NCBI GenBank assembly: GCA_003168375.1
Contig: PMSI01000001.1
Location: forward strand, 1,364,001-1,428,000
Length of the DNA: 64,000 nt
Direction of reading: 5' to 3'
From: Vulcanimicrobiota bacterium
GTDB lineage: Bacteria; Vulcanimicrobiota; Vulcanimicrobiia; Vulcanimicrobiales; Vulcanimicrobiaceae
Shown here: positions 1 to 64,000 of the stretch, in pieces
Layout of the letters: each line of letters starts with the position of its first letter
Numbering within the stretch: position 1 is the first letter of the stretch
Translations under genes and position numbers: made by a program
Notes under the pieces: model-generated
Told to the model about the DNA's origin: nothing
Database searches by the model: none
What the model saw: the letters and a program-made list of their open reading frames with translations, nothing else

Positions 1-2
1 AC

Positions 3-149
3 GTCATCGCCGAGTTCGATGCCGCGGGCGACGTCGTCGGCGTGCAGATCGACGCGATCTCCGCCGAAACGCTCAGCCTCGCGGACGAGTTCCTCGGGTT
101 GCTCGACCTCCCGCTGCCCGGCCCGCTGGCGCGCACGCTCCTCTCCTGA
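3..149 (+). CDS. C-terminal end of a small DUF2283-like protein (5' truncated)
   Basis: The gene runs off the left edge. The frame with codons starting at base 3 stays open to a TGA at 147-149 and gives 48 residues starting VIAEFDAAGDVVGVQ. A strand, a D-x-x-G turn and a VGVQI-type strand resemble the end of DUF2283 proteins, small domains of unknown function. This frame looks more protein-like than the overlapping Arg/Ser-rich frame, which is the upstream extension of the next gene. It lies 49 bp before the dehydratase on the same strand; co-transcription is unknown. Confidence 0.5.
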   Translation, partial: VIAEFDAAGDVVGVQIDAISAETLSLADEFLGLLDLPLPGPLARTLLS

Positions 150-198
150 CCGCTCGCTCGAGCGAGGCGTCTCAACCGGCGACCCGAAGCAAGCGCGC

Positions 199-1893
199 AT
201 GGAGATACGCGGCCTTGCGCGCGGGCTCACCAACTATGGCGACCGGGAGTTCTCGTTGTACCTGCGGCGCGCGTTCGCGAAGTCGATGGGCTTCTCCGAC
301 GCGATGCTGGAGCGACCGATCGTCGGGATCGCCACCGCGGGCGGCGGCTTCAACAACTGCCACCGCACCACGCCCGAGCTGCTCACCGCAGTCTCGCGCG
401 GCGTGCTGGCGGCGGGCGGTCTGCCGCTCGAGTTTCCGACCATCTCGCTCGGCGAGCCGTTCCTCTCGCCGACCAGCCTCGTCTTCCGCAACCTGATGGC
501 GATGGACGTCGAGGAGATGATCCGCGCGCAGCCGATGGACAGCGTGGTGCTGATCGGCGGCTGCGACAAGACGCTCCCCGCCCAGCTGATGGGCGCGATC
601 TCCGCCGGCAAACCCGCGATCTCGCTCGTCGTCGGGCCGATGATGACCGGCAGCTTCCAAGGGACGAGACTCGGCGCGTGTACCGATTGCCGCGCCTGGT
701 GGGCGCGCTATCGCGCAGGCGAGCTCGACGATGCGCGCATTCGCGAGCTGGAGTCGAATCTCGCAACGACCGCCGGAACGTGCGCGGTGATGGGCACGGC
801 GAGTACGATGGCCTGCGTCACCGAAGCGCTCGGCATGAGCCTGCCGGGCTCGGCGACGCCGCCGGCGGTGCACGCCGAACGCCTGCGCTTCGCCGAAGCG
901 ACCGGAGCGCGCGCCGTTACGCTCGCGCACGAAGCTCTGACGCCCGATCGCATCGTCACCGAGCAGAGCGTCGACAACGCGCTACGCGTGCTGCTGGCGC
1001 TCGGCGGCTCGACGAACGGTGCGATCCATCTGACCGCGATCGCGGGCCGCGCCGGCATCCCCCTGACGCTCGAGCATTTCAACGAGATCAGCAGCGACAC
1101 GCCGGTGCTGGTGAACCTCAAGCCGGTCGGCGAGCACTACATGGAACAGTTCCACGCCGCCGGCGGCGTCGGTGCGCTGCTCCGCGAGCTCGCGCCGCTG
1201 CTGCACGCGGAGACGATCTCGGTCGCCGGCGAGACGCTGGGCGAGAGGCTCGCGCGGGTGCCGGCGTACGTCGACCGCGCGGTGATCCGCAGCGCCGGCG
1301 AGCCGATCGTGGCGCGCGAAGGGCTCGTCGCCCTGTTCGGCAACCTCGCGCCGAACGGCGCGATCCTCAAAGCTGCCGCGGCGGATGCGCGATTGCTGGA
1401 ACACGAGGGCCGAGCGGTCGTCTTCCGCGACCTCGCCGACATGGCGGCGCGAATCGATGCGCCGGATCTCGACGTCGAGCCCGACGACGTCCTGGTGCTG
1501 CAGAACGCCGGGCCGATCGGCGCCGGGATGCCCGAAGCCGGCTATCTCCCGATTCCGAAGAAGCTGCTCGCGCGCGGCGTGCGCGACATGCTGCGCATCA
1601 GCGATGCGCGCATGAGCGGCACGGCGTACGGCGCCGTCGTCCTCCACATCTCGCCCGAGTCGGCGGTCGGCGGGCCGCTTGCCGCGGTGCGTACCGGCGA
1701 CCGCATCCGCATCAGCCTGCGCGAGAAACGTCTCGAGGTCGCGCTCTCCGATGCCGAGATCGCAGCGCGGCTGGCCGAGTTCGTCCGCCCGGCGCCGCCG
1801 CGTCGAGGGTACGCGAAACTATACGCGGAGCACATTCTCGGCCCCGAACGCGGCTGCGACTTCGACTTCCTCACGGTCGAAGGGCAGGGATAG
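199..1893 (+). CDS. IlvD/Edd family dehydratase, probably sugar-acid (aldonate) dehydratase
   Basis: Predicted cytoplasmic Fe-S dehydratase of 564 residues. The IlvD/Edd family converts 2,3-dihydroxy acids or aldonates to 2-keto-3-deoxy acids. Cys54 (FNNCH), Cys122 (GGCDKT) and Cys195 (GTCAVMG) are spaced 68 and 73 residues apart, the spacing I recall for the [2Fe-2S] ligands of L-arabinonate dehydratase. The motif DARMSGTAYG near residue 473 carries the Ser proposed as catalytic base. ATG199 is chosen because the upstream extension overlaps the preceding gene and reads as low-complexity Arg/Ser. The sugar ABC importer starts 53 bp downstream, which favours a sugar-acid substrate over valine/isoleucine synthesis. 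A second dehydratase of the same type lies at 13478-15199. The exact substrate is not determined. Confidence 0.88.
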   Translation: MEIRGLARGLTNYGDREFSLYLRRAFAKSMGFSDAMLERPIVGIATAGGGFNNCHRTTPELLTAVSRGVLAAGGLPLEFPTISLGEPFLSPTSLVFRNLMAMDVEEMIRAQPMDSVVLIGGCDKTLPAQLMGAISAGKPAISLVVGPMMTGSFQGTRLGACTDCRAWWARYRAGELDDARIRELESNLATTAGTCAVMGTASTMACVTEALGMSLPGSATPPAVHAERLRFAEATGARAVTLAHEALTPDRIVTEQSVDNALRVLLALGGSTNGAIHLTAIAGRAGIPLTLEHFNEISSDTPVLVNLKPVGEHYMEQFHAAGGVGALLRELAPLLHAETISVAGETLGERLARVPAYVDRAVIRSAGEPIVAREGLVALFGNLAPNGAILKAAAADARLLEHEGRAVVFRDLADMAARIDAPDLDVEPDDVLVLQNAGPIGAGMPEAGYLPIPKKLLARGVRDMLRISDARMSGTAYGAVVLHISPESAVGGPLAAVRTGDRIRISLREKRLEVALSDAEIAARLAEFVRPAPPRRGYAKLYAEHILGPERGCDFDFLTVEGQG

Positions 1894-1946
1894 CGGCCGG
1901 ATGGCCAATACCTCTCACACTCGCGCGTGATTTTGAGAGGACGCCC

Positions 1947-3266
1947 ATGACCCATCCTGACCGACGCCGTTTTATAGAGCTGTCCGCCGCCGGGATCGGC
2001 GCGGGTGCGATGGCCGGGGGGTTGCCGGCGCTCGCGTCGGCGGCCGACGCCTCGCCGTTCAAGCCGGAGAAGGATGCGACGCTCCAGCTGCTGCGCTGGA
2101 CCGGGTTCGTCAAAGCCGACGACGTGATCTGGGCGGAGAACACGAAGAAGTTCGAGGCCGCGTCGGGTGTGAAGGTGCAGATCCAGTCGCTGAGCTGGCC
2201 CGACGTCACGCCGAAAGCCGCGCTCGCAGCGCAGGTCGGTTCCGGGCCGGACATCATCATGGGCTGGAACGACGACCCGTTCGTCTATCCCGACAAGCTG
2301 GTCGACATGTCCGACCTGGTCGACCACATGGGGAAAGTCCACGGCGGCTGGTACGACAACGCGCGTTCGTATTGTTACGACACCGACGTGAAGCACTGGG
2401 TCGCGATGCCGATCGGTTGCACCGGGAATGCGATCAACTACCGGGTAAGCTGGGCGAAAGAAGCGGGCTTCAACGAGTTCCCCAAGGACCTCGACGGAAT
2501 GCTCAAGCTCGCCCGCGGGCTGAAGAAGAACGGTCACCCGACCGGCTTCGCGCTCGGCCACGCCGTCGGCGATTCGAACAGCTGGACCCACTGGATCCTG
2601 TGGGCGTTCGGCGGCAAGCAGGCGAATCCGGACAACTCGATCGCGATCAATTCTACCGAGACGAACAACGCGCTCGACTACGCCAAGCAGCTCTACGAGA
2701 CCATGATCGCGGGCGTCTCGGGTTGGCTCGACCCGAGCAATAACCAGGCGTATTTGGCCGGGCAGATCGGGATGACGATGAACGGGATCAGCATCTGGTA
2801 CGTCGCGAAGACCGACTTCCCGGCGATCTTCCCGGACTGCGCGAACGCGATTCCTCCGTACGGCCCCGTGAAAGTGCACACGGTCTCGAACAACTTCACG
2901 TCAGCGTACGTCTTCAAGTACAGCAAGTATCCCAACGCGGCGAAAGAGTACTTGCGCTTCATGCTCGATCAGGCCCAGGCCGGCCCGTGGGTAACGGGGA
3001 TGCTCGGGTACGTCACGCCGGCGCTCAAGGGATATGCCAGTCTTCCGATCTGGACGTCGAATCCGAACATCACGCCGTATCGCGACGTGCTGTCCGGCGC
3101 GAAGTACGACGGCTACAACGGGCGGCCCGGCAAGGCTGCGGCGCAGGCACTCGACGAGTTCGTGCTGGTCGACATGTTCGCCGACGTGTGCGTCAACAAC
3201 ATGGCGCCCAAGGATGCGATGCGTAAAGCCGAGACGCGCCTGTCGACGATCTATAAACGCGCTTGA
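1947..3266 (+). CDS. Extracellular sugar-binding protein of an ABC importer (family 1)
   Basis: Predicted periplasmic solute-binding protein of 439 residues that captures a sugar or sugar derivative for the two permeases just downstream. The N-terminus has a twin-arginine motif (RRRFIEL, residues 6-12), an Ala/Gly-rich hydrophobic stretch and a likely cleavage site near residue 32 (ALASA|AD), so export by the Tat route is likely. The body resembles MalE/UgpB-type proteins (GPDIIMGW segment, Trp-rich ligand region). A GAGAGG ribosome site lies 6 nt before ATG1947. Its TGA overlaps the TTG start of the first permease, so translation is probably coupled. Confidence 0.88.
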   Translation: MTHPDRRRFIELSAAGIGAGAMAGGLPALASAADASPFKPEKDATLQLLRWTGFVKADDVIWAENTKKFEAASGVKVQIQSLSWPDVTPKAALAAQVGSGPDIIMGWNDDPFVYPDKLVDMSDLVDHMGKVHGGWYDNARSYCYDTDVKHWVAMPIGCTGNAINYRVSWAKEAGFNEFPKDLDGMLKLARGLKKNGHPTGFALGHAVGDSNSWTHWILWAFGGKQANPDNSIAINSTETNNALDYAKQLYETMIAGVSGWLDPSNNQAYLAGQIGMTMNGISIWYVAKTDFPAIFPDCANAIPPYGPVKVHTVSNNFTSAYVFKYSKYPNAAKEYLRFMLDQAQAGPWVTGMLGYVTPALKGYASLPIWTSNPNITPYRDVLSGAKYDGYNGRPGKAAAQALDEFVLVDMFADVCVNNMAPKDAMRKAETRLSTIYKRA

Positions 3267-4153
3267 TCCAGCGGTCCGGGCTGCTCTCGCGGCTCGACTC
3301 GCCGCGGGTGTTGGGCTATCTGCTCATCACACCCGCGGCGATTATCTTGCTGGGCCTGCTGGCCTATCCGCTGCTGCTGGGTGTGTGGCTCAGCCTCACC
3401 AGCGCTACGCTCGGCAAGACCGGCGAGTTCGTCGGCCTGCAGAACTACGCGACGATCCTGGCCGACCCGATCTTCCGCGGTGCGGTGGGGTATTCGGTCC
3501 TGTACACGGTCTGCGCCGAGCTCGGCAAGCTCGTGCTGGGGCTCGCCCTCGCGCTGCTGCTCAATCAGCGCTTCCGGGGCTATCGCTCCGCACGCGCGCT
3601 GATGCTGCTGCCGTGGGTCGCGCCGACCGTGCTCTCCGCGCTCGCCTGGCTGTGGCTGCTCGACCCGCAGTTCAGCGCGCTGAGCTGGCTGCTGATTCAG
3701 CTGCACCTGATCCATAGCAACATCGACTTCCTGGGTCATCCGTGGAGCGCGCGGTTCTCGCTGATCGTGGTCAACATCTGGCGCGGCCTGCCGTACTTCG
3801 CAATCGGCTATCTGGCCGGGCTCCAGTCGATCTCCAAAGACCTCTATGAGGCCGCGGCGATCGACGGGGCGGGCGGCTGGCAGGCGTTCCGGCGCATCAC
3901 CTGGCCGCTGCTCTTGCCGATCACGACGATTCTGGTCGCCTTCTCGTCGATCTTCACGCTCACCGACTTTCAGCTGATCTGGACGATCACGCGCGGCGGT
4001 CCGACCGATGCGACGCAGGTCTTCACCACGCTGGCCTACCAGCGTGCGATCACCGGCGGCCAGCTCGGCGAAGGTGCGGCGATCGCGATCTCCCCGATCG
4101 TGTTCATGGTGGTCCTCGCATTCTTCGTCGTCCGCTCGGTGCGGGACCGCTAA
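3263..4153 (+). CDS. Sugar ABC transporter permease, MalF/UgpA type
   Basis: Inner-membrane permease of 296 residues with about six hydrophobic segments. The cytoplasmic EAA loop, YEAAAIDGAGGWQAF, is near residues 194-208 and is where the ATPase docks. The start is a TTG overlapping the stop of the binding-protein gene in TTGA (3263-3266); no later start would keep the first membrane segment. It forms a heterodimer with the next gene. No ATPase is encoded in this operon; the MalK/UgpC-type ATPase at 10608-11693 is the obvious candidate partner. Confidence 0.9.
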   Translation: MIQRSGLLSRLDSPRVLGYLLITPAAIILLGLLAYPLLLGVWLSLTSATLGKTGEFVGLQNYATILADPIFRGAVGYSVLYTVCAELGKLVLGLALALLLNQRFRGYRSARALMLLPWVAPTVLSALAWLWLLDPQFSALSWLLIQLHLIHSNIDFLGHPWSARFSLIVVNIWRGLPYFAIGYLAGLQSISKDLYEAAAIDGAGGWQAFRRITWPLLLPITTILVAFSSIFTLTDFQLIWTITRGGPTDATQVFTTLAYQRAITGGQLGEGAAIAISPIVFMVVLAFFVVRSVRDR

Positions 4154-4157
4154 GGAT

Positions 4158-4973
4158 ATGCGCAATCTCCGGATCTATGGTCCGCTCACCCTCTACGGTA
4201 TCTTCCTGCTGCTGCCGTTCTACTGGATGGTGCTGACCACGTTCAAGTCTCGCCAAGAGCTCTTGAACACGCCGAACCCGTTCTGGATCTATCACGCGAC
4301 GTTCTCGCACATCGTCGACCTGCTGACGACCACGGCCTACCTGCAGTGGTTCGCAAACACGCTCTTTGTCGCGGTGGCGTCGACCGTCGTGAGCGTCTTC
4401 ATCTCGTACATCACCGCGTACGCGATCATCCGGCTGCGCTTCCCGGGTTCGGAGGTCGTCAGCACGGCGATCTTCCTCGCGTACATCGTGCCGCCGGCAA
4501 TTCTGTTCATCCCGCTCGCGACGGTCATCATCCAGCTGCACTGGTTCGACAAGCTGTGGGCGCTCGTGCCGATCTACTGCACGTTTTTGGTCCCGTTCTG
4601 CACCTGGCTCTTGATCGGGTTCCTCAAGAACATCCCGCGTGAGCTCGAAGAGGCGGCGCGCGTCGACGGCGCGAGCAACCTCGCGATCTTGTGGCGCATC
4701 ATCTTCCCGATCGCGGTGCCGGGGTTGATCTCGGCGGCGATCTTCTCGTTCACGCTCTCCTGGAACGAGTACCTCTACGCGCTGGTCTACATGTCGTCGT
4801 CGTACAACAAGACCGTCTCCGTCGGCATGACGACGGAGCTGATCCGCGGCGACGTCTTCCAGTGGGGCCAGCTGATGGCCGGCGCACTGATCGGCGTGCT
4901 CCCCGCCGTGCTCGTCTATTTCTTCTTCGTCGAGTACTATGTCGCCGGCATGTCCGGCTCGGTCAAGGAGTAA
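4158..4973 (+). CDS. Sugar ABC transporter permease, MalG/UgpE type
   Basis: Second membrane subunit of the importer, 271 residues, with about six membrane segments and the EAA loop EEAARVDGASNLAIL near residue 163. ATG4158 follows the previous stop by 4 bp, with AAGGA close before the start. This is the last gene of the operon dehydratase-binding protein-permease-permease. A good intrinsic terminator follows about 35 bp after the stop. Confidence 0.9.
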   Translation: MRNLRIYGPLTLYGIFLLLPFYWMVLTTFKSRQELLNTPNPFWIYHATFSHIVDLLTTTAYLQWFANTLFVAVASTVVSVFISYITAYAIIRLRFPGSEVVSTAIFLAYIVPPAILFIPLATVIIQLHWFDKLWALVPIYCTFLVPFCTWLLIGFLKNIPRELEEAARVDGASNLAILWRIIFPIAVPGLISAAIFSFTLSWNEYLYALVYMSSSYNKTVSVGMTTELIRGDVFQWGQLMAGALIGVLPAVLVYFFFVEYYVAGMSGSVKE

Positions 4974-5006
4974 CAGTCGAACAATCGCGCCGCGCACACA
5001 AGGGTT

Positions 5007-5034
5007 GGGCGGCTAACGCCGCCCTTCCGTTTCA
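5007..5034 (+). terminator. Intrinsic terminator of the sugar ABC operon
   Basis: Perfect 7-bp stem GGGCGGC / GCCGCCC (5007-5013 and 5018-5024) with a TAAC loop, followed by the T-rich TTCCGTTTC. It sits 33 bp after the last permease stop on the same strand. The rest of 5035-5260 holds only one dispersed repeat copy and no convincing gene. Confidence 0.7.
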
Positions 5035-5094
5035 ACGCACGAACCATCGCGCGGAACGTCGCCCGAGCTCATGTCGCGCGTCACCGAACCCCGA

Positions 5095-5118
5095 TGTCAC
5101 CCTGAGCCTGTCGAAGGG
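5095..5118 (+). repeat. Dispersed 24-bp repeat, copy 1 (intergenic)
   Basis: Full match to the family consensus: TGTCAC followed by CCTGAGCCTGTCGAAGGG. It lies between the sugar ABC operon and the convergent DUF5063 gene, outside coding sequence. Other copies are at 15372, 16042, 20833, 33786, 46683, 49138 and 61821. Confidence 0.85.
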
Positions 5119-5260
5119 CGAACGATCGCGCGGTGTCTACCGTCAATGCTCAACCCGGCGTGAAGGGAACCGAGGAACCGCATCTTCCGGCGGGGCAGTA
5201 CGCGGTGGAAGCCGCCGTGCTTGCCGCGCAAGCGTCTCACAGTGCGGCGGCTTCCGCACG

Positions 5261-5713
5261 TTAGAGGCCGCCGTCCGCGAGATATTGCCAGAGCGCAGTC
5301 TGCGCGTGACCGAGGTGTCGGCCCCAATGCGAGTAGTATGTGAAACGCCAGTGCCATGCCGCCTCGCGGACGTGGCCGGCCTCGTAGTAGCGAAAGCCGT
5401 CGAGCAAATCGAGATAGATGTCGGCGAGATCATCCGACAGCGCCCCCTGTACTGGTTGCTCGTCCGCAACGTCCAGCGGCGCGAACATCATCGTATACGT
5501 CGCGACCGGGAGATCGGCGAACGCTTTCACGATGTCGGCGTACGCCGGCCGCGTGTCCAGTGTCTCCACCACCGGCTCGTCATCGACGCTAATTTCCGGC
5601 AGGGACGCCGCCGCGAACTGTAAGCGCGCGAGGATGGCATGGAGTGCTCGGAGGTCATGCGCGCCGCCCTCCACCCACGCGATGTAGGCGCGTGCAGCAT
5701 CGACGATGGTCAT
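5261..5713 (-). CDS. DUF5063 family protein
   Basis: Cytoplasmic protein of about 150 residues. The C-terminal pattern DLADIYLDLLDGFRYYEAG, then WHWRFTYYSHWGRH and a final ADGGL, matches my memory of DUF5063 proteins, whose function is unknown. The start at 5713 (MTIVDAARAY) is chosen because the family begins about there; ATG5725 is four codons upstream and equally possible, and neither has a clear ribosome site. It is divergent from the metallopeptidase gene, and the roughly 115-bp gap contains an inverted repeat. Confidence 0.75.
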   Translation of the reverse strand: MTIVDAARAYIAWVEGGAHDLRALHAILARLQFAAASLPEISVDDEPVVETLDTRPAYADIVKAFADLPVATYTMMFAPLDVADEQPVQGALSDDLADIYLDLLDGFRYYEAGHVREAAWHWRFTYYSHWGRHLGHAQTALWQYLADGGL

Positions 5714-5781
5714 CGCGCGGCACATACCCCAGTGACGTCGCTGCACCCGCGCGGAGACGAGGGGCAGGAGGAGGAATCGCA

Positions 5782-5810
5782 AAGCTTGGGAAGATAAGCA
5801 GACCAAGCTT
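5782..5810. promoter_or_regulatory. Inverted repeat AAGCTTGG-N13-CCAAGCTT between divergent genes
   Basis: Perfect 8-bp arms at 5782-5789 and 5803-5810 lie 20 bp before the start of the metallopeptidase gene. It could be a repressor operator or a 5' leader hairpin. No promoter hexamers could be assigned with confidence. Confidence 0.4.
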
Positions 5811-5830
5811 GCCGAAACCGGGGTGCAACC

Positions 5831-7201
5831 ATGGCCGACCTGTCGACCCCCTTCATCGTCGCTTCCTATCCCGAACGATGTTCCGCGCCGCCTCATCCGG
5901 AGGTGCTCAGCCGTTGGCGCCACCGGCACCTCGGGGCGGAAGGCGCGGTCCTCAAGCTGTTGGCGCCGTTGCTCGGCGACGACGTCCCCCTCTTGGCCAA
6001 CGGGCGCCCGCGCGGGCGCGGCGACGGCGTGATCTATCCGGCCGGCCAGGAGCCGCCGGCGCGAGCCGGCCTGGCCCTGAGCGCCCCCGGCGCCCCGGCG
6101 GTCCCCCGCACGGTGCGGGCGATCGTCGTCGCGGCCGAGTTCGCCGACGTCAAGCTGACGAAGACGGTCGCCTATTTGAAAGATCTCTTCTTCTCGACGG
6201 GGCGCACCGTCGCGACGGGCAGCGTCCGCGAGTACTACGAAGAGGTCAGCCGAGGCGCCGTCGTGCTCGACGGCGACGTCATCGGGCCGGTGACGGTCCC
6301 GAACACGCTGGCGTACTACGCCAATCACGCTGCCGGTCAAGCTGCGGCGCCGCCGAATGCGCAATCGTTCGCCGCGGACGTGCTCGCGGCGGTCGGCGCG
6401 CGGGCCTACGCGCCGTACGACAACGACGGCGACGGATTCGTCGACGCGTTCATCATCGTGCACGCCGGCCGAGGTGCCGAACGCACCGGCAGCAAGGGCG
6501 ATTTGTGGTCGCTCAAGTGGATTCTGAACGGTGCGCCGGTGTCGGGAACGGACGGCGTCAAGGTCTATGGCTTTCTGACCGTCCCCGAGGATACGCCGGT
6601 CGGCATCGCCGCCCACGAACTCGGCCACCTCCTGTTCGGCTTGCCCGATCTCTACGACCTCAGCAGCCGGACGAACGGCATCGGAAACTGGTGTCTGATG
6701 GCGGGCGGCTGCTGGAACGACAACGGCGACACACCGGCGCACCCCTCGGCGTGGTGCAAGATGAAGCTCGGGTGGACCGACCGGCACTCGATCGCGGCTC
6801 CGGCGGCTGTTTCGTTCGGACCAAACGGCGCGGCCGGGGGACAGACGCTCGACCTCGCGGTCAACGGGTCGGAATACTATCTCGCCGAGCACCGGAAGAA
6901 GACGGGCTTCGACGGCGCGCTGCCGGGCGAGGGTCTCCTCATCTGGCACATCGACGAGACGCGCCCGGAGAATCGCGATCCCGACTACCGGGTCACGCTC
7001 GTCCAGGCGGACGGCGTCGAAGGGCCCCTCAGCGGCACGGACGGCGGCGATGACGGCGACCCGTACCCGGGAAGCACGCTGAACACGGCCTTCGATGCGC
7101 ATTCGACCCCTCCGCAAATCCCGCACACGGGAGCATCGACGGTGGCGATCACGAACATCGCCGCATCCCCCCCGAACGTGACGGCGGATTGCACGCCGTG
7201 A
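5831..7201 (+). CDS. M6-type (immune inhibitor A-like) zinc metallopeptidase
   Basis: Predicted zinc endopeptidase of 456 residues. Zinc site HELGH is at residues 262-266, followed by GLPDLYD, and then the glycine- and cysteine-containing turn GNWCLMAGG expected after the active site in M6-like enzymes. An EF-hand-like calcium loop DNDGDGFVD lies near 197-205. Characterised M6 enzymes are secreted, but no signal peptide is visible after ATG5831, and no upstream in-frame start adds one. It is followed by two same-strand genes with short gaps, so the three may be an operon. Substrate unknown. Confidence 0.8.
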   Translation: MADLSTPFIVASYPERCSAPPHPEVLSRWRHRHLGAEGAVLKLLAPLLGDDVPLLANGRPRGRGDGVIYPAGQEPPARAGLALSAPGAPAVPRTVRAIVVAAEFADVKLTKTVAYLKDLFFSTGRTVATGSVREYYEEVSRGAVVLDGDVIGPVTVPNTLAYYANHAAGQAAAPPNAQSFAADVLAAVGARAYAPYDNDGDGFVDAFIIVHAGRGAERTGSKGDLWSLKWILNGAPVSGTDGVKVYGFLTVPEDTPVGIAAHELGHLLFGLPDLYDLSSRTNGIGNWCLMAGGCWNDNGDTPAHPSAWCKMKLGWTDRHSIAAPAAVSFGPNGAAGGQTLDLAVNGSEYYLAEHRKKTGFDGALPGEGLLIWHIDETRPENRDPDYRVTLVQADGVEGPLSGTDGGDDGDPYPGSTLNTAFDAHSTPPQIPHTGASTVAITNIAASPPNVTADCTP

Positions 7202-7211
7202 GAACGGATCG

Positions 7212-7505
7212 ATGGCACCGATTCGACCAAACTGGTCCGATGCGCGCGGGCGCGTCGTGTCGATCGAGCCCGCGGACCACGACTACGTGCGTCTGCAGCT
7301 CGCGCTCGACGCTGCCGACGACGTCGCTGATTATCCGAATCTGCTGCACGACCGCGTCGGCGAAGAGCTGCCCGTCGAGATGCCGGGCGACGTCGCACGC
7401 GCCGCCGGTCTCGCGGCCGGCGATCGGATCGCGGCGCGCCTGAGGCTGGGCGCTATCGACCTCGCGTTCGCGGACCCGGCGATGGTGCGACGGACGACCG
7501 ACTAA
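7212..7505 (+). CDS. Hypothetical 97-residue protein
   Basis: Family not recognised. It is an acidic soluble protein without signal or membrane segment, with a possible beta-strand region RGRVVSIEPADHDYVRLQL and a second one (GDRIAARLRLGAIDLAF) reminiscent of a small barrel. It starts 10 bp after the metallopeptidase stop and ends 30 bp before the alpha/beta-hydrolase gene, so it is probably co-transcribed with both. Confidence 0.6.
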   Translation: MAPIRPNWSDARGRVVSIEPADHDYVRLQLALDAADDVADYPNLLHDRVGEELPVEMPGDVARAAGLAAGDRIAARLRLGAIDLAFADPAMVRRTTD

Positions 7506-7535
7506 TCTTCTACGCTGATCCAGGGGGGTACTCGA

Positions 7536-9203
7536 ATGGCACCACAAGGCTTCAATCCCGCATTGAACCTCGCTGCATTCGCGGCGCCGAGTCCGCAACC
7601 GGCGCCGCCGGCGCTCAACGCCCTCTACTTGCGCGACGGCAAGTACGACGGTATGACGCGCGCCGGAGTGGCCGCGTCGTTCGCGGCGTTCACGGGCATG
7701 CCCGACGGCAAGCGTTTGGCGCTGTTCTTCCATGGCGGCCTTGTCGACAAGCCGACCGGCCAAAAAGCCGGCGCGCTCCAGTACGAGCGCTACAAGGACG
7801 TGGCGCTCCCGATCTTCGTGATCTGGGAGTCGGGGATCTGGGAAGTGCTCGCGCACCATCTGCCGCTCATCTTCGCGGAGACCATCTTCGGCCAGATCAA
7901 GAGTAAAGCGATCGCAGCTGCCGTCGCGAAGGTCCCCGCCGGCGCGCCTCCGGTTCCCGGGCAGCCCGCGGCGTTCGCAGCGCCGGGCGTCCCCGCAACC
8001 GATGAGCCCAGCGCGGAAGCGCTGGCGAACGTTACCCTAACAGCGGCCGACGTCGATGCCTTCATGTCCTCGATCGCCGGCGATCTCACGATCCAGAACG
8101 CCGCTGCCGCGATCGCGATGAACTCCAACGATCCTGCGGTCGCGCTCGCGGCGCCTGGGTTCGCCGGAGCGCCCGCCGTCGCATCGCCGGTGACGATGCT
8201 CTCCCCGTCGGTCGTCGGCGCGATCCGCGGCGCGTATTTCGAAAGCGCCGGTTCGGCGGGATTCTCAGCGGCACCCGGTCTGTTCCGCTTCGACCCGCTC
8301 GCCGCGATTCGCGCGGCGGCCGCGCTCGCCAAGGCCGCGGCCCCCGTCCTGATCAACGTGTTCAAGCGATTCCAGGCCCATCGTGACCACGGCTTGACCT
8401 GTACCGTCGTGGAGGAACTGCTGCGGGCGCTCTACGGAGCGAAACTCGGCAGCTCGATCTGGGAAGAGATGAAGAAGGAGACGGAAGACGCCTTCGGCGC
8501 GGACAGCGCGATCTTCGGCGGAACCGCGCTGATCGAGGAGATCGTCGCGTTGCCGCCGGCCAAGCGGCAGAAGATCACGCTCGTCGGGCACAGTACCGGC
8601 GCCGTCTACATCGGGAACTTCCTGCGCCATGCGGACGCCGCGCTGACCGCGGCCGGCGACGTGACGACGAAATTCGACGTCGTGCTCATGGCGCCGGCGA
8701 ACACGATGGACTTCTACGAAGCGAACTACGGGAAGCGGGTCGCCGGGATCCGGCTGTTCGGGATGCAAGACGCGACGGAGCAGCGGGATCTGCTGATGTC
8801 GAGCGACGTCGCGGGCGGACCGAACGCGTCGATTTTGGGTCAGGTCTATCCGCGCTCGTTGCTGTATCTCGTCGCAGGCGTCTGCGAGTCGTTCGAAGGC
8901 GCGGGCGGCACAGGGCTCCACAACCTCGACTCCGCCGACATGCCGCTCTTCGGGATGGACCGGTTCTTCGCGCAGTCGACGACCTTCCCGAACGCGGAGT
9001 ATCCGTCGGTCAAGGACGCGCGGGCGCGATTTGCGGATCCGCACGACTTCGGATACCAGCGCGTCCTCTCGCCGACCGACCCGGCGGCCGGCCGAGGCCT
9101 TCGCTCCACGTCACTCAAGCACGGCAACTTCCCGGGTGACGATCCGACGATCGACAGCGTCCGGTTCTGCTTCACGACCGGCCTCGTCGCGCCGCACGCG
9201 TGA
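7536..9203 (+). CDS. Alpha/beta-hydrolase-like serine hydrolase
   Basis: Protein of 555 residues with a nucleophile elbow GHSTG near residue 350 (KITLVGHSTGAVYIGNFL) and an early strand LALFFHGG near residue 70 that may form the oxyanion region. This is the arrangement of esterases and lipases. A long Ala/Pro-rich insertion (about residues 130-250) separates the two. No signal peptide is seen. A G-rich site (GGGGGG) lies 8 nt before ATG7536. Substrate unknown; proximity to a metallopeptidase suggests a shared role in macromolecule turnover, which is inference. Confidence 0.65.
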   Translation: MAPQGFNPALNLAAFAAPSPQPAPPALNALYLRDGKYDGMTRAGVAASFAAFTGMPDGKRLALFFHGGLVDKPTGQKAGALQYERYKDVALPIFVIWESGIWEVLAHHLPLIFAETIFGQIKSKAIAAAVAKVPAGAPPVPGQPAAFAAPGVPATDEPSAEALANVTLTAADVDAFMSSIAGDLTIQNAAAAIAMNSNDPAVALAAPGFAGAPAVASPVTMLSPSVVGAIRGAYFESAGSAGFSAAPGLFRFDPLAAIRAAAALAKAAAPVLINVFKRFQAHRDHGLTCTVVEELLRALYGAKLGSSIWEEMKKETEDAFGADSAIFGGTALIEEIVALPPAKRQKITLVGHSTGAVYIGNFLRHADAALTAAGDVTTKFDVVLMAPANTMDFYEANYGKRVAGIRLFGMQDATEQRDLLMSSDVAGGPNASILGQVYPRSLLYLVAGVCESFEGAGGTGLHNLDSADMPLFGMDRFFAQSTTFPNAEYPSVKDARARFADPHDFGYQRVLSPTDPAAGRGLRSTSLKHGNFPGDDPTIDSVRFCFTTGLVAPHA

Positions 9204-9213
9204 TCGCCGCGGT

Positions 9214-10587
9214 TCAGCGCGGCTGGACTGCAGGGATGCGGTAGCTCCCGTCGAGGCCGCTCGGGCGCGGCCAATACATCCGCAGCGTCACGACGAACGG
9301 ACCGGCCGGCGCCGGGAGCCAGTTCGTCGTGTCGCCGCTCGGCGCGTCGTGCTGGATCGTCACGTCGATCGAACCGTCGGCGTTTCGCCACACGGCCGAA
9401 TCGCGCAGCGTGTAGCGGTCGATCGGGTTCGGCACGAGGTAGTGGTCGGGCGAGTAGAGCGTCAGCGACCAGAACGCGTTCGCCGGCGGCAGGTTCGCCG
9501 CGTCGAAGTGCAGCGCATAGCGGCGGGCGCCGGTTAGTGGCGCACCGGACGCATCGACCGACGTCTCCGGGTACACCGCGTCTTCCGGAAGATTCGCAGC
9601 GAGGAGCGTCTGCGCGATGAAGGCGCGGTAGAGATAGTCGGTTCCAAAGCGCCCCGTGTTCGTCGTCCAGCGCCACCCGTTCGCATGCGGAACCGACGGC
9701 GCGTCGTAGCGGTCGAGCTGCGCTTTTCCGTCCAGCACGCCCTGGTCGAGCAGCGCGGCGTTTCCGGAACCCGCCGCGCTCGGATCGAACGGTTTCCCGG
9801 CGGCGACGCCGATCTGCGCCAGACGCGCGACGATCGGGCCGTCGGCGGCGCGCGGCGGGTTCTGCGCCAGCGCGGTGGCGAGCACGGTGAAGAATGCTGC
9901 CCCATTCATCCCCGCAACGAGCGAGGGAGGCGTCGGCCCCGTATCCACGTTCGGGTTGCCGAAGATCCCCGGCGCACCCTGATACGATCCGTCGCCGAAC
10001 CGGCTCAGCGGCACGACGGTGTATTGCCGTTGGATGCTCGTGATCGCGCTCGGATCGTCGTCGGCACGGGGGCGCGTTCGGGCGAGGACCCAGACATCGT
10101 TCGTCGACGAGCGCACCATCCGGACGCCGGTGGGCAGCACGCCGCGCCATGCCGGTCCGACGATCGCGTAGTCGGCCGGCGCGGCGTTCGGCAGCCGCGG
10201 TGTGGGATCTGCGATGACGTCGGTCCACGCGTCCATGACCTGGGCGACGAAGTACCTCCCGCCGGCATCGGGCACGTGCAGCACCTGCGGCTCAGCGGAG
10301 ACGTCCATCCACGTCGAGGAGTACCGCGTGTCGCCGTTGGGTGCGACGACGATCCGGAACGGCGGCGTCGGCGCAGTCTGCATGTGGACGAACTGCCCGT
10401 TGGCTCGTCCGAACGACGCGATCCGCTTGGTGATCGCCATCATCACCAGCGGGTACCCGTAGACGAACCCATCGCGCGCGATCGCCCGGACGTCGGGGGC
10501 GTCAGCGGCCGTCGCTCGGATAGGCGCAAGGAACGCGACGACCAGCGCCGCGACGATGAGGCTCGTCAGAACGCGTCTTTTCGCCAT
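9214..10587 (-). CDS. Exported DUF1254/DUF1214 protein
   Basis: Protein of 457 residues with a Sec signal peptide (MAKRRVLTSLIVAALVVAFL, likely cut after ATA27). The N-terminal domain (about 45-175) has the DUF1254 pattern GYPLVMM, NGDTRYSSTW and DAGGRYFVAQVMDAW. The C-terminal part (about 335-450) is DUF1214-like, with FWSLTLYSPDHYLVPNPIDRY. The pair is common in periplasmic proteins of unknown function. A GGAGGAG ribosome site is 8 nt before ATG10587. It lies 20 bp downstream of the ABC ATPase gene on the same strand. Confidence 0.85.
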   Translation of the reverse strand: MAKRRVLTSLIVAALVVAFLAPIRATAADAPDVRAIARDGFVYGYPLVMMAITKRIASFGRANGQFVHMQTAPTPPFRIVVAPNGDTRYSSTWMDVSAEPQVLHVPDAGGRYFVAQVMDAWTDVIADPTPRLPNAAPADYAIVGPAWRGVLPTGVRMVRSSTNDVWVLARTRPRADDDPSAITSIQRQYTVVPLSRFGDGSYQGAPGIFGNPNVDTGPTPPSLVAGMNGAAFFTVLATALAQNPPRAADGPIVARLAQIGVAAGKPFDPSAAGSGNAALLDQGVLDGKAQLDRYDAPSVPHANGWRWTTNTGRFGTDYLYRAFIAQTLLAANLPEDAVYPETSVDASGAPLTGARRYALHFDAANLPPANAFWSLTLYSPDHYLVPNPIDRYTLRDSAVWRNADGSIDVTIQHDAPSGDTTNWLPAPAGPFVVTLRMYWPRPSGLDGSYRIPAVQPR

Positions 10588-10607
10588 GAACGTTCTCCTC
10601 CGACTCG

Positions 10608-11693
10608 CTAGAAGTACGCTGCGCCGGTGGTTCCGTCGAACAGGTGCATCCGTTTGGGATTGATGCCGAGTGCGATCGCGTCGCCCGAGGCGACGGTCGC
10701 CTCCGCCGAAGCACGCGCGGTGACGCGTTCACCGTCGCAGGTGAAGTAGAGCACTTGCTCCGATCCGAGCGGTTCGACGACGTCGACGACGGCGGCGATC
10801 GAACCGGCATCGTCCGCGTGCAGTAAGATGTCCTCGGGCCGCACGCCCAGCGTCGCGTTCTGCACGTTTGCGGTGCCGAGCGTGGCGCGGCGCTCGTCGG
10901 GTATGCGGACCGAGAATGACGGGCCGCGCGCGTAGAGCGCACCGTTCTCAGCGACGAGACTGCACGAGAGGAAGCTCATCGTCGGCGAGCCGATGAACCC
11001 AGCGACGAACTGGTTGGCGGGCCGATCGTAGACCTCTTGCGGCGGAGCGACTTGCTGCACGATGCCGTCCTTCATCACCACGATCCGGTGTCCCATCGTC
11101 ATCGCCTCGACTTGATCGTGCGTGACGTAGATCATCGTGGTCGCGACGCGCTTGTGCAGCTTGACGATCTCGGAGCGGGTCTGCACGCGCAGCTTCGCAT
11201 CGAGGTTCGAGAGCGGTTCGTCCATCAGGAAGACCGCCGGATGGCGGACGATCGCACGCCCGAGTGCGGCGCGCTGCCGCTGTCCGCCCGACATCTCCTT
11301 GGGCTTGCGCTTCAGCAGCGGCCCGAGGCCGAGGATCTCCGCCGCTTCATTGACGCGCTGGTCGATCTCCGGCTTCGGGACCTTCCGCATCTTGAGCCCG
11401 AACGCCATGTTGTCGTAGACGTTCATGTGCGGATACAGGGCGTAGTTCTGAAACACCATCGCGATGTCGCGGTCCTTCGGTCCCAGATCGTTCACCCGCC
11501 GGTCGCCGATGAAGATATCGCCGCCGCTCATCGTCTCCAACCCGGCGATCATCCGCAGGGTCGTCGACTTGCCGCACCCCGACGGCCCGACGAGCACCAG
11601 AAACTCGCGGTCTTCGATATCCAGCGTGACGTCGTCGACGACGACGGTCTCACCGAACTTCTTGGTCACCGACTTCAGACGTACTGCTGCCAT
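10608..11693 (-). CDS. Sugar ABC transporter ATPase, MalK/UgpC/MsmK type
   Basis: Cytoplasmic ATPase of 361 residues that energises carbohydrate importers. Walker A GPSGCGKST is at 36-44, signature MSGGQRQR near 137, Walker B VFLMDEPLSNLDAKLR and the H-loop YVTHDQVEAM follow. The last about 120 residues form the TOBE/MalK regulatory domain (LGVRPEDILL). No permease is next to it; the permeases at 3263-4973 lack an ATPase, so it probably serves them and possibly other importers. It follows the RraA-like gene by 18 bp. Confidence 0.92.
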   Translation of the reverse strand: MAAVRLKSVTKKFGETVVVDDVTLDIEDREFLVLVGPSGCGKSTTLRMIAGLETMSGGDIFIGDRRVNDLGPKDRDIAMVFQNYALYPHMNVYDNMAFGLKMRKVPKPEIDQRVNEAAEILGLGPLLKRKPKEMSGGQRQRAALGRAIVRHPAVFLMDEPLSNLDAKLRVQTRSEIVKLHKRVATTMIYVTHDQVEAMTMGHRIVVMKDGIVQQVAPPQEVYDRPANQFVAGFIGSPTMSFLSCSLVAENGALYARGPSFSVRIPDERRATLGTANVQNATLGVRPEDILLHADDAGSIAAVVDVVEPLGSEQVLYFTCDGERVTARASAEATVASGDAIALGINPKRMHLFDGTTGAAYF

Positions 11694-11711
11694 TTGCTAC
11701 GGTCCCTTCGC

Positions 11712-12386
11712 TCAGGGCTGCAGACGCTTTAGCGCGTCCAACTCGAAGCCTGGGGACTGGCAAAGCGAGATGATTGTGCGCTCCTTCGCGATGATCTTCT
11801 CGGCGGCGTCCGGAATCTCGCGCGCGATCGCTTCCGGAATGACCTGCACGCCGTGCATGTCGGCATGAATCAGATCACCGGGCCGGATCTCGAGACCGCC
11901 GATCGTCACGGGCGTCCCGAAATCGACCATGTGGACGTAGGCGTGCGAGACCATCACCGAACCCGCATAGTAGTGGAATCCGAGTGGTTCGACCTCACGC
12001 AGGTCGCGGACACCGCCGTTGGTCACGCATCCGGCGCAGCCCAGCGCCCGGTGGATGTTCGACTGGACCTCGCCCCAGAACGCGCCGACCGGCGGATCGT
12101 CGAGGTCCTGGATCACGGCGACCCGCGGGGCGGGCGCGGCGGCGATCGCGTCCCACCACCCATGCCGCGAGTAGTTCCCGTCGCCCGACTGGTTCGCACG
12201 AGCGCGCGCCGTGACGGCATAGCCGACCATGACGCCCAGCTGCGGAAAGATGCTCTTGATCGCGGGCGAGGCGAACCCCGCCGTGCGCGGCCGGATGTCG
12301 AACGTCTCGATCGCGTTCGCCACGGTGCACGTATCGTAACGCCGCAGGCGCTCCAGCTCCTCGGCCGTCAATCGCGTGGTCTGCAT
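11712..12386 (-). CDS. RraA-like / HMG aldolase family protein
   Basis: Protein of 224 residues of the RraA fold, which includes 4-hydroxy-4-methyl-2-oxoglutarate aldolases, oxaloacetate decarboxylases and RNase E regulators. The segment GCVTNGGVRDLREVEPLGF contains the adjacent Arg-Asp of the metal/pyruvate site in aldolase members. In a cluster of sugar-acid dehydratases an aldolase or decarboxylase role is more plausible than RNase regulation, but this is inference. ATG12386 has GAAAGG about 7 nt upstream. The stop codon lies in CCCTGAGCGAAGGG, which looks like a shortened copy of the dispersed repeat. Confidence 0.8.
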   Translation of the reverse strand: MQTTRLTAEELERLRRYDTCTVANAIETFDIRPRTAGFASPAIKSIFPQLGVMVGYAVTARARANQSGDGNYSRHGWWDAIAAAPAPRVAVIQDLDDPPVGAFWGEVQSNIHRALGCAGCVTNGGVRDLREVEPLGFHYYAGSVMVSHAYVHMVDFGTPVTIGGLEIRPGDLIHADMHGVQVIPEAIAREIPDAAEKIIAKERTIISLCQSPGFELDALKRLQP

Positions 12387-12470
12387 GGCGGGGCCTTTCT
12401 CGCGGGGTGGCCGATCCACTTCCTGGCCGAGCTCGCTGGAGCATCAGCCGCGAGCGGCGAATGACCGGCC

Positions 12471-13472
12471 ATGCTCGGGTGGACGCCGTTCGTCATTGCC
12501 GCGTCGGTCGCGCTGGCCGCCGACGCGCCCGCCGCGACGCCGACGCCGGCCCCGACGGCATGCCGGCGACCCAGCGTGCCGGCGATTACGTTGCGCGCCG
12601 CTGAGCCGGTTCTGCCATGGACGGTCACGCGGCTCGGTCTGAGCGGGACCGTCATCGTCCGGATCACGCTCGACGCGCAGAGCCACATCACCGACGCTCA
12701 GGTGCAGAGCTCGACCGTTGAACAACTCCGTGCTCCGGCGTTCGAGGCGGCGCGCCGGTCGGTGTTTCAGACGGAAGTCCGCGATTGCGTTCCGAGACCG
12801 GGAACCTATCTGTTCTCCGTGGACATCGTGAACGATCTGCCGCCCGCGTACGTCGATGAAAAGTCGAATCCGCCCGTCGCAGTCGTCAACGGGCGAGGAT
12901 CGGTTGACGCACCGGTTGGTCCGACGTCGCTCTCCCTCGAGTTCGCGGCTGAGGATACCGACGCCGCGCCGGCGCTCGCAGCCGTCGATGCCGCGTACAC
13001 GAGGTTTCAAGCGAAGATGACGGAGCGCGGATTCTCGTGGTACGGCGTCACCCAGTATCGTCGATCGCGAGGCGGGTGGCGTACGACCGCATCGCCCGCC
13101 AAGGTGGGCTACTTTGCGGAGCTCCGCGTGCAGGGTCGAATCCCCAGCGACCAGGTGACCCAAGTCCTGGGGCTCGCAGTCGATGCCGGCGCTTGGAGCG
13201 GTCGGGTCATGTACGGCATGCAGCCCGAGGCCTCGTCGGTCGCCGCTGCCGCAGCGCGCGCCGTGGCGGACGGCGGCGAAGTCGCCGCGCAGCTCGGTGG
13301 CCGGCGCGGATTGCACGTCGGGCGCGTCATCACGTCGGAGACCCTGAGCACGTCGCATGGACCCGTCCGGGACATCACCTATGCGAGTCTGCGCAGCCAT
13401 GACTTTGGGCCCGAAGTGCGTACGTTCGAGCTGAGCGTCGTCGTTCGAACGACCTTCGCACTCGAGCCCTGA
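12471..13472 (+). CDS. Exported TonB C-terminal domain - SIMPL (DUF541) fusion
   Basis: Protein of 333 residues. A hydrophobic N-terminus (about 1-22) looks like a signal peptide and is followed by a short Pro/Thr linker. Residues about 45-133 look like a TonB C-terminal domain (LGLSGTVIVRITLDAQSHITDAQV, then FEAARRSVFQ). From about 142 to the end a SIMPL/DUF541-type domain starts with VVNGRGSVDAPVGPTSLSLEF and ends with ELSVVVRTTFAL. TonB domains usually contact outer-membrane receptors; SIMPL domains are periplasmic and of unclear function. It is convergent with the dehydratase gene, 5 bp away. Confidence 0.7.
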   Translation: MLGWTPFVIAASVALAADAPAATPTPAPTACRRPSVPAITLRAAEPVLPWTVTRLGLSGTVIVRITLDAQSHITDAQVQSSTVEQLRAPAFEAARRSVFQTEVRDCVPRPGTYLFSVDIVNDLPPAYVDEKSNPPVAVVNGRGSVDAPVGPTSLSLEFAAEDTDAAPALAAVDAAYTRFQAKMTERGFSWYGVTQYRRSRGGWRTTASPAKVGYFAELRVQGRIPSDQVTQVLGLAVDAGAWSGRVMYGMQPEASSVAAAAARAVADGGEVAAQLGGRRGLHVGRVITSETLSTSHGPVRDITYASLRSHDFGPEVRTFELSVVVRTTFALEP

Positions 13473-13477
13473 TCCCG

Positions 13478-15199
13478 CTAGTGCATCTCGCGGGCGACGC
13501 GCGACCCGCTGCTGCCGACCAGGAAATCGAAGTCCGCACCACGCTCGGCGCCGAGAACGTGCTCGGTGTAGAGCTTTGCGTAGCCGCGTTCGAAGGCAGG
13601 CGGCGCGGGGCGCCACTCTGCCTGGCGGCGGTCGAGCTCCGCTTCGTTCACGATCAGGTCGAGTCGCCGGTTCGGCACGTCCAGCTCGATGAGATCGCCG
13701 TTTTGCACCAGCGCCAGCGGGCCGCCGACGGCGGCTTCGGGCGAGGTGTGCAGCACGACCGTCCCGTACGCCGTCCCGCTCATTCGGGCATCGGAGATGC
13801 GGACCATGTCGGTCACGCCCCGCGCGAGGATCTTCGGCGGCAGCGGCAAGTTGCCGACCTCCGGCATCCCCGGATAGCCGCGCGGTCCGGCGCCCTTGAG
13901 CACCAGCACGCACGTTTCGTCGACGTCGAGGCCCGGATCGTCGATGCGCGCCTTGTAGTCCTCGATGTCCTCGAATACGACCGCGCGCCCGCGGTGCGTC
14001 AGTAGCGCTGCGGTCGCAGCGGACGGTTTGATCACGGCACCGTTCGGCGCAAGGTTGCCGTGCAGGATCGCGATCCCGGCGTTCGCCTTCACCGGCTCCG
14101 CCATCGCGTGGATGACCTCGCGGTTCCAGCACGGCGCCGCCGCGGTCTCTTCGCCGATCGTCTTTCCGCTCACCGTGAGCGCGTCGCGGTGGATCAGGTC
14201 GCCGAGCTCGCGCACGACCGCGGGGACGCCGCCCGCGTAATAGAAATCCTCCATCAGGAATCTGCCCGACGGTTGCAGGTCGACGAGCAGCGGCAGATCG
14301 TGCGCGAGCCGGTCGAAGTCGTCGAGCTCGAGCGGCACGCCGATCCGGCCCGCGATCGCGAGCAGGTGCACGACCGCGTTCGTCGAGCCGCCGATCGCCG
14401 CATTCACGCGGATCGCGTTCTCGAACGCCTCGCGCGTAAGGATGCGCGACATGCGCAAGTCCTCGCGTACCATCTCGACGATGCGCCGCCCGGCGAGCTG
14501 CGCGAGCGCGTAGCGGCGCGAGTCGACCGCCGGGATCGCGGCGTTCCCGGTCGGCGCGATGCCGAGCGCTTCCGCCATGCTGGCCATCGTCGAGGCGGTC
14601 CCCATCGTCATGCAATGGCCGTTGCTGCGCGACTGACCGGCCTCGGCCTCGAAGAAATCCTCCCACGTCTTCTTGCCGCCGCGCACCTCTTCCGAGAACT
14701 GCCACACCATCGTCCCGGAGCCGATCTCGCCGCCGCGGTACTTGCCGTTGAGCATCGGTCCGCCGGTGACCATGAGTGCGGGCAGGTCGACGCTCGCCGC
14801 ACCCATCAGCTGCGCCGGCGTCGTCTTGTCGCATCCGCTCAGCAGCACGACGCCGTCGATCGGGTTCGCGCGGATCGACTCCTCGACGTCCATGCTCATC
14901 AGGTTGCGGAACAGCATCGTCGTCGGCCGCATGTAGGTCTCGCCGAGCGAGATCGTCGGGAACTCGAGCGGCCACCCGCCGGCCTCCCACACGCCGCGCT
15001 TCACCGACTCCGCGACCCGCCGCAAGTGGACGTTGCACGAGGTCAGTTCCGACCATGAGTTGCAGATCCCGATCACCGGCCGCCCGTCGAACACGTCCGG
15101 CGCGAATCCCTCCGCGCGCATCCAGCTCCGGTGGATGAAGCCGTCGCGATCCTGCTTGCCCCACCACTCCGCGCTGCGCAGGGTGCTCTTCCCGTTCAT
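13478..15199 (-). CDS. IlvD/Edd family dehydratase, L-arabinonate/aldonate dehydratase type
   Basis: Fe-S dehydratase of 573 residues, close in length to characterised L-arabinonate dehydratases (about 579). The N-terminus LRSAEWWGKQDRDGFIHRSW is typical of the aldonate branch. Cys55 (TSCNVH), Cys123 (SGCDKT) and Cys196 (GHCMTMG) show the 68/73 spacing of the [2Fe-2S] ligands, and DARMSGTAYG carries the catalytic Ser. Predicted reaction: aldonate to 2-keto-3-deoxyaldonate plus water. GGAG lies 7 nt before ATG15199. The start is only 14 bp from the divergent SDR start, so at least one promoter must lie inside a neighbouring gene. Confidence 0.9.
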   Translation of the reverse strand: MNGKSTLRSAEWWGKQDRDGFIHRSWMRAEGFAPDVFDGRPVIGICNSWSELTSCNVHLRRVAESVKRGVWEAGGWPLEFPTISLGETYMRPTTMLFRNLMSMDVEESIRANPIDGVVLLSGCDKTTPAQLMGAASVDLPALMVTGGPMLNGKYRGGEIGSGTMVWQFSEEVRGGKKTWEDFFEAEAGQSRSNGHCMTMGTASTMASMAEALGIAPTGNAAIPAVDSRRYALAQLAGRRIVEMVREDLRMSRILTREAFENAIRVNAAIGGSTNAVVHLLAIAGRIGVPLELDDFDRLAHDLPLLVDLQPSGRFLMEDFYYAGGVPAVVRELGDLIHRDALTVSGKTIGEETAAAPCWNREVIHAMAEPVKANAGIAILHGNLAPNGAVIKPSAATAALLTHRGRAVVFEDIEDYKARIDDPGLDVDETCVLVLKGAGPRGYPGMPEVGNLPLPPKILARGVTDMVRISDARMSGTAYGTVVLHTSPEAAVGGPLALVQNGDLIELDVPNRRLDLIVNEAELDRRQAEWRPAPPAFERGYAKLYTEHVLGAERGADFDFLVGSSGSRVAREMH

Positions 15200-15201
15200 C
15201 G

Positions 15202-15213
15202 TACGCTCCGTCT
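15202..15213 (+). promoter_or_regulatory. Possible -10 element for a leaderless SDR transcript
   Basis: TACGCT (15202-15207, pattern TAnnnT) is followed by exactly six bases and then ATG15214. No ribosome site precedes the SDR start. This is the geometry of leaderless mRNAs whose transcript begins at the start codon. No good -35 is visible, so this is tentative. Confidence 0.3.
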
Positions 15214-15993
15214 ATGAATCAGTTGGATGTTCGAGGTCGCGTCGCGGTCGTGACCGGCGGCGCGTCGGGAATCGGCCTCGCGATCGCCCGCCGTCTCCTT
15301 GCCTCCGGAGCACGCCTAAGCCTGTGGGACGCGAGCGCAGGCGCGCTCGCGAACGTCACCCTGACCGACAATGTCACCCTGAGCCTGTCGAAGGGTGCGG
15401 GCACCCTGGAAACGCACACCGCGGTCGTCGACGTACGCGACTATGCGGCCGTCGAACGCGCCCGCGACGCGACGCTCGCCGCGCTCGGCCGCATCGACAT
15501 CCTGGTCACCAGCGCCGGGATCACCGGCCCCAACGTCGCGACGTGGGAATACCCGCTCGACGCCTGGCGCGACGTCCTCGACGTCAACCTGACCGGCACG
15601 TTCCACTGCGTGCGCGCCGTCGCCGAACCGATGCGCGCCGCAAACTACGGCCGCATCGTCACGATCGCGTCGGTCGCCGGCAAGGAAGGCAACCCCAACG
15701 CCCCCGCCTACAGCGCCTCGAAAGCCGGCGTCATCGCGCTGACGAAGTCGCTCGGCAAGGAGCTGGCGACGACCGGGATCCGCGTCAACGCCGTGACGCC
15801 GGCCGCGGTCGAGTCACCGATGTTCGCTCAGATGACGCAGGCGCACATCGACTACATGCTCTCGAAGATCCCGATGAACCGCTTCGGCACCGTCGACGAG
15901 ATCGCGGCGCTCGTCACCTGGCTCTGCACCGAAGAATGCTCGTTCTCAACCGGCGCCGTCTTCGACCTCAGCGGCGGCCGCTCGACCTACTGA
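15214..15993 (+). CDS. Short-chain dehydrogenase/reductase carrying an in-frame repeat insertion
   Basis: Classical SDR of 259 residues: NAD(P) motif TGGASGIG at residues 14-21, NAG-type motif SAGITG, catalytic Ser in TIASVAG and YSASK for Tyr/Lys. Likely oxidises a sugar or sugar acid hydroxyl, given the dehydratase 14 bp away on the other strand. Residues about 47-62 (NVTLTDNVTLSLSKGAG) are encoded by a copy of the dispersed repeat. They lie between beta-2 (LSLWDAS) and the DVRD segment after beta-3, where the family normally has a short alpha helix. The frame is kept, so the protein may still fold. Confidence 0.88.
   Translation: MNQLDVRGRVAVVTGGASGIGLAIARRLLASGARLSLWDASAGALANVTLTDNVTLSLSKGAGTLETHTAVVDVRDYAAVERARDATLAALGRIDILVTSAGITGPNVATWEYPLDAWRDVLDVNLTGTFHCVRAVAEPMRAANYGRIVTIASVAGKEGNPNAPAYSASKAGVIALTKSLGKELATTGIRVNAVTPAAVESPMFAQMTQAHIDYMLSKIPMNRFGTVDEIAALVTWLCTEECSFSTGAVFDLSGGRSTY
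15355..15400 (+). repeat. Dispersed repeat, copy 2: half copy plus full copy, inside the SDR gene
   Basis: A half copy GTCACCCTGACC (15355-15366) is followed by a full 24-bp copy at 15372-15395 and then TGCGG. The same half-plus-full arrangement occurs at 46666-46712. It is in frame within the SDR coding sequence. Confidence 0.85.
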
Positions 15994-16041
15994 GCGCCGT
16001 CATCCTTAAACTTCCGTCGTTGATGTCCTGAGACCTACCGT

Positions 16042-16065
16042 TGTCATCCTGAGCTTGTCGAAGGG
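16042..16065 (+). repeat. Dispersed 24-bp repeat, copy 3 (intergenic)
   Basis: Variant TGTCAT followed by CCTGAGCTTGTCGAAGGG, between the SDR stop and the end of the convergent AbiEii-like gene. It is the exact reverse complement of copy 4 at 20833-20856. Confidence 0.85.
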
Positions 16066-16083
16066 CGGTAGATCGCGATCGTC

Positions 16084-16941
16084 TCAGGCGCTGTCGTCGC
16101 CTTCGATGGGCTGCTCCAGAATTGCCAGATTTGGTGACATGGTAAACCCTACCAAACGGGAGACGAGTGCTCGGACACTGTGTAGGATGGCGTCAATGTT
16201 CAGGGCAAGGTCGAGGCGGTCGATCATTTCTTGAAGTTGGGGAACCCACCCATCGCGCAGGTCGATGTTGGGTGGCCAAGCGTGGGTCGCGCGCTCTTCG
16301 AACGTTCTTATGCACTGATCGAGAAGGTCCGCATTCGACGGCCGCAGGCGGGTGTCGAGAAGATAGATATCGATGAGGTCGCGCGGCCGATTTTCGCTTG
16401 GGTCTGAGGCGGCGTGAAGCTTCTGCGCAATTTGCTCGGCCGCCGTCATGCACGGAATGTCGGCGGCCTGCAACAGCCCGAAGGTCGAGAGGTCGAGTGG
16501 AGGGATCGCGTCCTGGTCGGTGACTGAACCAAAGACAAGCTCGACCTCGAACGTTGCCCACTCCTTATTCTGGTAGAGCGAGTTCAGCTCGAACTTGAAG
16601 GAATGGTCGCGACGATCAGGTGTGCCTTTGATCCGAAACGCGAATCCACTCCACTCGATGCGCAGCGCTTCGACTGCGGCATCCATAAGCGCTTCACGTT
16701 CGAGCGGCAAGACGATGTCGATGTCGCGGCTAGCGCGCGCTTCGCCGCGGAAGCGAAGTTCTAGCGCGAATCCTCCCTTCACGACGAATGCCGGTAGGAT
16801 CCCACGTTCGCGTGCAATATTGAAAACTTGCGCAAGAGCGATGACGGCGATCCATCTGCGCACGCGTCGCGAGGTGAGCCCGTCGGCAGCGGCAGCTCCC
16901 TCGACTGCCCGTGAGAGTTCCTTCGAGGTCGGCAGATTCAT
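16084..16941 (-). CDS. AbiEii-type nucleotidyltransferase toxin
   Basis: Protein of 285 residues resembling AbiEii, the toxin of type IV toxin-antitoxin/abortive-infection systems. The nucleotidyltransferase core shows VVKGGFALELRF near residues 53-64 followed by SRDIDIVLP (metal-binding Asp pair, near 71-79), and a later AAEQIAQKLHA and RPRDLIDIYLL typical of the family. Its ATG overlaps the stop of the upstream antitoxin gene in ATGA (16938-16941), so the two are translationally coupled. Base composition is somewhat less GC-rich than its neighbours, consistent with a mobile defence module. Confidence 0.85.
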   Translation of the reverse strand: MNLPTSKELSRAVEGAAAADGLTSRRVRRWIAVIALAQVFNIARERGILPAFVVKGGFALELRFRGEARASRDIDIVLPLEREALMDAAVEALRIEWSGFAFRIKGTPDRRDHSFKFELNSLYQNKEWATFEVELVFGSVTDQDAIPPLDLSTFGLLQAADIPCMTAAEQIAQKLHAASDPSENRPRDLIDIYLLDTRLRPSNADLLDQCIRTFEERATHAWPPNIDLRDGWVPQLQEMIDRLDLALNIDAILHSVRALVSRLVGFTMSPNLAILEQPIEGDDSA

Positions 16942-17549
16942 GGCCGGCTGCGCAGCATTGCGAGGAGCTGATCGTCGAGCCCGCGGAGGGCCGCGATACT
17001 TCTGAGTTCTTTGCTCGTCAGCAATGCTGCGGTCCGCGCGTGCTTGAGTGCTTCATCGACGAATTGCAGGTCGCGACCGTTCACGATGAGATCGATCAGC
17101 GTTCGGTATAGCGTCGTGGCCGGTAAGCCGGATATGACTGTTAGGTCCGATGGTTCGTAGTCGCGGCGATTGACGCGAACGCCGGCCGGTGGTTCCCGTC
17201 GCAGCCGAAGTGAGCGCGGAATGGCGATGTCGATCGTACTTGGATTAATCGTTGAGACGTCGTACAGGGCCAAGGCGGTGCCGTCGGAGAGAACGGCTGG
17301 TCTGTCGGAGCGCTGGAACGTCGGCCAAAGAACGGCTCGCCAAAGCTCCGCTCGGTCGCTTTCGGGGAAGGGTGCGAGCCTGTAGAGTCCCGGCCGATCA
17401 CGTTCCAGGAGCCTTTGTTCTACCAACCGCTGGAGTTGATGACGATCGACTCCCGCGGCCGCCGCTTGGCTGGCGGCGAAGAGGCCGTCCTGAGCGCGGG
17501 CAAGGTCGGTGAGAGCCCCGACCGTGCTCCGGTCGCTCCGTCTCGGCAT
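16938..17549 (-). CDS. AbiEi-type antitoxin / transcriptional repressor
   Basis: Protein of 203 residues. The N-terminal about 60 residues form a winged-helix-like segment (GLFAASQAAAAGVDRHQLQRL, then GLYRLAPFP), as in AbiEi antitoxins, followed by the C-terminal antitoxin domain (SDGTALALYDVSTINP...DIAIPRS; ATTLYRTLIDLI). Family members neutralise AbiEii and repress their own promoter. ATG17549 is taken, with GCAGGG about 9 nt upstream; a GTG one codon earlier is possible. An inverted repeat overlapping the predicted -35 fits autoregulation. Confidence 0.82.
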   Translation of the reverse strand: MPRRSDRSTVGALTDLARAQDGLFAASQAAAAGVDRHQLQRLVEQRLLERDRPGLYRLAPFPESDRAELWRAVLWPTFQRSDRPAVLSDGTALALYDVSTINPSTIDIAIPRSLRLRREPPAGVRVNRRDYEPSDLTVISGLPATTLYRTLIDLIVNGRDLQFVDEALKHARTAALLTSKELRSIAALRGLDDQLLAMLRSRP

Positions 17550-17575
17550 CACGTATTGCCCTGCGACATGTCAAT

Positions 17576-17617
17576 ATGGTATCACATAGCGACCAGATTG
17601 GCAATGGAACAGCCAAT
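17576..17617 (-). promoter_or_regulatory. Predicted promoter and operator of the AbiE module
   Basis: On the minus strand TTGCCA (17599-17604) and TACCAT (17576-17581) are separated by 17 bp, a sigma-70-like arrangement. An inverted repeat ATTGGC-N9-GCCAAT (17597-17617) overlaps the -35 box, where a repressor such as AbiEi would block polymerase. The local sequence is AT-richer than its surroundings. Confidence 0.55.
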
Positions 17618-17625
17618 ACGGTACC

Positions 17626-18516
17626 CTAGGTGCGGTAGAACTCGATCGTTTTGCGCGTGCCTTCGGCTAGCGGCGTCCGGTGCACGTCCGGGAACACCGC
17701 GTGAAGCGGTGCCTCGTCGAGTTCCGCCGCGAACATCAGCTCCGGTCCCTCCGCGCGCACCTGCGAATCCGGCACCTCGGCACGGATCGCGGCGACGACC
17801 TCGTCGATGCGCGCAAGCTGGCCCTGCAGACTGAACGCGTGCGCGCCGTCCGGCGTGTCGGTCGCGGCGCGGGCGAAGATCCTCGCGACGTCCTCGACGT
17901 AGTCCATCCCGGTTGCGCCGGTGAAGCGAATCGTGTACGGCTGCCCTTCGGCGGCAGCGCGCATCGCGAGCGTCGGGTCGGCCGTCACGCCGATCTCGCG
18001 GCCCGGCCCGTAGACCGTCGACGGCCGGAGCCCGACGCTGCGGATCCCCACATCGTCCCAGTAGGCGCGCGCGTTGCCTTCGTTGCAGGCCTTGTACGCG
18101 CCGTAATGCGTCCGCGGCTCCGGGTGGATCCCGTCGTGCGCGCCGAACACCGCAGCGCTCGAGGCATACGCGATCCCGCGCACGCCGGCGCGTTTCGCCG
18201 CCTCGAACACGTGCAGCGTCCCCAGCACGTTGATGCGCGCGCCGAGTAGCGGGTCCTTGCGTGCCGTCGGGATCAGCACCGCTGCCAAGTGCACCACCCC
18301 GTCGCAACCGTCGACCGCCGCGTCGACGGCCGCGGGATCGGTGATGTCGCCCGTACGGTGTTCCACCTGCCTACTGTGTGTGTCGCCGGCGATCGCGTCG
18401 AACAGCGCGCGCTCGGCGTGGACGTCGAAGGTGCGAACGTCGTGTCCCTGCTCGAACAGCACGCGCGCCGTCCACGCGCCGATGAAGCCCAGCCCACCGG
18501 TGATCAGCACGCGCAT
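17626..18516 (-). CDS. NAD-dependent epimerase/dehydratase family protein
   Basis: Extended SDR of 296 residues. The NAD motif TGGLGFIG is at 6-13, ASSAAVFG holds the active-site Ser region, and YGAYK gives the catalytic Tyr-Lys pair. The length fits uronate dehydrogenases and small sugar epimerases. Its start overlaps the stop of the LarA-like gene by one base (TGATG), placing it last in the operon GntR - LarA-like - epimerase. A role in oxidising or epimerising the sugar acid handled by the cluster is inferred. Confidence 0.88.
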   Translation of the reverse strand: MRVLITGGLGFIGAWTARVLFEQGHDVRTFDVHAERALFDAIAGDTHSRQVEHRTGDITDPAAVDAAVDGCDGVVHLAAVLIPTARKDPLLGARINVLGTLHVFEAAKRAGVRGIAYASSAAVFGAHDGIHPEPRTHYGAYKACNEGNARAYWDDVGIRSVGLRPSTVYGPGREIGVTADPTLAMRAAAEGQPYTIRFTGATGMDYVEDVARIFARAATDTPDGAHAFSLQGQLARIDEVVAAIRAEVPDSQVRAEGPELMFAAELDEAPLHAVFPDVHRTPLAEGTRKTIEFYRT

Positions 18517-19787
18517 CAGGCGAGGACGCCTCCCGGATAGGGCGCCAGGTCATCGTCCGCGAGCATGAGCGCGTCGGTCGGGTCGCCGACCGCATAGCGC
18601 GCGTCGTCGCGCATCGCGGCGAGCGCCGCCTCCGACGCGACGAACGTATCGACGTGCAGCGTATCGCGCACGCGAACGACGCGCGCGTGCGCCGCGTCGG
18701 GGACGCCGGCGGCGTTCAGCGCGTGGCGGATCGCGTCGCGATCGTGCTCGCACACGACCGGTAATCGCACCGCCGCCGGTTGCGCGGCCGTCAGCGCGTT
18801 GAGGTACGTCGCCTCCCAGTCGATCGCGTCGGCCAGCCGGCGCGTGCAGAAGTCGGCCAAGCCGATCCCGGTCGCGTTTCCGTCCGACTCGGCTGAGAGC
18901 TCCCGCACGTACAGCTGATCGATCACCGGTTCGGGCACTTTTTGCGTGCGGCCGTCGACGGCGCGGCCGGTGACGTTTGTATCCATCCCGGTGCCGGAGT
19001 AGTTCTTCCCCATCCGATCGACGATCAGCAGGTCAAGCTCGGCGAACGGCAGCTTCGGCATCAGCTCGCGCGCCTGCCGCAACAGCCGCTCCTCGCCCGC
19101 GACGACGGCGTCCGGGGCGAACGCTTCGAGCGCGTGCGTGCCGCCCCGATTGTCTTCGACGATCGCGAGCCCCGCGACGATCGGCACGCGCGCCATCAGG
19201 AAGCCCGCGACCTCGCGGATGATCGGCTCGTACCCCCAGCGCGCGAACGCCGCGTGGTAGCGCGCCGCGCCGATCGCCTTCCCGAGGCCGATCGCCGTCA
19301 TCTTCAAGAGACCGCTCTCGATCGTTCCGGTGAAGTCGGTGTGCGGCTTGACGCGCCCCACCACGACGATCGCGTCGGCCCGTGCCGCCCGAGCGTCGCA
19401 CGCGACCGCGATCCCGTGCGCGTCCGTCGTGCCGACCTCGATCACGTCCATCTCGCTCTCGATCACCGCGCCGATGCTGTGCTCGCTGACACCGAGGTGC
19501 GCGAGCATCGCGCGCTGCCCGGCGCCCGTTCCGCCGCCGTGCGAGCCCATCGTGGCGACCAGGAACGGCACGGCGCCCGCTTCGCGGACGGCGTCGCACG
19601 CGCCGCGCAGGACCGCGTCGATGCGCGCGATACCGCGGCTTCCCGCAGTGATCGCGACGCGCGCGCCGGGCCGCAGCCGCGCGCGCGCCAGGACCGGCGC
19701 GAGCGTTGCGCATGCGGCGCCGGCGACGTCGGCGATCGCGTCCGCTTCCAAGGTGTCGCGGACGAGGCGTGCGTCGATCGTTGTCAT
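18516..19787 (-). CDS. LarA-like (DUF2088) racemase/epimerase
   Basis: Protein of 423 residues related to lactate racemase LarA; homologues racemise or epimerise alpha-hydroxy acids, including some aldonates. The N-terminal segment VATMGSHGGGTGAGQ carries the His-containing loop, and VVGRVKPHTDFTG with LLKMTAIGLGK are in the cofactor/substrate region. LarA enzymes depend on a nickel-pincer nucleotide made by LarB, LarC and LarE, none of which is in this window. It overlaps GntR by 4 bp (ATGA) and the epimerase by 1 bp, so the three form one operon. Confidence 0.82.
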   Translation of the reverse strand: MTTIDARLVRDTLEADAIADVAGAACATLAPVLARARLRPGARVAITAGSRGIARIDAVLRGACDAVREAGAVPFLVATMGSHGGGTGAGQRAMLAHLGVSEHSIGAVIESEMDVIEVGTTDAHGIAVACDARAARADAIVVVGRVKPHTDFTGTIESGLLKMTAIGLGKAIGAARYHAAFARWGYEPIIREVAGFLMARVPIVAGLAIVEDNRGGTHALEAFAPDAVVAGEERLLRQARELMPKLPFAELDLLIVDRMGKNYSGTGMDTNVTGRAVDGRTQKVPEPVIDQLYVRELSAESDGNATGIGLADFCTRRLADAIDWEATYLNALTAAQPAAVRLPVVCEHDRDAIRHALNAAGVPDAAHARVVRVRDTLHVDTFVASEAALAAMRDDARYAVGDPTDALMLADDDLAPYPGGVLA

Positions 19788-20494
19788 GGAGCCTCCGTGA
19801 TCGAGATGATGTCGCGCTGGGTCTGTTCGAGATGCTCGCGCATCGCGGCGCGCGCGCCGGCGGCGTCGCGCCGCGACACCGCGGCGGCGATCGCCTCGTG
19901 CTCGGCGAGTGCGCGCGTGAGCACGCCCGGGATCGCGTCGGTAAGTGCCTGCGAGAACGACAGCAGCTCGTGCATCGGTTGCGTCATGCGTTCGAGGACG
20001 CGGTTGCGCGCCGCGCGCAGCAGGGTCAGGTGGAAGCTGGAGTCACCGATGACGAAGCGGGCCGGATCGCCGATCGCGTCGCGCATGAGCCGCAGCGCCG
20101 CTTCGAGGGCGTCGCGTTCGCCGGCCGTGGCGCGCTCGGCGGCGAGGGCGGCGACCTCGCACTCGACGATCGTCCGCGCCTCGAGCAAGTCGTGCAGTAC
20201 CGCCGCACTCGAACCGCGACCGCGCAGCGCGCCGAGGATCGACGGGTCGAGCGGGTCCCACCGGTCGGGCGCCGTGACCCGCGTCCCCGACCCGTGCCGA
20301 ACCTCGATCAGGCCTTTCTCGCCCAGCACTCGCAGCGCTTCGCGCACGACCGACCGGGACACGCCAAACCGCGCGCCCATCTCGGGCTCGGTCGGCAACA
20401 GGCTGCCGGGGGCCAGCTCGCCGCTCGCGATCATCGGCACGAGCGCATCGACGACGTGCGCGTGGAGGCGCCGCTGAACCCCGATCGCGTCCAT
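19784..20494 (-). CDS. GntR family regulator, FadR subfamily
   Basis: Regulator of 236 residues. The winged helix (about 10-75) reads LLPTEPEMGARFGVSRSVVR followed by LRVLGEKGLIEV and a GSGTRV wing. The C-terminal FCD domain has the metal/ligand-binding pattern FHLTLLRAARN, then HEL and EHEAI with a late His. FadR-type regulators usually sense an organic or sugar acid. It heads the operon to the left and diverges from the UxaA-type dehydratase. The 44-bp gap contains AGTTGTCCGATGACCT, a poor palindrome that might be its operator. Confidence 0.9.
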   Translation of the reverse strand: MDAIGVQRRLHAHVVDALVPMIASGELAPGSLLPTEPEMGARFGVSRSVVREALRVLGEKGLIEVRHGSGTRVTAPDRWDPLDPSILGALRGRGSSAAVLHDLLEARTIVECEVAALAAERATAGERDALEAALRLMRDAIGDPARFVIGDSSFHLTLLRAARNRVLERMTQPMHELLSFSQALTDAIPGVLTRALAEHEAIAAAVSRRDAAGARAAMREHLEQTQRDIISITEAP

Positions 20495-20538
20495 GGCGGC
20501 AGGAGTTGTCCGATGACCTGACGATTCCTAGCGCGCAC

Positions 20539-20865
20539 ATGCCGCTTTCGGAGGATGGCGCCGCCCTGCGCTTGATGGACGACGACGATGTCGCGGTCGC
20601 CTTGCGGCCGCTTGCAGCGGGCGCCTCCGTCCGCTTCGGGGGCGGGCCCGGAGTCAGCCTCGCGACGGCGATCCCGACCGGCCATAAGTTCGCGACGCGT
20701 CCGATCGCAGGCGGAGCGCTGATCCGCAAGTACGGTCAGGTCATCGGCCGCGCGACTGGACCGATCGCGGCCGGCGAGCACGTCCACGTCCACAACGTCG
20801 AAGGCACCCGCGGTCGCGGCGACCTCGCTGAGCCCTTCGACAAGCTCAGGATGACACGAGCATGA
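20539..20865 (+). CDS. UxaA-type dehydratase, small (SAF domain) subunit
   Basis: Protein of about 108 residues covering the N-terminal SAF domain of altronate/galactarate dehydratases: RLMDDDDVAVALRPLAAG, GGALIRKYGQVIG, AGEHVHVHNVEG. In UxaA and GarD this domain is fused to the large domain; here it is a separate gene, as in two-subunit members (including sulfolactate sulfo-lyase SuyAB). ATG20539 is chosen; a TTG at 20506 next to AGGAG is possible but too close to it. The last residues (EPFDKLRMTRA) are encoded by a dispersed repeat copy. Confidence 0.75.
   Translation: MPLSEDGAALRLMDDDDVAVALRPLAAGASVRFGGGPGVSLATAIPTGHKFATRPIAGGALIRKYGQVIGRATGPIAAGEHVHVHNVEGTRGRGDLAEPFDKLRMTRA
20833..20856 (-). 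repeat. Dispersed 24-bp repeat, copy 4, coding the small UxaA subunit C-terminus
   Basis: On the plus strand CCCTTCGACAAGCTCAGG is followed by ATGACA, the reverse complement of copy 3. It encodes the last residues before the stop of the small subunit, outside the conserved SAF domain. Confidence 0.85.
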
Positions 20866-22025
20866 GCGATCGTACCTTCCTGGGCTACAAGCGCGCGAAC
20901 GGCACCGTCGGCGTGCGCAATCACGTCGTCGTGCTGCCCTCGGTGATGTGCGCGAACCACGTCGTCGAGCTGATCGGACGCAAGGTGCCCGACGTGATCA
21001 CGATCGGGCACCCCACCGGGTGTTCACAAGTCGGCGCCGACTTCGAGCAGACGAAGCGCACGATGGCCGGGTTCGCGGCGAATCCCAACGTCGCCGCGGT
21101 CCTCATCGTCGGACTCGGTTGCGAGACGAACGAGTCGAAGGCGCTCGCCGAAGAGATCGCCGCGCGCGGCCAGCGCGTGGAAGTGATCGGGATTCAGGAG
21201 TCGGGCGGAACGACCGAGACGATCGCGCGCGGCGTCGCGATCGCGCAGGGACTGCTGCGCGAAGCGGCGGCGCACGAACGGACCGAGTGCCCGGTCAGTG
21301 CGCTGATCGTCGGCACGGAGTGCGGCGGGAGCGACGGCTTCTCGGGGATCACCGCGAACCCGGCGCTCGGCTACACCAGCGACCGCATCGTCGCGGAAGG
21401 CGGCACGGTGATCCTGGCCGAGGTCCCCGAGCTGGTTGGCGCGGAGCATTTGCTCGCCGCCCGCGCCACCGAGCCGGTTGCCGCGAAACTCTACGAGATG
21501 ATCGAGCGCGTCGAAGCGCGAGCGCGCGCGATGCACGTCGACATTCGCGGCGGAAACCCAACCCAGGGCAACATCGCCGGCGGTCTGACGACGATCGAAG
21601 AGAAGTCGCTCGGCGCCGCGTACAAGGGCGGCTCGACGGCGTTGCGCGAGGTCGTCGAGTATGCGGAGCGTCCCAGCGAACGCGGGTTGGTCGTGATGGA
21701 TACGCCGGGTCAGGACATCGAGCAGCTCACCGGGATGATCGCCGGCGGCGCGCAGGTCGTCGTGTTCACCACCGGGCGCGGGACGCCGACCGGCTCGCCG
21801 ATTGCGCCGGTGATCAAGGTGGCGACCAACACGACGATGTTCGAGCGGATGCGCGAGAACATGGACGTCAACGCCGGCACGATCGTCGACGGGTCGCGCA
21901 CGCTGGAGCAAGTCGGCGACGAGATCTTCGATTGGATCATCGAGGCGGCCAACGGCCGCGAGCCCGCGGCGGAAGCGCTCGGCTTCCGCGATTTCGCGAT
22001 CAACCGCATCGGCCCGTCGTTCTAG
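20862..22025 (+). CDS. UxaA-type dehydratase, large subunit
   Basis: Protein of 387 residues matching the C-terminal catalytic domain of altronate/galactarate dehydratases: start GYKRANGTVGVRNHVVVLP, then HPTGCSQ, GLGCETNE, GTECGGSDGFSGITANPALGY and a late TGRGTPTGSPIAPVIKV. The conserved Cys residues probably hold a metal. It dehydrates a hexonate or related acid, or eliminates sulfite if it is SuyB-like; sequence alone does not decide. Its ATG overlaps the small subunit stop (ATGA), indicating a two-subunit enzyme. The Liv importer begins 37 bp after its stop and may bring in the substrate. Confidence 0.87.
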   Translation: MSDRTFLGYKRANGTVGVRNHVVVLPSVMCANHVVELIGRKVPDVITIGHPTGCSQVGADFEQTKRTMAGFAANPNVAAVLIVGLGCETNESKALAEEIAARGQRVEVIGIQESGGTTETIARGVAIAQGLLREAAAHERTECPVSALIVGTECGGSDGFSGITANPALGYTSDRIVAEGGTVILAEVPELVGAEHLLAARATEPVAAKLYEMIERVEARARAMHVDIRGGNPTQGNIAGGLTTIEEKSLGAAYKGGSTALREVVEYAERPSERGLVVMDTPGQDIEQLTGMIAGGAQVVVFTTGRGTPTGSPIAPVIKVATNTTMFERMRENMDVNAGTIVDGSRTLEQVGDEIFDWIIEAANGREPAAEALGFRDFAINRIGPSF

Positions 22026-22062
22026 CGGCGGAGCCCGTCTGATTCTGAAAGGAACCCGCACC

Positions 22063-23220
22063 GTGAGACTCGACCGGAAGAACTTTCTTGCGACGACGGG
22101 GGCCGCGGCGGCGGGCGCCGCGATCGGCTTCCCCGCGATCGTGGGCGCTGCGCCCGAGCCGATTCGACTCGGAACGATCCCATGCCTGACGGGCTCGAAC
22201 GCGCTGCTCGGCCAACAGGAGCACGAAGGAGCCGCGCTGGCAGTCGAAGAGATCAACGCGCGACCCGACAAGGTGTACGGCGGCCGCCCGTTCGAGATCG
22301 TCGAAGAAGACGCGACGAACGACAATCAATCGGCCGTGTCGGCCCTGAACAAGCTGCTCGGCGAGAACGTCGTCGCGATCGTGTGTCCGGTGCTCTCGAC
22401 CCAGATTCAGGCGATGGCTCCGGTGATGAAGACGCACGAGATTCCCTGGATGACCGGCGGGACGGCCGTGAAGAACACTCAGCTCGGCGTTCCGGGGATG
22501 TTCCGGCTGCGCGGTTCGGACGGCATCACCGGCGCGGGCATGACGAACTTCGCCGTGAAGGACAAGAAGGGGAAGAAGATCGCGATCCTGCACGCCAGCG
22601 ACGCGTTCGGCGTCGGCGGCGCCGATCAGATCGTCCAGAGTCTGAAGAAGTTGGGGATGGAGCCCGTCGCCAACGAGCAGTATCCGAAGGACGCCAAAGA
22701 TTTCACGGCCGAGATCCTCAAGATCAAGCAGGCGGCGCCGGACGTCGTTTTGATGTACATCCAGAACCCGAGCGACACCGCGATCATTTTGAAACAGGTC
22801 CATTCGCTCGCTCTCAACGTTCCGATCGTCGGCTCGCCCTCGCTCGGAAACCAGACCGCGATGGAGGTCGCCGGCAAGGACGCGTACGGGACCTACTGCG
22901 CCGTCGACTTCATCGTCGGCTTCAACTCGAACGTCGCGACGCACTTCCTAACGTCGTTCTTTCGCAAGTACCATCACCTGCCCGACGTCGGAACCGGCTC
23001 CGGTTGGGTCTACGACGCGGTATACATGCTCGCCGACACGTACAAGAAACAGAAGGGAACCGATCCGAAGCAGACGATCGCGTCGCTGAAGGGGATCAAG
23101 AATTGGGACGGTGTCCTGGGGACGTTCAGCGCCGACGCCGAGGGCAACATGGTGCACTCCGTCTCGATCGGCCAGAATCAAGACGGTAAGCTGCACCTCG
23201 TCAAGAAGGTCTCCGGCTGA
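22063..23220 (+). CDS. Branched-chain-type ABC substrate-binding protein (LivK-like), system 1
   Basis: Periplasmic binding protein of 385 residues, type I fold. An Ala-rich signal region (1-30, KNFLATTGAAAAGAA) is followed by IRLGTIPCLTGSNALLG, the normal start of LivK-type mature proteins, then AILHASDAFGVGGADQIV. The start is a GTG with AAAGGA 9 nt upstream. Ligand unknown: this family binds amino acids, amides, aromatic acids and others. Following UxaA-type genes by 37 bp suggests an organic or sugar acid. It overlaps the LivH start by one base (TGATG). Confidence 0.88.
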   Translation: MRLDRKNFLATTGAAAAGAAIGFPAIVGAAPEPIRLGTIPCLTGSNALLGQQEHEGAALAVEEINARPDKVYGGRPFEIVEEDATNDNQSAVSALNKLLGENVVAIVCPVLSTQIQAMAPVMKTHEIPWMTGGTAVKNTQLGVPGMFRLRGSDGITGAGMTNFAVKDKKGKKIAILHASDAFGVGGADQIVQSLKKLGMEPVANEQYPKDAKDFTAEILKIKQAAPDVVLMYIQNPSDTAIILKQVHSLALNVPIVGSPSLGNQTAMEVAGKDAYGTYCAVDFIVGFNSNVATHFLTSFFRKYHHLPDVGTGSGWVYDAVYMLADTYKKQKGTDPKQTIASLKGIKNWDGVLGTFSADAEGNMVHSVSIGQNQDGKLHLVKKVSG

Positions 23221-24137
23221 TGCACTTCGACCCGGTCGCCAACATGCAGCTGCTGGTCAGCGGTCTGGCGTTCGGGTCGATCTACGCGCTCGTCGCGCTC
23301 GGGTTCGTGCTGATCTACAACGCGGTCGGCGTGGTGAACTTCGCCCAGGGCGAGTTCGTCATGTTCCCCTCGTACATTGCGGTGACGTTCCTGCTGCCGG
23401 CGATCACGGTGTTCGGCACGGTCGTGCACTGGCAGTTGCCGATCGTCGGCGTGTACCTGCTCGTGCTCGTGCTCATGGTTGGCTTCGGGCTGCTGTTCAA
23501 CCGGATTGCCTACCACCCGCTGCGCGATCGAGGTTGGATGCCGGTCGTCATCTCGACGATCGGCGTCTCGATCTTCCTGCGAAACGCAGCGCAAATGATC
23601 TGGGGCAGCCAACCCATCGTGATGCCGAGCCTCTTTGCGGTGGATACGATCTCGGTCGGTCCGCTCCACATCCGCCCGCAGGACTTGCTGATCATCGGCG
23701 TCACCGCGGTGCTGATCGCCTTCCAGTTCTTCTTGTTCGAGCGCACGACGCTCGGCAAGCAGATGCGGGCCACCGCCCAGGACCGCGCCACCGCGCGGCT
23801 GGTCGGTGTCCGGGTCGGCCGCATCGTCGCGATCACCTTCGTCTACAGCGCGCTGCTCGGCACGATCTCCGGGCTCCTCGTCGCGCCGCTCTTCACGGTC
23901 ACCAAGGAGATGGGCGCGCTCATCGCGCTCAAAGCGTTCGCGGCGAGCATCGTCGGCGGCTTCGGCAGCATCCCCGGCGCGATCGTGGGCGGGCTTGCGA
24001 TCGGGGTGATCGAAACGTTCGGCGGATTCTACATCTCGTCGGCCTACGTCGACGCGATCGCGTTCATCATCCTGATCAGCGTGCTGCTCGTGCGCCCGCA
24101 GGGCCTGTTCGGCGAACGCGTGGCGGAGAAGGCGTAG
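23220..24137 (+). CDS. Branched-chain-type ABC permease LivH, system 1
   Basis: Inner-membrane permease of 305 residues with about eight hydrophobic segments. LivH features include GLAFGSIYALVALGFVLIYNAVGVVNFAQGEF at the N-terminus and FAASIVGGFGSIPGAIVGG near the C-terminus (the coupling region). It forms a heterodimer with the following LivM. Genes in this operon overlap by one to eleven bases. Confidence 0.92.
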   Translation: MHFDPVANMQLLVSGLAFGSIYALVALGFVLIYNAVGVVNFAQGEFVMFPSYIAVTFLLPAITVFGTVVHWQLPIVGVYLLVLVLMVGFGLLFNRIAYHPLRDRGWMPVVISTIGVSIFLRNAAQMIWGSQPIVMPSLFAVDTISVGPLHIRPQDLLIIGVTAVLIAFQFFLFERTTLGKQMRATAQDRATARLVGVRVGRIVAITFVYSALLGTISGLLVAPLFTVTKEMGALIALKAFAASIVGGFGSIPGAIVGGLAIGVIETFGGFYISSAYVDAIAFIILISVLLVRPQGLFGERVAEKA

Positions 24138-25105
24138 TGACCCTTCGCCACGCTGAGCGAAAGTGGGCGGCGCTCGCCGGGCTCGTCTTCGTCCTCGCGC
24201 TGTTGCCGGCGTTCGTGCATTCGGACTATCTGCTCAGCCTGTTCGACACGGCTGGGATCTATGCGATCGTGGTGATGGGGCTGGGGATCCTGCTCGGCTT
24301 CGCCGGTCAGCTCTCGCTCGCCCAAGCTGCCTTTCTGGGGATCGGGGCGTACACGTCGGGTTGGCTCACCACGCATCTCGGCTGGTCGGCGTGGCCGTCG
24401 ATGGGAGCCGCGATGGCGCTGAGTGCGATGGTCGGATTGGCGGTCGGCTATCCGTGCCTGCGCCTCTCGGGCCACTATCTCGCGCTGGCGACGATCGGCT
24501 TCGGCATCATCACCCAGCTCGTGCTGATCAACTGGAAGAGCGTCACCAACGGCAGCGACGGGATGGGCAACATCCCCGCGCCGCAGATCGGGTCCTTCGT
24601 CTTCGACAGCTACGCCCGGTACTATTACATCGTCCTCGTCGCCGTGTTGGCATGCGCGTACGTGGCGTGGCGAATCAAGACGACGCGGGTCGGCCGCGCG
24701 CTCGAAGCGATCCGCGAGAACGAGATCGCCGCGCGTGCGACCGGGATCGACGCCACGCGGTACAAGATCATCGCCTTCGTACTGGCCGGCGCGTACGCGG
24801 GGCTCGCCGGCAGCCTGTTGGCCCACATGACGAAGTTCATCAGCCCCGACTCGTACTCGTTCGATCAGTCGGTGGTGTTCCTCGTGATGCTCATCGTCGG
24901 CGGTTCGGCGTCGATTAGCGGCGCGATTCTGGGCGCGGTGCTGCTGTGGTTCTTGCCCGAGGTCTTACGGCCGCTGAAGACGTCGTACATCATGGTGTAC
25001 GGCGCTGCCGTCGTCGCGATGATCGTCTTCATGCCCCGCGGTCTGGTCGGTTTGCTCGAAACGCTGCGGTCGCGCTTCGTGCGCCGGCGGCCGGACGCGG
25101 CATGA
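24137..25105 (+). CDS. Branched-chain-type ABC permease LivM, system 1
   Basis: Second permease, 322 residues, with the LivM signature GFAGQLSLAQAAFLGIGAY and IRENEIAARATGID in a cytoplasmic loop. GTG24137 overlaps the LivH stop by one base (TAGTG). The N-terminal coding stretch GACCCTTCGCCACGCTGAGCG vaguely resembles the dispersed repeat but is too divergent to count. Confidence 0.9.
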   Translation: MTLRHAERKWAALAGLVFVLALLPAFVHSDYLLSLFDTAGIYAIVVMGLGILLGFAGQLSLAQAAFLGIGAYTSGWLTTHLGWSAWPSMGAAMALSAMVGLAVGYPCLRLSGHYLALATIGFGIITQLVLINWKSVTNGSDGMGNIPAPQIGSFVFDSYARYYYIVLVAVLACAYVAWRIKTTRVGRALEAIRENEIAARATGIDATRYKIIAFVLAGAYAGLAGSLLAHMTKFISPDSYSFDQSVVFLVMLIVGGSASISGAILGAVLLWFLPEVLRPLKTSYIMVYGAAVVAMIVFMPRGLVGLLETLRSRFVRRRPDAA

Positions 25106-25905
25106 GCAGCGCCGACGACGTCGCGGCGGCGGCGAGCGGCCTGCTCGAGGTGCGCGGCCTGGTGAAGCGTTTCGGCGGCGTCACGGCCGTGAACGCGCTC
25201 AACATGACCGTGCGGGCGGGCGACGTTCACGCGCTCATCGGGCCGAACGGTTCCGGCAAGACGACCACGCTCAACGTGATCTCGGCGCTGTACCGCGCCG
25301 ACGGCGGCTCGATCCGCTTCGACGGCGGCGAGCTGGCCGGGCTTCCCGCGCACGCGATCGCCCGGCTCGGCGTCGCTCGCACGTTCCAGAACATTCGGTT
25401 GTTCGGCGACCTGAGCGTCGTCGAGAACGTGATGATCGGCCGCCATGTCCGCACGCGCGTCGGCTTCATCGGCGCGTTGCTTCCGGGCGGTGCGACTGCG
25501 CGCGAGGAGCGCGAGACGCGCGAGAAGGCGCACGAGCTGCTGCGCTTCGTCGGGCTCGAGCCCGTCGCCGGTCTCCCAGCCCGCAGCCTGCCGTACGGTG
25601 ACCAGCGGCGCGTCGAGATCGCGCGCGCGCTGGCGAGCGAGCCGCGCTTGCTGCTGCTCGACGAACCGGCTGCCGGGATGAACCCGGCCGAGACCGATAC
25701 GCTGGTCGCGCTGCTGCGCAGCATCCGCGAGCGGGGGACCACGCTGCTCCTGATCGAGCACGACATGAACCTCGTGATGTCGGTGAGCGACCGCATCACC
25801 GTCCTCAACTTCGGCCAGCACATCGCCGAAGGCCCGCCGGCCGAGATCGCCCGCAACCCCGACGTCATCACCGCGTACCTCGGGGGGACGCTCGATGCTG
25901 CTTGA
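25102..25905 (+). CDS. Branched-chain-type ABC ATPase LivG, system 1
   Basis: ATPase of 267 residues: Walker A GPNGSGKTT at 47-55, the LivG-specific RTFQNIRLF, signature LPYGDQRRVEIARAL, Walker B LLLLDEPAAGMNP and H-loop LIEHDMNLV. Its ATG overlaps the LivM stop (ATGA). Confidence 0.93.
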   Translation: MSSADDVAAAASGLLEVRGLVKRFGGVTAVNALNMTVRAGDVHALIGPNGSGKTTTLNVISALYRADGGSIRFDGGELAGLPAHAIARLGVARTFQNIRLFGDLSVVENVMIGRHVRTRVGFIGALLPGGATAREERETREKAHELLRFVGLEPVAGLPARSLPYGDQRRVEIARALASEPRLLLLDEPAAGMNPAETDTLVALLRSIRERGTTLLLIEHDMNLVMSVSDRITVLNFGQHIAEGPPAEIARNPDVITAYLGGTLDAA

Positions 25906-26629
25906 GATCGAGGGGCTCGTCGCGCGCTACGGCGCGGTTGAAGCGCTGCACGGCATCTCGCTCGACGTCGCCGAAGGCGAGATCGTCTCGCTGCTCGGCG
26001 CGAACGGGGCGGGCAAGAGCACCACGCTCAAGGTGATCTCGCGCGTAATCGCGCCGGCCGCGGGCGAGGTGCGCTTCGACGGGCGTTCGCTCGACGGGCT
26101 CGATCCCGAGGACGTCGTCGCGCTTGGGATCGCGCACGTCCCCGAAGGCCGCCGCATCTTTCCGGGGCTCACCGTGCTCGACAATCTGCGTCTCGGCGCG
26201 ACCGCGCGGCGCGCGCGCCGCGTCGAGATCGAGCGCGACGTGGACGAAGTTCTGACGATCTTCCCGAAGCTGCGCGGGCTCGCCGCGAAGCTGGGCTGGA
26301 CGCTCTCCGGCGGCGAGCAGCAAATGCTCGCGATCGCGCGCGGGCTGATGGCGCGCCCGAAGCTGCTGCTCCTCGACGAGCCCTCGCTGGGGCTCGCGCC
26401 GCTGGTGGTCAAGGACGTGATGGAGACGATCGCGCGGATCGCGCGTGCCGGAACGACCGTGCTCCTGGTCGAGCAGAACGCTCACCTCGCGCTGCAGATC
26501 GCGCGCCGCGCCTACGTTCTGGAGACGGGACGCGTCGCGCTCAGCGGCGATGCCGGAACGCTCCTCCAGAGCGAAGAGATGCGCGCCGCCTACCTCGGCA
26601 GCGCCGTCCGCGTCGCCGCCTCGACGTAG
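25895..26629 (+). CDS. Branched-chain-type ABC ATPase LivF, system 1
   Basis: ATPase of 244 residues: Walker A GANGAGKST, LivF-typical HVPEGRRIFPGLTV, signature LSGGEQQMLAIARGL, Walker B LLLDEPSLGLAP and VEQNAHLAL at the H-loop. It overlaps LivG by 11 bp and completes the K-H-M-G-F operon. Confidence 0.93.
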   Translation: MLLEIEGLVARYGAVEALHGISLDVAEGEIVSLLGANGAGKSTTLKVISRVIAPAAGEVRFDGRSLDGLDPEDVVALGIAHVPEGRRIFPGLTVLDNLRLGATARRARRVEIERDVDEVLTIFPKLRGLAAKLGWTLSGGEQQMLAIARGLMARPKLLLLDEPSLGLAPLVVKDVMETIARIARAGTTVLLVEQNAHLALQIARRAYVLETGRVALSGDAGTLLQSEEMRAAYLGSAVRVAAST

Positions 26630-26650
26630 CGCTCGCTTTCAGAGTAGAAT
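26621..26650 (+). promoter_or_regulatory. Candidate promoter for a leaderless small gene
   Basis: TCGACG (26621-26626) and TAGAAT (26645-26650) are 18 bp apart, and TAGAAT is followed by six bases and then ATG26657. No ribosome site precedes that ATG. The transcript would begin at or next to the start codon. The -35 overlaps the end of livF. Confidence 0.4.
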
Positions 26651-26656
26651 GAACGC

Positions 26657-26860
26657 ATGAAGCGTTATGACGTCTTCCTGAGCGACGGCCACCGGCTCAC
26701 GACGAACGAGGACGGATACCGCGCGATCCGCGCCGGCTTCGCCGCGACGCTCGAAGCGCGTTTGGTACGGCTCAACACGGTCCGCGGCGAGCGCGTCGCC
26801 CACAACGTCGAGGTCAGCGTCGACCACATCGTCACGATCAGCGCCGTCGACGAAGCGTAG
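26657..26860 (+). CDS. Hypothetical 67-residue protein
   Basis: Family not recognised. It is a small soluble protein starting MKRYDVFLSDGHRL, with alternating strand/helix pattern and a final VSVDHIVTISAVDE strand. It lies 27 bp after livF and 8 bp before the end of the convergent dioxygenase gene. Start supported only by the possible leaderless promoter; coding status is moderate because the gene is short. Confidence 0.5.
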   Translation: MKRYDVFLSDGHRLTTNEDGYRAIRAGFAATLEARLVRLNTVRGERVAHNVEVSVDHIVTISAVDEA

Positions 26861-26868
26861 GAGTCCGC

Positions 26869-27759
26869 TCAGGCCCTCGCTGCCGCCGGCGCGACGTCGA
26901 CCGTCGTGACGCGGCGCAGGTCGCGGCGCTGCGTCGCCTCGTCGAACGCGAGCCCGCGGTGCATCGTGCAGCGGTTGTCCCAGATGACGAAGTCGCCGGC
27001 GCGCCAGGTGTGGCGGTACACGAACTGCGGCAGCGTCGCCAGCGCCGTCAGCTCGCGCAGCAGGATGCGGCCTTCGGGGACCGGCCAACCGATCACGTGC
27101 GAGGCGTGCGAGGCGAGATAGACGCTCGTTCGGCCGGAACCGGGATGGACGCGCACCAGCGGCTGTTCCGCGCCGGGGAATAGCGCGCGCTCCGCGTCGC
27201 TGAAATCGGTGAACCCGATCGTCGAACGCGAGTAGATGATCGAATGAAACGCGCGCAGCCCTTCGATCTCCGCCTTCATCGCGGCGGGCAGCGCGTCGTA
27301 GGCGGCCCGCATGTCGGCGTACTCGGTCTCACCGCCCACGCGCGGAACCTCTTTCGCCGAGAGCATCGAGTACCGCGCGATCGGCTCTTGGAACGAGGAG
27401 TCGGTATGCCACAGGCGGTTGCCGAGCGAGTACATCCGGCGCCGGTCGTCACGGGCGATGATCTGCTGGTGTTCGTCCAGGTTGGAGATGTCGGTCATGC
27501 CGGGCTCGGTCAGCCGTGCGGCATGGTCGATCACGCTGCGCCCGACCTTGGTGACGATCTCGCCGCCGCCGAGCCGCCGCGCGAACGCGACCTGTTCGGC
27601 ATCGTCGAACGGCTGCTCGCGCACGACGAGCACCGCAAACCGATCCATCAGCGCACGCATCTCGTCGATCCCGCCGCCGTCGAGCGCCCGGAGGTCGACG
27701 CCGCTCAGCTCGCCGACGAAGAACGGGTGCAGTTGCCTGAGCTCCGTCGTCCTTGTCAT
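26869..27759 (-). CDS. TauD/TfdA family Fe(II)/2-oxoglutarate dioxygenase
   Basis: Oxygenase of 296 residues. Iron ligands are His118 and Asp120 in WHTDSSF and His267 in CTMHRG; the Arg-rich stretch QRRDLRR near 275-283 should bind 2-oxoglutarate. The family hydroxylates taurine, sulfonates, aryloxyacids and other acids with decarboxylation of 2-oxoglutarate. ATG27759 (MTRTTELRQL) is chosen over ATG27798, which adds an Arg/Pro-rich tail; neither has a clear ribosome site. It follows livF2 by 44 bp, so it may act on the compound imported by system 2. Confidence 0.88.
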   Translation of the reverse strand: MTRTTELRQLHPFFVGELSGVDLRALDGGGIDEMRALMDRFAVLVVREQPFDDAEQVAFARRLGGGEIVTKVGRSVIDHAARLTEPGMTDISNLDEHQQIIARDDRRRMYSLGNRLWHTDSSFQEPIARYSMLSAKEVPRVGGETEYADMRAAYDALPAAMKAEIEGLRAFHSIIYSRSTIGFTDFSDAERALFPGAEQPLVRVHPGSGRTSVYLASHASHVIGWPVPEGRILLRELTALATLPQFVYRHTWRAGDFVIWDNRCTMHRGLAFDEATQRRDLRRVTTVDVAPAAARA

Positions 27760-27803
27760 CGTGCCTACGACGGGCGGGCGACGGCGCGGGGTTTGCATCG
27801 GGG

Positions 27804-28526
27804 TCACGTCCCCGCGGCTGCGACGTCGAGGCCCATGAGCATGCGGATGCGGTCGCGGTCGGCGGCGAGCTCGGCGGCGGCACCGGAGTGGACGATGCGG
27901 CCGCTGTCGAGGACGTAGGCGCGGTCCGCGATCTTCAGCGCCAGCAGCGCGTTCTGCTCGACGATCAGGATCGCGACCCCGGTATGCTTGAGCTCGCCGA
28001 GGATGCGGTAGACATCCTCGACGATGAGCGGTGCGAGCCCTTGCGAGGGCTCGTCGACCAGCAGCAGGTGCGGGTTCGCCACCAGCGCGCGCCCGATCGC
28101 GAGCATCTCCTGCTCGCCACCGGAGAGGCGGCCCGCCTTGCGCCCGCGCAGTTCGGCGAGCTTGGGCAGGTGCTCGAACACGCGCGGGATCGTCCACGCG
28201 CCCCCGCGCCCGTTTTCAGCGAGCTGCAGGTTCTCGAGCGTGGTCAAGTCCTTGAACATCCGGCGCCCTTCGGGGACGTACCCGACGCCGAGCCGCGCGA
28301 CCCGGTAGGCCGGCCAGCCGGTGATGTTCTGCCCGGCGTATTTCACCGTGCCGGCGAGCGGCGGCGTGAGGCCGAGGATGCTGCGCATCGTCGTCGTCTT
28401 GCCGGCACCGTTGAGCCCGAGCAGCGCCACGACCTCGCCTTCGCCGACCGTCAGCGAGACGTCGCGCAGGATGCGGATCTTGCCGTAGTTGGTGCAGACG
28501 CCGTCGAGCGCAAGCAGGTCAGACAT
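27804..28526 (-). CDS. Branched-chain-type ABC ATPase LivF, system 2
   Basis: ATPase of 240 residues: Walker A GLNGAGKTT, YVPEGRRMFKDLT, signature LSGGEQEMLAIGRAL, Walker B LLLVDEPSQGLAP and VEQNALLAL. ATG28526 (MSDLLALDG) is chosen; the longer frame only adds an Arg-rich tail that overlaps livG2 further. It overlaps livG2 by 8 bp. Confidence 0.92.
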   Translation of the reverse strand: MSDLLALDGVCTNYGKIRILRDVSLTVGEGEVVALLGLNGAGKTTTMRSILGLTPPLAGTVKYAGQNITGWPAYRVARLGVGYVPEGRRMFKDLTTLENLQLAENGRGGAWTIPRVFEHLPKLAELRGRKAGRLSGGEQEMLAIGRALVANPHLLLVDEPSQGLAPLIVEDVYRILGELKHTGVAILIVEQNALLALKIADRAYVLDSGRIVHSGAAAELAADRDRIRMLMGLDVAAAGT

Positions 28527-29295
28527 GATCGAGCACACCTTCGCCGAGGTACGCGCTGCGCACCGCTTCGTTCGCGGCGATCTCCGCCGGCGTCCCATCG
28601 GCGAGCAGCTTGCCGCGATCGAGCACGGTGATACGGTCGGCGAGGCTCAGCACGACGCGCATGTTGTGTTCGACGAACAGCACCGTCAACCCGAGACGTA
28701 CGCGCAGGTCGCGGATCACGCCGATGATGCGGTCGGTCTCGGCCTCCGCTAGCCCGGCCATCGGCTCGTCGAGGAGCACCAGGACCGGATCGGTCGACAG
28801 GCTCATCGCGATCTCGCACAGCCGCTGCGAACCGTGGGCCAGCTCCGCCAGCGGCCGGTCGCGCTGCGCGATCAGATTGACGAAGCCGAGCAGCTCGTCG
28901 ACGCGGCCGTCGACCGCCGCCTTCGCCTCGCCGCGCGGTGCGCGCAGCCGGAACGCCTGCTTCGCGTGCGCGCTCACGCCGAGCCGCACGTTTTCGTCGA
29001 CCGTCAGCTCGGGGAAGATGCTGGGCGTCTGGAACGTCCGCCCCATCCCCATCGCGATCCGCCGCCAGTTGACCAGCCGCGTCACGTCTGTGCCGCGGAA
29101 CGTCACGCGACCGCGCTCGGGGAACGCGAACCCCGAGATCGCGTTGAAGAACGTCGTCTTGCCGGCGCCGTTCGGCCCGATGAGCGCGTGGATCGTCCCT
29201 TCGCGAACCTGCAGCGAGACGTCGTCGACGGCCCGCACGCCTCCGAACGCCTTCGTTATCCCGGTCGCTTCGAGCAGCACGCCGTCAGACGCCAC
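28519..29295 (-). CDS. Branched-chain-type ABC ATPase LivG, system 2
   Basis: ATPase of 258 residues: Walker A GPNGAGKTT, RTFQTPSIF, the variant signature LAHGSQRLCEIAMSL, Walker B LVLLDEPMAGLAE and FVEHNMRVV. Its N-terminus overlaps livM2 by 11 bp. Confidence 0.92.
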   Translation of the reverse strand: MASDGVLLEATGITKAFGGVRAVDDVSLQVREGTIHALIGPNGAGKTTFFNAISGFAFPERGRVTFRGTDVTRLVNWRRIAMGMGRTFQTPSIFPELTVDENVRLGVSAHAKQAFRLRAPRGEAKAAVDGRVDELLGFVNLIAQRDRPLAELAHGSQRLCEIAMSLSTDPVLVLLDEPMAGLAEAETDRIIGVIRDLRVRLGLTVLFVEHNMRVVLSLADRITVLDRGKLLADGTPAEIAANEAVRSAYLGEGVLDHV

Positions 29296-30307
29296 GACCG
29301 GCCTCCCCCGCCGCGTTCGGGTCGAACGCCGCGTTGGCGTCGACGTCGTCGTCGCCGAACGCCTGCGGCGCGCGCCCGAGCGCTTGGAGCGTCCCCAGGA
29401 TCCCGCGCGGAAAGAAGAGGACGCATGCGACGAACAGCGCGCCGAGGAAGATCTGCCACCACGACGTGATCGTCGAAATGATGTCGTTCCCGATCACGTA
29501 GATGAACGCACCGACCAGCGAACCCCACACGGTCCCCGCGCCGCCGAGGATCATCGAGAGCACGAAGTAGCCGGACTGGTGCCAGTCGAGCTGGAGCGGA
29601 AACGCGAAGTTGATGAGCAGCCCGGAGAGTGCGCCGCTCAGACCGGCCATCGTCGAGGCGATGAGCAGGGCGACAAAGATGAACCGATCGGTGTTGAGCC
29701 CGAGGTAGCGAACGCGCGGTTCGTTCTGCCGGATCGCGATCAGCGTCCGGCCGAACGGCGAACGCACAATCGTGCGGAACGCGATCACCGCGATCACGAA
29801 GAACGCCAGCGCGACATAGTAGAACCCGAAGTCGCTCACCGTCGCGTGGGCATTCGCGAGCACGAAGAGCGGCCGCGGAACCTGCATGCCGTCCTCACCC
29901 CCGGTCACGTCCGTGTAGCGGTACGCGATGAAGTAGAAGACTTGCCCGAACGCGATCGAGAGCAGCCCGAAATAAATCCCGCGCCGGCGCAAGAGGAACG
30001 GCGCGAGGATGAGGCCGCCGAGCAGGCCGGCGACCGTGCCGATGACGATCGCCTCGGCGAAGTGTACCTGGAAGTACTTGACGGAGAGGGCCGCGCCGTA
30101 CGAGCCCAACCCGAAGTAGGCGGCGTTGCCGAAGGCGGGCAGCCCGGTGTACCCGAGCAGCAGGTTGACGCTCATCACCGCGATCGCGATCACCAGCACG
30201 CCGCTCACGATCGAGACGTCCAGATGCATGAGCGGCGAGATCCAGGGGCCGAACGCGAACAGCACGACGACGGCCGCTGAGAGGAGAAGCTCCTTGCGTG
30301 CGGTCAC
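29285..30307 (-). CDS. Branched-chain-type ABC permease LivM, system 2
   Basis: Permease of 340 residues with multiple membrane segments, LivM motif LLLGYTGLPAFGNAAYFGLGSYG and cytoplasmic IRQNEPRVRYLGL. A C-terminal cytoplasmic tail rich in Asp and Ala (GDDDVDANAAFDPNAAGEAG) extends past the last segment. It overlaps livH2 by 4 bp. Confidence 0.9.
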   Translation of the reverse strand: MTARKELLLSAAVVVLFAFGPWISPLMHLDVSIVSGVLVIAIAVMSVNLLLGYTGLPAFGNAAYFGLGSYGAALSVKYFQVHFAEAIVIGTVAGLLGGLILAPFLLRRRGIYFGLLSIAFGQVFYFIAYRYTDVTGGEDGMQVPRPLFVLANAHATVSDFGFYYVALAFFVIAVIAFRTIVRSPFGRTLIAIRQNEPRVRYLGLNTDRFIFVALLIASTMAGLSGALSGLLINFAFPLQLDWHQSGYFVLSMILGGAGTVWGSLVGAFIYVIGNDIISTITSWWQIFLGALFVACVLFFPRGILGTLQALGRAPQAFGDDDVDANAAFDPNAAGEAGRGV

Positions 30308-31176
30308 CCGAAGATGCCCTCTTCTCCGAAGAGGCCGCGCGGCCGCACCAGCAAGACGATCGCCATCAGCACGTACATCGAGACTTCGCTCGCAGCCGGG
30401 ATGAACAGCGTCGTCATCGAGATCGCGATCCCGACCAACAGGCCGCCGATGATGCTGCCGAACAGGCTGCCCATCCCGCCGATGATCACGGTGACGAACG
30501 CCGGCATGAGCAGGTTGTTACCGCTGGTCGGCGAGAGGCCCAGCATCCCGCCGGCGAGCACGCCGGCGATCCCCGCCAGAAAGATCCCGAGGCTGAAGTT
30601 CACCGCGTACAGGACCTGCGTGTTCGTCCCCAGCGCCGCGATCATCTCGGTGTCCTGCACGGCGGCACGCAGCCGCAGGCCGAAGCGCGTGCGGGTGAGG
30701 AACAGCGCGAGCGCCGCGATCGCGATCAGGAGTACGACGACGATGAAGATGCGGAAGGTCGGAAACTGCATGAAACCCAAGCTCGCCGCGCCCGCCAGCG
30801 CCGGCGGCGGCGAAAACGGCACGCCGTTCGGTCCCCAGATCAGGCGGAAGGCCTCCTCCGCCATCAGCGAGAGTCCGAAGGTCATCAGCAGGCTATAGAA
30901 CGGCTCGCGCTTGTAGAGCGGACGCACCAGCGTCCGCTCTACGATGATCCCGACGAGGACCGCGATCAGCGGCGCCAAGATCAGGGCCCAGCCGAACGGG
31001 ATCTTTCGCAGCACCATCGTGTACGCCAGGTAGCCCGCGAGCGTCATGAAGCTCCCGTGCGCCATGTTGATGGTGCCGGTGAGGTTCATGATCAGCGAGA
31101 GCCCGAGTGCGACGATCGCGTAGAACGCGCCGAGCACCAGCCCGTTGAAGAGCTGGGGCCCGAGGTGCTCGATCAT
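30304..31176 (-). CDS. Branched-chain-type ABC permease LivH, system 2
   Basis: Permease of 290 residues. N-terminal GLVLGAFYAIVALGLSLIMNL then GTINMAHGSFMTLAGYLAY, and C-terminal FVTVIIGGMGSLFGSIIGGL, are typical LivH features. It starts 6 bp after the binding-protein stop. Confidence 0.92.
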   Translation of the reverse strand: MIEHLGPQLFNGLVLGAFYAIVALGLSLIMNLTGTINMAHGSFMTLAGYLAYTMVLRKIPFGWALILAPLIAVLVGIIVERTLVRPLYKREPFYSLLMTFGLSLMAEEAFRLIWGPNGVPFSPPPALAGAASLGFMQFPTFRIFIVVVLLIAIAALALFLTRTRFGLRLRAAVQDTEMIAALGTNTQVLYAVNFSLGIFLAGIAGVLAGGMLGLSPTSGNNLLMPAFVTVIIGGMGSLFGSIIGGLLVGIAISMTTLFIPAASEVSMYVLMAIVLLVRPRGLFGEEGIFG

Positions 31177-31182
31177 GCGGTG

Positions 31183-32457
31183 TTACGCGCCGGGGTAGCC
31201 CAGCTTGCAGACCGCTTCTTTTTGCGCGATCGTCTGCTCGACGGCTTCCGCCGCGTTGATGTCGGTCACGTCGAACAGGTCGTATTTGTCGCCAGGCGTC
31301 CCGTTCGGCCGGATCTTCGCGACCCACATCGGCCACATCAGCTGGTGATCCTCTTTGCGGTAGTACGCGCTGCCGGCGAAGATCGAGGTGAAACGGACGC
31401 CCTCGATGGCTCGCGCGACCTTCACGGGATCGGTGCTCTTCGCGTCGTTCATCGCGTGCGCCAGGCGGTCCAGCGTGATGTACCCGAAGGCGTTGCGCGC
31501 CGTCGGCGGCCGGCCGTAGCGTTTGATCGACTCGGCGACGAACTCCTGAGCCACCTTGTTGTTCTTGCCCAGGGTCTTCTCGCTCTTGTAGTACCATTCG
31601 ATGCCCCAGTAGCCTTCGCGCGCTTCCGGGCCGAGGCCGAACAGCGGCTCGAGCTCGACTTGCGGTCCGCCGACCGGGTACTTCTTGAGCAGCCCGAACT
31701 GGTTCATCTGCTTGAGGCAATTGGTGTAGTCGTCGCCCTGCACCAGGACGAGCACGAGGTCGGGCTTCGCCGCATCGATCTTGGTGAGGTACGAGCTGAA
31801 GTCGGTCGTCCCCAGCGGTGTGAGCTCGTTGCCGACGATGCGACCGCCGTTGTGTGCGAGCACGTCCTTGAAGCCCTCTTCGAGAGAGTGGCCGTACGCG
31901 TAGTCCGGCGTGATGAGGAACCACTTCTTGCCGAAGCGCTTCTGCAGCGCGTACCCCGTCGCGTGCGTCTCCATCCACGTGCTGTGACAGGTGCGGAACA
32001 CGTTCCAGTGACAGCTCTTGCCGGTCACGTCGTCACTGTGGCCGCCCGAGTCCATGAAGAGCGTGCCGAGCGTGTTCGCGACGCCGGCGACCGAGAGCGA
32101 GACGCCGCTCGAGACCGTGCCGCAGAGCGCGGCGACCTTGTCCTGGTTGACCAGCTTGCGGGCCTTCTGGGCGGCGACGCCGGGGTCGTTCTGCTCGTCT
32201 TCCTTCACCAGCTCGATCTTGCGGCCCATGATCCCGCCGCGCTTGTTCCACGCGTCGGTAGCCATCTCGAAGCCATGGGTCTCGTTCTCGGCCGGACCCG
32301 CGTAGACGCCGGTGTACGGTTCGAGCAGACCGATCTTGATCGCGTCGGCCGCCTCGCCGACCCGCGGGATGTAGGCCGGGATTCCGAACACCGCGGCGGC
32401 ACTGCCGGCCCCCGCGATGGTGACGAACTTGCGGCGATTGAGAACCGGACGGCTCAT
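31183..32457 (-). CDS. Branched-chain-type ABC substrate-binding protein (LivK-like), system 2
   Basis: Binding protein of 424 residues, longer than in system 1. The N-terminus MSRPVLNRRKFVTIAGAGSA has a twin-arginine-like motif (NRRKFV) before a hydrophobic stretch, so Tat export is likely. The mature part begins IKIGLLEPYTGVYAGPAENE and contains ITPDYAYGHSLEEGFKDVL. A textbook AGGAGG ribosome site lies 5 nt before ATG32457. It resembles amide/urea- or aromatic-acid-type receptors in general appearance, but the ligand cannot be assigned. First gene of the operon K-H-M-G-F plus dioxygenase, transcribed leftward. Confidence 0.88.
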   Translation of the reverse strand: MSRPVLNRRKFVTIAGAGSAAAVFGIPAYIPRVGEAADAIKIGLLEPYTGVYAGPAENETHGFEMATDAWNKRGGIMGRKIELVKEDEQNDPGVAAQKARKLVNQDKVAALCGTVSSGVSLSVAGVANTLGTLFMDSGGHSDDVTGKSCHWNVFRTCHSTWMETHATGYALQKRFGKKWFLITPDYAYGHSLEEGFKDVLAHNGGRIVGNELTPLGTTDFSSYLTKIDAAKPDLVLVLVQGDDYTNCLKQMNQFGLLKKYPVGGPQVELEPLFGLGPEAREGYWGIEWYYKSEKTLGKNNKVAQEFVAESIKRYGRPPTARNAFGYITLDRLAHAMNDAKSTDPVKVARAIEGVRFTSIFAGSAYYRKEDHQLMWPMWVAKIRPNGTPGDKYDLFDVTDINAAEAVEQTIAQKEAVCKLGYPGA

Positions 32458-32607
32458 GGGACCTCCTGAGCAAACGCGCGAGGCGCCCCGCTGAGCTGGG
32501 CACCGGTGGAGATTCCCAGTTAAGACTTTCGTCGCAGCGAGCCCTCTCGTCGGCGAGGAAAAAGATGCGCGTGGGAGAGACGCCGCCCGTCGAGAATCCT
32601 TCCGGCC

Positions 32608-33807
32608 ATGTCCACGGTAGTCAATCCTGGCCTCGAAGGCGTCGTCGTTGGCGAAACGGTCCTGAGCAACGTCGAGGGGGAGGCGGGCCGGCTCACCTAT
32701 CGCGGCTACGACATCCACGACCTGGCCGAGAACGCCAGCTTCGAAGAGGTCATGCACCTGCTGCTGTTCGGGCAGCTCCCGACGCACCAGGAGCTGATCG
32801 ACCTGAACGCGCGCCTCACCGCGCGCCGGGCGCTCCCGTCCGGGCTCCTCGCGATGCTGCACGCGATCCCGCGCGACGCCTGGCCGATGGACGTGCTGCG
32901 CACTGGGGTCTCCGCGGTCTCGCAGTTCATCCCGCACCGCCCCGACGGTTCGCACGAGACGTCGGTCGAGACGGCGATCGACTTGATCGCGAAGTTCCCG
33001 ACGATCGTCGCCGCTTGGGACCGCATGCGCCGCGGCCTCGAACCGATCGCTCCCGATCCGAAGCTGAGCACCGCCGCGAACTTCCTCTTCATGCGCACCG
33101 GTGAAATGCCGATCCCGGAGGCCGAGCAGGCCCTCGACACCTATCTGGTGCTGCTGGCCGACCACTCGTTCAACGCATCGACGTTTTCGGCGCGCGTTAC
33201 CGCGTCGACCGGTGCCGACATCTACTGCGCGGTGACGTCCGCGGTCTCGACGCTTGCCGGCGATTTGCACGGCGGCGCGCCGAGCAAGGTCATGGTGCAC
33301 CTCGAGGAGATCGGCTTGCCGGAGAAGGCCGAGCCGTATGTCCGCGACCTGCTCGCGCGACACGAGAAGATCATGGGGATGGGGCACCGCGAGTACAAGA
33401 TCCGCGACCCGCGCGCCGCGCAGCTCGAGCAGATGGCGAAGAACCTGACCGAGAAATCACACACGAAGTGGTACCTGATCGCGCGCGCGCTCGAAGACGC
33501 GGCCGACAAGGTGCTGCGCGAGCAGAAGCCCGGCAAGCAGATCTACGCGAACGTCGAGTTCTACACCGCGCCGACGCTCTCGAGCCTCGGCATCCCGGCC
33601 GACGAGTTCACCTGCATGTTCGCCTGTGGGCGCATTGCGGGTTGGACCGCGCACGTGCTGGAGCAGTTCGCGCACAACCGGCTCATCCGGCCGCAGGCGA
33701 CGTACACCGGCCCCGCGGTGCACCCGTACGAGCCGATCGCCACGCGGCGCTCGACCGCCGCGCCCGGCACGAACGGCCACCCTCACCCTTCGACAGGCTC
33801 AGGGTGA
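32608..33807 (+). CDS. Citrate synthase / 2-methylcitrate synthase family protein
   Basis: Protein of 399 residues condensing acetyl- or propionyl-CoA with a 2-oxo acid. Two catalytic His segments are present: LADHSFNAST and GMGHREYKIRDPR. The position of the third catalytic residue reads NVEFYTA, with Glu where most family members have Asp (NVDFY). The C-terminal dozen residues end in a dispersed-repeat-encoded HPSTGSG, and the stop TGA lies inside the repeat. It is divergent from the Liv system 2 operon with a 150-bp gap; no strong ribosome site precedes ATG32608. It could be the main citrate synthase or a paralogue. Confidence 0.88.
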   Translation: MSTVVNPGLEGVVVGETVLSNVEGEAGRLTYRGYDIHDLAENASFEEVMHLLLFGQLPTHQELIDLNARLTARRALPSGLLAMLHAIPRDAWPMDVLRTGVSAVSQFIPHRPDGSHETSVETAIDLIAKFPTIVAAWDRMRRGLEPIAPDPKLSTAANFLFMRTGEMPIPEAEQALDTYLVLLADHSFNASTFSARVTASTGADIYCAVTSAVSTLAGDLHGGAPSKVMVHLEEIGLPEKAEPYVRDLLARHEKIMGMGHREYKIRDPRAAQLEQMAKNLTEKSHTKWYLIARALEDAADKVLREQKPGKQIYANVEFYTAPTLSSLGIPADEFTCMFACGRIAGWTAHVLEQFAHNRLIRPQATYTGPAVHPYEPIATRRSTAAPGTNGHPHPSTGSG

Positions 33808-33809
33808 CA
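33786..33809 (-). repeat. Dispersed 24-bp repeat, copy 5, at the citrate synthase/hisB junction
   Basis: On the plus strand CCCTTCGACAGGCTCAGG is followed by GTGACA. The sequence supplies the last codons and stop of the citrate synthase gene and, through GTG at 33804, the probable start codon of hisB. Confidence 0.85.
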
Positions 33810-34400
33810 TTGAAGCGTAGCGCGCACGTCACGCGGGAGACGCGCGAGACGCGGGTCGAGCTGCGGCTCGCGCTCGACGGCGGCCCCGTCTCGATCGCGA
33901 CCGGCGTCGATTTCTTCGACCACATGCTGGGCGCGCTCGCGACGCACGGCGGACTCGGTTTCGAGTTGACCGCACGCGGCGACGGGATGGATCACCACCA
34001 CGTGATCGAGGACGTCGGGATCACGCTCGGGCGCGCGATCGACGAATCGCTCGGCGACAAGCGCGGGATCGCGCGCTTCGGCTCGATCGCGATCCCGCTC
34101 GACGACGCGCTCGTGCAATGCGCGCTCGACCTCAGCGGACGGCCGTACTTGAACTACGACGTCCCGCTCTCGGTCCCGGCGCTCGGCGCGCTGCCGACCG
34201 AACTCGTCCCGCACTTCTTCCGCAGCGTGGTCGACCACGGTAAGTTCAACCTGCACCTGCTGCGTTGGGCCGGCACGAACAACCACCATCTGTGCGAGGC
34301 GGCGTTCAAGGCCTTCGCTCGCGCGTTTGCGCAGGCGAAGGTGCTCACCGCATCGAGTGAGGTCCCGTCGACGAAAGGCTCGCTGACCGAAGGGGGCTGA
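33804..34400 (+). CDS. hisB: Imidazoleglycerol-phosphate dehydratase
   Basis: Histidine biosynthesis step six (IGP to imidazole-acetol phosphate), 198 residues, monofunctional form. Manganese-site motifs are present: FFDHML, MDHHHVIEDVGITLG, VDHGKFNLHL and NNHHLCEAAFKAFARA. The GTG at 33804 overlaps the citrate synthase stop (GTGA) and lies inside a dispersed repeat; a TTG at 33810 is the alternative. No other his gene is adjacent; hisH and hisA are 11 kb away at 44974-46313. Confidence 0.93.
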   Translation: MTLKRSAHVTRETRETRVELRLALDGGPVSIATGVDFFDHMLGALATHGGLGFELTARGDGMDHHHVIEDVGITLGRAIDESLGDKRGIARFGSIAIPLDDALVQCALDLSGRPYLNYDVPLSVPALGALPTELVPHFFRSVVDHGKFNLHLLRWAGTNNHHLCEAAFKAFARAFAQAKVLTASSEVPSTKGSLTEGG

Positions 34401-34436
34401 GGGGCTTCGACGTGGCTAAGCCCCGGCTCGAGCCGG
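34401..34436. terminator. Hairpin and palindrome after hisB
   Basis: GGGGCTT (34401-34407) pairs with AAGCCCC (34418-34424) around a 10-nt loop, and it overlaps a perfect palindrome CCGGCTCGAGCCGG (34423-34436). There is no T run, so it may be a weak or bidirectional terminator between hisB and the convergent small gene. Confidence 0.4.
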
Positions 34437-34438
34437 CG

Positions 34439-34579
34439 TCAGACGCTGAACATCACGGCGATCACCACGCAGACGACGGCGATGCCGATCCCGGCGACCG
34501 AGAAGTCGTGTTCCGGCGGTAGGCTTCGCTCGCGTCTGCGATCCTTGCGCGAGCGCCGACGCCCCGCCACGTTCGTCAC
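34439..34579 (-). CDS. Small single-pass membrane protein, 46 residues
   Basis: A short gene between hisB and the TelA operon, on the minus strand. GTG34579 is preceded at 9 nt by a perfect AGGAGG (34589-34594), the strongest ribosome site in this region. The product starts MTNVAGRRRSRKDRRRERSL, a very basic N-terminus, and ends with one hydrophobic helix (about residues 27-46, FSVAGIGIAVVCVVIAVMF). This suggests a tail-anchored-like inner-membrane peptide with the basic part in the cytoplasm. No family recognised. Positions 34580-34751 upstream hold nothing else I can support. Confidence 0.6.
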   Translation of the reverse strand: MTNVAGRRRSRKDRRRERSLPPEHDFSVAGIGIAVVCVVIAVMFSV

Positions 34580-34751
34580 CCCCACTGCCCTCCTAGCTCC
34601 GGGTCGGTTCCGTTACGAGGCTCTTTCCGTGATGAGCGAGGGGCCTAACGCTTTTTGCAACGGAGCGCTGCGTGAGGTTCGACCTGTCCTGTTTCGCCCG
34701 ATCGGCGCGCTCGCCGGAGGGGCCGGGCGCCTGCGACCGGTAGAGCCGAGC

Positions 34752-35909
34752 ATGCCGGTTCGGCGACTGCTTGGTCCGCTTGCCTTGATCGTCCTCGTCG
34801 TCGCGGTCGGTTTCGCCATCGTGCTCTCGACGCGCGAGGCCGGCCGGCAGCGGGCGGCCCGCGCCGTCGTCGCGGTCCACGGCCTCGTCGGTTCCGAAAA
34901 AGAAGCGTACCTGCGCGACCCGCGCGTGCTCGACGAGCTGCGCAAGAACGGCTTCGATCTCCGCATCGAGACCGCCGGTTCGCGCGAGATGGCCAAGCGT
35001 ACCGATCTCTCGACCTATGATTTCGCGTTCCCGGCCGGAGCGCCGGCCGGCCAGCGGCTGAAGGTGATCGTCAAGGCCAAGGACGTTTATACGCCGTTCT
35101 TCACGCCGATGGCCGTCGCGTCGTGGAAGACCATCGCGAACATCATGATCGCGAACGGCATCGTGAAGATCGACGGCGGACACTACATGATCGTCGACAT
35201 GCCGAAGCTGCTCGCGGCAGAGAACGAGGGAAAGCGCTGGCACGATTTCAAGGCCTCGAGCGGCTACGACGTCAACAAGTCGGTCCTGGTCACCACCACC
35301 GACCCGCGCAAGTCGAACTCCGGTGTGATGTACGCGGCGCTGGCGTCGTACGTCCTCAACGGAAACCAGGTCGTGCAGAGCGACGCGCAGGTCCAGCGCG
35401 TGCAGACCCAGATCAACGGTTTGTTCCTGCGCCAAGGTTTTCAGGAGTCGTCGTCGGCCGGCCCGTTCGAGGACTACGTCGAGATCGGGATGGGGAAGGC
35501 GCCGCTGGTCATGATCTACGAGTCGCAGTTCATCGAGTACTTGCTCGCGCACGCCAACGACCGCGGCGGCCAAAAGGTGCTGCTCTATCCGCGTCCGACG
35601 ATCTACACGAAGCACACCTTCGTACCGATCGACGAGGCGGGCGACCGTCTCGGGCAATTGCTGCAGACGGATCCGGTGCTGCAGCACTTGGCCGTGGAGC
35701 ACGGCTTTCGCATCCAGGACTCGGCGTACTCGAGCGACTTCTGGAAGCGCAACGGGATCTCGGTCCCCGAACAGCTGATCGACGTCGTCGACCCGCCATC
35801 GTTCGAGTTCCTCGAAGATCTCATCACCGGCGTCGAGCGCGCCTACACCTCGAATCAGGAGGTTCCCCGAGATGGATCCAACGACAGCCGCCCCGGCCGC
35901 AACAGTTGA
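34752..35909 (+). CDS. Membrane-anchored substrate-binding-like protein of the TelA/VWA operon
   Basis: Protein of 385 residues with an N-terminal hydrophobic anchor or signal (LLGPLALIVLVVAVGFAIVL, residues 5-24). The remaining extracytoplasmic part resembles type II periplasmic binding proteins (bacterial solute-binding family 11-like): AVVAVHGLVGSEKEAYLRD, SSGYDVNKSVLVTTTDPRKSNSGVMYAALASYVL, and PLVMIYESQFIEYLL. Ligand unknown. It is first in an operon with TelA, a second binding protein/VWA fusion, XpaC-like and STAS-like genes. Its 3' end overlaps telA by 38 bp and contains the telA ribosome site. Confidence 0.75.
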   Translation: MPVRRLLGPLALIVLVVAVGFAIVLSTREAGRQRAARAVVAVHGLVGSEKEAYLRDPRVLDELRKNGFDLRIETAGSREMAKRTDLSTYDFAFPAGAPAGQRLKVIVKAKDVYTPFFTPMAVASWKTIANIMIANGIVKIDGGHYMIVDMPKLLAAENEGKRWHDFKASSGYDVNKSVLVTTTDPRKSNSGVMYAALASYVLNGNQVVQSDAQVQRVQTQINGLFLRQGFQESSSAGPFEDYVEIGMGKAPLVMIYESQFIEYLLAHANDRGGQKVLLYPRPTIYTKHTFVPIDEAGDRLGQLLQTDPVLQHLAVEHGFRIQDSAYSSDFWKRNGISVPEQLIDVVDPPSFEFLEDLITGVERAYTSNQEVPRDGSNDSRPGRNS

Positions 35910-37047
35910 ACCGCTGACCCCACCCGCCCCGGTCGCTGCGGTGACGCCGCAGACCGCGCTCGCGATGGTGCAGCTCACGCCGGATCAAACGGCGAAGCTC
36001 GACGCCCAAGTCGACGGGTTCGCGAAGGATTTGCTCGGGCTGCCCGTCCACTCGGACGACTTCAAGAACCGCGTCAATGCGATCTCCGCGATGGGAAATG
36101 AGGAGATCGCGCATTCGGCCGGACTCGCGAACCGGCTGCTCGACCGGCCCGCGCGGGCGATGAACGGCGGAATCTTCGACAGCGGCTCCGACGTGGCCAA
36201 ACAGCTCGTGTCGCTGCGCGATACCGTCGAACGGCTCGATCCCGTCTCGCACGGCGATCTGTTCGCGCCGCGCAAGCTGCTCGGCTTCATCCCGTTCGGT
36301 TCCGCGATGCTCGACTATTTCCGGTCCTATGAGTCTTCGCAGACGCATCTCAACGCGATCATCAACGGTCTGTACGCCTCCCGCGATCAGCTGCTGCACG
36401 ACAACGCCGACATCGAGCAAGAGCGCGAGAACCAATGGACCCTGATGGGGCAGCTCGAACAGTTCGCCTACCTCGCGAAGAAGGTTGCCGACTCGTTGGA
36501 CGGACAGATCGCGAGCGTCGCGGCGACCGACCCGGAGCGCGCCAAGATCCTCAAGGAAGACGTGCTGTTTTACGCGCGTCAGAAGCAGGTGGACATCGCG
36601 ACCCAGCAGGCCGTCAACGTGCAGGGGTACCTCGCGCTCGACCTGATCCGGAAGAACAACGAAGAGCTGATCAAGGGCGTCGACCGCGCGACGACGACGA
36701 CGGTCGCCGCGCTGCGCACCGCCGTGATCGTGGCCCAAGCGCTGACCAACCAGAAGCTGGTGCTCGATCAGATCGACGCGCTGAACGCGACGACGAACAA
36801 GGTGATCGCGGACACCGCGACCATGCTCAAGCAGAACACCGAGCGCGTCTTCGAGCAGGCGTCGAGTTCGACGGTCAGCATCGACACGCTCAAGCAGGCT
36901 TTCGCCGACACGAAGGCCGCGATCGACGGCGTGAGCGAGTACAAGGAAAAGGCCCTGGTCTCGTTCCAGCAGACCGTGCAAGCCCTGCAGCCTGCGATCG
37001 ACGACGCGCAAAAGTACATCGCGGCGCACCGCGACACCGGAGCGTAG
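35872..37047 (+). CDS. TelA/KlaA family protein (toxic anion resistance family)
   Basis: Mostly helical cytoplasmic protein of 391 residues. Family features include a variable N-terminus, FIPFGSAMLDYFRSYESSQTHLNAIINGL, QWTLMGQLEQFAYLAKKVADSLD, and the C-terminal TATMLKQNTERVFEQASS plus IDTLKQAFADTKAAID. TelA homologues are linked to tellurite and other envelope stresses and are often next to XpaC, as here two genes later. A perfect AGGAGG lies 9 nt before ATG35872. Biochemical function unknown. Confidence 0.85.
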   Translation: MDPTTAAPAATVEPLTPPAPVAAVTPQTALAMVQLTPDQTAKLDAQVDGFAKDLLGLPVHSDDFKNRVNAISAMGNEEIAHSAGLANRLLDRPARAMNGGIFDSGSDVAKQLVSLRDTVERLDPVSHGDLFAPRKLLGFIPFGSAMLDYFRSYESSQTHLNAIINGLYASRDQLLHDNADIEQERENQWTLMGQLEQFAYLAKKVADSLDGQIASVAATDPERAKILKEDVLFYARQKQVDIATQQAVNVQGYLALDLIRKNNEELIKGVDRATTTTVAALRTAVIVAQALTNQKLVLDQIDALNATTNKVIADTATMLKQNTERVFEQASSSTVSIDTLKQAFADTKAAIDGVSEYKEKALVSFQQTVQALQPAIDDAQKYIAAHRDTGA

Positions 37048-37052
37048 CGGCG

Positions 37053-38627
37053 GTGCGCCCGCGGATCCTCGCTCCTGCCCTGGCGGCGTTGCTGCTCGTC
37101 GCGGCGGCGGCGTGCGGCGGACCGTCGGCGCCGAAGGAGACACTCGACGTCTTCGCGGGCTCCGAGCTGAAAGATGTCGAGCCGATCCTGGCCGATGCGG
37201 AGCGGGCGACGGGCGTGCACGTCGCGATGACGTACACCGGGACGATCTCCGGGATCGACCGGCTCGCCGGCGGCGAACGGCACGATGCCGCCTGGTTTGC
37301 GCAGGACAAATACCTCGCGCTCAGCAGCGCCGGCAAATCAGTGCGCACCCGCACGAGGATCATGCTCTCGCCGGTGATCCTCGGCGTCAAGCACTCGGTC
37401 GCCGAGCGGCTGGGCTGGAGCGGCGGAAAGCGCGTCTCGTGGCGCGACGTGCAGGGCGCGATCGCGGCGGGCCACTTTCGCTACGCGATGACGAACCCGA
37501 GCACGTCGAACTCGGGCTTCTCCGCGGTGCTGAGCATCTCGACCGCGCTCGCCGGCACCGGCGATGCGCTGCGGCCCTCCGAGGTGAACCGGGCTGCGAT
37601 CGCGGCGTTCTACCGCGGCCAAAAGGTGGTCTCGGGCAGCAGCGGCTGGCTCAGCGACGCGTTCCTCGCCGCGCAGGATCGCGTCGACGGGATCATCACC
37701 TATGAAGCCAGCATCGCGGCGCTGGACGCGAACCCCGCGCTGCGCGAGAAGCTCGACCGCGTCTATCCGTCCGACGGTCTCGTCACCTCGGACTACCCGC
37801 TGGATCTGCTCGACGAGTCGAAGCACGACGCGTACGACCGGCTCGTCGCGTATCTCAAGAGTCCCGAGGTGCAGAAGCGCATCGCCGAGACGACGTACCG
37901 CCGGCCGATCGACCCCTCCGCCGCGACGCAGCAATATCCGGCGGTCCTGCAAGAGACGGCGTTCCCGGCCTCCGCCGCCGCGGTTCAGCAGCTGCTGCTG
38001 CGATTTCTCAACCAGGATCGCGTTCCGGCGCACTCGTTCTACGTGCTCGACAAGACCGGGTCGATGGACAATGAGGACGGCACGGGGAAGAGCCGCATTC
38101 AGCGCGTGCGCGAAGCGCTCGACGTCCTGGCCGGTGGGGACGACTCCTTGACCGGACAGTTCGCGCGATTCGTCGACCGCGAGCGGATCACGATCATTAC
38201 CTTCAGTCAGGCCCCCGAGATCGATCGAACGTTTCAGATGACGCGGGCGAACGATCCGGGGGTGTTCGCGGCGGTGCGCGCGCTCGGCGCCTCCCTCGCC
38301 CCCGACGGCAACACGGCGATCTATACCGCGCTCGAAACGGCGCTGCAGGAAGCGGTGCGCGACGAGACCGACGATGCCGGTCGGTACGCGACGATCGTAC
38401 TGATGACCGACGGTGAGAACAATCGCGGCGACGACTTCGCGCGTTTCCAGCGCAAGTGGAACGCGTTGTCGCAGTACGGGCGGCACATCCACATCTTCCC
38501 GATCTTCATCGGCGAGGCGAATCCCAAGGAGCTGCAGCAGATCGCCGACCTGACCGGCGGACGCGCGTTCGACGCGCGTTCGCAGTCGCTGGCCGAGATA
38601 TTCAAGGAGATCCGGGGCTACCAGTGA
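37053..38627 (+). CDS. Lipoprotein: substrate-binding domain fused to a von Willebrand A domain
   Basis: Protein of 524 residues. The signal ILAPALAALLLVAAAACGG has a lipobox ending at Cys20, so it is probably a lipoprotein. Residues about 30-310 form a binding-protein domain (LDVFAGSELKDVEPIL, NPSTSNSGFSAVLS). Residues about 328-520 form a VWA domain with a metal site DKTGSM near 333 (Thr in place of the usual first Ser), GNTAIYTALETAL and TDGENN. The fold pair suggests ligand binding coupled to a metal-dependent interaction at the membrane surface. GTG37053 starts 5 bp after the telA stop; its stop overlaps the next gene (GTGA). Confidence 0.82.
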   Translation: MRPRILAPALAALLLVAAAACGGPSAPKETLDVFAGSELKDVEPILADAERATGVHVAMTYTGTISGIDRLAGGERHDAAWFAQDKYLALSSAGKSVRTRTRIMLSPVILGVKHSVAERLGWSGGKRVSWRDVQGAIAAGHFRYAMTNPSTSNSGFSAVLSISTALAGTGDALRPSEVNRAAIAAFYRGQKVVSGSSGWLSDAFLAAQDRVDGIITYEASIAALDANPALREKLDRVYPSDGLVTSDYPLDLLDESKHDAYDRLVAYLKSPEVQKRIAETTYRRPIDPSAATQQYPAVLQETAFPASAAAVQQLLLRFLNQDRVPAHSFYVLDKTGSMDNEDGTGKSRIQRVREALDVLAGGDDSLTGQFARFVDRERITIITFSQAPEIDRTFQMTRANDPGVFAAVRALGASLAPDGNTAIYTALETALQEAVRDETDDAGRYATIVLMTDGENNRGDDFARFQRKWNALSQYGRHIHIFPIFIGEANPKELQQIADLTGGRAFDARSQSLAEIFKEIRGYQ

Positions 38628-39235
38628 GGCTCCCCCTCTACGTCTACAGCAATCGGAACATCGCGGGGAGCGCTCTGGGCCTGCTCGCGCTCGGCGCGTA
38701 CTTCGCCGGCGCGATCCACGAGCTGTGGTACGTGATCGTCGTCGGGAGCTACGGGATCGGCGCGCTGCTCGGGCGCGACGGCGGCGAGCTCGAGACGCAC
38801 TTGAACGACGAGATGAGCGTGCAGGATGCCGTCGACGGCGTCGGCCGGCTCGCCGCCGAAGCCCAGAAGCGCTTCCCGCCCGAGATCGCCGCGCTGGTCG
38901 CCGAGATCGCGACCGACGTCGCGACGGTTCTTCCGCGGCTCGCCGCGCACGGCGTCGCCGACGCTACCTTCGCCGACGTGCGCTCGACTGCGATGAGCTA
39001 TCTGCCGGATACCCTCAACGCGTTCCTCGCCGTGCCGGCGGCCTACCGGAATACCGCACCGATCGCCGACGGCAAGACAGCGCGCCAGATCGTCGTCGCG
39101 CAGCTCACCGTGCTCGCGGCGAAGATGAAGGAGATCGCCGAGAACGTGACCGCCGACGACGCGCAAGCGCTGCTCGCGAACGGGCGTTTTCTCAAGGAGC
39201 GTTTCGCGGCGGCCCCGATGTTCAAACCGGCATGA
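38624..39235 (+). CDS. XpaC-like membrane protein
   Basis: Protein of 203 residues with two N-terminal membrane segments (about 11-28 and 31-47) and a helical cytoplasmic remainder. The C-terminal pattern SYLPDTLNAFLAVP, then VVAQLTVLAAKMKEIAEN and LANGRFLKERF, resembles XpaC (5-bromo-4-chloroindolyl phosphate hydrolysis family), which neighbours TelA homologues in other bacteria. Start GTG38624 overlaps the previous stop, and the stop overlaps the next start (ATGA). Confidence 0.72.
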   Translation: MRLPLYVYSNRNIAGSALGLLALGAYFAGAIHELWYVIVVGSYGIGALLGRDGGELETHLNDEMSVQDAVDGVGRLAAEAQKRFPPEIAALVAEIATDVATVLPRLAAHGVADATFADVRSTAMSYLPDTLNAFLAVPAAYRNTAPIADGKTARQIVVAQLTVLAAKMKEIAENVTADDAQALLANGRFLKERFAAAPMFKPA

Positions 39236-39555
39236 CGGAGCCCGCGATCATCACGTTCGCCGGCGATCTCGAGCTGGCGCGTTATCCGGCGGCGCACGGC
39301 ATCCTCGAGGCCGCAAAGCTCTCGAAGGGGCGCTCCCTCGTGCTCGACCTCTCGGCCGCCGATCGCGTCGACCCACTGATCGCCGGTGAGCTCGTCCTGT
39401 TTATCCGCCGTTCGCTGCGTTACGGCGCCCTGGTGGCGGTCGTCCCGCCGCACCGCCCCAACGAATGGCTGACCCATGCCGGCTCGATTCGCGACGCGCA
39501 TTTCCGCCAAACGCGCGAAGAGGCGCTCGCGCTGGTCGGCGGCGCGGCTCCGTAG
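39232..39555 (+). CDS. STAS-like (anti-sigma factor antagonist-type) protein without the phosphorylated Ser
   Basis: Protein of 107 residues with the strand-helix order of STAS domains: AIITFAGDLELARYPAAHGIL, SLVLDLSAADRVDPLIAGELV, and LVAVVPPHRPNEWLTHAG. In SpoIIAA-type antagonists the centre reads DSSGL, with a Ser phosphorylated by a kinase; here it reads VDPLIAGEL, so that Ser is missing. It is the last gene of the TelA operon by a 4-bp overlap, and 3 bp from the convergent MEDS gene. Confidence 0.65.
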   Translation: MTEPAIITFAGDLELARYPAAHGILEAAKLSKGRSLVLDLSAADRVDPLIAGELVLFIRRSLRYGALVAVVPPHRPNEWLTHAGSIRDAHFRQTREEALALVGGAAP

Positions 39556-39558
39556 GCG

Positions 39559-40350
39559 TCAGGCGGCGGCGCGGTAGTAACGCCGCGCGCGCCCGATGAT
39601 CTCGTCCGCGTACGCCGGCAGGTAGGCGCGCAGCCAAAGGATCATCGCTTCGGCGTTCGGGAGCGCCGGCCACGCCGGGCGCCCGTGGCGATCGCTGAGC
39701 TCACGCACGCCGTCCGCGCGCGGTCCCAACACCTCGTCCATCGCACGGTCGACCGCGCGCTGCAGCGCGGCGTCTCCGGCCGGCAGGAGGTGGGTGTGGT
39801 TCGCCAGCAGCGCGTCGACGTCGTCGGGCCGAAACCCCTCGCCGAAGACGTCGATCGGGTAGGCGCAGAACAGCTTGAAGCCGCCTTCCGCGAGCAGGGC
39901 GTTCCAGAGCTCCTCGAGACGGATCGCGGCGGCGTAGCGCTCGGCCGACCAAAGGACGCCGACCATCTCGCCGTAGGCGCGAATCCCCCGGCTTCCCGTG
40001 CGCGCGCCAAGGTCGCGCATCAGCGAACCGACGACCTCGGTGAACCGCTGCGGATTGGGCTGTCCGTCGACCATCAGGCGGTCGAGTGTCTCGTGCGCGT
40101 CGAGCAGCACGAGCTGCCCGTCGCAGAGCGCCGCCTCGGGGGCGAAACCGGCCTTGGCAACCGCCGCGGGGACACCCGCCCGATGACCCTCCGTTGCGAT
40201 GACGAGCGCGACCTCGCCGCGCACCAAGCCTTCGGCGAGGTAGCGTCCGATGTTGGCGAGCAGGACGGCATCGTCGGTGGCGTCATGCAGCTGCACGAAG
40301 TGCGATTGCGGGCGCGCTTCTCCGAGCAGCTCCCGCGTGACATCGGACAT
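39559..40350 (-). CDS. MEDS-domain (DcmR-like) sensor protein
   Basis: Protein of 263 residues. The core FVQLHDATDDAVLLANIGRYLAEGL, then GEVALVIATEGHR, AYGEMVGVLWSAERYAAAIRLEELWN and FKLFCAYPIDVFG, matches MEDS domains found in DcmR and in anti-sigma/kinase regulators. The last about 60 residues are a helical tail. It lies 82 bp downstream of the SpoIIE-type gene on the same strand, which is a common pairing, and likely supplies a signal to that protein. Confidence 0.8.
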   Translation of the reverse strand: MSDVTRELLGEARPQSHFVQLHDATDDAVLLANIGRYLAEGLVRGEVALVIATEGHRAGVPAAVAKAGFAPEAALCDGQLVLLDAHETLDRLMVDGQPNPQRFTEVVGSLMRDLGARTGSRGIRAYGEMVGVLWSAERYAAAIRLEELWNALLAEGGFKLFCAYPIDVFGEGFRPDDVDALLANHTHLLPAGDAALQRAVDRAMDEVLGPRADGVRELSDRHGRPAWPALPNAEAMILWLRAYLPAYADEIIGRARRYYRAAA

Positions 40351-40432
40351 ATCGTGAACGCCTATACCCAGCCCGGGAGAGCCTTCCTACCTGACAGCGG
40401 CTCGTTCGACGGCGCCGGCGGACGCCGCGCGC

Positions 40433-42496
40433 TCATAGCACCGCGTCCCGGCTGAGGCTCGCGGCGCCGCGGTAGTGCGTCTGCCCGCGCAGGACGGCGC
40501 GCGCATGGCTGCCGCCGCCGCGGCGCCGCTCGACCGTCAGCTCTTCGGCGAACGCCGTGACGAGGAACAGACCGCGGCCCCGCTCGGAGAGGAGGTCGGC
40601 CGGCAGCCGCGGCCGGAACTCGAAACCGCGGCCGTCGTCGACGACGTGCAGCACGGCGGCTTCGCCCGAGACGTCGAGGATCACCTCGATCGGTCCGGGT
40701 GCGTATCGCACGACGTTTCCGAGCAGCTCGCCGAAGACGAGCTCGGCGCTGAACACGTCCGCTTCGCCGAGCCCCGCTGCGTGCAGCTGCACGATGCAGT
40801 CGCGGCGCGCACGCTGCGCCGCGTCGGAATCGGTGACCCCGAAGCGCCACCGTGAGGCGCGGCGTGGACCGTCGATCGTGGTGAGCGGCCGGTCGAACGA
40901 GACGGCGAGGATCGCGACGTCGTCGTGCGGCGGAAGGCCGCCCGAGACGCCGGCGTAGATCGCGTGCGCGATCTCCTGGTCGGTCGTGGCGAGCGCGGCG
41001 GCGACGACCGACTCGCCGAGCAGCGCGTCGCGATCGAACTCGGTGAGCCCGTCGGTGTAGCACAGCAGGACCGAGCCCGGCTCGATGTCGACCGTCGTCC
41101 CCGCGCCGTCGGCGTGCCCGCGGATTCCGAGCGGCAGATCCGGCGCGAAGAGCGGACGCACCGTGCGGTCCGGGCCGCGCAGCAGCGGCGGCGGGTGTCC
41201 CGCCGACGCGAACGTGAGCTCGAAGCAGACGGGATCGAGCACGCCGACGAACGCGGTGACGAACGGCGCACGGCCCATCGCGCGAACGATGCGGTCGACC
41301 GCGTTCAGTACCGCGACCGGCTCGGGGTTGATGAGCGCGGCGGTGCGGATGCTCTGCCGCACGCTCGCCATCGCGACCGCCGCGTCGAGCCCCTTGCCTG
41401 CGACGTCACCGACCGAGAGCACCAGGCGCCCGTCGGGGAGCCGGAACGCATCGTACCAGTCACCGCCGACGGTCGCCTCCAGCATCGCGGCTTGATAGAT
41501 CGCGTCGAACGCGATTCCCGGGATGTCGGGGAGCGACGCGCTCAGCGCCGCCTCCTGAAACGTCGTCGCGACGCGCCGTTCGCGCTCGTACGCCGTTGCG
41601 TTGCCGATCGCCGGCGCGATGCGGCGCCCGAGCTCCTCGAAGAACGGCACGTCGGCGCGCGTATATGCGCGGCCGCTGCTGCGCAGGACGGCGTTCAGCG
41701 TCCCGACGATCCGTCCGCCGGAGATGAGCGGTACGATCAGCGCCGAGTCGTACCCGATCCGTGCGAACGCCTCTCCGAACGGCGCTTCGATGCTTTCACG
41801 ACCGAACTCTTCGGTCAGCGCCTCGTAGACGACGGGCCTCCCGGTGCGCAGCACCTCCGCCGTCCCGCTGCGCGCAGCCAAGTTCGCATACGGCTGCCCC
41901 CGCAGCTCGTCGAGCGCGGCGCGCAGCGCTTCATCGCGGTGGTACGCGGCCGAGAGACGAACCTCGCCGCGATCGTCGATGAGGTTCACGGTCGCCCAGT
42001 CGGCGAACTCAGGTACGATGCGCCGCGTGATGACGCGCAGCGTCTGATCGAGAGAGAGCGCGCCCGCGAGCTCGGCACCGAGCTGCGAGAAGAACCGTTC
42101 GCGAAGGCGCGCGCCGCGCGCACCGTCGATGTCGGTATTCGTTCCGAACCAGCGCACGACGCGGCCGTCGTCGTTGCGCAACGGCGTCGCGCGGGTGAGG
42201 AACCAGCGGAAGCGCCGGTCCGCGCCGCGCAGCCGGAACTCCATCTCGAACGGTTCGCCGGTCGCGATCGAGCGCGCCCACGCGCGCATGACCTCGGGCA
42301 GATCCTCGGCGTGGTGAACCGCTTGCCACCCCCAGCCTTCCGCTTCGTCCCGCGTCTGCCCGGTGTAGTCGTACCAGCGCGCGTTGTACCAATCGATCCA
42401 GCCGTCGGCCAGCGCCGACCACATCATCTGGGGCACGGCGTCCGCGATGACGCGGAACGACGCCGCCTCGGTCCAGGCGAAGGGCTGGACGTCCAT
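40433..42496 (-). CDS. PAS-GAF-SpoIIE phosphatase with C-terminal histidine-kinase-like ATPase domain
   Basis: Signalling protein of 687 residues. PAS domain about 12-130 (WYNARWYDYTGQTRDEAEGWG), GAF about 150-300, PP2C/SpoIIE phosphatase about 315-520 (VGGDWYDAFRLPDGRLVLSVGDVAGKG; LLCYTDGLTEFDRD; HDDVAILAV), and an HATPase domain like RsbW/SpoIIAB about 550-680 (FGELLGNVVRYAP; VDDGRGFE; RGRGLFLV). Such proteins both phosphorylate and dephosphorylate partner-switching components. The STAS-like protein encoded 0.9 kb away on the other strand is a possible partner. ATG42496 is used; an adjacent TTG is ignored. It starts 10 bp after the sorbosone-dehydrogenase-like stop. Confidence 0.9.
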   Translation of the reverse strand: MDVQPFAWTEAASFRVIADAVPQMMWSALADGWIDWYNARWYDYTGQTRDEAEGWGWQAVHHAEDLPEVMRAWARSIATGEPFEMEFRLRGADRRFRWFLTRATPLRNDDGRVVRWFGTNTDIDGARGARLRERFFSQLGAELAGALSLDQTLRVITRRIVPEFADWATVNLIDDRGEVRLSAAYHRDEALRAALDELRGQPYANLAARSGTAEVLRTGRPVVYEALTEEFGRESIEAPFGEAFARIGYDSALIVPLISGGRIVGTLNAVLRSSGRAYTRADVPFFEELGRRIAPAIGNATAYERERRVATTFQEAALSASLPDIPGIAFDAIYQAAMLEATVGGDWYDAFRLPDGRLVLSVGDVAGKGLDAAVAMASVRQSIRTAALINPEPVAVLNAVDRIVRAMGRAPFVTAFVGVLDPVCFELTFASAGHPPPLLRGPDRTVRPLFAPDLPLGIRGHADGAGTTVDIEPGSVLLCYTDGLTEFDRDALLGESVVAAALATTDQEIAHAIYAGVSGGLPPHDDVAILAVSFDRPLTTIDGPRRASRWRFGVTDSDAAQRARRDCIVQLHAAGLGEADVFSAELVFGELLGNVVRYAPGPIEVILDVSGEAAVLHVVDDGRGFEFRPRLPADLLSERGRGLFLVTAFAEELTVERRRGGGSHARAVLRGQTHYRGAASLSRDAVL

Positions 42497-42506
42497 CAAC
42501 CGCGCA

Positions 42507-43661
42507 TTAGAGCCGCACCGGCCTCACACGGTAGACGGCACCGTTCGCGTCGTCACTCACGAAGAGCGAACCGTCGTTTCCGACCGCCACGCCGCTGGGC
42601 CGGCACGCGCGCGCACCGTCGGCGCTTTGACAGCCGCCGCCGAACTCGGTCCACTGCGCATCGGGATTCGACCAGTCGACGGCCTTCGCGGGTTCGCCGT
42701 TCCTGAACGGGACGAAGGCGACGCGCGGCGGGACCGGCGGCTGGTGCCACGAGCCGTGCAAGGTGACGAACGCTCCGCCGCGATACCTCGCCGGAAACGC
42801 GTGCGCGCCTTTGAGGTCGAGCGGATAGAACGCCGCGCCGATCGGCGTGTCGTACGCCGGGAACACGACTTTCGGCACGACGACGTTCGCGCAGCTCGCG
42901 CCCCCGATCGGTTTGCGGTCGTCGTAGCACTTCATCCAGCCGTAGTCCGGCGTGCCGGCGTGGGACGTGACGTCGTCGAAGATCTCGTACGGGTGGCCGT
43001 GCTCCAGATCGTCGCGCCCCGCGACGCCGGCCCAGAGCGCGCCGGTCTCCGGTTTCACCGCGAGCGCGATGGCGTTGCGAATGTCGACTGCGCGCGCGCG
43101 CACGTTCTTGCCGTCCGGCGTCATCGCTTGAATCGTCGCGCGCGTCGGATCGCTTTCGTCGCACGCGTTGCACGACGAGCCGACGCTCGCGTACAGCGTT
43201 CCGTTGGAGAGCGCGATCGTCGTCGTCGAGTGGCCGCGGCCGCCGCCGGTGCGGACGCTCGCGATCTTTTGAGGACCGCTGCGCGCTTCGCGGTCGCCGG
43301 TCCGGTATGCGATCTTGTACACTCCGCCCTGGCCGCCCGCGAATACCGCGTCGCCCGCCACCAGCACGCCCGCGACCGGGCGGTCGTCGACCGACGCGAA
43401 CCGGCGCGGTTCGCCGGGATTGCCCTCGGCGTCCGGAACGACGTAGATCGCGTTCCCCGACGTGCCGACGAACAGATCGCCGTTCGGCGCAACGGAGAGT
43501 TCGCGCGCCCAGGTGATGGTCGCGATGCGCTCGGCGACGAAGCCGGTTGGAACGGTGAGGGCGACCGCCCCGGCCGCCTGGCCGGTGAGCGGTGCGGCAG
43601 CCGGGGCCGCGGCGACGAGGACGCACGCCGCAGCGAAGGCTAGGAAACGGTGCGAGACCAT
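42507..43661 (-). CDS. PQQ-type sugar (sorbosone/aldose) dehydrogenase family protein, exported
   Basis: Protein of 384 residues with a signal peptide (FLAFAAACVLVAAAPAAA). The repeated beta-propeller pattern includes FVAERIATITWARELSVAPNGDLFVGTSG, DYGWMKCY, FYPLDLKGAHAFPARYRGGAFVTLHGSWH and the final GVAVGNDGSLFVSDDANGAVYRV. Family members oxidise aldoses in the periplasm with PQQ, though many homologues are untested. A close paralogue follows upstream at 43693-44967, so this is a local duplication. Confidence 0.82.
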   Translation of the reverse strand: MVSHRFLAFAAACVLVAAAPAAAPLTGQAAGAVALTVPTGFVAERIATITWARELSVAPNGDLFVGTSGNAIYVVPDAEGNPGEPRRFASVDDRPVAGVLVAGDAVFAGGQGGVYKIAYRTGDREARSGPQKIASVRTGGGRGHSTTTIALSNGTLYASVGSSCNACDESDPTRATIQAMTPDGKNVRARAVDIRNAIALAVKPETGALWAGVAGRDDLEHGHPYEIFDDVTSHAGTPDYGWMKCYDDRKPIGGASCANVVVPKVVFPAYDTPIGAAFYPLDLKGAHAFPARYRGGAFVTLHGSWHQPPVPPRVAFVPFRNGEPAKAVDWSNPDAQWTEFGGGCQSADGARACRPSGVAVGNDGSLFVSDDANGAVYRVRPVRL

Positions 43662-43692
43662 CTCAGCCCTGGTTCCCCCGCGCGCGCGTTCT

Positions 43693-44967
43693 CTACCGGC
43701 GGTCAGCCCCCGAGGTGGCCGTCCCGGCCGGCCGGATCCGGTAGACCGCGCCGGCCGTATCGTCGGCGACGAACAGGCTCCCTTGCGCGCCGACCGTTAC
43801 CCCGGTCGTCCGTCCGATGCGGGCCGTCCCGTTCTGGAATCCGGTGAAGAAGTCGTTCCACTGCGCGGTCGGATCGCTCCAGTTGACCGCGCGCGCCGGT
43901 GCGCCGCCGGCGAACGGCACGAACGCGACGTGCGGCGCATCGACCGGGTTCCCGTTCGCGGCCGTGTGCCACGACCCGTGCAGGCTCACGAACAGACCGC
44001 CGCTCCAGGCGGACGAAAACGCGTACGGGCCGGGTTGCGCGGCGGGGTAGAACGCGGCGCCGATGATCGTCGAGTAGGCCGGAAACGCCACCGCCGGGAC
44101 GACGACGTTCGCGCAGTTCGCGCCGCTCGTGTACGCGACGCGGTTCTCCTCACAGTCCGGCCAGCCGTAGTCGGCCGGCGCGCCGTGCGCCGAGACGGGG
44201 TCCATGAACTCGTACGGATGGCCTGGCGCCAGACTGTCCTGACCGGCGCCGCCGGCCCAGACGGTGCCGGTCGACGGATCGGTCGCGAGCGCGATCGCGT
44301 TGCGCCAGCGCTTCGCCTGCGTCGTCATCCCGAGCCCGTCGATCCCCATCCGCTGCACGGTCGCGCGGGTCGGATCGGTCTCGACGCATGCGTTGCACGA
44401 CGAGCCGACACCGACGTACAGCGTCGAGCCGCTGACCGCTGCCGAGCTCGTGGTGTGGGTGTCGCCGTCGGTACCCGCGATCGAACCCGTCCGCACCGAC
44501 GCGATCGGCGTCACCGTCCCGCTGTGCGCGCCAGCGGCATACGCTATCTTGTAGACGCCGAGCTTCGTCGTCACGAAGACGAAGCCGGCGCCGTAGGCGA
44601 CACCCTGCGCCGGCCCCTCCGGCAGCGTCGCAAACGTCAACGGAGCGTCGGCGGCGCCGGGGCTTTCGGCGTTCGGGACGATGACCACCGTCTGGCCGAG
44701 CGTCCCGACGATCAGGTCGCCATTGGGCAGCGCCGCCAGCTCTCGCGCGCCGCCGACCTGCGCGATGACGCTCACGATGAAGCCCGAAGGGACGTGCAGG
44801 CTCGCGTTCGCCGACGGCGCGCTCGGTCCGGTGAAGGGCGTGGGGCTCGGCGTGGGGCTCGGCGTCGCAGTCGGCAGCGGCGCCGCGGCCGGCTGCACGC
44901 CGCTCCCGCCGCCGCTGCACGCGGTCAGCGCGCAGGCAAGCAACGCCGCCCCGGCGAGCGAACGCAG
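43693..44967 (-). CDS. Lipoprotein paralogue of the PQQ-type sugar dehydrogenase
   Basis: Same propeller family as the neighbour at 42507-43661 (shared VGSSCNAC, GHPYEFMD, DYGWPDCEENR, GSWH, SLFVADDTAGAVYRIRP). The N-terminus RSLAGAALLACALTACSGGG is a textbook lipoprotein signal with the lipobox Cys, followed by a Pro/Thr-rich linker. No ATG, GTG or TTG precedes this signal at a sensible distance. I use the CTG at 44967, six bases from the divergent hisH start. The only in-frame ATG (45234) would run 261 bp into hisH. Start uncertain, gene itself likely real. Confidence 0.7.
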   Translation of the reverse strand: MRSLAGAALLACALTACSGGGSGVQPAAAPLPTATPSPTPSPTPFTGPSAPSANASLHVPSGFIVSVIAQVGGARELAALPNGDLIVGTLGQTVVIVPNAESPGAADAPLTFATLPEGPAQGVAYGAGFVFVTTKLGVYKIAYAAGAHSGTVTPIASVRTGSIAGTDGDTHTTSSAAVSGSTLYVGVGSSCNACVETDPTRATVQRMGIDGLGMTTQAKRWRNAIALATDPSTGTVWAGGAGQDSLAPGHPYEFMDPVSAHGAPADYGWPDCEENRVAYTSGANCANVVVPAVAFPAYSTIIGAAFYPAAQPGPYAFSSAWSGGLFVSLHGSWHTAANGNPVDAPHVAFVPFAGGAPARAVNWSDPTAQWNDFFTGFQNGTARIGRTTGVTVGAQGSLFVADDTAGAVYRIRPAGTATSGADRR

Positions 44968-44973
44968 AAGCCG

Positions 44974-45588
44974 ATGACGGTTCCGAAGATCGCGGTAATC
45001 GACTACGGCGGCGGCAACGTCGGCTCGCTGATCGCCGCGCTCGAGCGGCGCGGGGCCGCGTTTACGCTGACCGAAGACCCGCGCGACGTCGACCGGGCGC
45101 AGGCGGCGATTCTGCCCGGCGACGGAGCGTTCGGGGCGACGATCGACGCCATTCGCGAGCGGAAACTCGATGGTGCGATCGACCGGGCGATCGCCGCGGG
45201 GCGACCCTTTCTCGGGATCTGCGTCGGTATGCAAGTGTTGTTCGACTCCAGCGACGAGTACGGCGGCGCCCTCGGCCTCGGTATCTTACCCGGCGAGGTA
45301 CGCCGCTTCACCGGCGCTCCCCGCGTCCCGCACATGGGCTGGAACGATCTCGTGATCGAGCGCACGCACCCGTTCGTCGACGGCATCGCGAGCGGAGCGT
45401 GGGCATACTTTCTCCACTCGTACCGCGTCACCGGAGCCGACTCGGTCGTCGCGTCGTGCGAGTACGGCGAGCGCTTTGCCGCGATCGTCGCCCGCGACAA
45501 CGTGATGGCCACGCAGTTCCACCCGGAGAAGAGCCGCTCCACCGGAGCCCGTCTGCTCGACAACTTCCTCCGCATCGCCGCCGCGTGA
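44974..45588 (+). CDS. hisH: Imidazole glycerol phosphate synthase, glutaminase subunit
   Basis: Class I glutamine amidotransferase of 204 residues supplying ammonia to HisF. Nucleophile Cys83 is in GICVGMQVLF, the oxyanion region is ILPGDGAFG and the catalytic His-Glu pair is in HPEKS near the C-terminus; PHMGWND is a typical HisH segment. ATG44974 lies back to back with the lipoprotein gene. Its TGA overlaps the hisA GTG. hisF is not in the window. Confidence 0.95.
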   Translation: MTVPKIAVIDYGGGNVGSLIAALERRGAAFTLTEDPRDVDRAQAAILPGDGAFGATIDAIRERKLDGAIDRAIAAGRPFLGICVGMQVLFDSSDEYGGALGLGILPGEVRRFTGAPRVPHMGWNDLVIERTHPFVDGIASGAWAYFLHSYRVTGADSVVASCEYGERFAAIVARDNVMATQFHPEKSRSTGARLLDNFLRIAAA

Positions 45589-46313
45589 GAACGCTGACGC
45601 TTTATCCGGCGATCGATCTGCGCGGCGGACACGCCGTGCGTCTCGAGCGCGGCGACCCGTCGCGTGAGACGCGCTATGACGCCGATCCCGTTGCGCGCGC
45701 GCGCGCGTTCGTCGCCGACGGCGCGCAAGCGCTGCACGTCGTCGATCTCGACGGAGCGTTCGGCACCGGCGAAAATCAGCGCGCGCTGCGGGAGATCTGC
45801 GCGGCGGTCGACGTTCCGGTCCAAACCGGCGGCGGGATCCGCAGTGCGGACGACGTCGCCGCGCGCTTCGCCGCCGGCGCGAGCGCGGTCGTGATCGGCA
45901 CGCTGCTGGTCGAACATCCGAACGACGCGCGCGTGATCGCCGACCGCTGGGGCGACCGTATCGTCGCCGGGATCGACGCGCGCGGGGAACGCGTCGCGAC
46001 GCGCGGCTGGCTCGCCGAAACCGCGATCTCTCGCGACGACCTCGTCCGCACGGTCGCATCGTGGGGCGTGCACCGCGTCGTCTACACCGAGATCGCGCGC
46101 GACGGCATGGGGGCCGGCTACGACGTGGCAGCGCTGGCCCACGTCGCGTCGCTCGCGCCGCTCCACATCACCGCCAGCGGCGGCGCACGAACGCTGGACG
46201 ACCTGCTCGCGCTGCGCGACGGCACGCCGCCGAACGTCGACGCGGCGATCGTCGGACGCGCGCTCTACGAGCAGACCCTGCACCTCCCCGACGCGCTGGC
46301 CGCGCTGCGATGA
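45585..46313 (+). CDS. hisA: 1-(5-phosphoribosyl)-5-[(5-phosphoribosylamino)methylideneamino]imidazole-4-carboxamide isomerase
   Basis: ProFAR isomerase, a TIM barrel of 242 residues catalysing the Amadori rearrangement before HisF/HisH. The N-terminal catalytic Asp is in YPAIDLRGGHAVRL, phosphate-binding loops are VQTGGGIRS and ASGGARTLDDL, and the second acidic residue is in YTEIARDGMGAGYD. GTG45585 overlaps hisH (GTGA), and its stop overlaps pth2 (ATGA). It could be the dual-function PriA, but no evidence here favours that. Confidence 0.95.
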   Translation: MRTLTLYPAIDLRGGHAVRLERGDPSRETRYDADPVARARAFVADGAQALHVVDLDGAFGTGENQRALREICAAVDVPVQTGGGIRSADDVAARFAAGASAVVIGTLLVEHPNDARVIADRWGDRIVAGIDARGERVATRGWLAETAISRDDLVRTVASWGVHRVVYTEIARDGMGAGYDVAALAHVASLAPLHITASGGARTLDDLLALRDGTPPNVDAAIVGRALYEQTLHLPDALAALR

Positions 46314-46663
46314 CGAGCAAACAAGTCATCGTCGTGCGCAACGACTTGAACATGCGCAAAGGTAAGATGATCGCGCAGGGTGCGCACGCCTCGCTCGCCG
46401 CGTTCATGGAAGCCGATCCCGACGACCCCGCACTGCTCGACTGGCTCGACGGCGCCGGCGCGAAGATCGCGGTCTCCGTGCCGAGCGAAGAGGCGCTGCT
46501 CGACGTCTACGAACGGGCTCGCGCCGCCGGCCTTCCGTGCGCGCTGATCACCGACGCCGGCCGAACCGAGTTCGGCGGCGTCCCGACGCGCACCGCCGTC
46601 GCGGTCGGCCCCGCCTGGTCCGACGCAGTCGACGCGATCACGGGAGAACTGAAGCTGCTCTAA
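46310..46663 (+). CDS. pth2: Peptidyl-tRNA hydrolase, archaeal/eukaryotic type (Pth2)
   Basis: Protein of 117 residues that hydrolyses peptidyl-tRNA. The Pth2 motifs are clear: VIVVRNDLNMRKGKMIAQGAHAS at the N-terminus, ALITDAGRTEF and the C-terminal TRTAVAVGPAWSDAVDAITG. Most bacteria rely on Pth1; Pth2 is typical of archaea and eukaryotes but is scattered in bacteria. It is translationally coupled to hisA by ATGA and is the last gene of hisH-hisA-pth2. A composite repeat unit follows its stop directly. Confidence 0.9.
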   Translation: MTSKQVIVVRNDLNMRKGKMIAQGAHASLAAFMEADPDDPALLDWLDGAGAKIAVSVPSEEALLDVYERARAAGLPCALITDAGRTEFGGVPTRTAVAVGPAWSDAVDAITGELKLL

Positions 46664-46665
46664 TT

Positions 46666-46712
46666 GTCACCCTGACCCTCGATGTCACCCTGAGCTTGTC
46701 GAAGGGTGCGGC
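46666..46712 (+). repeat. Dispersed repeat, copy 6: half copy plus full copy after pth2
   Basis: GTCACCCTGACC (46666-46677) is followed at 5 nt by a full 24-bp copy at 46683-46706 and TGCGG. It repeats the layout at 15355-15400. It lies between the pth2 stop and the convergent gene end, and may double as their shared termination region. Confidence 0.85.
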
Positions 46713-46714
46713 CC

Positions 46715-48019
46715 CTACGTCGGAACCGGTGACGGCGGCGCAGTGCGCCGGATGAGCGGCCGCCGCGTGCGGACCGGCGACGGTGTCGGAACCGGCGTTG
46801 CCGTCGGAGCCGCGGTCGGGGGCGCCGGCGTGCGCAGCAACGGCGCGCGCGTCGGCACGCGCGTCGGCACCGGACCAGGCGTCGCGACGAGTATGCTGCG
46901 CCGCGCCGGCGCCGGCGTTGCGCCGGGAAGCGGTGTCGGTGTCGGCACGACGACCGAACGGCGCACCGGAATCGCGCGCGGGATCGGCGTCGGTGTGCCG
47001 TACGGATTGACCGGAGCAGGGAGCGCCTTGGTGAAGATGTTGACGAGCTGCGGCATCACGATCGTCGTGGTCTGTCCGTTCGGCAGCGTGATCCGCGCGG
47101 CGACGCGCGCGTTCGGCTGGTACACGCCGGGTGGTACGAAGACGTGCGCGACGTACGAGGTCGCGCTGTTGACGACCAGCGGAAAGAACCCGCCGATCCC
47201 GTCGACGCCGACGTAGCCGGTGATGCCGGGCGCTCCCTCGACGTAGACGTCGAACGCGCTCGTTCCCGGCGTGATCCAGCGGTCGATCCAGATCGCGCCG
47301 ATCGGGAACGGCGTCGGCGCCGGAGCCACCGCGAAGGTGAAGCTGTCGTTGAACGACCACTGCTGCGCGAGCGGCGTGCCGGTCGCATCGCGTCCGGTGA
47401 TCGAGACGTCGTGCGGGCCGGGCGGCAGCGCGCGGCGCGGCGTGAACAGCACCTGATCGCCGATCACCGCCACTTCGGCCGTCACGTCGCGCCCGTCGAC
47501 GATCACGCGCAGGGAGTGCGGATCGATCGAGGCGGCGCCGGCGAAGCGCGCCGAGATCGCCGGATACGGGTCGTGGACCTCGGCCCCGGACGGCGGCTGG
47601 AGCGTGACGGTGTAGGTCGCCGGCTGCGCGTACGACGACGGCGGCGGTATCGTGGGCGGCGCGGTCGCGCGTGCGAGCGGCGGCGCGGCGGCGCTCTCGT
47701 GAAGCGCGACGACCCGCGCGCCGGCTTCGTAGCCGACGCTGAGCCCGAAGGCGGCCGCGACGAGCCGCAGCGGCACGTACGCCTTGCCCCCGATATTGCA
47801 GCCCGGGCAGTTGAACGCGATGCGCGCCGTGTGGGATCCGCGCTGCACCGTGATGATGTGTGTGTGACCGTCGTAGCCGATATCCGCGCCGACCGCATTT
47901 CCGAGCGTGCGAATCGGGAGCAGGACGTGACCTGCCAAGACCGCCGCGCGCGCGTGCGGCAGCACAGTCTTCCCGTCGAGGGTCACCGTGTAGGCGGCGA
48001 AGGTGAGTGCGTGGATCAC
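46715..48019 (-). CDS. Copper-amine-oxidase N-terminal (stalk) domain protein with a Pro/Thr-rich tail
   Basis: Protein of 434 residues. Residues about 8-108 match the copper amine oxidase N-terminal stalk domain (YTVTLDGKTVLPH, VLLPIRTLGNAVGADIGYD, KAYVPLRLVAAAFGLSVGYE), used in many envelope proteins without oxidase activity. Further beta-rich segments follow (to about 320), then a long tail of VPTPTPLPG/APLLRTPAP-like sequence that probably spans or binds cell wall. No clear signal peptide is seen after GTG48019, which overlaps the alr stop (GTGA). Function unknown. Confidence 0.72.
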   Translation of the reverse strand: MIHALTFAAYTVTLDGKTVLPHARAAVLAGHVLLPIRTLGNAVGADIGYDGHTHIITVQRGSHTARIAFNCPGCNIGGKAYVPLRLVAAAFGLSVGYEAGARVVALHESAAAPPLARATAPPTIPPPSSYAQPATYTVTLQPPSGAEVHDPYPAISARFAGAASIDPHSLRVIVDGRDVTAEVAVIGDQVLFTPRRALPPGPHDVSITGRDATGTPLAQQWSFNDSFTFAVAPAPTPFPIGAIWIDRWITPGTSAFDVYVEGAPGITGYVGVDGIGGFFPLVVNSATSYVAHVFVPPGVYQPNARVAARITLPNGQTTTIVMPQLVNIFTKALPAPVNPYGTPTPIPRAIPVRRSVVVPTPTPLPGATPAPARRSILVATPGPVPTRVPTRAPLLRTPAPPTAAPTATPVPTPSPVRTRRPLIRRTAPPSPVPT

Positions 48020-49134
48020 GGTTCGGTAACGACGTACGAGCGCGGAACGTGCGCCGGGAGCCGCGCGACGATCTCGTAGCCGATCGTCCCGCAGCCGGCC
48101 GCGAGTTCCTCGGCGGTGATCTGCGCGCCGCGGTCCGTTCCGATCAGCGTTACAGGATCGCCGTTCGCGGCATCCGGAACGCCGGTCACGTCCAGGAAGG
48201 CCATGTCCATGCAGATCCGCCCGACGAACGGCACCCGCGTGCCGCGGACCAGCGCGTGCGCCGCGTTGCCGGCGGCACGCGGGAGGCCTTCGGCGTAACC
48301 GATCGGCAGCGTCGCGATGCGCGCACCCCGCTCCGCCCGCCAGCTCCGCCCGTAGCCCACCGTGGTGCCGGCGTCGATCTCGTGCAGCGCGACGATCCGC
48401 GTCGTCCAGCGCAGTGCCGGTTCGAGGGCGAGCCCGCGCTCGCGCATCAGCGTCTCCGACTCCGCGCTCGGCCAGATGCCGTAGAGCCCGATGCCGCAGC
48501 GCACCGCGCCGAGCCGCGCCTCGGGCCACAGGATCGCCGCCGCGGTCGCCGCCGCGTGCCGCTCGACCGCGACATCGACGTTCGCCGTCGCGTGCAAGAA
48601 GCGCGAGAGCTGCTCCAGCGTGAAGGTCGAGTCGATCTCCTCGGCCGCCGCCAAGTGCGTGAACGCGCCGGCGAGTTCGAACTCGGGTGTCGCGGCGTAG
48701 CGCGCGAGCACCGCCGGCGCTTCGTGCGGGGTGAGCCCGAGCCGGATGACGCCGGTGTCGACCTTCGCGTGGATGGCGAAGCGCCGCCGTCGCCGGCGGG
48801 CGACGCTCGCGACCTGCCGGGCGTAGAGCCCATCGTCCCACAGCGTGATCGCGGCGCCGCTCGCGTGCGCGACGTCGAGGTCGCCCGGCGCGATCGGCCC
48901 CAGTACGTGGATCGGTGCGGTGATCCCGGCGTCGCGGAGCGCGACCGCTTCTTCCAGCGCGTAGACACACAGCCGCGCGGCGTGCGGGGCGAGCGCGCGC
49001 GCGACCGGGACCAGACCGTGACCGTAGGCGTCGGCCTTCACCACGGCGGCGAGCCGCGCCGGTGCGGCGAGTCGCGCCAGCGCGCCGGCGTTGCGGGCGA
49101 TTGCGCCCAGATCGACCGCGAGTTCCGCGATCAC
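48016..49134 (-). CDS. alr: Alanine racemase
   Basis: PLP enzyme of 372 residues making D-alanine for peptidoglycan. PLP Lys33 is in AVVKADAYGHG and the catalytic Tyr is in TTVGYGRSW near residue 262; CGIGLYG, LPIGYAEGLPR and RICMDM are family segments. Start GTG49134 with GACGGA just upstream. Its stop overlaps the stalk-domain gene, so the two are coupled. The dispersed repeat copy 7 sits directly before it. Confidence 0.93.
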   Translation of the reverse strand: MIAELAVDLGAIARNAGALARLAAPARLAAVVKADAYGHGLVPVARALAPHAARLCVYALEEAVALRDAGITAPIHVLGPIAPGDLDVAHASGAAITLWDDGLYARQVASVARRRRRRFAIHAKVDTGVIRLGLTPHEAPAVLARYAATPEFELAGAFTHLAAAEEIDSTFTLEQLSRFLHATANVDVAVERHAAATAAAILWPEARLGAVRCGIGLYGIWPSAESETLMRERGLALEPALRWTTRIVALHEIDAGTTVGYGRSWRAERGARIATLPIGYAEGLPRAAGNAAHALVRGTRVPFVGRICMDMAFLDVTGVPDAANGDPVTLIGTDRGAQITAEELAAGCGTIGYEIVARLPAHVPRSYVVTEP

Positions 49135-49137
49135 TCC

Positions 49138-49160
49138 GTCATCCCGAGCCTGTCGACGGG
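49138..49160 (+). repeat. Dispersed repeat, degenerate copy 7, coding a membrane-protein C-terminus
   Basis: GTCATCCCGAGCCTGTCGACGGG differs from the consensus at a few positions. On the minus strand it encodes the last residues RPSTGSG and stop of the 160-residue membrane protein, the same peptide ending as the citrate synthase. Confidence 0.65.
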
Positions 49161-49621
49161 CGCAGTTGTCGTGACGCAGTCACCGCGAGCGGGATCCCGA
49201 ACCAGACGATGTAGGCCGCGAGCTGGATCAGCAGCACGTCGAAGTCCGGCCGGTGATAGAGGCCCGCCGTCAGCAGCATCACCTGCATGACGATGTAGAC
49301 GATTAGCCCGAACGCCGCTCCGGAGAGCCACGGCCGAGCCAGGAGCTGCGGCGACGTTTGGCTCGCCGAGACGTAGCCGACGCCCCAGCCGGCCGAGATC
49401 GCGAAATGGAGGAGGAACGCCAACCCGATCGCGACATCGAGGCGGGAACCGGGCGGCAGCACGGTCGTCGTGACGTAGCCGGTGACCAGCGGCACCTGAT
49501 CGGCCTGGACCTTGAACGCCCAGTCGGCCGCGCGATAGAACGCCTCGATCACAAGGCCGCCGGCGAGGCCCGCGACGAGCCCCGCCGTGAGCTGGGCGCG
49601 CAAGGTAACGGTCCGCTCCAC
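49139..49621 (-). CDS. Four-helix integral membrane protein of unknown function
   Basis: Protein of 160 residues with about four hydrophobic segments (near 10-27, 62-82, 98-120, 128-147) and a periplasmic or cytoplasmic loop DWAFKVQADQVPLVTGYVTT. Family not recognised. The C-terminal STGSG is encoded by a dispersed repeat copy. It ends 5 bp before the alr start and follows the SRPBCC gene by 21 bp, so it may share their transcript. Confidence 0.65.
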   Translation of the reverse strand: MERTVTLRAQLTAGLVAGLAGGLVIEAFYRAADWAFKVQADQVPLVTGYVTTTVLPPGSRLDVAIGLAFLLHFAISAGWGVGYVSASQTSPQLLARPWLSGAAFGLIVYIVMQVMLLTAGLYHRPDFDVLLIQLAAYIVWFGIPLAVTASRQLRPSTGSG

Positions 49622-49642
49622 GGCGTCGGCCCTTCGCGAGGG

Positions 49643-50167
49643 CTAGGCGGTGGTCCCCGACGCTGCGCTGCCGCGGAGCGACGCCTGGCGCGTCTCCATC
49701 TCGACGGCGAGCCGGTCGAGCAGATCGCCCATGGTGGCGCGGGCGATCCGGCGGCCGATCAGGGCGTCGAAGACCGCTCCCAGCGCGCCGAACGGGGGCC
49801 GGTACTCGCCCTCGAGGGTCAGCAGCGTCTCGTCGACCGAGGCGATCCGCAGCCGCAGCGTCCCGCGGAAGTCCGGGAAGAAGCGCGTCCCCGCGGTCCA
49901 GCAGACCTCGAAGGCATCGTGGGCCCGCCCGGGTTCCGCGTCGTCGGGGCGCTGCATCGCCACGATCCGCACCGGCTCGTGCAGCCGTCCGCCGAGCGTG
50001 GGGACCAGGCTCTTGAGCGGTACGCCGACTTCGGCGCCTCCTGCGGCCGCGCGTGCGAAAAATGCCGCCGCGTACTCGTGCGCGACAGAAAACGGGCAGC
50101 GCGTGCTCCGCTGGACGAGGACACGGGAAACGGCGGTCACGATGGGTTCTTCTACCCGTTTCGGCAA
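49643..50167 (-). CDS. SRPBCC superfamily (START-like) protein
   Basis: Soluble protein of up to 174 residues with the layout of a START/polyketide-cyclase-like fold: RSTRCPFSVAHEYAAAFFARA, a middle FEVCWTAGTRFFPDFRGTLRLRI, and a C-terminal helix (GRRIARATMGDLLDRLAVEME). Ligand unknown. The start may instead be GTG50140 (MTAVSRVLV), which would avoid overlap with upstream sequence of the divergent methyltransferase. Confidence 0.6.
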   Translation of the reverse strand: MPKRVEEPIVTAVSRVLVQRSTRCPFSVAHEYAAAFFARAAAGGAEVGVPLKSLVPTLGGRLHEPVRIVAMQRPDDAEPGRAHDAFEVCWTAGTRFFPDFRGTLRLRIASVDETLLTLEGEYRPPFGALGAVFDALIGRRIARATMGDLLDRLAVEMETRQASLRGSAASGTTA

Positions 50168-50198
50168 ACCGGACGAGATCGTGGCCAGTCAAGATTCT

Positions 50199-50891
50199 AT
50201 GGCCGGCGGGCCGTCGATTCCGGCCGGATGGAACGTCCTCGTCCGGCATTACGAAGAGTGCATGGCGCAGCACGGCGCCACGCCGCGCGGCGTTGATTGG
50301 CCGAACGGTGACGACCTTGCGGCGCGTTTCGGCGTGATGCTCGAGGTCCTGGCCGAGACCGGCGAACGGCCGAGACTGCTCGATCTCGGTTGCGGGCCCG
50401 GCCTCCTCCTCGACTACCTCGCCGCGACGAGCGGTGTCGATCGGATCCGCTATCAGGGCATCGACCTGTCGAGCGCGATGGTGGACGCGGCCCGTGAGCG
50501 CTGGCCCGAGCACGAGTTCTCATGCCGGGACATTCTCTCAGCCCCGCTTCCGGAGCAGAGCGTGGACGTCGTCATCATGAACGGTGTGCTGACCGAACGG
50601 GTTTCGCTGAGCGTTCCGTCGATGACGGCTCTGGCGCAAGCCCTCGTCGCGGCGGCGTTCAGCGTCGCGCGCGTGGGCATCGCGTTCAACGTGATGAGCG
50701 CGCACGTGGACCGGGAGCGTGACGATCTTTTTCACTGGCCGTTCGACGCGCTGGCCGGGTTCCTCGAGCGCGAGGTGAGTCACAACTACACGTTCCGGGC
50801 CGACTACGGGCTCTACGAGTACACCTGCTTCGTCCGGCGTCAGCCGCACCGGCCTTCGGCGGGACCGCCGGAAACCTGGTGGAAGCGATGA
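50199..50891 (+). CDS. SAM-dependent methyltransferase, class I
   Basis: Protein of about 230 residues. SAM motif I is LLDLGCGPGLLLDYL near residue 55, motif II-like region RIRYQGIDLSSAMVDAA, and DVVIMNGVLTER. The start of the conserved part (GWNVLVRHYEECMAQHG...VDWPNG) is recurrent in methyltransferases of unknown substrate near glycan genes. Start uncertain: ATG50142 and GTG50181 are in frame upstream. It is convergent with the beta-propeller glycosidase-like gene, 7 bp away. Confidence 0.78.
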   Translation: MAGGPSIPAGWNVLVRHYEECMAQHGATPRGVDWPNGDDLAARFGVMLEVLAETGERPRLLDLGCGPGLLLDYLAATSGVDRIRYQGIDLSSAMVDAARERWPEHEFSCRDILSAPLPEQSVDVVIMNGVLTERVSLSVPSMTALAQALVAAAFSVARVGIAFNVMSAHVDRERDDLFHWPFDALAGFLEREVSHNYTFRADYGLYEYTCFVRRQPHRPSAGPPETWWKR

Positions 50892-50898
50892 AGGTTTC

Positions 50899-51837
50899 TC
50901 ACGTTCGCCGATCGAGGATGGCGCACCCGAACCCCTCCGCCCCAAAGCCGTTGCCGTTGTAGAACATCATCAGTTTTCCGTCGACGTCCAGGACGGCGGG
51001 GTACGCCTGCATCAGACCGTCCCAGCATCCGGGAGCGCCCACTTGGATGCCCGCATTCTCATCGTCGCGCCGCCAAACGATCCCGTCCTCGGACTCGGCG
51101 TAACCGATTCGGTACGCGCCCGCTCCGTCGCGAAAATCCTCGCTGCTGCGGAAGCAGAACCACATGCTGTAGCCCGCCTCCGACTTGACCACGGTCGCGC
51201 GCGTGTTCGCTTCGTGAGCGGTAGCCGGGTGTATGCACGTAACGTTGTTGCGCGTCCAACGGATTCCGTCGTCCGACTCGCCGTACTTGATGACGTAGAG
51301 CGGCTCGAGCACATCGGTTCCGACGTCGAGCCAGTCGGTTCCCGACGAGTACCACATCCGAAACCTCGCGCCTTCGCCGAGAATCCACGCGCCAACGGCA
51401 AAATAGGGTTCCTGCGCGGTCCGGTCGATGATCGGTCCTTCAAAGGCCCTCCGAAACGGCGCTGCGCCGCCGTCGCTCACCGCGAGTCCGATCGCGTTGC
51501 CCCAAGGAACGACGACACGCCGGTTATAGCCGTGGTAGTAGAGAAAAATCTTCCCCTCGCGCGCCATGGCGAAGTTGGTGAGCGTCCCGCTGTCATCGAA
51601 CGAACCGGGTCGTCCGATCTCCAAGATCGGTTCATCGGGCACGTGGACGACACGCGTGGGATCCTTCCGGTCCAGGTCGACGAAACTCATGCGACTGATG
51701 TTGGACTGTTCGCGCGTCGTGAAATAGACCCGGATCACGTCTTCCATGAGCAATGGAGTAGGAAGCATGGCGTGACTTCTCATCCACCCTTTGCCGTGTG
51801 TTCGAACCGAGAAGACGAGCCCGAGTTTTTCCCACAT
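50899..51837 (-). CDS. Predicted glycosidase, five-bladed beta-propeller type
   Basis: Protein of 312 residues with repeated strands typical of GH32/43/130-like propellers: VYFTTREQSNISRMSFVDLD, GSFDDSGTLTNFAMAREGKIFLYYHGYNR, FRMWYSSGTDW, YGESDDGIRWTR and FYNGNGFGAEGFG. No signal peptide. It may be a cytoplasmic glycan-remodelling enzyme or a phosphorylase relative. It is last in the leftward glycan operon that starts at 56573. Confidence 0.7.
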   Translation of the reverse strand: MWEKLGLVFSVRTHGKGWMRSHAMLPTPLLMEDVIRVYFTTREQSNISRMSFVDLDRKDPTRVVHVPDEPILEIGRPGSFDDSGTLTNFAMAREGKIFLYYHGYNRRVVVPWGNAIGLAVSDGGAAPFRRAFEGPIIDRTAQEPYFAVGAWILGEGARFRMWYSSGTDWLDVGTDVLEPLYVIKYGESDDGIRWTRNNVTCIHPATAHEANTRATVVKSEAGYSMWFCFRSSEDFRDGAGAYRIGYAESEDGIVWRRDDENAGIQVGAPGCWDGLMQAYPAVLDVDGKLMMFYNGNGFGAEGFGCAILDRRT

Positions 51838-51850
51838 TCCGATCGGGACG

Positions 51851-52450
51851 CTATCGAGTGCTTTTCTGCATGAACCGGCTCGAGGCCAGGAGCTCTTGGC
51901 CTTTCCCGATCGCGTCGCGGCGCCGCTCTTTGATCGGTCTCGCCGGTACTCCGCCGTAGATCGTCCACGGTTCGGTCGACCGTCCGATCAAACTCAGCGC
52001 GCCGAGCACCGAGCCCTCCGCCAGCGTCACCCCGGGCAGGATGATCGCGCCGGCGCCCGTGATCGTGTGCTCTTCCATCACCACTGCTCCGTGACTGAGG
52101 CAAAGCAGATCGGGCGGGATCGTCGGTCCCATCAAATGTTCACCCGAGTAGTCGTCGTTGATCGTGTAGATGCGCGCGCCATGCGCGATGTTCGCAAAGT
52201 TCTTCATCTCGAAGCCGGCTTTGGCGGCGATGAAGACACCCGCCGCAATGTGCGTGTAGCATCCGACGGTCAACGGCCCGGTCGCGAGAAGGATGACATC
52301 CGGATCGATCCGCACGTGGGATCCAATCGAGATGTTTTCAATGCCGACGAGCGTTACACGTTCGTGGATCATCACGTCATGTCCCAGTGATTTGAAGGGC
52401 ATGCCGGCGAGCACCTCGGGAGTAAGATAGTCAGCGCGATAGTTCGTCAT
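51851..52450 (-). CDS. Left-handed beta-helix acyltransferase (WbbJ/LacA-like)
   Basis: Protein of 199 residues with hexapeptide repeats (SIGSHVRIDPDVIL, LTVGCYTHIAAGVFI, TITGAGAIILPGVTLAEGSVLGALSLIG) and a C-terminal WTIYGGVPARPI, as in acetyl-CoA-dependent sugar O- or N-acetyltransferases. NFANIAHGARIYTINDDYSG includes the loop with catalytic His. Its ATG overlaps the glycosyltransferase stop (ATGA). Confidence 0.85.
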   Translation of the reverse strand: MTNYRADYLTPEVLAGMPFKSLGHDVMIHERVTLVGIENISIGSHVRIDPDVILLATGPLTVGCYTHIAAGVFIAAKAGFEMKNFANIAHGARIYTINDDYSGEHLMGPTIPPDLLCLSHGAVVMEEHTITGAGAIILPGVTLAEGSVLGALSLIGRSTEPWTIYGGVPARPIKERRRDAIGKGQELLASSRFMQKSTR

Positions 52451-53637
52451 CTCGCCCCTCGGTGCAGAGCCAGCGCTCGAAGAACGTCGAGCCTCGGCGG
52501 GAGTTGGGTCTCGCGGCCGAAGAGCTCGGTGAGCTGAATCCGGCCGTTCTTGCCGATGCGCGCCAGCGCGCCCCGCTCCGCAATGAGGGGCGACAGTCGT
52601 CGTACGATGTCATCGACGCTCGGTTCTACGAGCACGATGTCAACGCCGTCTCGATAGTCGGTATTCATGTTGAGGACGTCGGTACAACAGATGACGCCCT
52701 CTTGAAGCCCGACCGCAACGCAGCTTCCGGTCGGAAAGCCGTCAAAGGCGCCGTTCCCCAGGACGCCCGGCCGATTCGGTGACAAGACCACGTCGAGCGT
52801 TCGTCCGATCTCGCGTAACCGCTCCGTGCCCACGAAGCCGTGAAACACGAATCGCGCGGAGAGATCTTCCATCGGCACGATGCTCCCGTCCCACGGACCG
52901 ACGACATGATATCGTGCGTCCACGCCGTTCCGAGTGAGCGCGCGGGCCGTTTCAATGAAGAGATCGTAGCCCTTGTCCTCGCCCTTCGCCGTGTATCGAT
53001 TGGCCACGAAACCGATGTCGAGCACGGCCTTGTCGATGCCGAAGTATGTGCGGTCTTTCGGTATGCCGAACGCCGCGGAGGGGATCACGCCGCCGGGCAC
53101 ATGGCAAATCTTTGATGCAACGAGCGGATATCTCTTGATAAGATAATCGAGCGTATAGCGCTGCGTGACGATGATCCGTTGCAAGAACGGGCTGTTGCAA
53201 ACGCGATCGAGCCGATCGTCCGAACCCTTTTCGCCGACGCAGAACCCTCCTCCGGGGTACAGGGTGAACGCAAACGGCTTCTCGGTCCGCTCGATGGCAT
53301 CCAAGTATTGCGCCGTATTCTGGAGAAAGACCGCATAGTATGCGTCGGCGTCCGGGATCTGATCCGGGCTGAGCGGATGGACGCGGCCCGCGTGGCGAGG
53401 GTTCGCCGCAACGTATTCGGCGATGACGGCGTCGACCGGGCGCGGCCCGCCTACCCAGTGAAAAGCGTTGCCGTCACAGTAGGCGGAGACGGATACCTCC
53501 GGCATGTCGTCCAGATACGCGACAAACTCTTCGAGACGAATCCCGGACATCGGATGGGGGAACAGGTCGTCCAAAATCGCAATCCGCGGTCGCACGACGC
53601 GCCGGCGCGAATGCACGATACGCTCGAGAAACCTCAT
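52447..53637 (-). CDS. Glycosyltransferase, GT-B type
   Basis: Protein of 396 residues. It starts near RIAILDDLFPHPMSGIRLEEF, has a linker CHVPGGVIPSAAFGIP, then the C-terminal nucleotide-sugar domain DIGFVANRYTAKGEDKGYDLFIETARAL, YHVVGPWDGSI, FHGFVGTERLREIGRTLDVVLSPNRPG and NGAFDGFPTGSC. This layout is GT4-like, but the acceptor is unknown. ATG53637 overlaps the stop of the FemAB-like gene. The longer open frame upstream reads as an Arg-rich shadow of that gene. Confidence 0.78.
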   Translation of the reverse strand: MRFLERIVHSRRRVVRPRIAILDDLFPHPMSGIRLEEFVAYLDDMPEVSVSAYCDGNAFHWVGGPRPVDAVIAEYVAANPRHAGRVHPLSPDQIPDADAYYAVFLQNTAQYLDAIERTEKPFAFTLYPGGGFCVGEKGSDDRLDRVCNSPFLQRIIVTQRYTLDYLIKRYPLVASKICHVPGGVIPSAAFGIPKDRTYFGIDKAVLDIGFVANRYTAKGEDKGYDLFIETARALTRNGVDARYHVVGPWDGSIVPMEDLSARFVFHGFVGTERLREIGRTLDVVLSPNRPGVLGNGAFDGFPTGSCVAVGLQEGVICCTDVLNMNTDYRDGVDIVLVEPSVDDIVRRLSPLIAERGALARIGKNGRIQLTELFGRETQLPPRLDVLRALALHRGAR

Positions 53638-54608
53638 CGTGAGTCCCGGTACGGCGGAAAATAGCCCGACGACCGGTCTTCCGCTCGTGCCTCGCGACAG
53701 AGCGCCGCGAATCGCTCGTGCATGTAGACCTGCTTCAATACCGGGACGCCGACGGATCTCCCGCCGAAGCGTCGCTTGAATGCATCCAGGTCGTCGCCGC
53801 TGCGCGCGCCGCCGCCGAGATTGAAGAAGCGGACACCGCGGCGCTTGAGTTCGCGAAGGGCGGCCCAGAGCAGCGTTCGCGTGTGGCTGCGCCCCTGGGT
53901 CGTGCCGGCGCTGATGAAGAAATCGGCGATCTCGCTCGTGTAGAGGCAAAGGACGACGGCCTGCGGCGGTTCGCCCACGCCGAGCAACAGGGAGCCGGGT
54001 GAAGAGAGCCACGCGTTCAGCGTCGTTCGTGAAAAGCGATACGTTTCGGAGGCGCCGACGCGTGCCAGCGTATCGACGTAGAGCGACGGCAATGCGCGCC
54101 GAAGCGAATCACCGTCCGTCACGACGGATTCGAGCAGCACGAGGCTCTTGCGGACCTCGCGACGGTGCGTCGGATGCATCGACGCAAGCAAGAGATCTTC
54201 GTCGAGCGACAGATCGAGCGCGTATATCGTACTGCCGCGTTCGAGGCCGTCAGCGGCGGCGAATGGGTGCGGAAGAAGGGGATTCAGCGCGAGGTATCCG
54301 CAGATCCAGCCCTGCGCGCTTGCGAAGCGACGAAATGCATCCGGCAAACCGTCGCAGCGGCCTTGAGTAGTAAAGCCGCCGAAACCGTAGGGCGTTGCGA
54401 TGTCGACCGAGTCTCCGTAGCGACGCAGCAGAAGAGGGCAGGCAGCCCGATTCTCACCGTCGCCATAGTCGAACAGCACGATCTGGTCGTCCGTGCTTGC
54501 CGACAGTGCAGCGTTGTACCAATGCGTGTGGCCCGGGCCGTGCGGCATCCGGCTGATCGTGGCGGCCCATTCCTCGGGATTCGCGAGCGAGAGCAGCCGT
54601 ACGCTCAC
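53634..54608 (-). CDS. FemAB-like / GNAT-fold acyltransferase
   Basis: Protein of 324 residues of the acetyltransferase_6/FemAB type, which transfers acyl or aminoacyl groups to sugars or peptides. Signs include WYNAALSASTDDQIVLFDYGDGENRAACPLLLRRYGD, MHPTHRREVRKSLVLLESVV, and the second GNAT half FFISAGTTQGRSHTRTLLWAALRELKRRGVRFFNLGGGA. GTG54608 overlaps the metallohydrolase stop (GTGA). It probably decorates the glycan made by this operon. Confidence 0.78.
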   Translation of the reverse strand: MSVRLLSLANPEEWAATISRMPHGPGHTHWYNAALSASTDDQIVLFDYGDGENRAACPLLLRRYGDSVDIATPYGFGGFTTQGRCDGLPDAFRRFASAQGWICGYLALNPLLPHPFAAADGLERGSTIYALDLSLDEDLLLASMHPTHRREVRKSLVLLESVVTDGDSLRRALPSLYVDTLARVGASETYRFSRTTLNAWLSSPGSLLLGVGEPPQAVVLCLYTSEIADFFISAGTTQGRSHTRTLLWAALRELKRRGVRFFNLGGGARSGDDLDAFKRRFGGRSVGVPVLKQVYMHERFAALCREARAEDRSSGYFPPYRDSR

Positions 54609-56071
54609 GGCACCGGCTTGCGGGTGCGCCACGGAGCCGCGCGCTGCCACTCCCCTTCGAGCGGAAACACGCCGTGCCCGGGACGAATGCGCTCGGCGAT
54701 CTGCGGGTGCAGGGCTCGGTCGACCAACGCTTGCGGATTCCGATTGTTGAGATCGATATACGTCTCGAACCAAAACCAGAAGTGCGCGATCTCCAGGCGA
54801 AACTCCCCGTGCTGCCGGTTTTCCGCTGCCCATTGGATGTTGTTCAGCAGCACCTTGCCCTCCAGCACCGCGGCCCAAAGGGATTCGCGGATGAAGAGCT
54901 CTTGATCGACCGGCGCCTCGTCGTCCCATGCGGCCTCGAATCCCGTTTCCGGCGTACAGCGCATGACGAAGGCGAAATCGCTGTTTGGTCCCTCGATGTT
55001 GACGCGAATGCGCGTGCGGAACGTGACGTTGCCGCGATGGATCCAGGCGTTGATGTGCGCGATGAACCGTTCGCTGCGACGACGCATGTCCGAGACGTCG
55101 GAACCGTCGATCCACTCGCGGATCGCCTCGACCTTCGGCTTCAGCCGCAGCCGCAGGCGCTCGATCTCTCCCAGATAGTCGGTCCAGTCGATCTCCGGAT
55201 GATTGCGCTCGAGGCCACCTTCCAGCGTCCACCTGTCGGAGGGGTACATGATCACGACCTCGATCTTCTTGTCGGGATAATTCGTCGTGACGAAGTCCTC
55301 GAACAACGTGGGGGTCGCCCGGTTCGACCAGTTGCAGTGCATCATCCGGTCGTCCAGCCAAGCGAAGTCCCCGGCAAACGGGGCGAGGCGCCGGACGCGC
55401 AAGAGTTCGATCGCATTCTTTTGCTGGATCCAGCTCACTTTACGGCGGGCCGATGCCGCTCGCATTTCCTCCACCGGCATGCGGTAGCAGCCCGGGAACA
55501 TCGAAACACCGGAATACTGCACGAAGGCGATATCGATCTCACCGAAGCGGCGATCGATCTCCGCACACAGCTTCGCGTCGGTCGGGCAATCGTTCAGGTT
55601 CAACAGCGTGCAATCGCCGTGTTCGAGCACGAAACCGGAGTTTTCCCAGTCCCACCATTTGGTCTCACAACCGGGTATGACCGTGAGCGACGTATCGTTG
55701 CCGAGCTTCACCGTCTCCCAAGGGCGAAGCTTGCGAATGCGATGGAAGCCGAGCTCTCGCATGGTGCGTTCCACGGTCTGCGCGCGCAGGCCGGGATCGC
55801 TCAGATACTCCGGCAACAGGACCTCGACGTCGCGCGGGAGGCAGTCCAGCGAGGGAACGTGCAGATGATCTTCGTGGGGATGCGACAGATACAGGTAGTT
55901 CAGCCCGGCCGTGAGTTCTTCGGGAGGGAGCACGGCGGCTGGAAATTTCCACGTCGTGAACGCATAGACCGGCTCGTTCAGAATCCACGGATCGCAGATG
56001 AGACGGCCGAAGTCCCCGTCGAAGAGGAGCGAAGCATGCGAGACGTAAGTAACGGTGAGATGTTCGTTCAC
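54605..56071 (-). CDS. Metallo-beta-lactamase-fold hydrolase/oxygenase-like protein (UlaG/CMAH-like)
   Basis: Protein of 488 residues. The N-terminal MBL domain has HASLLFDGDFGRLICDPWI, the metal motif SHPHEDHLH near residue 63, PGCETKWWDWENSGFVLEHG and an LNLNDC segment. The C-terminal about 250 residues are unlike ordinary MBL enzymes and read NYPDKKIEVVIMYPSDRW, FWFWFETYIDL. The arrangement recalls MBL proteins near sialic-acid/CMP-Neu5Ac hydroxylase-like genes, but the Rieske part is absent. It is second in the glycan operon, 7 bp after the GNAT gene. Reaction unknown. Confidence 0.75.
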   Translation of the reverse strand: MNEHLTVTYVSHASLLFDGDFGRLICDPWILNEPVYAFTTWKFPAAVLPPEELTAGLNYLYLSHPHEDHLHVPSLDCLPRDVEVLLPEYLSDPGLRAQTVERTMRELGFHRIRKLRPWETVKLGNDTSLTVIPGCETKWWDWENSGFVLEHGDCTLLNLNDCPTDAKLCAEIDRRFGEIDIAFVQYSGVSMFPGCYRMPVEEMRAASARRKVSWIQQKNAIELLRVRRLAPFAGDFAWLDDRMMHCNWSNRATPTLFEDFVTTNYPDKKIEVVIMYPSDRWTLEGGLERNHPEIDWTDYLGEIERLRLRLKPKVEAIREWIDGSDVSDMRRRSERFIAHINAWIHRGNVTFRTRIRVNIEGPNSDFAFVMRCTPETGFEAAWDDEAPVDQELFIRESLWAAVLEGKVLLNNIQWAAENRQHGEFRLEIAHFWFWFETYIDLNNRNPQALVDRALHPQIAERIRPGHGVFPLEGEWQRAAPWRTRKPVP

Positions 56072-56078
56072 TGGGCTG

Positions 56079-56573
56079 TCACAAGGCCGCTCCCAGGGAA
56101 TAGAAATCCACGTTATACCAATGTTTCGGGTGCGTCCCCTCGACGCGCATTCCGCAGCGCTCGTAGAAGCGTTTGGCTCGCTCCGATGGAGCGGTGAGCT
56201 TCATCTTATGAGCACCCACGTCGCGGTAGACATGACAGGCGGCATCGTACAGCGCCCGGCCGACCTCATGGCCGCGCCAGCGAGCGTCGACGAGCAGCCA
56301 CACGATCGTGCCGACGCCTCCTTCCGGTGCGTTGCCGGAGACGAGTCCGACGATTTCACCGGCAGCGAAAGCCGCGATGAGCAGATCGGCACCATGTGTC
56401 AGCCGGGAGACCACGGCTTCACGCGTCCACGGCTCGAGATAGCTTTCGACGGCGTTCGGCGGGAACATGGGAAAGCTCGTCACCACGATCTGCCTGAACA
56501 CCGCGCGCAAGGCCTCTGCTTCGTCGGGATTCGGACGCCGGCAGACGACCTCGCTACAGGATCGTCGTGACAC
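56079..56573 (-). CDS. GNAT family N-acetyltransferase
   Basis: Protein of 164 residues with acetyl-CoA motif A WLLVDARWRGHEVGRALYDAA and the C-terminal SERAKRFYERCGMRVEG. It may acetylate an amino sugar or a protein N-terminus; the glycan context favours a sugar. Start GTG56573; it overlaps the divergent WbqC-like gene by 7 bp, so the two are transcribed from overlapping starts. Confidence 0.82.
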   Translation of the reverse strand: MSRRSCSEVVCRRPNPDEAEALRAVFRQIVVTSFPMFPPNAVESYLEPWTREAVVSRLTHGADLLIAAFAAGEIVGLVSGNAPEGGVGTIVWLLVDARWRGHEVGRALYDAACHVYRDVGAHKMKLTAPSERAKRFYERCGMRVEGTHPKHWYNVDFYSLGAAL

Positions 56574-57235
56574 CGACGATGGTCGCGATCATGCAGCCCT
56601 ACTTTCTTCCCTATGCGGGCTATTTCCGCTTGTTCGCGGCCAGCGATCTGTTCGTGATCTATGATTGCGTGCGGTTCCCGAGGCGAGGCTGGGTCCATCG
56701 CAATCGGCTCCACGCCGCTTCCGGCGAGGAGCGTTGGCTGACGTTACCGCTCGAAAAGGGATCGCGGAACACGCTGATCCGCGACCTCCGGTTTCCGGCG
56801 AACGCCGGCCAGGTATTGGCGGATCGTTTGCGGCAATTTCCGCTCGACGCGAAGGACGGCGACGGAATCGAGCCTATTCTGTCCGCGCTGCGCGAGGTCG
56901 AGGGCAGCCCGCTGGATTACATCGAGCGTCTGCTCGAACGCACGGTGGCCTATTGCGGACTCCCCTGGAACGTCGTGCGATCCAGCTCGTTGAACGTTCC
57001 GCCGGAGGTCCGTGGACAGGATCGCATTCTGGAAGTCGTGCGACGCCTCGGTGCCCGTTCGTACGTGAACGCTTCGGGCGGGCGCAACCTGTACGATCCG
57101 CGCGCCTTTGCGGATGCCGGGATCGAGCTGCGCTTCCTTCCCGACTATGCCGGGCCGCACGTCTCGATTCTGACTCGCATCTTACACGAGGATCGTAGCG
57201 TCCTCACGCGGGAGATGCTGCTGCCGCACGGTTAG
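56567..57235 (+). CDS. WbqC-like family protein
   Basis: Protein of 222 residues. The opening IMQPYFLPYAGYFRLFAASDLFVIYDCVRFPRRGWVHRNR follows the WbqC pattern (QP-x-Y-x-P-x-x-GYF, then D-x-V and NR). WbqC proteins occur in O-antigen and other glycan clusters, and are thought to act in sugar or amino-sugar modification; mechanism unknown. GTG56567 is used; ATG56579 is alternative. Its stop overlaps the end of the convergent aminotransferase by 4 bp. Confidence 0.85.
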   Translation: MTPTMVAIMQPYFLPYAGYFRLFAASDLFVIYDCVRFPRRGWVHRNRLHAASGEERWLTLPLEKGSRNTLIRDLRFPANAGQVLADRLRQFPLDAKDGDGIEPILSALREVEGSPLDYIERLLERTVAYCGLPWNVVRSSSLNVPPEVRGQDRILEVVRRLGARSYVNASGGRNLYDPRAFADAGIELRFLPDYAGPHVSILTRILHEDRSVLTREMLLPHG

Positions 57236-58419
57236 CGGCCGCAGACCTCACGCACGGTCTCGCCGATGCGAACGATGGCGTCGTTCGGGAGATCCTCCCA
57301 GCACGGCACACCCAGCACGGTCGCGCTCAAGCGCTCGGTAACCGCGGTCCGGGTTCGTGGACAGTTGGAAAACGCGCGATGTGCGGTGAGACCGTCTCCC
57401 CACCAGCGGCGATGGCCGAACCCGCCCGCACTCAAGGCGTCTTCGAGCGGGTCGATGCAACCGTTTGGGAGCGAGACGTTCGTCGTCGCAGAAACCCACT
57501 CGTCTCCGTAGCCCGGCTGCAGCGCCACCCCGGGAATGCCGTGCAACGCGGCCGCATACTCTTGCGCAACGCGACGGAAGCCGGCGCGTCTTCGCTCCCA
57601 GCCGTCGAGGCTCGCGAGCGCGACGGCCGCGGCGTACTCGCTGAGCTTCGCGTTGGTCGCGTTGATGCACGCCTCCCGGCTTCCCGAAAAACCAAAGTTC
57701 GCGCGCGCCTTGATTCCAACCGCCGTGTCGGCATCGCGGCAAACGACAAACCCGCCCTCGCCGGCGCTCAGCACTTTCGTCGCGTGAAGGCTGACGACGA
57801 CCGCACGCGAGCACGCGCGAGCCGAGTCGAACGCAGCGGCTCCGTCAACGACGACGGCGCACTCTTCCGCGGCGTCCAATTCGTCCCAGCCTTCGGCGTC
57901 CACCGGGTACCCGAACGGGGCGACCGGCATGATCGCTCCGACGGTGCCCGGCGCTTCGCGCAGGAAGTTGCGAGCAAGAGCCGGCGTCAAGCTCCACGTA
58001 CGCTCGTCGACGTCGACGAACCAGGGGATTAGACCGGCCGCAAGCGCGGCATGCGCGGACGCCGCGAACGTCCAGGCCGGCATCATGCACAGCGTCCCCC
58101 GCGGGACCTCGAGTGCTTCGAGCGCGAGCGTCAAGCCGGTCGTAGCGTTTGCCACGAGCGCCACGCGCGAGCTCGAAACGCCGAATCGCTGCGCGATTCG
58201 GGCTTCGAGTTCGCAGACCAGCGGGCCGCCGTTGGAATACCAGCGGCTCGCATCGATGCGCTCCAGGTACGGCATCACATCCGACGCCGCAGGTAGACGC
58301 GGCCTGGCGACGGGAATGCGCACGTCCTCCGGCCAGCTGCGCCAAGCACGCGGCACCGCGTCGCCCATCGTACCGGCTATGAACTCGTAGTTCTCAAGGA
58401 TATTCCAGCTTGCGCGCAA
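57232..58419 (-). CDS. DegT/DnrJ/EryC1/StrS aminotransferase
   Basis: PLP-dependent sugar aminotransferase of about 395 residues, turning a nucleotide-ketosugar into an aminosugar. PLP Lys is in SLHATKVLSAGEGG; other segments are NATTGLTLALEALEVP, PAWTFAASAHAALAAGLIPWFVDVD and VVVDGAAAFDS. The start is uncertain: GTG58428 directly abuts GGAGGAGGA, TTG58419 has better spacing (used here), and ATG58368 begins MGDAVPRAW. It lies between WbqC and a GT2 gene and diverges from the latter. Confidence 0.85.
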   Translation of the reverse strand: MRASWNILENYEFIAGTMGDAVPRAWRSWPEDVRIPVARPRLPAASDVMPYLERIDASRWYSNGGPLVCELEARIAQRFGVSSSRVALVANATTGLTLALEALEVPRGTLCMMPAWTFAASAHAALAAGLIPWFVDVDERTWSLTPALARNFLREAPGTVGAIMPVAPFGYPVDAEGWDELDAAEECAVVVDGAAAFDSARACSRAVVVSLHATKVLSAGEGGFVVCRDADTAVGIKARANFGFSGSREACINATNAKLSEYAAAVALASLDGWERRRAGFRRVAQEYAAALHGIPGVALQPGYGDEWVSATTNVSLPNGCIDPLEDALSAGGFGHRRWWGDGLTAHRAFSNCPRTRTAVTERLSATVLGVPCWEDLPNDAIVRIGETVREVCGR

Positions 58420-58470
58420 GAAAGCCACTCCTCCTCCGACCGGCCAGGGGGTCGACGCAACTAGCGGGGG

Positions 58471-59574
58471 ATGATGTCGCTCACAATCCTCATCTTCACG
58501 ATCAACGGCGCTGAGAAGCTCGCCACGATCGTACCGCCGTTACTGGGTGTGGCGGACGAGCTCGTCATCGGCGTCGATGACAGCTCGAGCGATGGATCGT
58601 TCGACGTTGCGCGAACATTTACCGATACCGTGGTCTCGGTCCCGCATACGGTGCTCGCGTCTCGTTCCACGAGCATTCCGTTCATCTTGCCGTATTGCAC
58701 GGGCGACTGGGTTCTCCGGATCGATCACGACGAGACGCTCAGTCCTCAGTGGAGCGAGCGCAACTACGTACACCGCCTGCTTTCGAACCGCTCGGTCACG
58801 CATATCTGGATTCCGCGGCGCTGGATCCTACCGCCGGGAAACCGGTACATCGCAAGCTTTCCATGGCAGCCCGACTATCAAATCCGCTTATTCCGCAACC
58901 TGCCGTCCTTTCTCCAGCTGAGCCCGGACCTGCATGGTGGGGACGTCATCGTCGGGGAACCGTATTTCGTTACGGATTCCTGGATAAACCATTGGGATCT
59001 CGTGTGGCACGACCGAGCCGCCAGAGAGGCCAAGGTACGATTCTATGCGCAGCGGGGGTACGCAGGAGCAGAGCACTATCTCTATGAGGAGTGCCCGTAC
59101 GAGACGAGGCCGCTCGAGTGGCTTCCCGACGCAGCGCGTCTGCCGGCTCACGAAGCGTCGGCGAGCCCGTTTCACGCTTCGCTGCGATGTGTGGACGTAC
59201 CGAACGACTTCTATGCGGCGAGTCGCGCGACGGTGATTCTCCACGTTCGAAACGACTCGTGCCGCAGCTTCATCCCCGGGAACGGCTGGTCGCGCGACCC
59301 GAACGTCCGGGCTTCGTACCATTGGCGTGCCTCGGATTCCGACGTTGCCATGTTGGAATATCCGCGTGTGTCGTTGCCGTACCGGCTCGATCCCGGGGCA
59401 AGCGCCCTCATGTTTCTCGTCGTGAAAACGCCCACCGAGCCCGGCCGATACCTTTTTCAGCCCGACCTCGTCGAAGAGCACGTCGCGTGGTTTTCGCACC
59501 ACTGCGCCATCCCGGCGCTCGAGGTCGTCGTCCGTGAAGCCCCGCCGGAAGCCGGCGCCAGCCCGGTCAAGTAG
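58471..59574 (+). CDS. Glycosyltransferase family 2 protein
   Basis: Protein of 367 residues. GT-A nucleotide-binding features are LTILIFTINGAEKL, GVDDSSSDGSFDVA and the metal motif RIDHDE; QIRLFRNLPSF and a C-terminal LHGGDVIV follow. From about residue 225 a second domain resembles a beta-sandwich/fibronectin-like module (ATVILHVRNDSC... LMFLVVKTPTEPGRYLFQPDLVEE). ATG58471 or the next ATG are possible, both with GGGGG very close. It is the end of the glycan cluster. Confidence 0.82.
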   Translation: MMSLTILIFTINGAEKLATIVPPLLGVADELVIGVDDSSSDGSFDVARTFTDTVVSVPHTVLASRSTSIPFILPYCTGDWVLRIDHDETLSPQWSERNYVHRLLSNRSVTHIWIPRRWILPPGNRYIASFPWQPDYQIRLFRNLPSFLQLSPDLHGGDVIVGEPYFVTDSWINHWDLVWHDRAAREAKVRFYAQRGYAGAEHYLYEECPYETRPLEWLPDAARLPAHEASASPFHASLRCVDVPNDFYAASRATVILHVRNDSCRSFIPGNGWSRDPNVRASYHWRASDSDVAMLEYPRVSLPYRLDPGASALMFLVVKTPTEPGRYLFQPDLVEEHVAWFSHHCAIPALEVVVREAPPEAGASPVK

Positions 59575-59645
59575 CACACCTGCTCGAGCAGTCCTCCGTT
59601 TCCCGGCAGGGCCGGCCGATGCAGGGCAGAGCCCCCCTTTAAGTG

Positions 59646-59674
59646 TTGCACTCAGGTCCAGTGTCTGCTAATCT
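59646..59674 (+). promoter_or_regulatory. groESL promoter
   Basis: TTGCAC (59646-59651) and TAATCT (59669-59674) are 17 bp apart, a sigma-70-like promoter. The expected transcription start near 59681 falls just before the CIRCE operator. Confidence 0.75.
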
Positions 59675-59684
59675 TGATATCCGG

Positions 59685-59711
59685 CTGGCACTCTCGTGCT
59701 AGAAGTGCCAA
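59685..59711. promoter_or_regulatory. CIRCE operator (HrcA-binding) of groESL
   Basis: TGGCACT (59686-59692) and AGTGCCA (59704-59710) form perfect arms around an 11-nt centre, equivalent to the canonical 9-bp arms with a 9-nt spacer and one mismatch. The position at the transcription start matches HrcA repression of chaperonin operons. hrcA itself is not in the window. Confidence 0.85.
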
Positions 59712-59767
59712 GCCACATCACCCCCTACCCTGAACCGTCAGCCAATGCTAGCGGAGGAATGGTTTTC

Positions 59768-60082
59768 GTGAATCTCAAGCCACTGGGCGATCGCGTGGTC
59801 GTCGAGCACGTGGAACAGGCCGATAAGAGCGCCGGCGGCGTCTTCCTTCCCGACACGGCCAAAGAGAAGCCGCAGGAAGGCCGCGTTCTCGCAGTCGGCA
59901 CCGGCCGCACGCTCGACAATGGCACCAAGCTGCCGATGGACGTCAAGGCTGGCGACCGCATCATCTACTCGAAGTACTCGGGCTCGGAGATCAAGCTCGA
60001 AGGCAAAGAGTACCTCATCATCTCGGAAAAAGACGTTCTCGCGGTCATGACCGACGAGAAGGTCCCGGCCGGAGTTAATTAA
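59768..60082 (+). CDS. groES: Co-chaperonin GroES
   Basis: Co-chaperonin of 104 residues forming the heptameric lid of Gro[18 protein letters not shown] at the start, the mobile loop [24 protein letters not shown] and [17 protein letters not shown] are typical. GTG59768 is chosen because it begins MNLKPLGDR as in other GroES proteins and has GGAGG 10 nt upstream; ATG59759 would sit only 1 nt from that site. It is controlled by the CIRCE element. Confidence 0.95.
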
Positions 60083-61732
<1,650 letters not shown>

Positions 61733-61758
61733 TCTTCGCTCATCGCGAAGAATGCAAG

Positions 61759-61786
61759 ACGGCCCCGGGAGCAATCCCGGGGCCGT
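61759..61786 (+). terminator. Intrinsic terminator of groESL
   Basis: A perfect 12-bp stem ACGGCCCCGGGA / TCCCGGGGCCGT with a GCAA tetraloop starts 26 bp after groEL, followed by TGTCGTTCCC (weak T tract). Confidence 0.75.
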
Positions 61787-61820
61787 TGTCGTTCCCGAGT
61801 CGGTGCCCTGGCCAGCCTTC

Positions 61821-61857
61821 TCATCCTGAGCCTAATCGAAGGGTCGTCGAAGGGTGA
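61821..61857 (+). repeat. Dispersed repeat, copy 8, with a partial second end
   Basis: TCATCCTGAGCCTAATCGAAGGG (61821-61843) has a two-base change in the core, followed by GTCGAAGGGTGAG, a second copy of the repeat's right end. It lies between the two terminator-like hairpins. Confidence 0.6.
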
Positions 61858-61879
61858 GAGCGGGACGCGAACGAGAACT

Positions 61880-61907
61880 AACGGCCCCGGGCAATCCCAG
61901 GGCCGTT
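61880..61907 (+). terminator. Second terminator-like hairpin, near-duplicate of the groESL terminator
   Basis: A 12-bp stem with one mismatch (AACGGCCCCGGG / CCCAGGGCCGTT) and a CAAT loop, followed by GTCGTTTC. The sequence from CGGCCCCGGG through CCGTTGTCGTT nearly repeats 61760-61792, about 120 bp upstream. Confidence 0.6.
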
Positions 61908-61974
61908 GTCGTTTCAATCAAGCGCGACAGGCTAATTCGAAATCTGCAATACTCGAGCGGCACGCCCCGAACGA

Positions 61975-62003
61975 AGGAGACGGGGTTCGGAGCCACGTCT
62001 CCT
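61975..62003. promoter_or_regulatory. Inverted repeat AGGAGACG-N13-CGTCTCCT before the ATPase cassette
   Basis: Perfect 8-bp arms at 61975-61982 and 61996-62003 in the gap between the groESL terminators and the ATPase gene. It may be an operator or a leader hairpin of the cassette. The rest of 61908-62134 holds no gene I can support. Confidence 0.4.
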
Positions 62004-62134
62004 ACTTGCGCGGCGCTACTCGATCACGTTGCGCCGACAGGTCCACGAGTGATCAGTGGCGGAAATCGATTCCACCGCAACAGCGTGAACCTTCCTGAGC
62101 ATCTTCCAAGTCATTCGCGACGGAGTGTGGCCTC

Positions 62135-62953
62135 GTGATCGCCTCGTTGTATTTCCGGCATTTCAAAGCGTTTCAAGAGGCGCACGACATTGAATTGCGC
62201 CCATTGACCCTGATCTACGGTTCGAATTCAAGCGGGAAAAGTTCTTTGCTTCAGGCTTTGCTTCTCTTAAAGCAGACCTTGGAGCCTTCGGTTGCCGGTG
62301 CGACGGTATTGCAATTTCGAAGTGAAGATTACGTTGATCTTGGAAACTTTGCGAACGTAGTCTACGCACACAGAAAGTCTGAACCGCTCGTCATTGGCTT
62401 GACCTGTCGTACGGCCGACGTCGTAATCGGGCAACTTGAAGGTGTCGCGGAATTTTCGGCGCGGTTCTATTTCGTGGTCGGGCGCGACAATGATGTCGTC
62501 CTTCAAAAGATCGACATATTCCTCAACAGGGAAGAGGCATCGACGTTTTCTCTTGTCGCTCGAGTCACGCAGGGGTCCGCGGACGCAGCGTCTGTCGACG
62601 AGATTCAACCTCGGCGACTGCGCCGTCGCCGGAGGTTCGAGGTGGCTGGTATCAATGCCAGCTCACCGTTCATCCGTGGACTCTTCGATAAGTTTGTCTC
62701 GACGCAGCTACCACGAGCTCAAACGCGCCTTTCATCAGAGATCGACCTTTATAATCGATTTGCGATACTTGAGGCCGGTGATGAAACACCTCACGCAAGG
62801 TATCTGAATCAGTTACATAGCCACCAAGCGTACTTGTCTAACTATTCGTTCCAAAATTACCTGAACGATTTGCTAGCGGAATCAACGAGTCGAGCATTCG
62901 ACCTCTATCATTTTTTTGCCAAACAACCTAATCTTTCGCAACCCGAAAGATGA
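62135..62953 (+). CDS. AAA ATPase (DUF3696-like), N-terminal part, before a frameshift
   Basis: N-terminal 272 residues of an ABC/SMC-like ATPase. It begins SLYFRHFKAFQEAHDIELRPL with Walker A YGSNSSGKSS (about 28-37), as in DUF3696 and OLD-type ATPases of defence and overcoming systems. The frame ends at TGA62951-62953 shortly after a run of seven T (62911-62917). Skipping one T there joins it to the C-terminal part in the +1 frame. Start GTG62135 with CGGAG upstream. The sequence from here to the right end is visibly more AT-rich than the rest of the window, suggesting horizontal acquisition. Confidence 0.75.
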   Translation: MIASLYFRHFKAFQEAHDIELRPLTLIYGSNSSGKSSLLQALLLLKQTLEPSVAGATVLQFRSEDYVDLGNFANVVYAHRKSEPLVIGLTCRTADVVIGQLEGVAEFSARFYFVVGRDNDVVLQKIDIFLNREEASTFSLVARVTQGSADAASVDEIQPRRLRRRRRFEVAGINASSPFIRGLFDKFVSTQLPRAQTRLSSEIDLYNRFAILEAGDETPHARYLNQLHSHQAYLSNYSFQNYLNDLLAESTSRAFDLYHFFAKQPNLSQPER

Positions 62954-63701
62954 GACAGAGGCGTACCGTCCGTCCGATGTTGGCGATCTAAGCATCATTG
63001 CTCTAAGGATCAGTCGAGCAATCAGAAGCGAACTCGCCAACATCTCGTACATTGGGCCGCTTCGCGATTATCCCGAGCGCACATATATCTACACCGGGAA
63101 TCGGCCCGAAACAGTCGGCACTCACGGACAGAATCTACCGGACATTCTTTTCGGCGAGCAACACTATCACGCCGAGTTGAACCGACTTGCCCGTCTCCTT
63201 GGGATCGGTTACGAACTGCGGTTAACGCGACAGAAGTCGGGGGCGCTAAGCGACGTATTCGCGGTGAGGCTTTACGACAAGAAGACGCGGATAAATGTGG
63301 GCTTAAACGACGTGGGATTTGGAGTTTCTCAAGTGCTGCCTATCTTGCTCGAATCCTGTCTTGAGGGGACGAGTGTCGTCCTCGTTGAGCAGCCTGAAAT
63401 TCACCTTCACCCTAGCTTGCAATCTGCACTTGGATCGGTACTTGCGGCTGCGGTAAGTGGCCGTACGCGGCGTCAGTTTATCATCGAGACGCACTCCGAA
63501 CATATTTTACTTCGCCTCCAGCGATTAATTCGTGACAATAAACTAGCTTCAGATAAGCTTCGAATTCTGTTTGTTGACAAGCAGCGAGGTGGCTCAACTG
63601 TTTCGGAGCTTAGAGTAGCGCCGAATGGAGATCTCCTGGATCATTGGCCTGGGGGGTTCTTTGACGATGCCTTCAAAGAGGTCTTTGGTGTAGAGCAATA
63701 A
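62916..63701 (+). CDS. AAA ATPase (DUF3696-like), C-terminal part, after a frameshift
   Basis: C-terminal 261 residues of the same ATPase in the +1 frame. It contains SELANISYIGPLRDYPER, NVGLNDVGFGVSQVLPILLE (signature-like), Walker B VVLVEQPEIHLHPSLQ and the H-loop IIETHSEHILLRLQRL. It has no start of its own that would make a complete protein; the apparent TTG at 62916 lies in the T run. With the N-terminal part the protein would be about 520 residues. The stop overlaps the next gene by TAATG. Confidence 0.7.
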   Translation: MPNNLIFRNPKDETEAYRPSDVGDLSIIALRISRAIRSELANISYIGPLRDYPERTYIYTGNRPETVGTHGQNLPDILFGEQHYHAELNRLARLLGIGYELRLTRQKSGALSDVFAVRLYDKKTRINVGLNDVGFGVSQVLPILLESCLEGTSVVLVEQPEIHLHPSLQSALGSVLAAAVSGRTRRQFIIETHSEHILLRLQRLIRDNKLASDKLRILFVDKQRGGSTVSELRVAPNGDLLDHWPGGFFDDAFKEVFGVEQ

Positions 63702-64000
63702 TGAGTGGACGCGTCCTGGTCACGACGCGCCGTTCCGCGGACTATGCCTCTGATGCATTCCTGGAACTCCTTGATGACGTTGCCTTGGCGTCGTTACTAC
63801 AGCTTGGTCCGGTCGACGTTTCGAAAGTCGACAAGGCAGCTTTTTCGCCGAACGGATGGACTCGTTTTACCGAGGCGATGTTGCGGCTTAACACGGCAAA
63901 TCGCATAATACGATGCGCCGACGTAGCCCCAAAGTGCGCTTTCGCGGCGGCCGCTGCGTGCCCGCACGAGCTCTCGCACTCTACGGTCGTTGTCGGCCAT
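63701..64000 (+). CDS. Partner gene of the ATPase cassette (3' truncated), function unknown
   Basis: ATG63701 overlaps the ATPase stop (TAATG) and the frame stays open to the right edge, giving 100 residues: MSGRVLVTTRRSADYASDAF... . No family recognised; a hydrophobic helix near 23-36 (LELLDDVALASLLQL) and two cysteines near 75-88 are the only visible features. Translational coupling to the ATPase suggests an effector or nuclease-like partner, as in other two-gene ATPase defence cassettes; this is inference. Confidence 0.6.
   Translation, partial: MSGRVLVTTRRSADYASDAFLELLDDVALASLLQLGPVDVSKVDKAAFSPNGWTRFTEAMLRLNTANRIIRCADVAPKCAFAAAAACPHELSHSTVVVGH

Follow-up and report, generated by a model that had tools for sequence, protein, structure and literature searches.

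The window, the whole 64,000-nucleotide stretch of DNA that was analysed, carries five open reading frames on its plus strand that abut or overlap in a nearly continuous series. They lie at the coordinates given by the original prediction, which saw here a five-gene operon. All five reading frames are real, but the conserved unit comprises four genes only. The features are as follows:

34752-35909, plus strand: SBP1, an N-terminal membrane anchor (residues 6-24) followed by an extracytoplasmic type-II solute-binding domain
35872-37047, plus strand: TelA (Pfam PF05816), predicted to be cytosolic, with no transmembrane segment
37053-38627, plus strand: SBP-VWA lipoprotein (gene 3), with a GTG start and the lipobox LVAAAAC
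37146-37892, plus strand: SBP domain of gene 3 (SBP_bac_11), residues 32-280, with the pocket signature GSE / G(T/S) / SN(S/T)G / SSG / Y(E)
38043-38603, plus strand: VWA domain of gene 3, residues 331-517, with the MIDAS D333-x-T/S-x-S337, T421, D453
38624-39235, plus strand: gene 4, a membrane protein with an N-terminal two-helix hairpin and a cytosolic helical domain
38906-39208, plus strand: cytosolic domain of gene 4, residues about 95-195, common to the soluble protein of a separate gene4-YbjQ-TelA module
39232-39555, plus strand: STAS-like gene, which adjoins the cassette without being a member and belongs to a STAS-MEDS-phosphatase block

Neighbouring genes overlap by 38 bp (SBP1/TelA), 4 bp (SBP-VWA/gene 4), and 4 bp (gene 4/STAS, in the sequence ATGA). 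TelA had been named correctly: PF05816 matches across the domain (residues 65-384; E 2.8e-78; 263.8 bits against a cut-off of 30). The gene 3 product matches both SBP_bac_11 (E 8.6e-17; 62.1 bits against a cut-off of 25) and VWA (E 1e-11). The Pfam search returned no significant match for SBP1 or gene 4 of the window, and for the STAS-like frame a STAS match only at E=0.1. None of the five proteins matches the PADLOC profiles for anti-phage defence.

A scan of one genome per species identified 277 stretches that encode a relative of SBP-VWA, and the 80 of these loci closest to the window were compared. The order SBP1, TelA, SBP-VWA, gene 4 is complete in 65 of these best 80 loci (a figure that describes the 80 and not all 277), with median intergenic gaps along the cassette of 25, 50, and 12 bp. 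This order is far beyond chance. Four further loci are cut by contig ends and have TelA adjoining SBP-VWA. The binding and VWA genes are thus linked to telA in relatives, as the original prediction supposed; of the five genes that it placed in order, the first four keep together and the fifth, STAS, occurs in no other cassette. About ten of the 80 loci contain SBP1 and SBP-VWA with no TelA between them, so the outer part of the system may function on its own or use a TelA encoded elsewhere. An apparent TelA-VWA fusion (locus L064) was set aside, because the frame there is shifted by a stretch of undetermined bases.

By their record titles, the loci come from seven phyla: Eremiobacterota, Dormibacterota, Chloroflexota, Deinococcota, Acidobacteriota, Actinomycetota, and Pseudomonadota. 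(One record titled as a 'Rhodospirillales' metagenome-assembled genome, L017, seems to duplicate contig G090:C217, which it matches in length, 21532, and in coordinates.) Searches of plasmid proteins likewise showed SBP1 and SBP-VWA as neighbours in Sphaerotilus, Nonomuraea, Variovorax, and Deinococcus. Among 88 loci, no other neighbouring gene is conserved around the cassette between phyla. Over 68 loci, the pairwise distances of these proteins are correlated among all four (0.87-0.95); TelA gives the lowest values, and so is the least congruent, and its phylogeny is partly unresolved. SBP1, TelA, SBP-VWA, and gene 4 are a conserved, co-inherited unit.

Within the window's own phylum the cassette is rare. 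Among 149 genomes, SBP-VWA is present in seven (one a relic), SBP1 in six, and TelA in 21; all six genomes with SBP1 also carry SBP-VWA and TelA. Congeners retain eroded copies at the same site: one (G119) has broken SBP-VWA and gene 4 and has lost SBP1 and TelA, and another (G124) has TelA alone plus a fragment of SBP1. This patchiness, together with the eroded copies, suggests that the cassette is accessory, laterally gained, and repeatedly lost.

The first protein had been described as a membrane-anchored binding protein, and both halves of that description hold. An N-terminal membrane anchor is present in 79 of 81 SBP1 relatives, and the AF2 model (pLDDT 90.2) shows the fold of a type-II binding protein, closest among solved structures to sulfate-binding SubI (E 9.6e-9), MctA, and ModA. 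At the level of sequence families the assignment is less visible: SBP_bac_11 matches six of 34 SBP1 relatives weakly (best E 0.0019), and the window's SBP1 not at all. Direct alignment with hhalign nevertheless pairs SBP1 with the SBP domain of gene 3 (96.3% probability, E 1.9e-9), and the two domains have in common the motifs GSE, G(S/T), SNS, and YE. They are distantly homologous.

Gene 3 was predicted to encode a lipoprotein that joins a second binding domain to a metal-dependent VWA domain, and here lipobox, Pfam matches, fold, and MIDAS agree. A lipobox-like motif is present in 76 of 89 SBP-VWA relatives. Structure prediction of the fusion, proposed as a check, recovered both a type-II SBP fold and a VWA fold (pLDDT 90.5). 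The SBP half matches 6lkg (whose title calls it a two-component signalling protein), AfuA, FbpA, and ModA; the VWA half lies closest to the extracellular adaptors ITIH and LapA VWA. The MIDAS is complete: D333, S337, T421, and D453 are invariant in 38 of 38 sequences, and the S335 position is occupied by T in the window. In the models both SBPs resemble binding proteins for oxyanions, phospho-sugars, or ferric iron, a probable ligand class that rests on fold similarity at 10-18% identity.

Gene 4 had been called XpaC-like, and the pairing with TelA was likened to TelA-XpaC loci. XpaC has membrane helices. Gene 4 likewise has N-terminal membrane helices (the family consensus includes a hydrophobic hairpin) and is encoded next to telA, but membership in the XpaC family is not supported by sequence: PF10112 (XpaC / Halogen_Hydrol) matches none of 45 gene 4 relatives, gives no match to gene 4 proteins even at E up to 10, and is found nowhere in 40 cassette genomes or records. 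To judge by sequence, gene 4 is XpaC-like in arrangement and not a PF10112 member. Weak PDB sequence matches for gene 4 and TelA were discarded as coiled-coil chance matches.

The pair analogy is reasonable in another respect, since the cytosolic domain of gene 4 (signature YLPxTL..Y...P....T/A..L..QL.LL......NGRFL..RF) recurs beside another TelA. The window's own genome contains this separate module (G000:C4, about 1898.4-1901.5 kb), in which a soluble protein carrying the domain is encoded beside TelA and a double YbjQ protein (PF01906). In eight further genomes of the phylum, a gene 4-like match shares a contig with a nearby TelA. Overall, nine of 16 matches to the domain outside cassettes adjoin TelA; the other seven lie on other contigs. 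This recurrence makes the cytosolic domain of gene 4 a probable TelA-partner domain; in the cassette, the hairpin fixes it to the membrane. The soluble module protein has neither membrane helices nor a signal peptide, which supports placing the domain on the cytosolic side.

The observed anatomy, gene order, co-inheritance, topology features, MIDAS, shared pocket signature, and recurrence of the gene 4 domain suggest a general model, which we hold with moderate confidence: the cassette is a trans-envelope stress device, with tethered SBPs outside and TelA and gene 4 inside. Its ligand, contacts, signalling direction, and phenotype are what we infer. A self-contained, laterally spreading set of four genes would build this device across the envelope. 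Outside, SBP1 (on its one-helix tether) and the SBP-VWA lipoprotein would have ligands of one class, probably oxyanions, anionic metal complexes, or phosphorylated compounds, and the MIDAS of the VWA domain would provide a metal-dependent protein-protein contact. Inside, the partner domain of gene 4, held at the membrane by its hairpin, would recruit TelA. Capture of ligand, or envelope damage, sensed outside would then be relayed to TelA and gene 4, which might act on the membrane or cell wall in the context of envelope or toxic-anion stress. The extracytoplasmic loop of gene 4 has only a few residues, so the route by which an outside signal would reach gene 4 is not obvious. A more specific version, advanced tentatively, is that the paired tethered SBPs, one with an integrin-like MIDAS, switch a TelA scaffold through the TelA-partner domain. 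The cytosolic core would then be common to several systems and the sensors swapped (SBP/VWA, YbjQ, or SBP-OmpA/VWA).

Other arrangements of the same parts can be envisaged. The two SBPs might do no more than capture a toxic anion or metal complex outside the membrane, while TelA and gene 4 repair membrane damage independently and no signal passes. Tethering of both SBPs (by lipobox and N-terminal helix), the absence of any ABC permease or ATPase from the conserved genes, and the existence of a second module with TelA and no SBPs would all fit. However, an invariant MIDAS speaks more for regulated contact between proteins than for simple binding, and a single gene order over seven phyla suggests a complex; we regard independent scavenging as unlikely.

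Somewhat less likely again is a role in assembling or checking a surface structure, in which SBP-VWA would serve as a chaperone or adaptor, TelA and gene 4 as a PspA-like scaffold, and the SBP fold would be re-used for a peptide, lipid, or glycan. The resemblance of the VWA fold to extracellular adaptors speaks for such a role, as does published comparative work that places TelA in sub-membrane structures (PMC7824862). Both SBPs, however, retain the conserved pocket signature, as expected for proteins that bind small ligands.

SBPs normally feed ABC importers, and a Vibrio TelA cluster holds an ABC permease and ATPase, so the cassette might be a regulated transporter that borrows an unlinked permease and is controlled by TelA and gene 4. 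This is improbable: neither permease nor ATPase is conserved alongside the cassette across the 88 loci, SBP1 is membrane-anchored, and its companion is fused to a VWA domain.

The original prediction made STAS the fifth member and internal regulator of the device. The fifth frame is indeed STAS-like: the window's own match is marginal, but its identity is supported by a congener homologue (in G123) that scores 23.0 bits against the Pfam cut-off of 22.6. The gene's company is another matter. It accompanies no other cassette among the best 80 of 277 loci. The nearest congener, G127 (DNA about 90% identical), is collinear with the window over 33763-34681 and 39193-43823; between these blocks, about 1.4 kb with an unrelated 537 aa reading frame (by eye, nitronate-monooxygenase-like) stands in place of the cassette. 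There STAS, MEDS, a PAS-GAF-SpoIIE-HATPase protein, and a GSDH-like gene are all intact. In G123, too, the homologue occupies this site, and the cassette is elsewhere, on another contig. STAS, MEDS, and the PP2C-type phosphatase look like an ordinary partner-switching block. With its ATGA overlap STAS may be co-transcribed with the cassette in the window, but a five-gene device is refuted as a conserved feature, and as an account of this locus it is very improbable, since no other cassette has STAS, which keeps its place beside MEDS and the phosphatase at a site that lacks the cassette.

In many bacteria TelA carries the label 'toxic anion resistance', which is tied to no known mechanism. A four-gene set kept in order over seven phyla names its likely co-workers; the two binding proteins give a testable ligand class; and the partner domain marks the separate TelA-YbjQ module too. 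Through the cassette, read as a trans-envelope stress device, the mechanism of TelA becomes directly testable. The set seems undescribed: our literature search found no description of it, a TelA review that lay outside that search (doi 10.1039/c2mb25239b) being one that may list the neighbourhood.

Several known systems contain some of the same parts. The XpaC-TelA(YaaN) pairs of Bacillota, such as Listeria lmo1966-lmo1967, combine TelA with a small partner, as summarised in PMC12791056; disruption of lmo1967 (TelA) increases sensitivity to nisin and tellurite (Collins et al. 2010, as cited there), and lactococcal sRNA work ties a tel locus to tellurite (PMC13109727). The likeness lies in a TelA encoded beside a small partner, and in the link of TelA to tolerance of cell-wall antibiotics and tellurite. 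In contrast, gene 4 lacks PF10112, and the cassette adds two SBPs and a VWA domain, with TelA encoded between the SBPs.

The Ter/TelA stress systems (Anantharaman, Iyer and Aravind 2012, as summarised in PMC7824862) combine TelA with a membrane component and with VWA proteins; the summary assigns TelA to sub-membrane structures. The cassette unites the same three kinds of part but has no TerB, TerC, or TerD, and its VWA domain belongs to an extracytoplasmic lipoprotein fused to an SBP. Membership in a Ter system was rejected, as TerD is absent from the window's own genome and from 14 of 18 cassette genomes (present in four). The type-II SBPs SubI, ModA, FbpA, AfuA, and 6lkg offer a likeness of fold and probable ligand class, at 10-18% identity; the SBPs of the cassette differ in not being tied to an ABC transporter and in the fusion of one to VWA.

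Another counterpart is a Vibrio plasmid cluster (NZ_AP019800, L103) in which NMT1-like SBPs with an OmpA fusion are encoded along with TelA, a VWA protein, and a membrane protein: here too, extracytoplasmic SBPs share a cluster with the other three kinds of part. Unlike the cassette, it has an ABC permease and ATPase, and its SBPs are NMT1-like with the OmpA fusion. Its membrane protein is no homologue of gene 4, nor is its SBP-OmpA protein a homologue of SBP-VWA, of which the VWA domain alone matches; only TelA and the VWA domain are homologous between the two clusters. That two independent assemblies contain the same kinds of part strengthens the case that TelA works with extracytoplasmic binding and VWA modules.

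Two blocks of the window concern the cassette's surroundings:

39232-42499 (window): STAS (+), MEDS (-) and PAS-GAF-SpoIIE-HATPase (-) genes
42507-45234 (window): genes for two neighbouring GSDH/NHL-like secreted proteins

The first block is likely a partner-switching unit. At the usual phospho-acceptor position, the STAS proteins of the window and of L131 have no Ser or Thr (by eye: VDPLIAGEL). The GSDH/NHL-like proteins share about 52% identity, and most congeners carry these genes as a tandem pair or triplet. Two congeners retain the cassette in decay, both at the same hisB-GSDH site:

L100:8500-9950: remnant, G119
L133:3346-4635: remnant, G124 (of the cassette, only TelA and an SBP1 shard)

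A public MAG record, L017 (JANYGA010000078.1), is titled Rhodospirillales. Judged by its length and match coordinates, which agree with those of G090:C217 from the window's own family, the two seem to be one contig; the title is probably wrong.

Two further TelA clusters and an SBP1 relative lie elsewhere:

L152:2930-5973 (G000:C4, about 1898.4-1901.5 kb): window's own genome, second TelA module
L007:6764-7993: SBP1 relative, Streptomyces sp. NBC_01483 plasmid
L103:101-8737: independent TelA cluster, Vibrio plasmid NZ_AP019800

The second module comprises a soluble protein with the gene 4 domain, a double YbjQ (PF01906) protein and TelA; it recurs in relatives (L153-L155), with altered gene order in L153. 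On the Streptomyces plasmid the SBP1 relative stands apart from any cassette and adjoins a small membrane protein and a CASTOR/POLLUX-type ion channel-like gene (identified by eye). The Vibrio cluster, which appears undescribed, combines NMT1/OmpA fusions, a VWA lipoprotein, an SBP-OmpA protein (with homologues in five further Vibrio plasmid records), a membrane protein, TelA, an SBP and an ABC permease.
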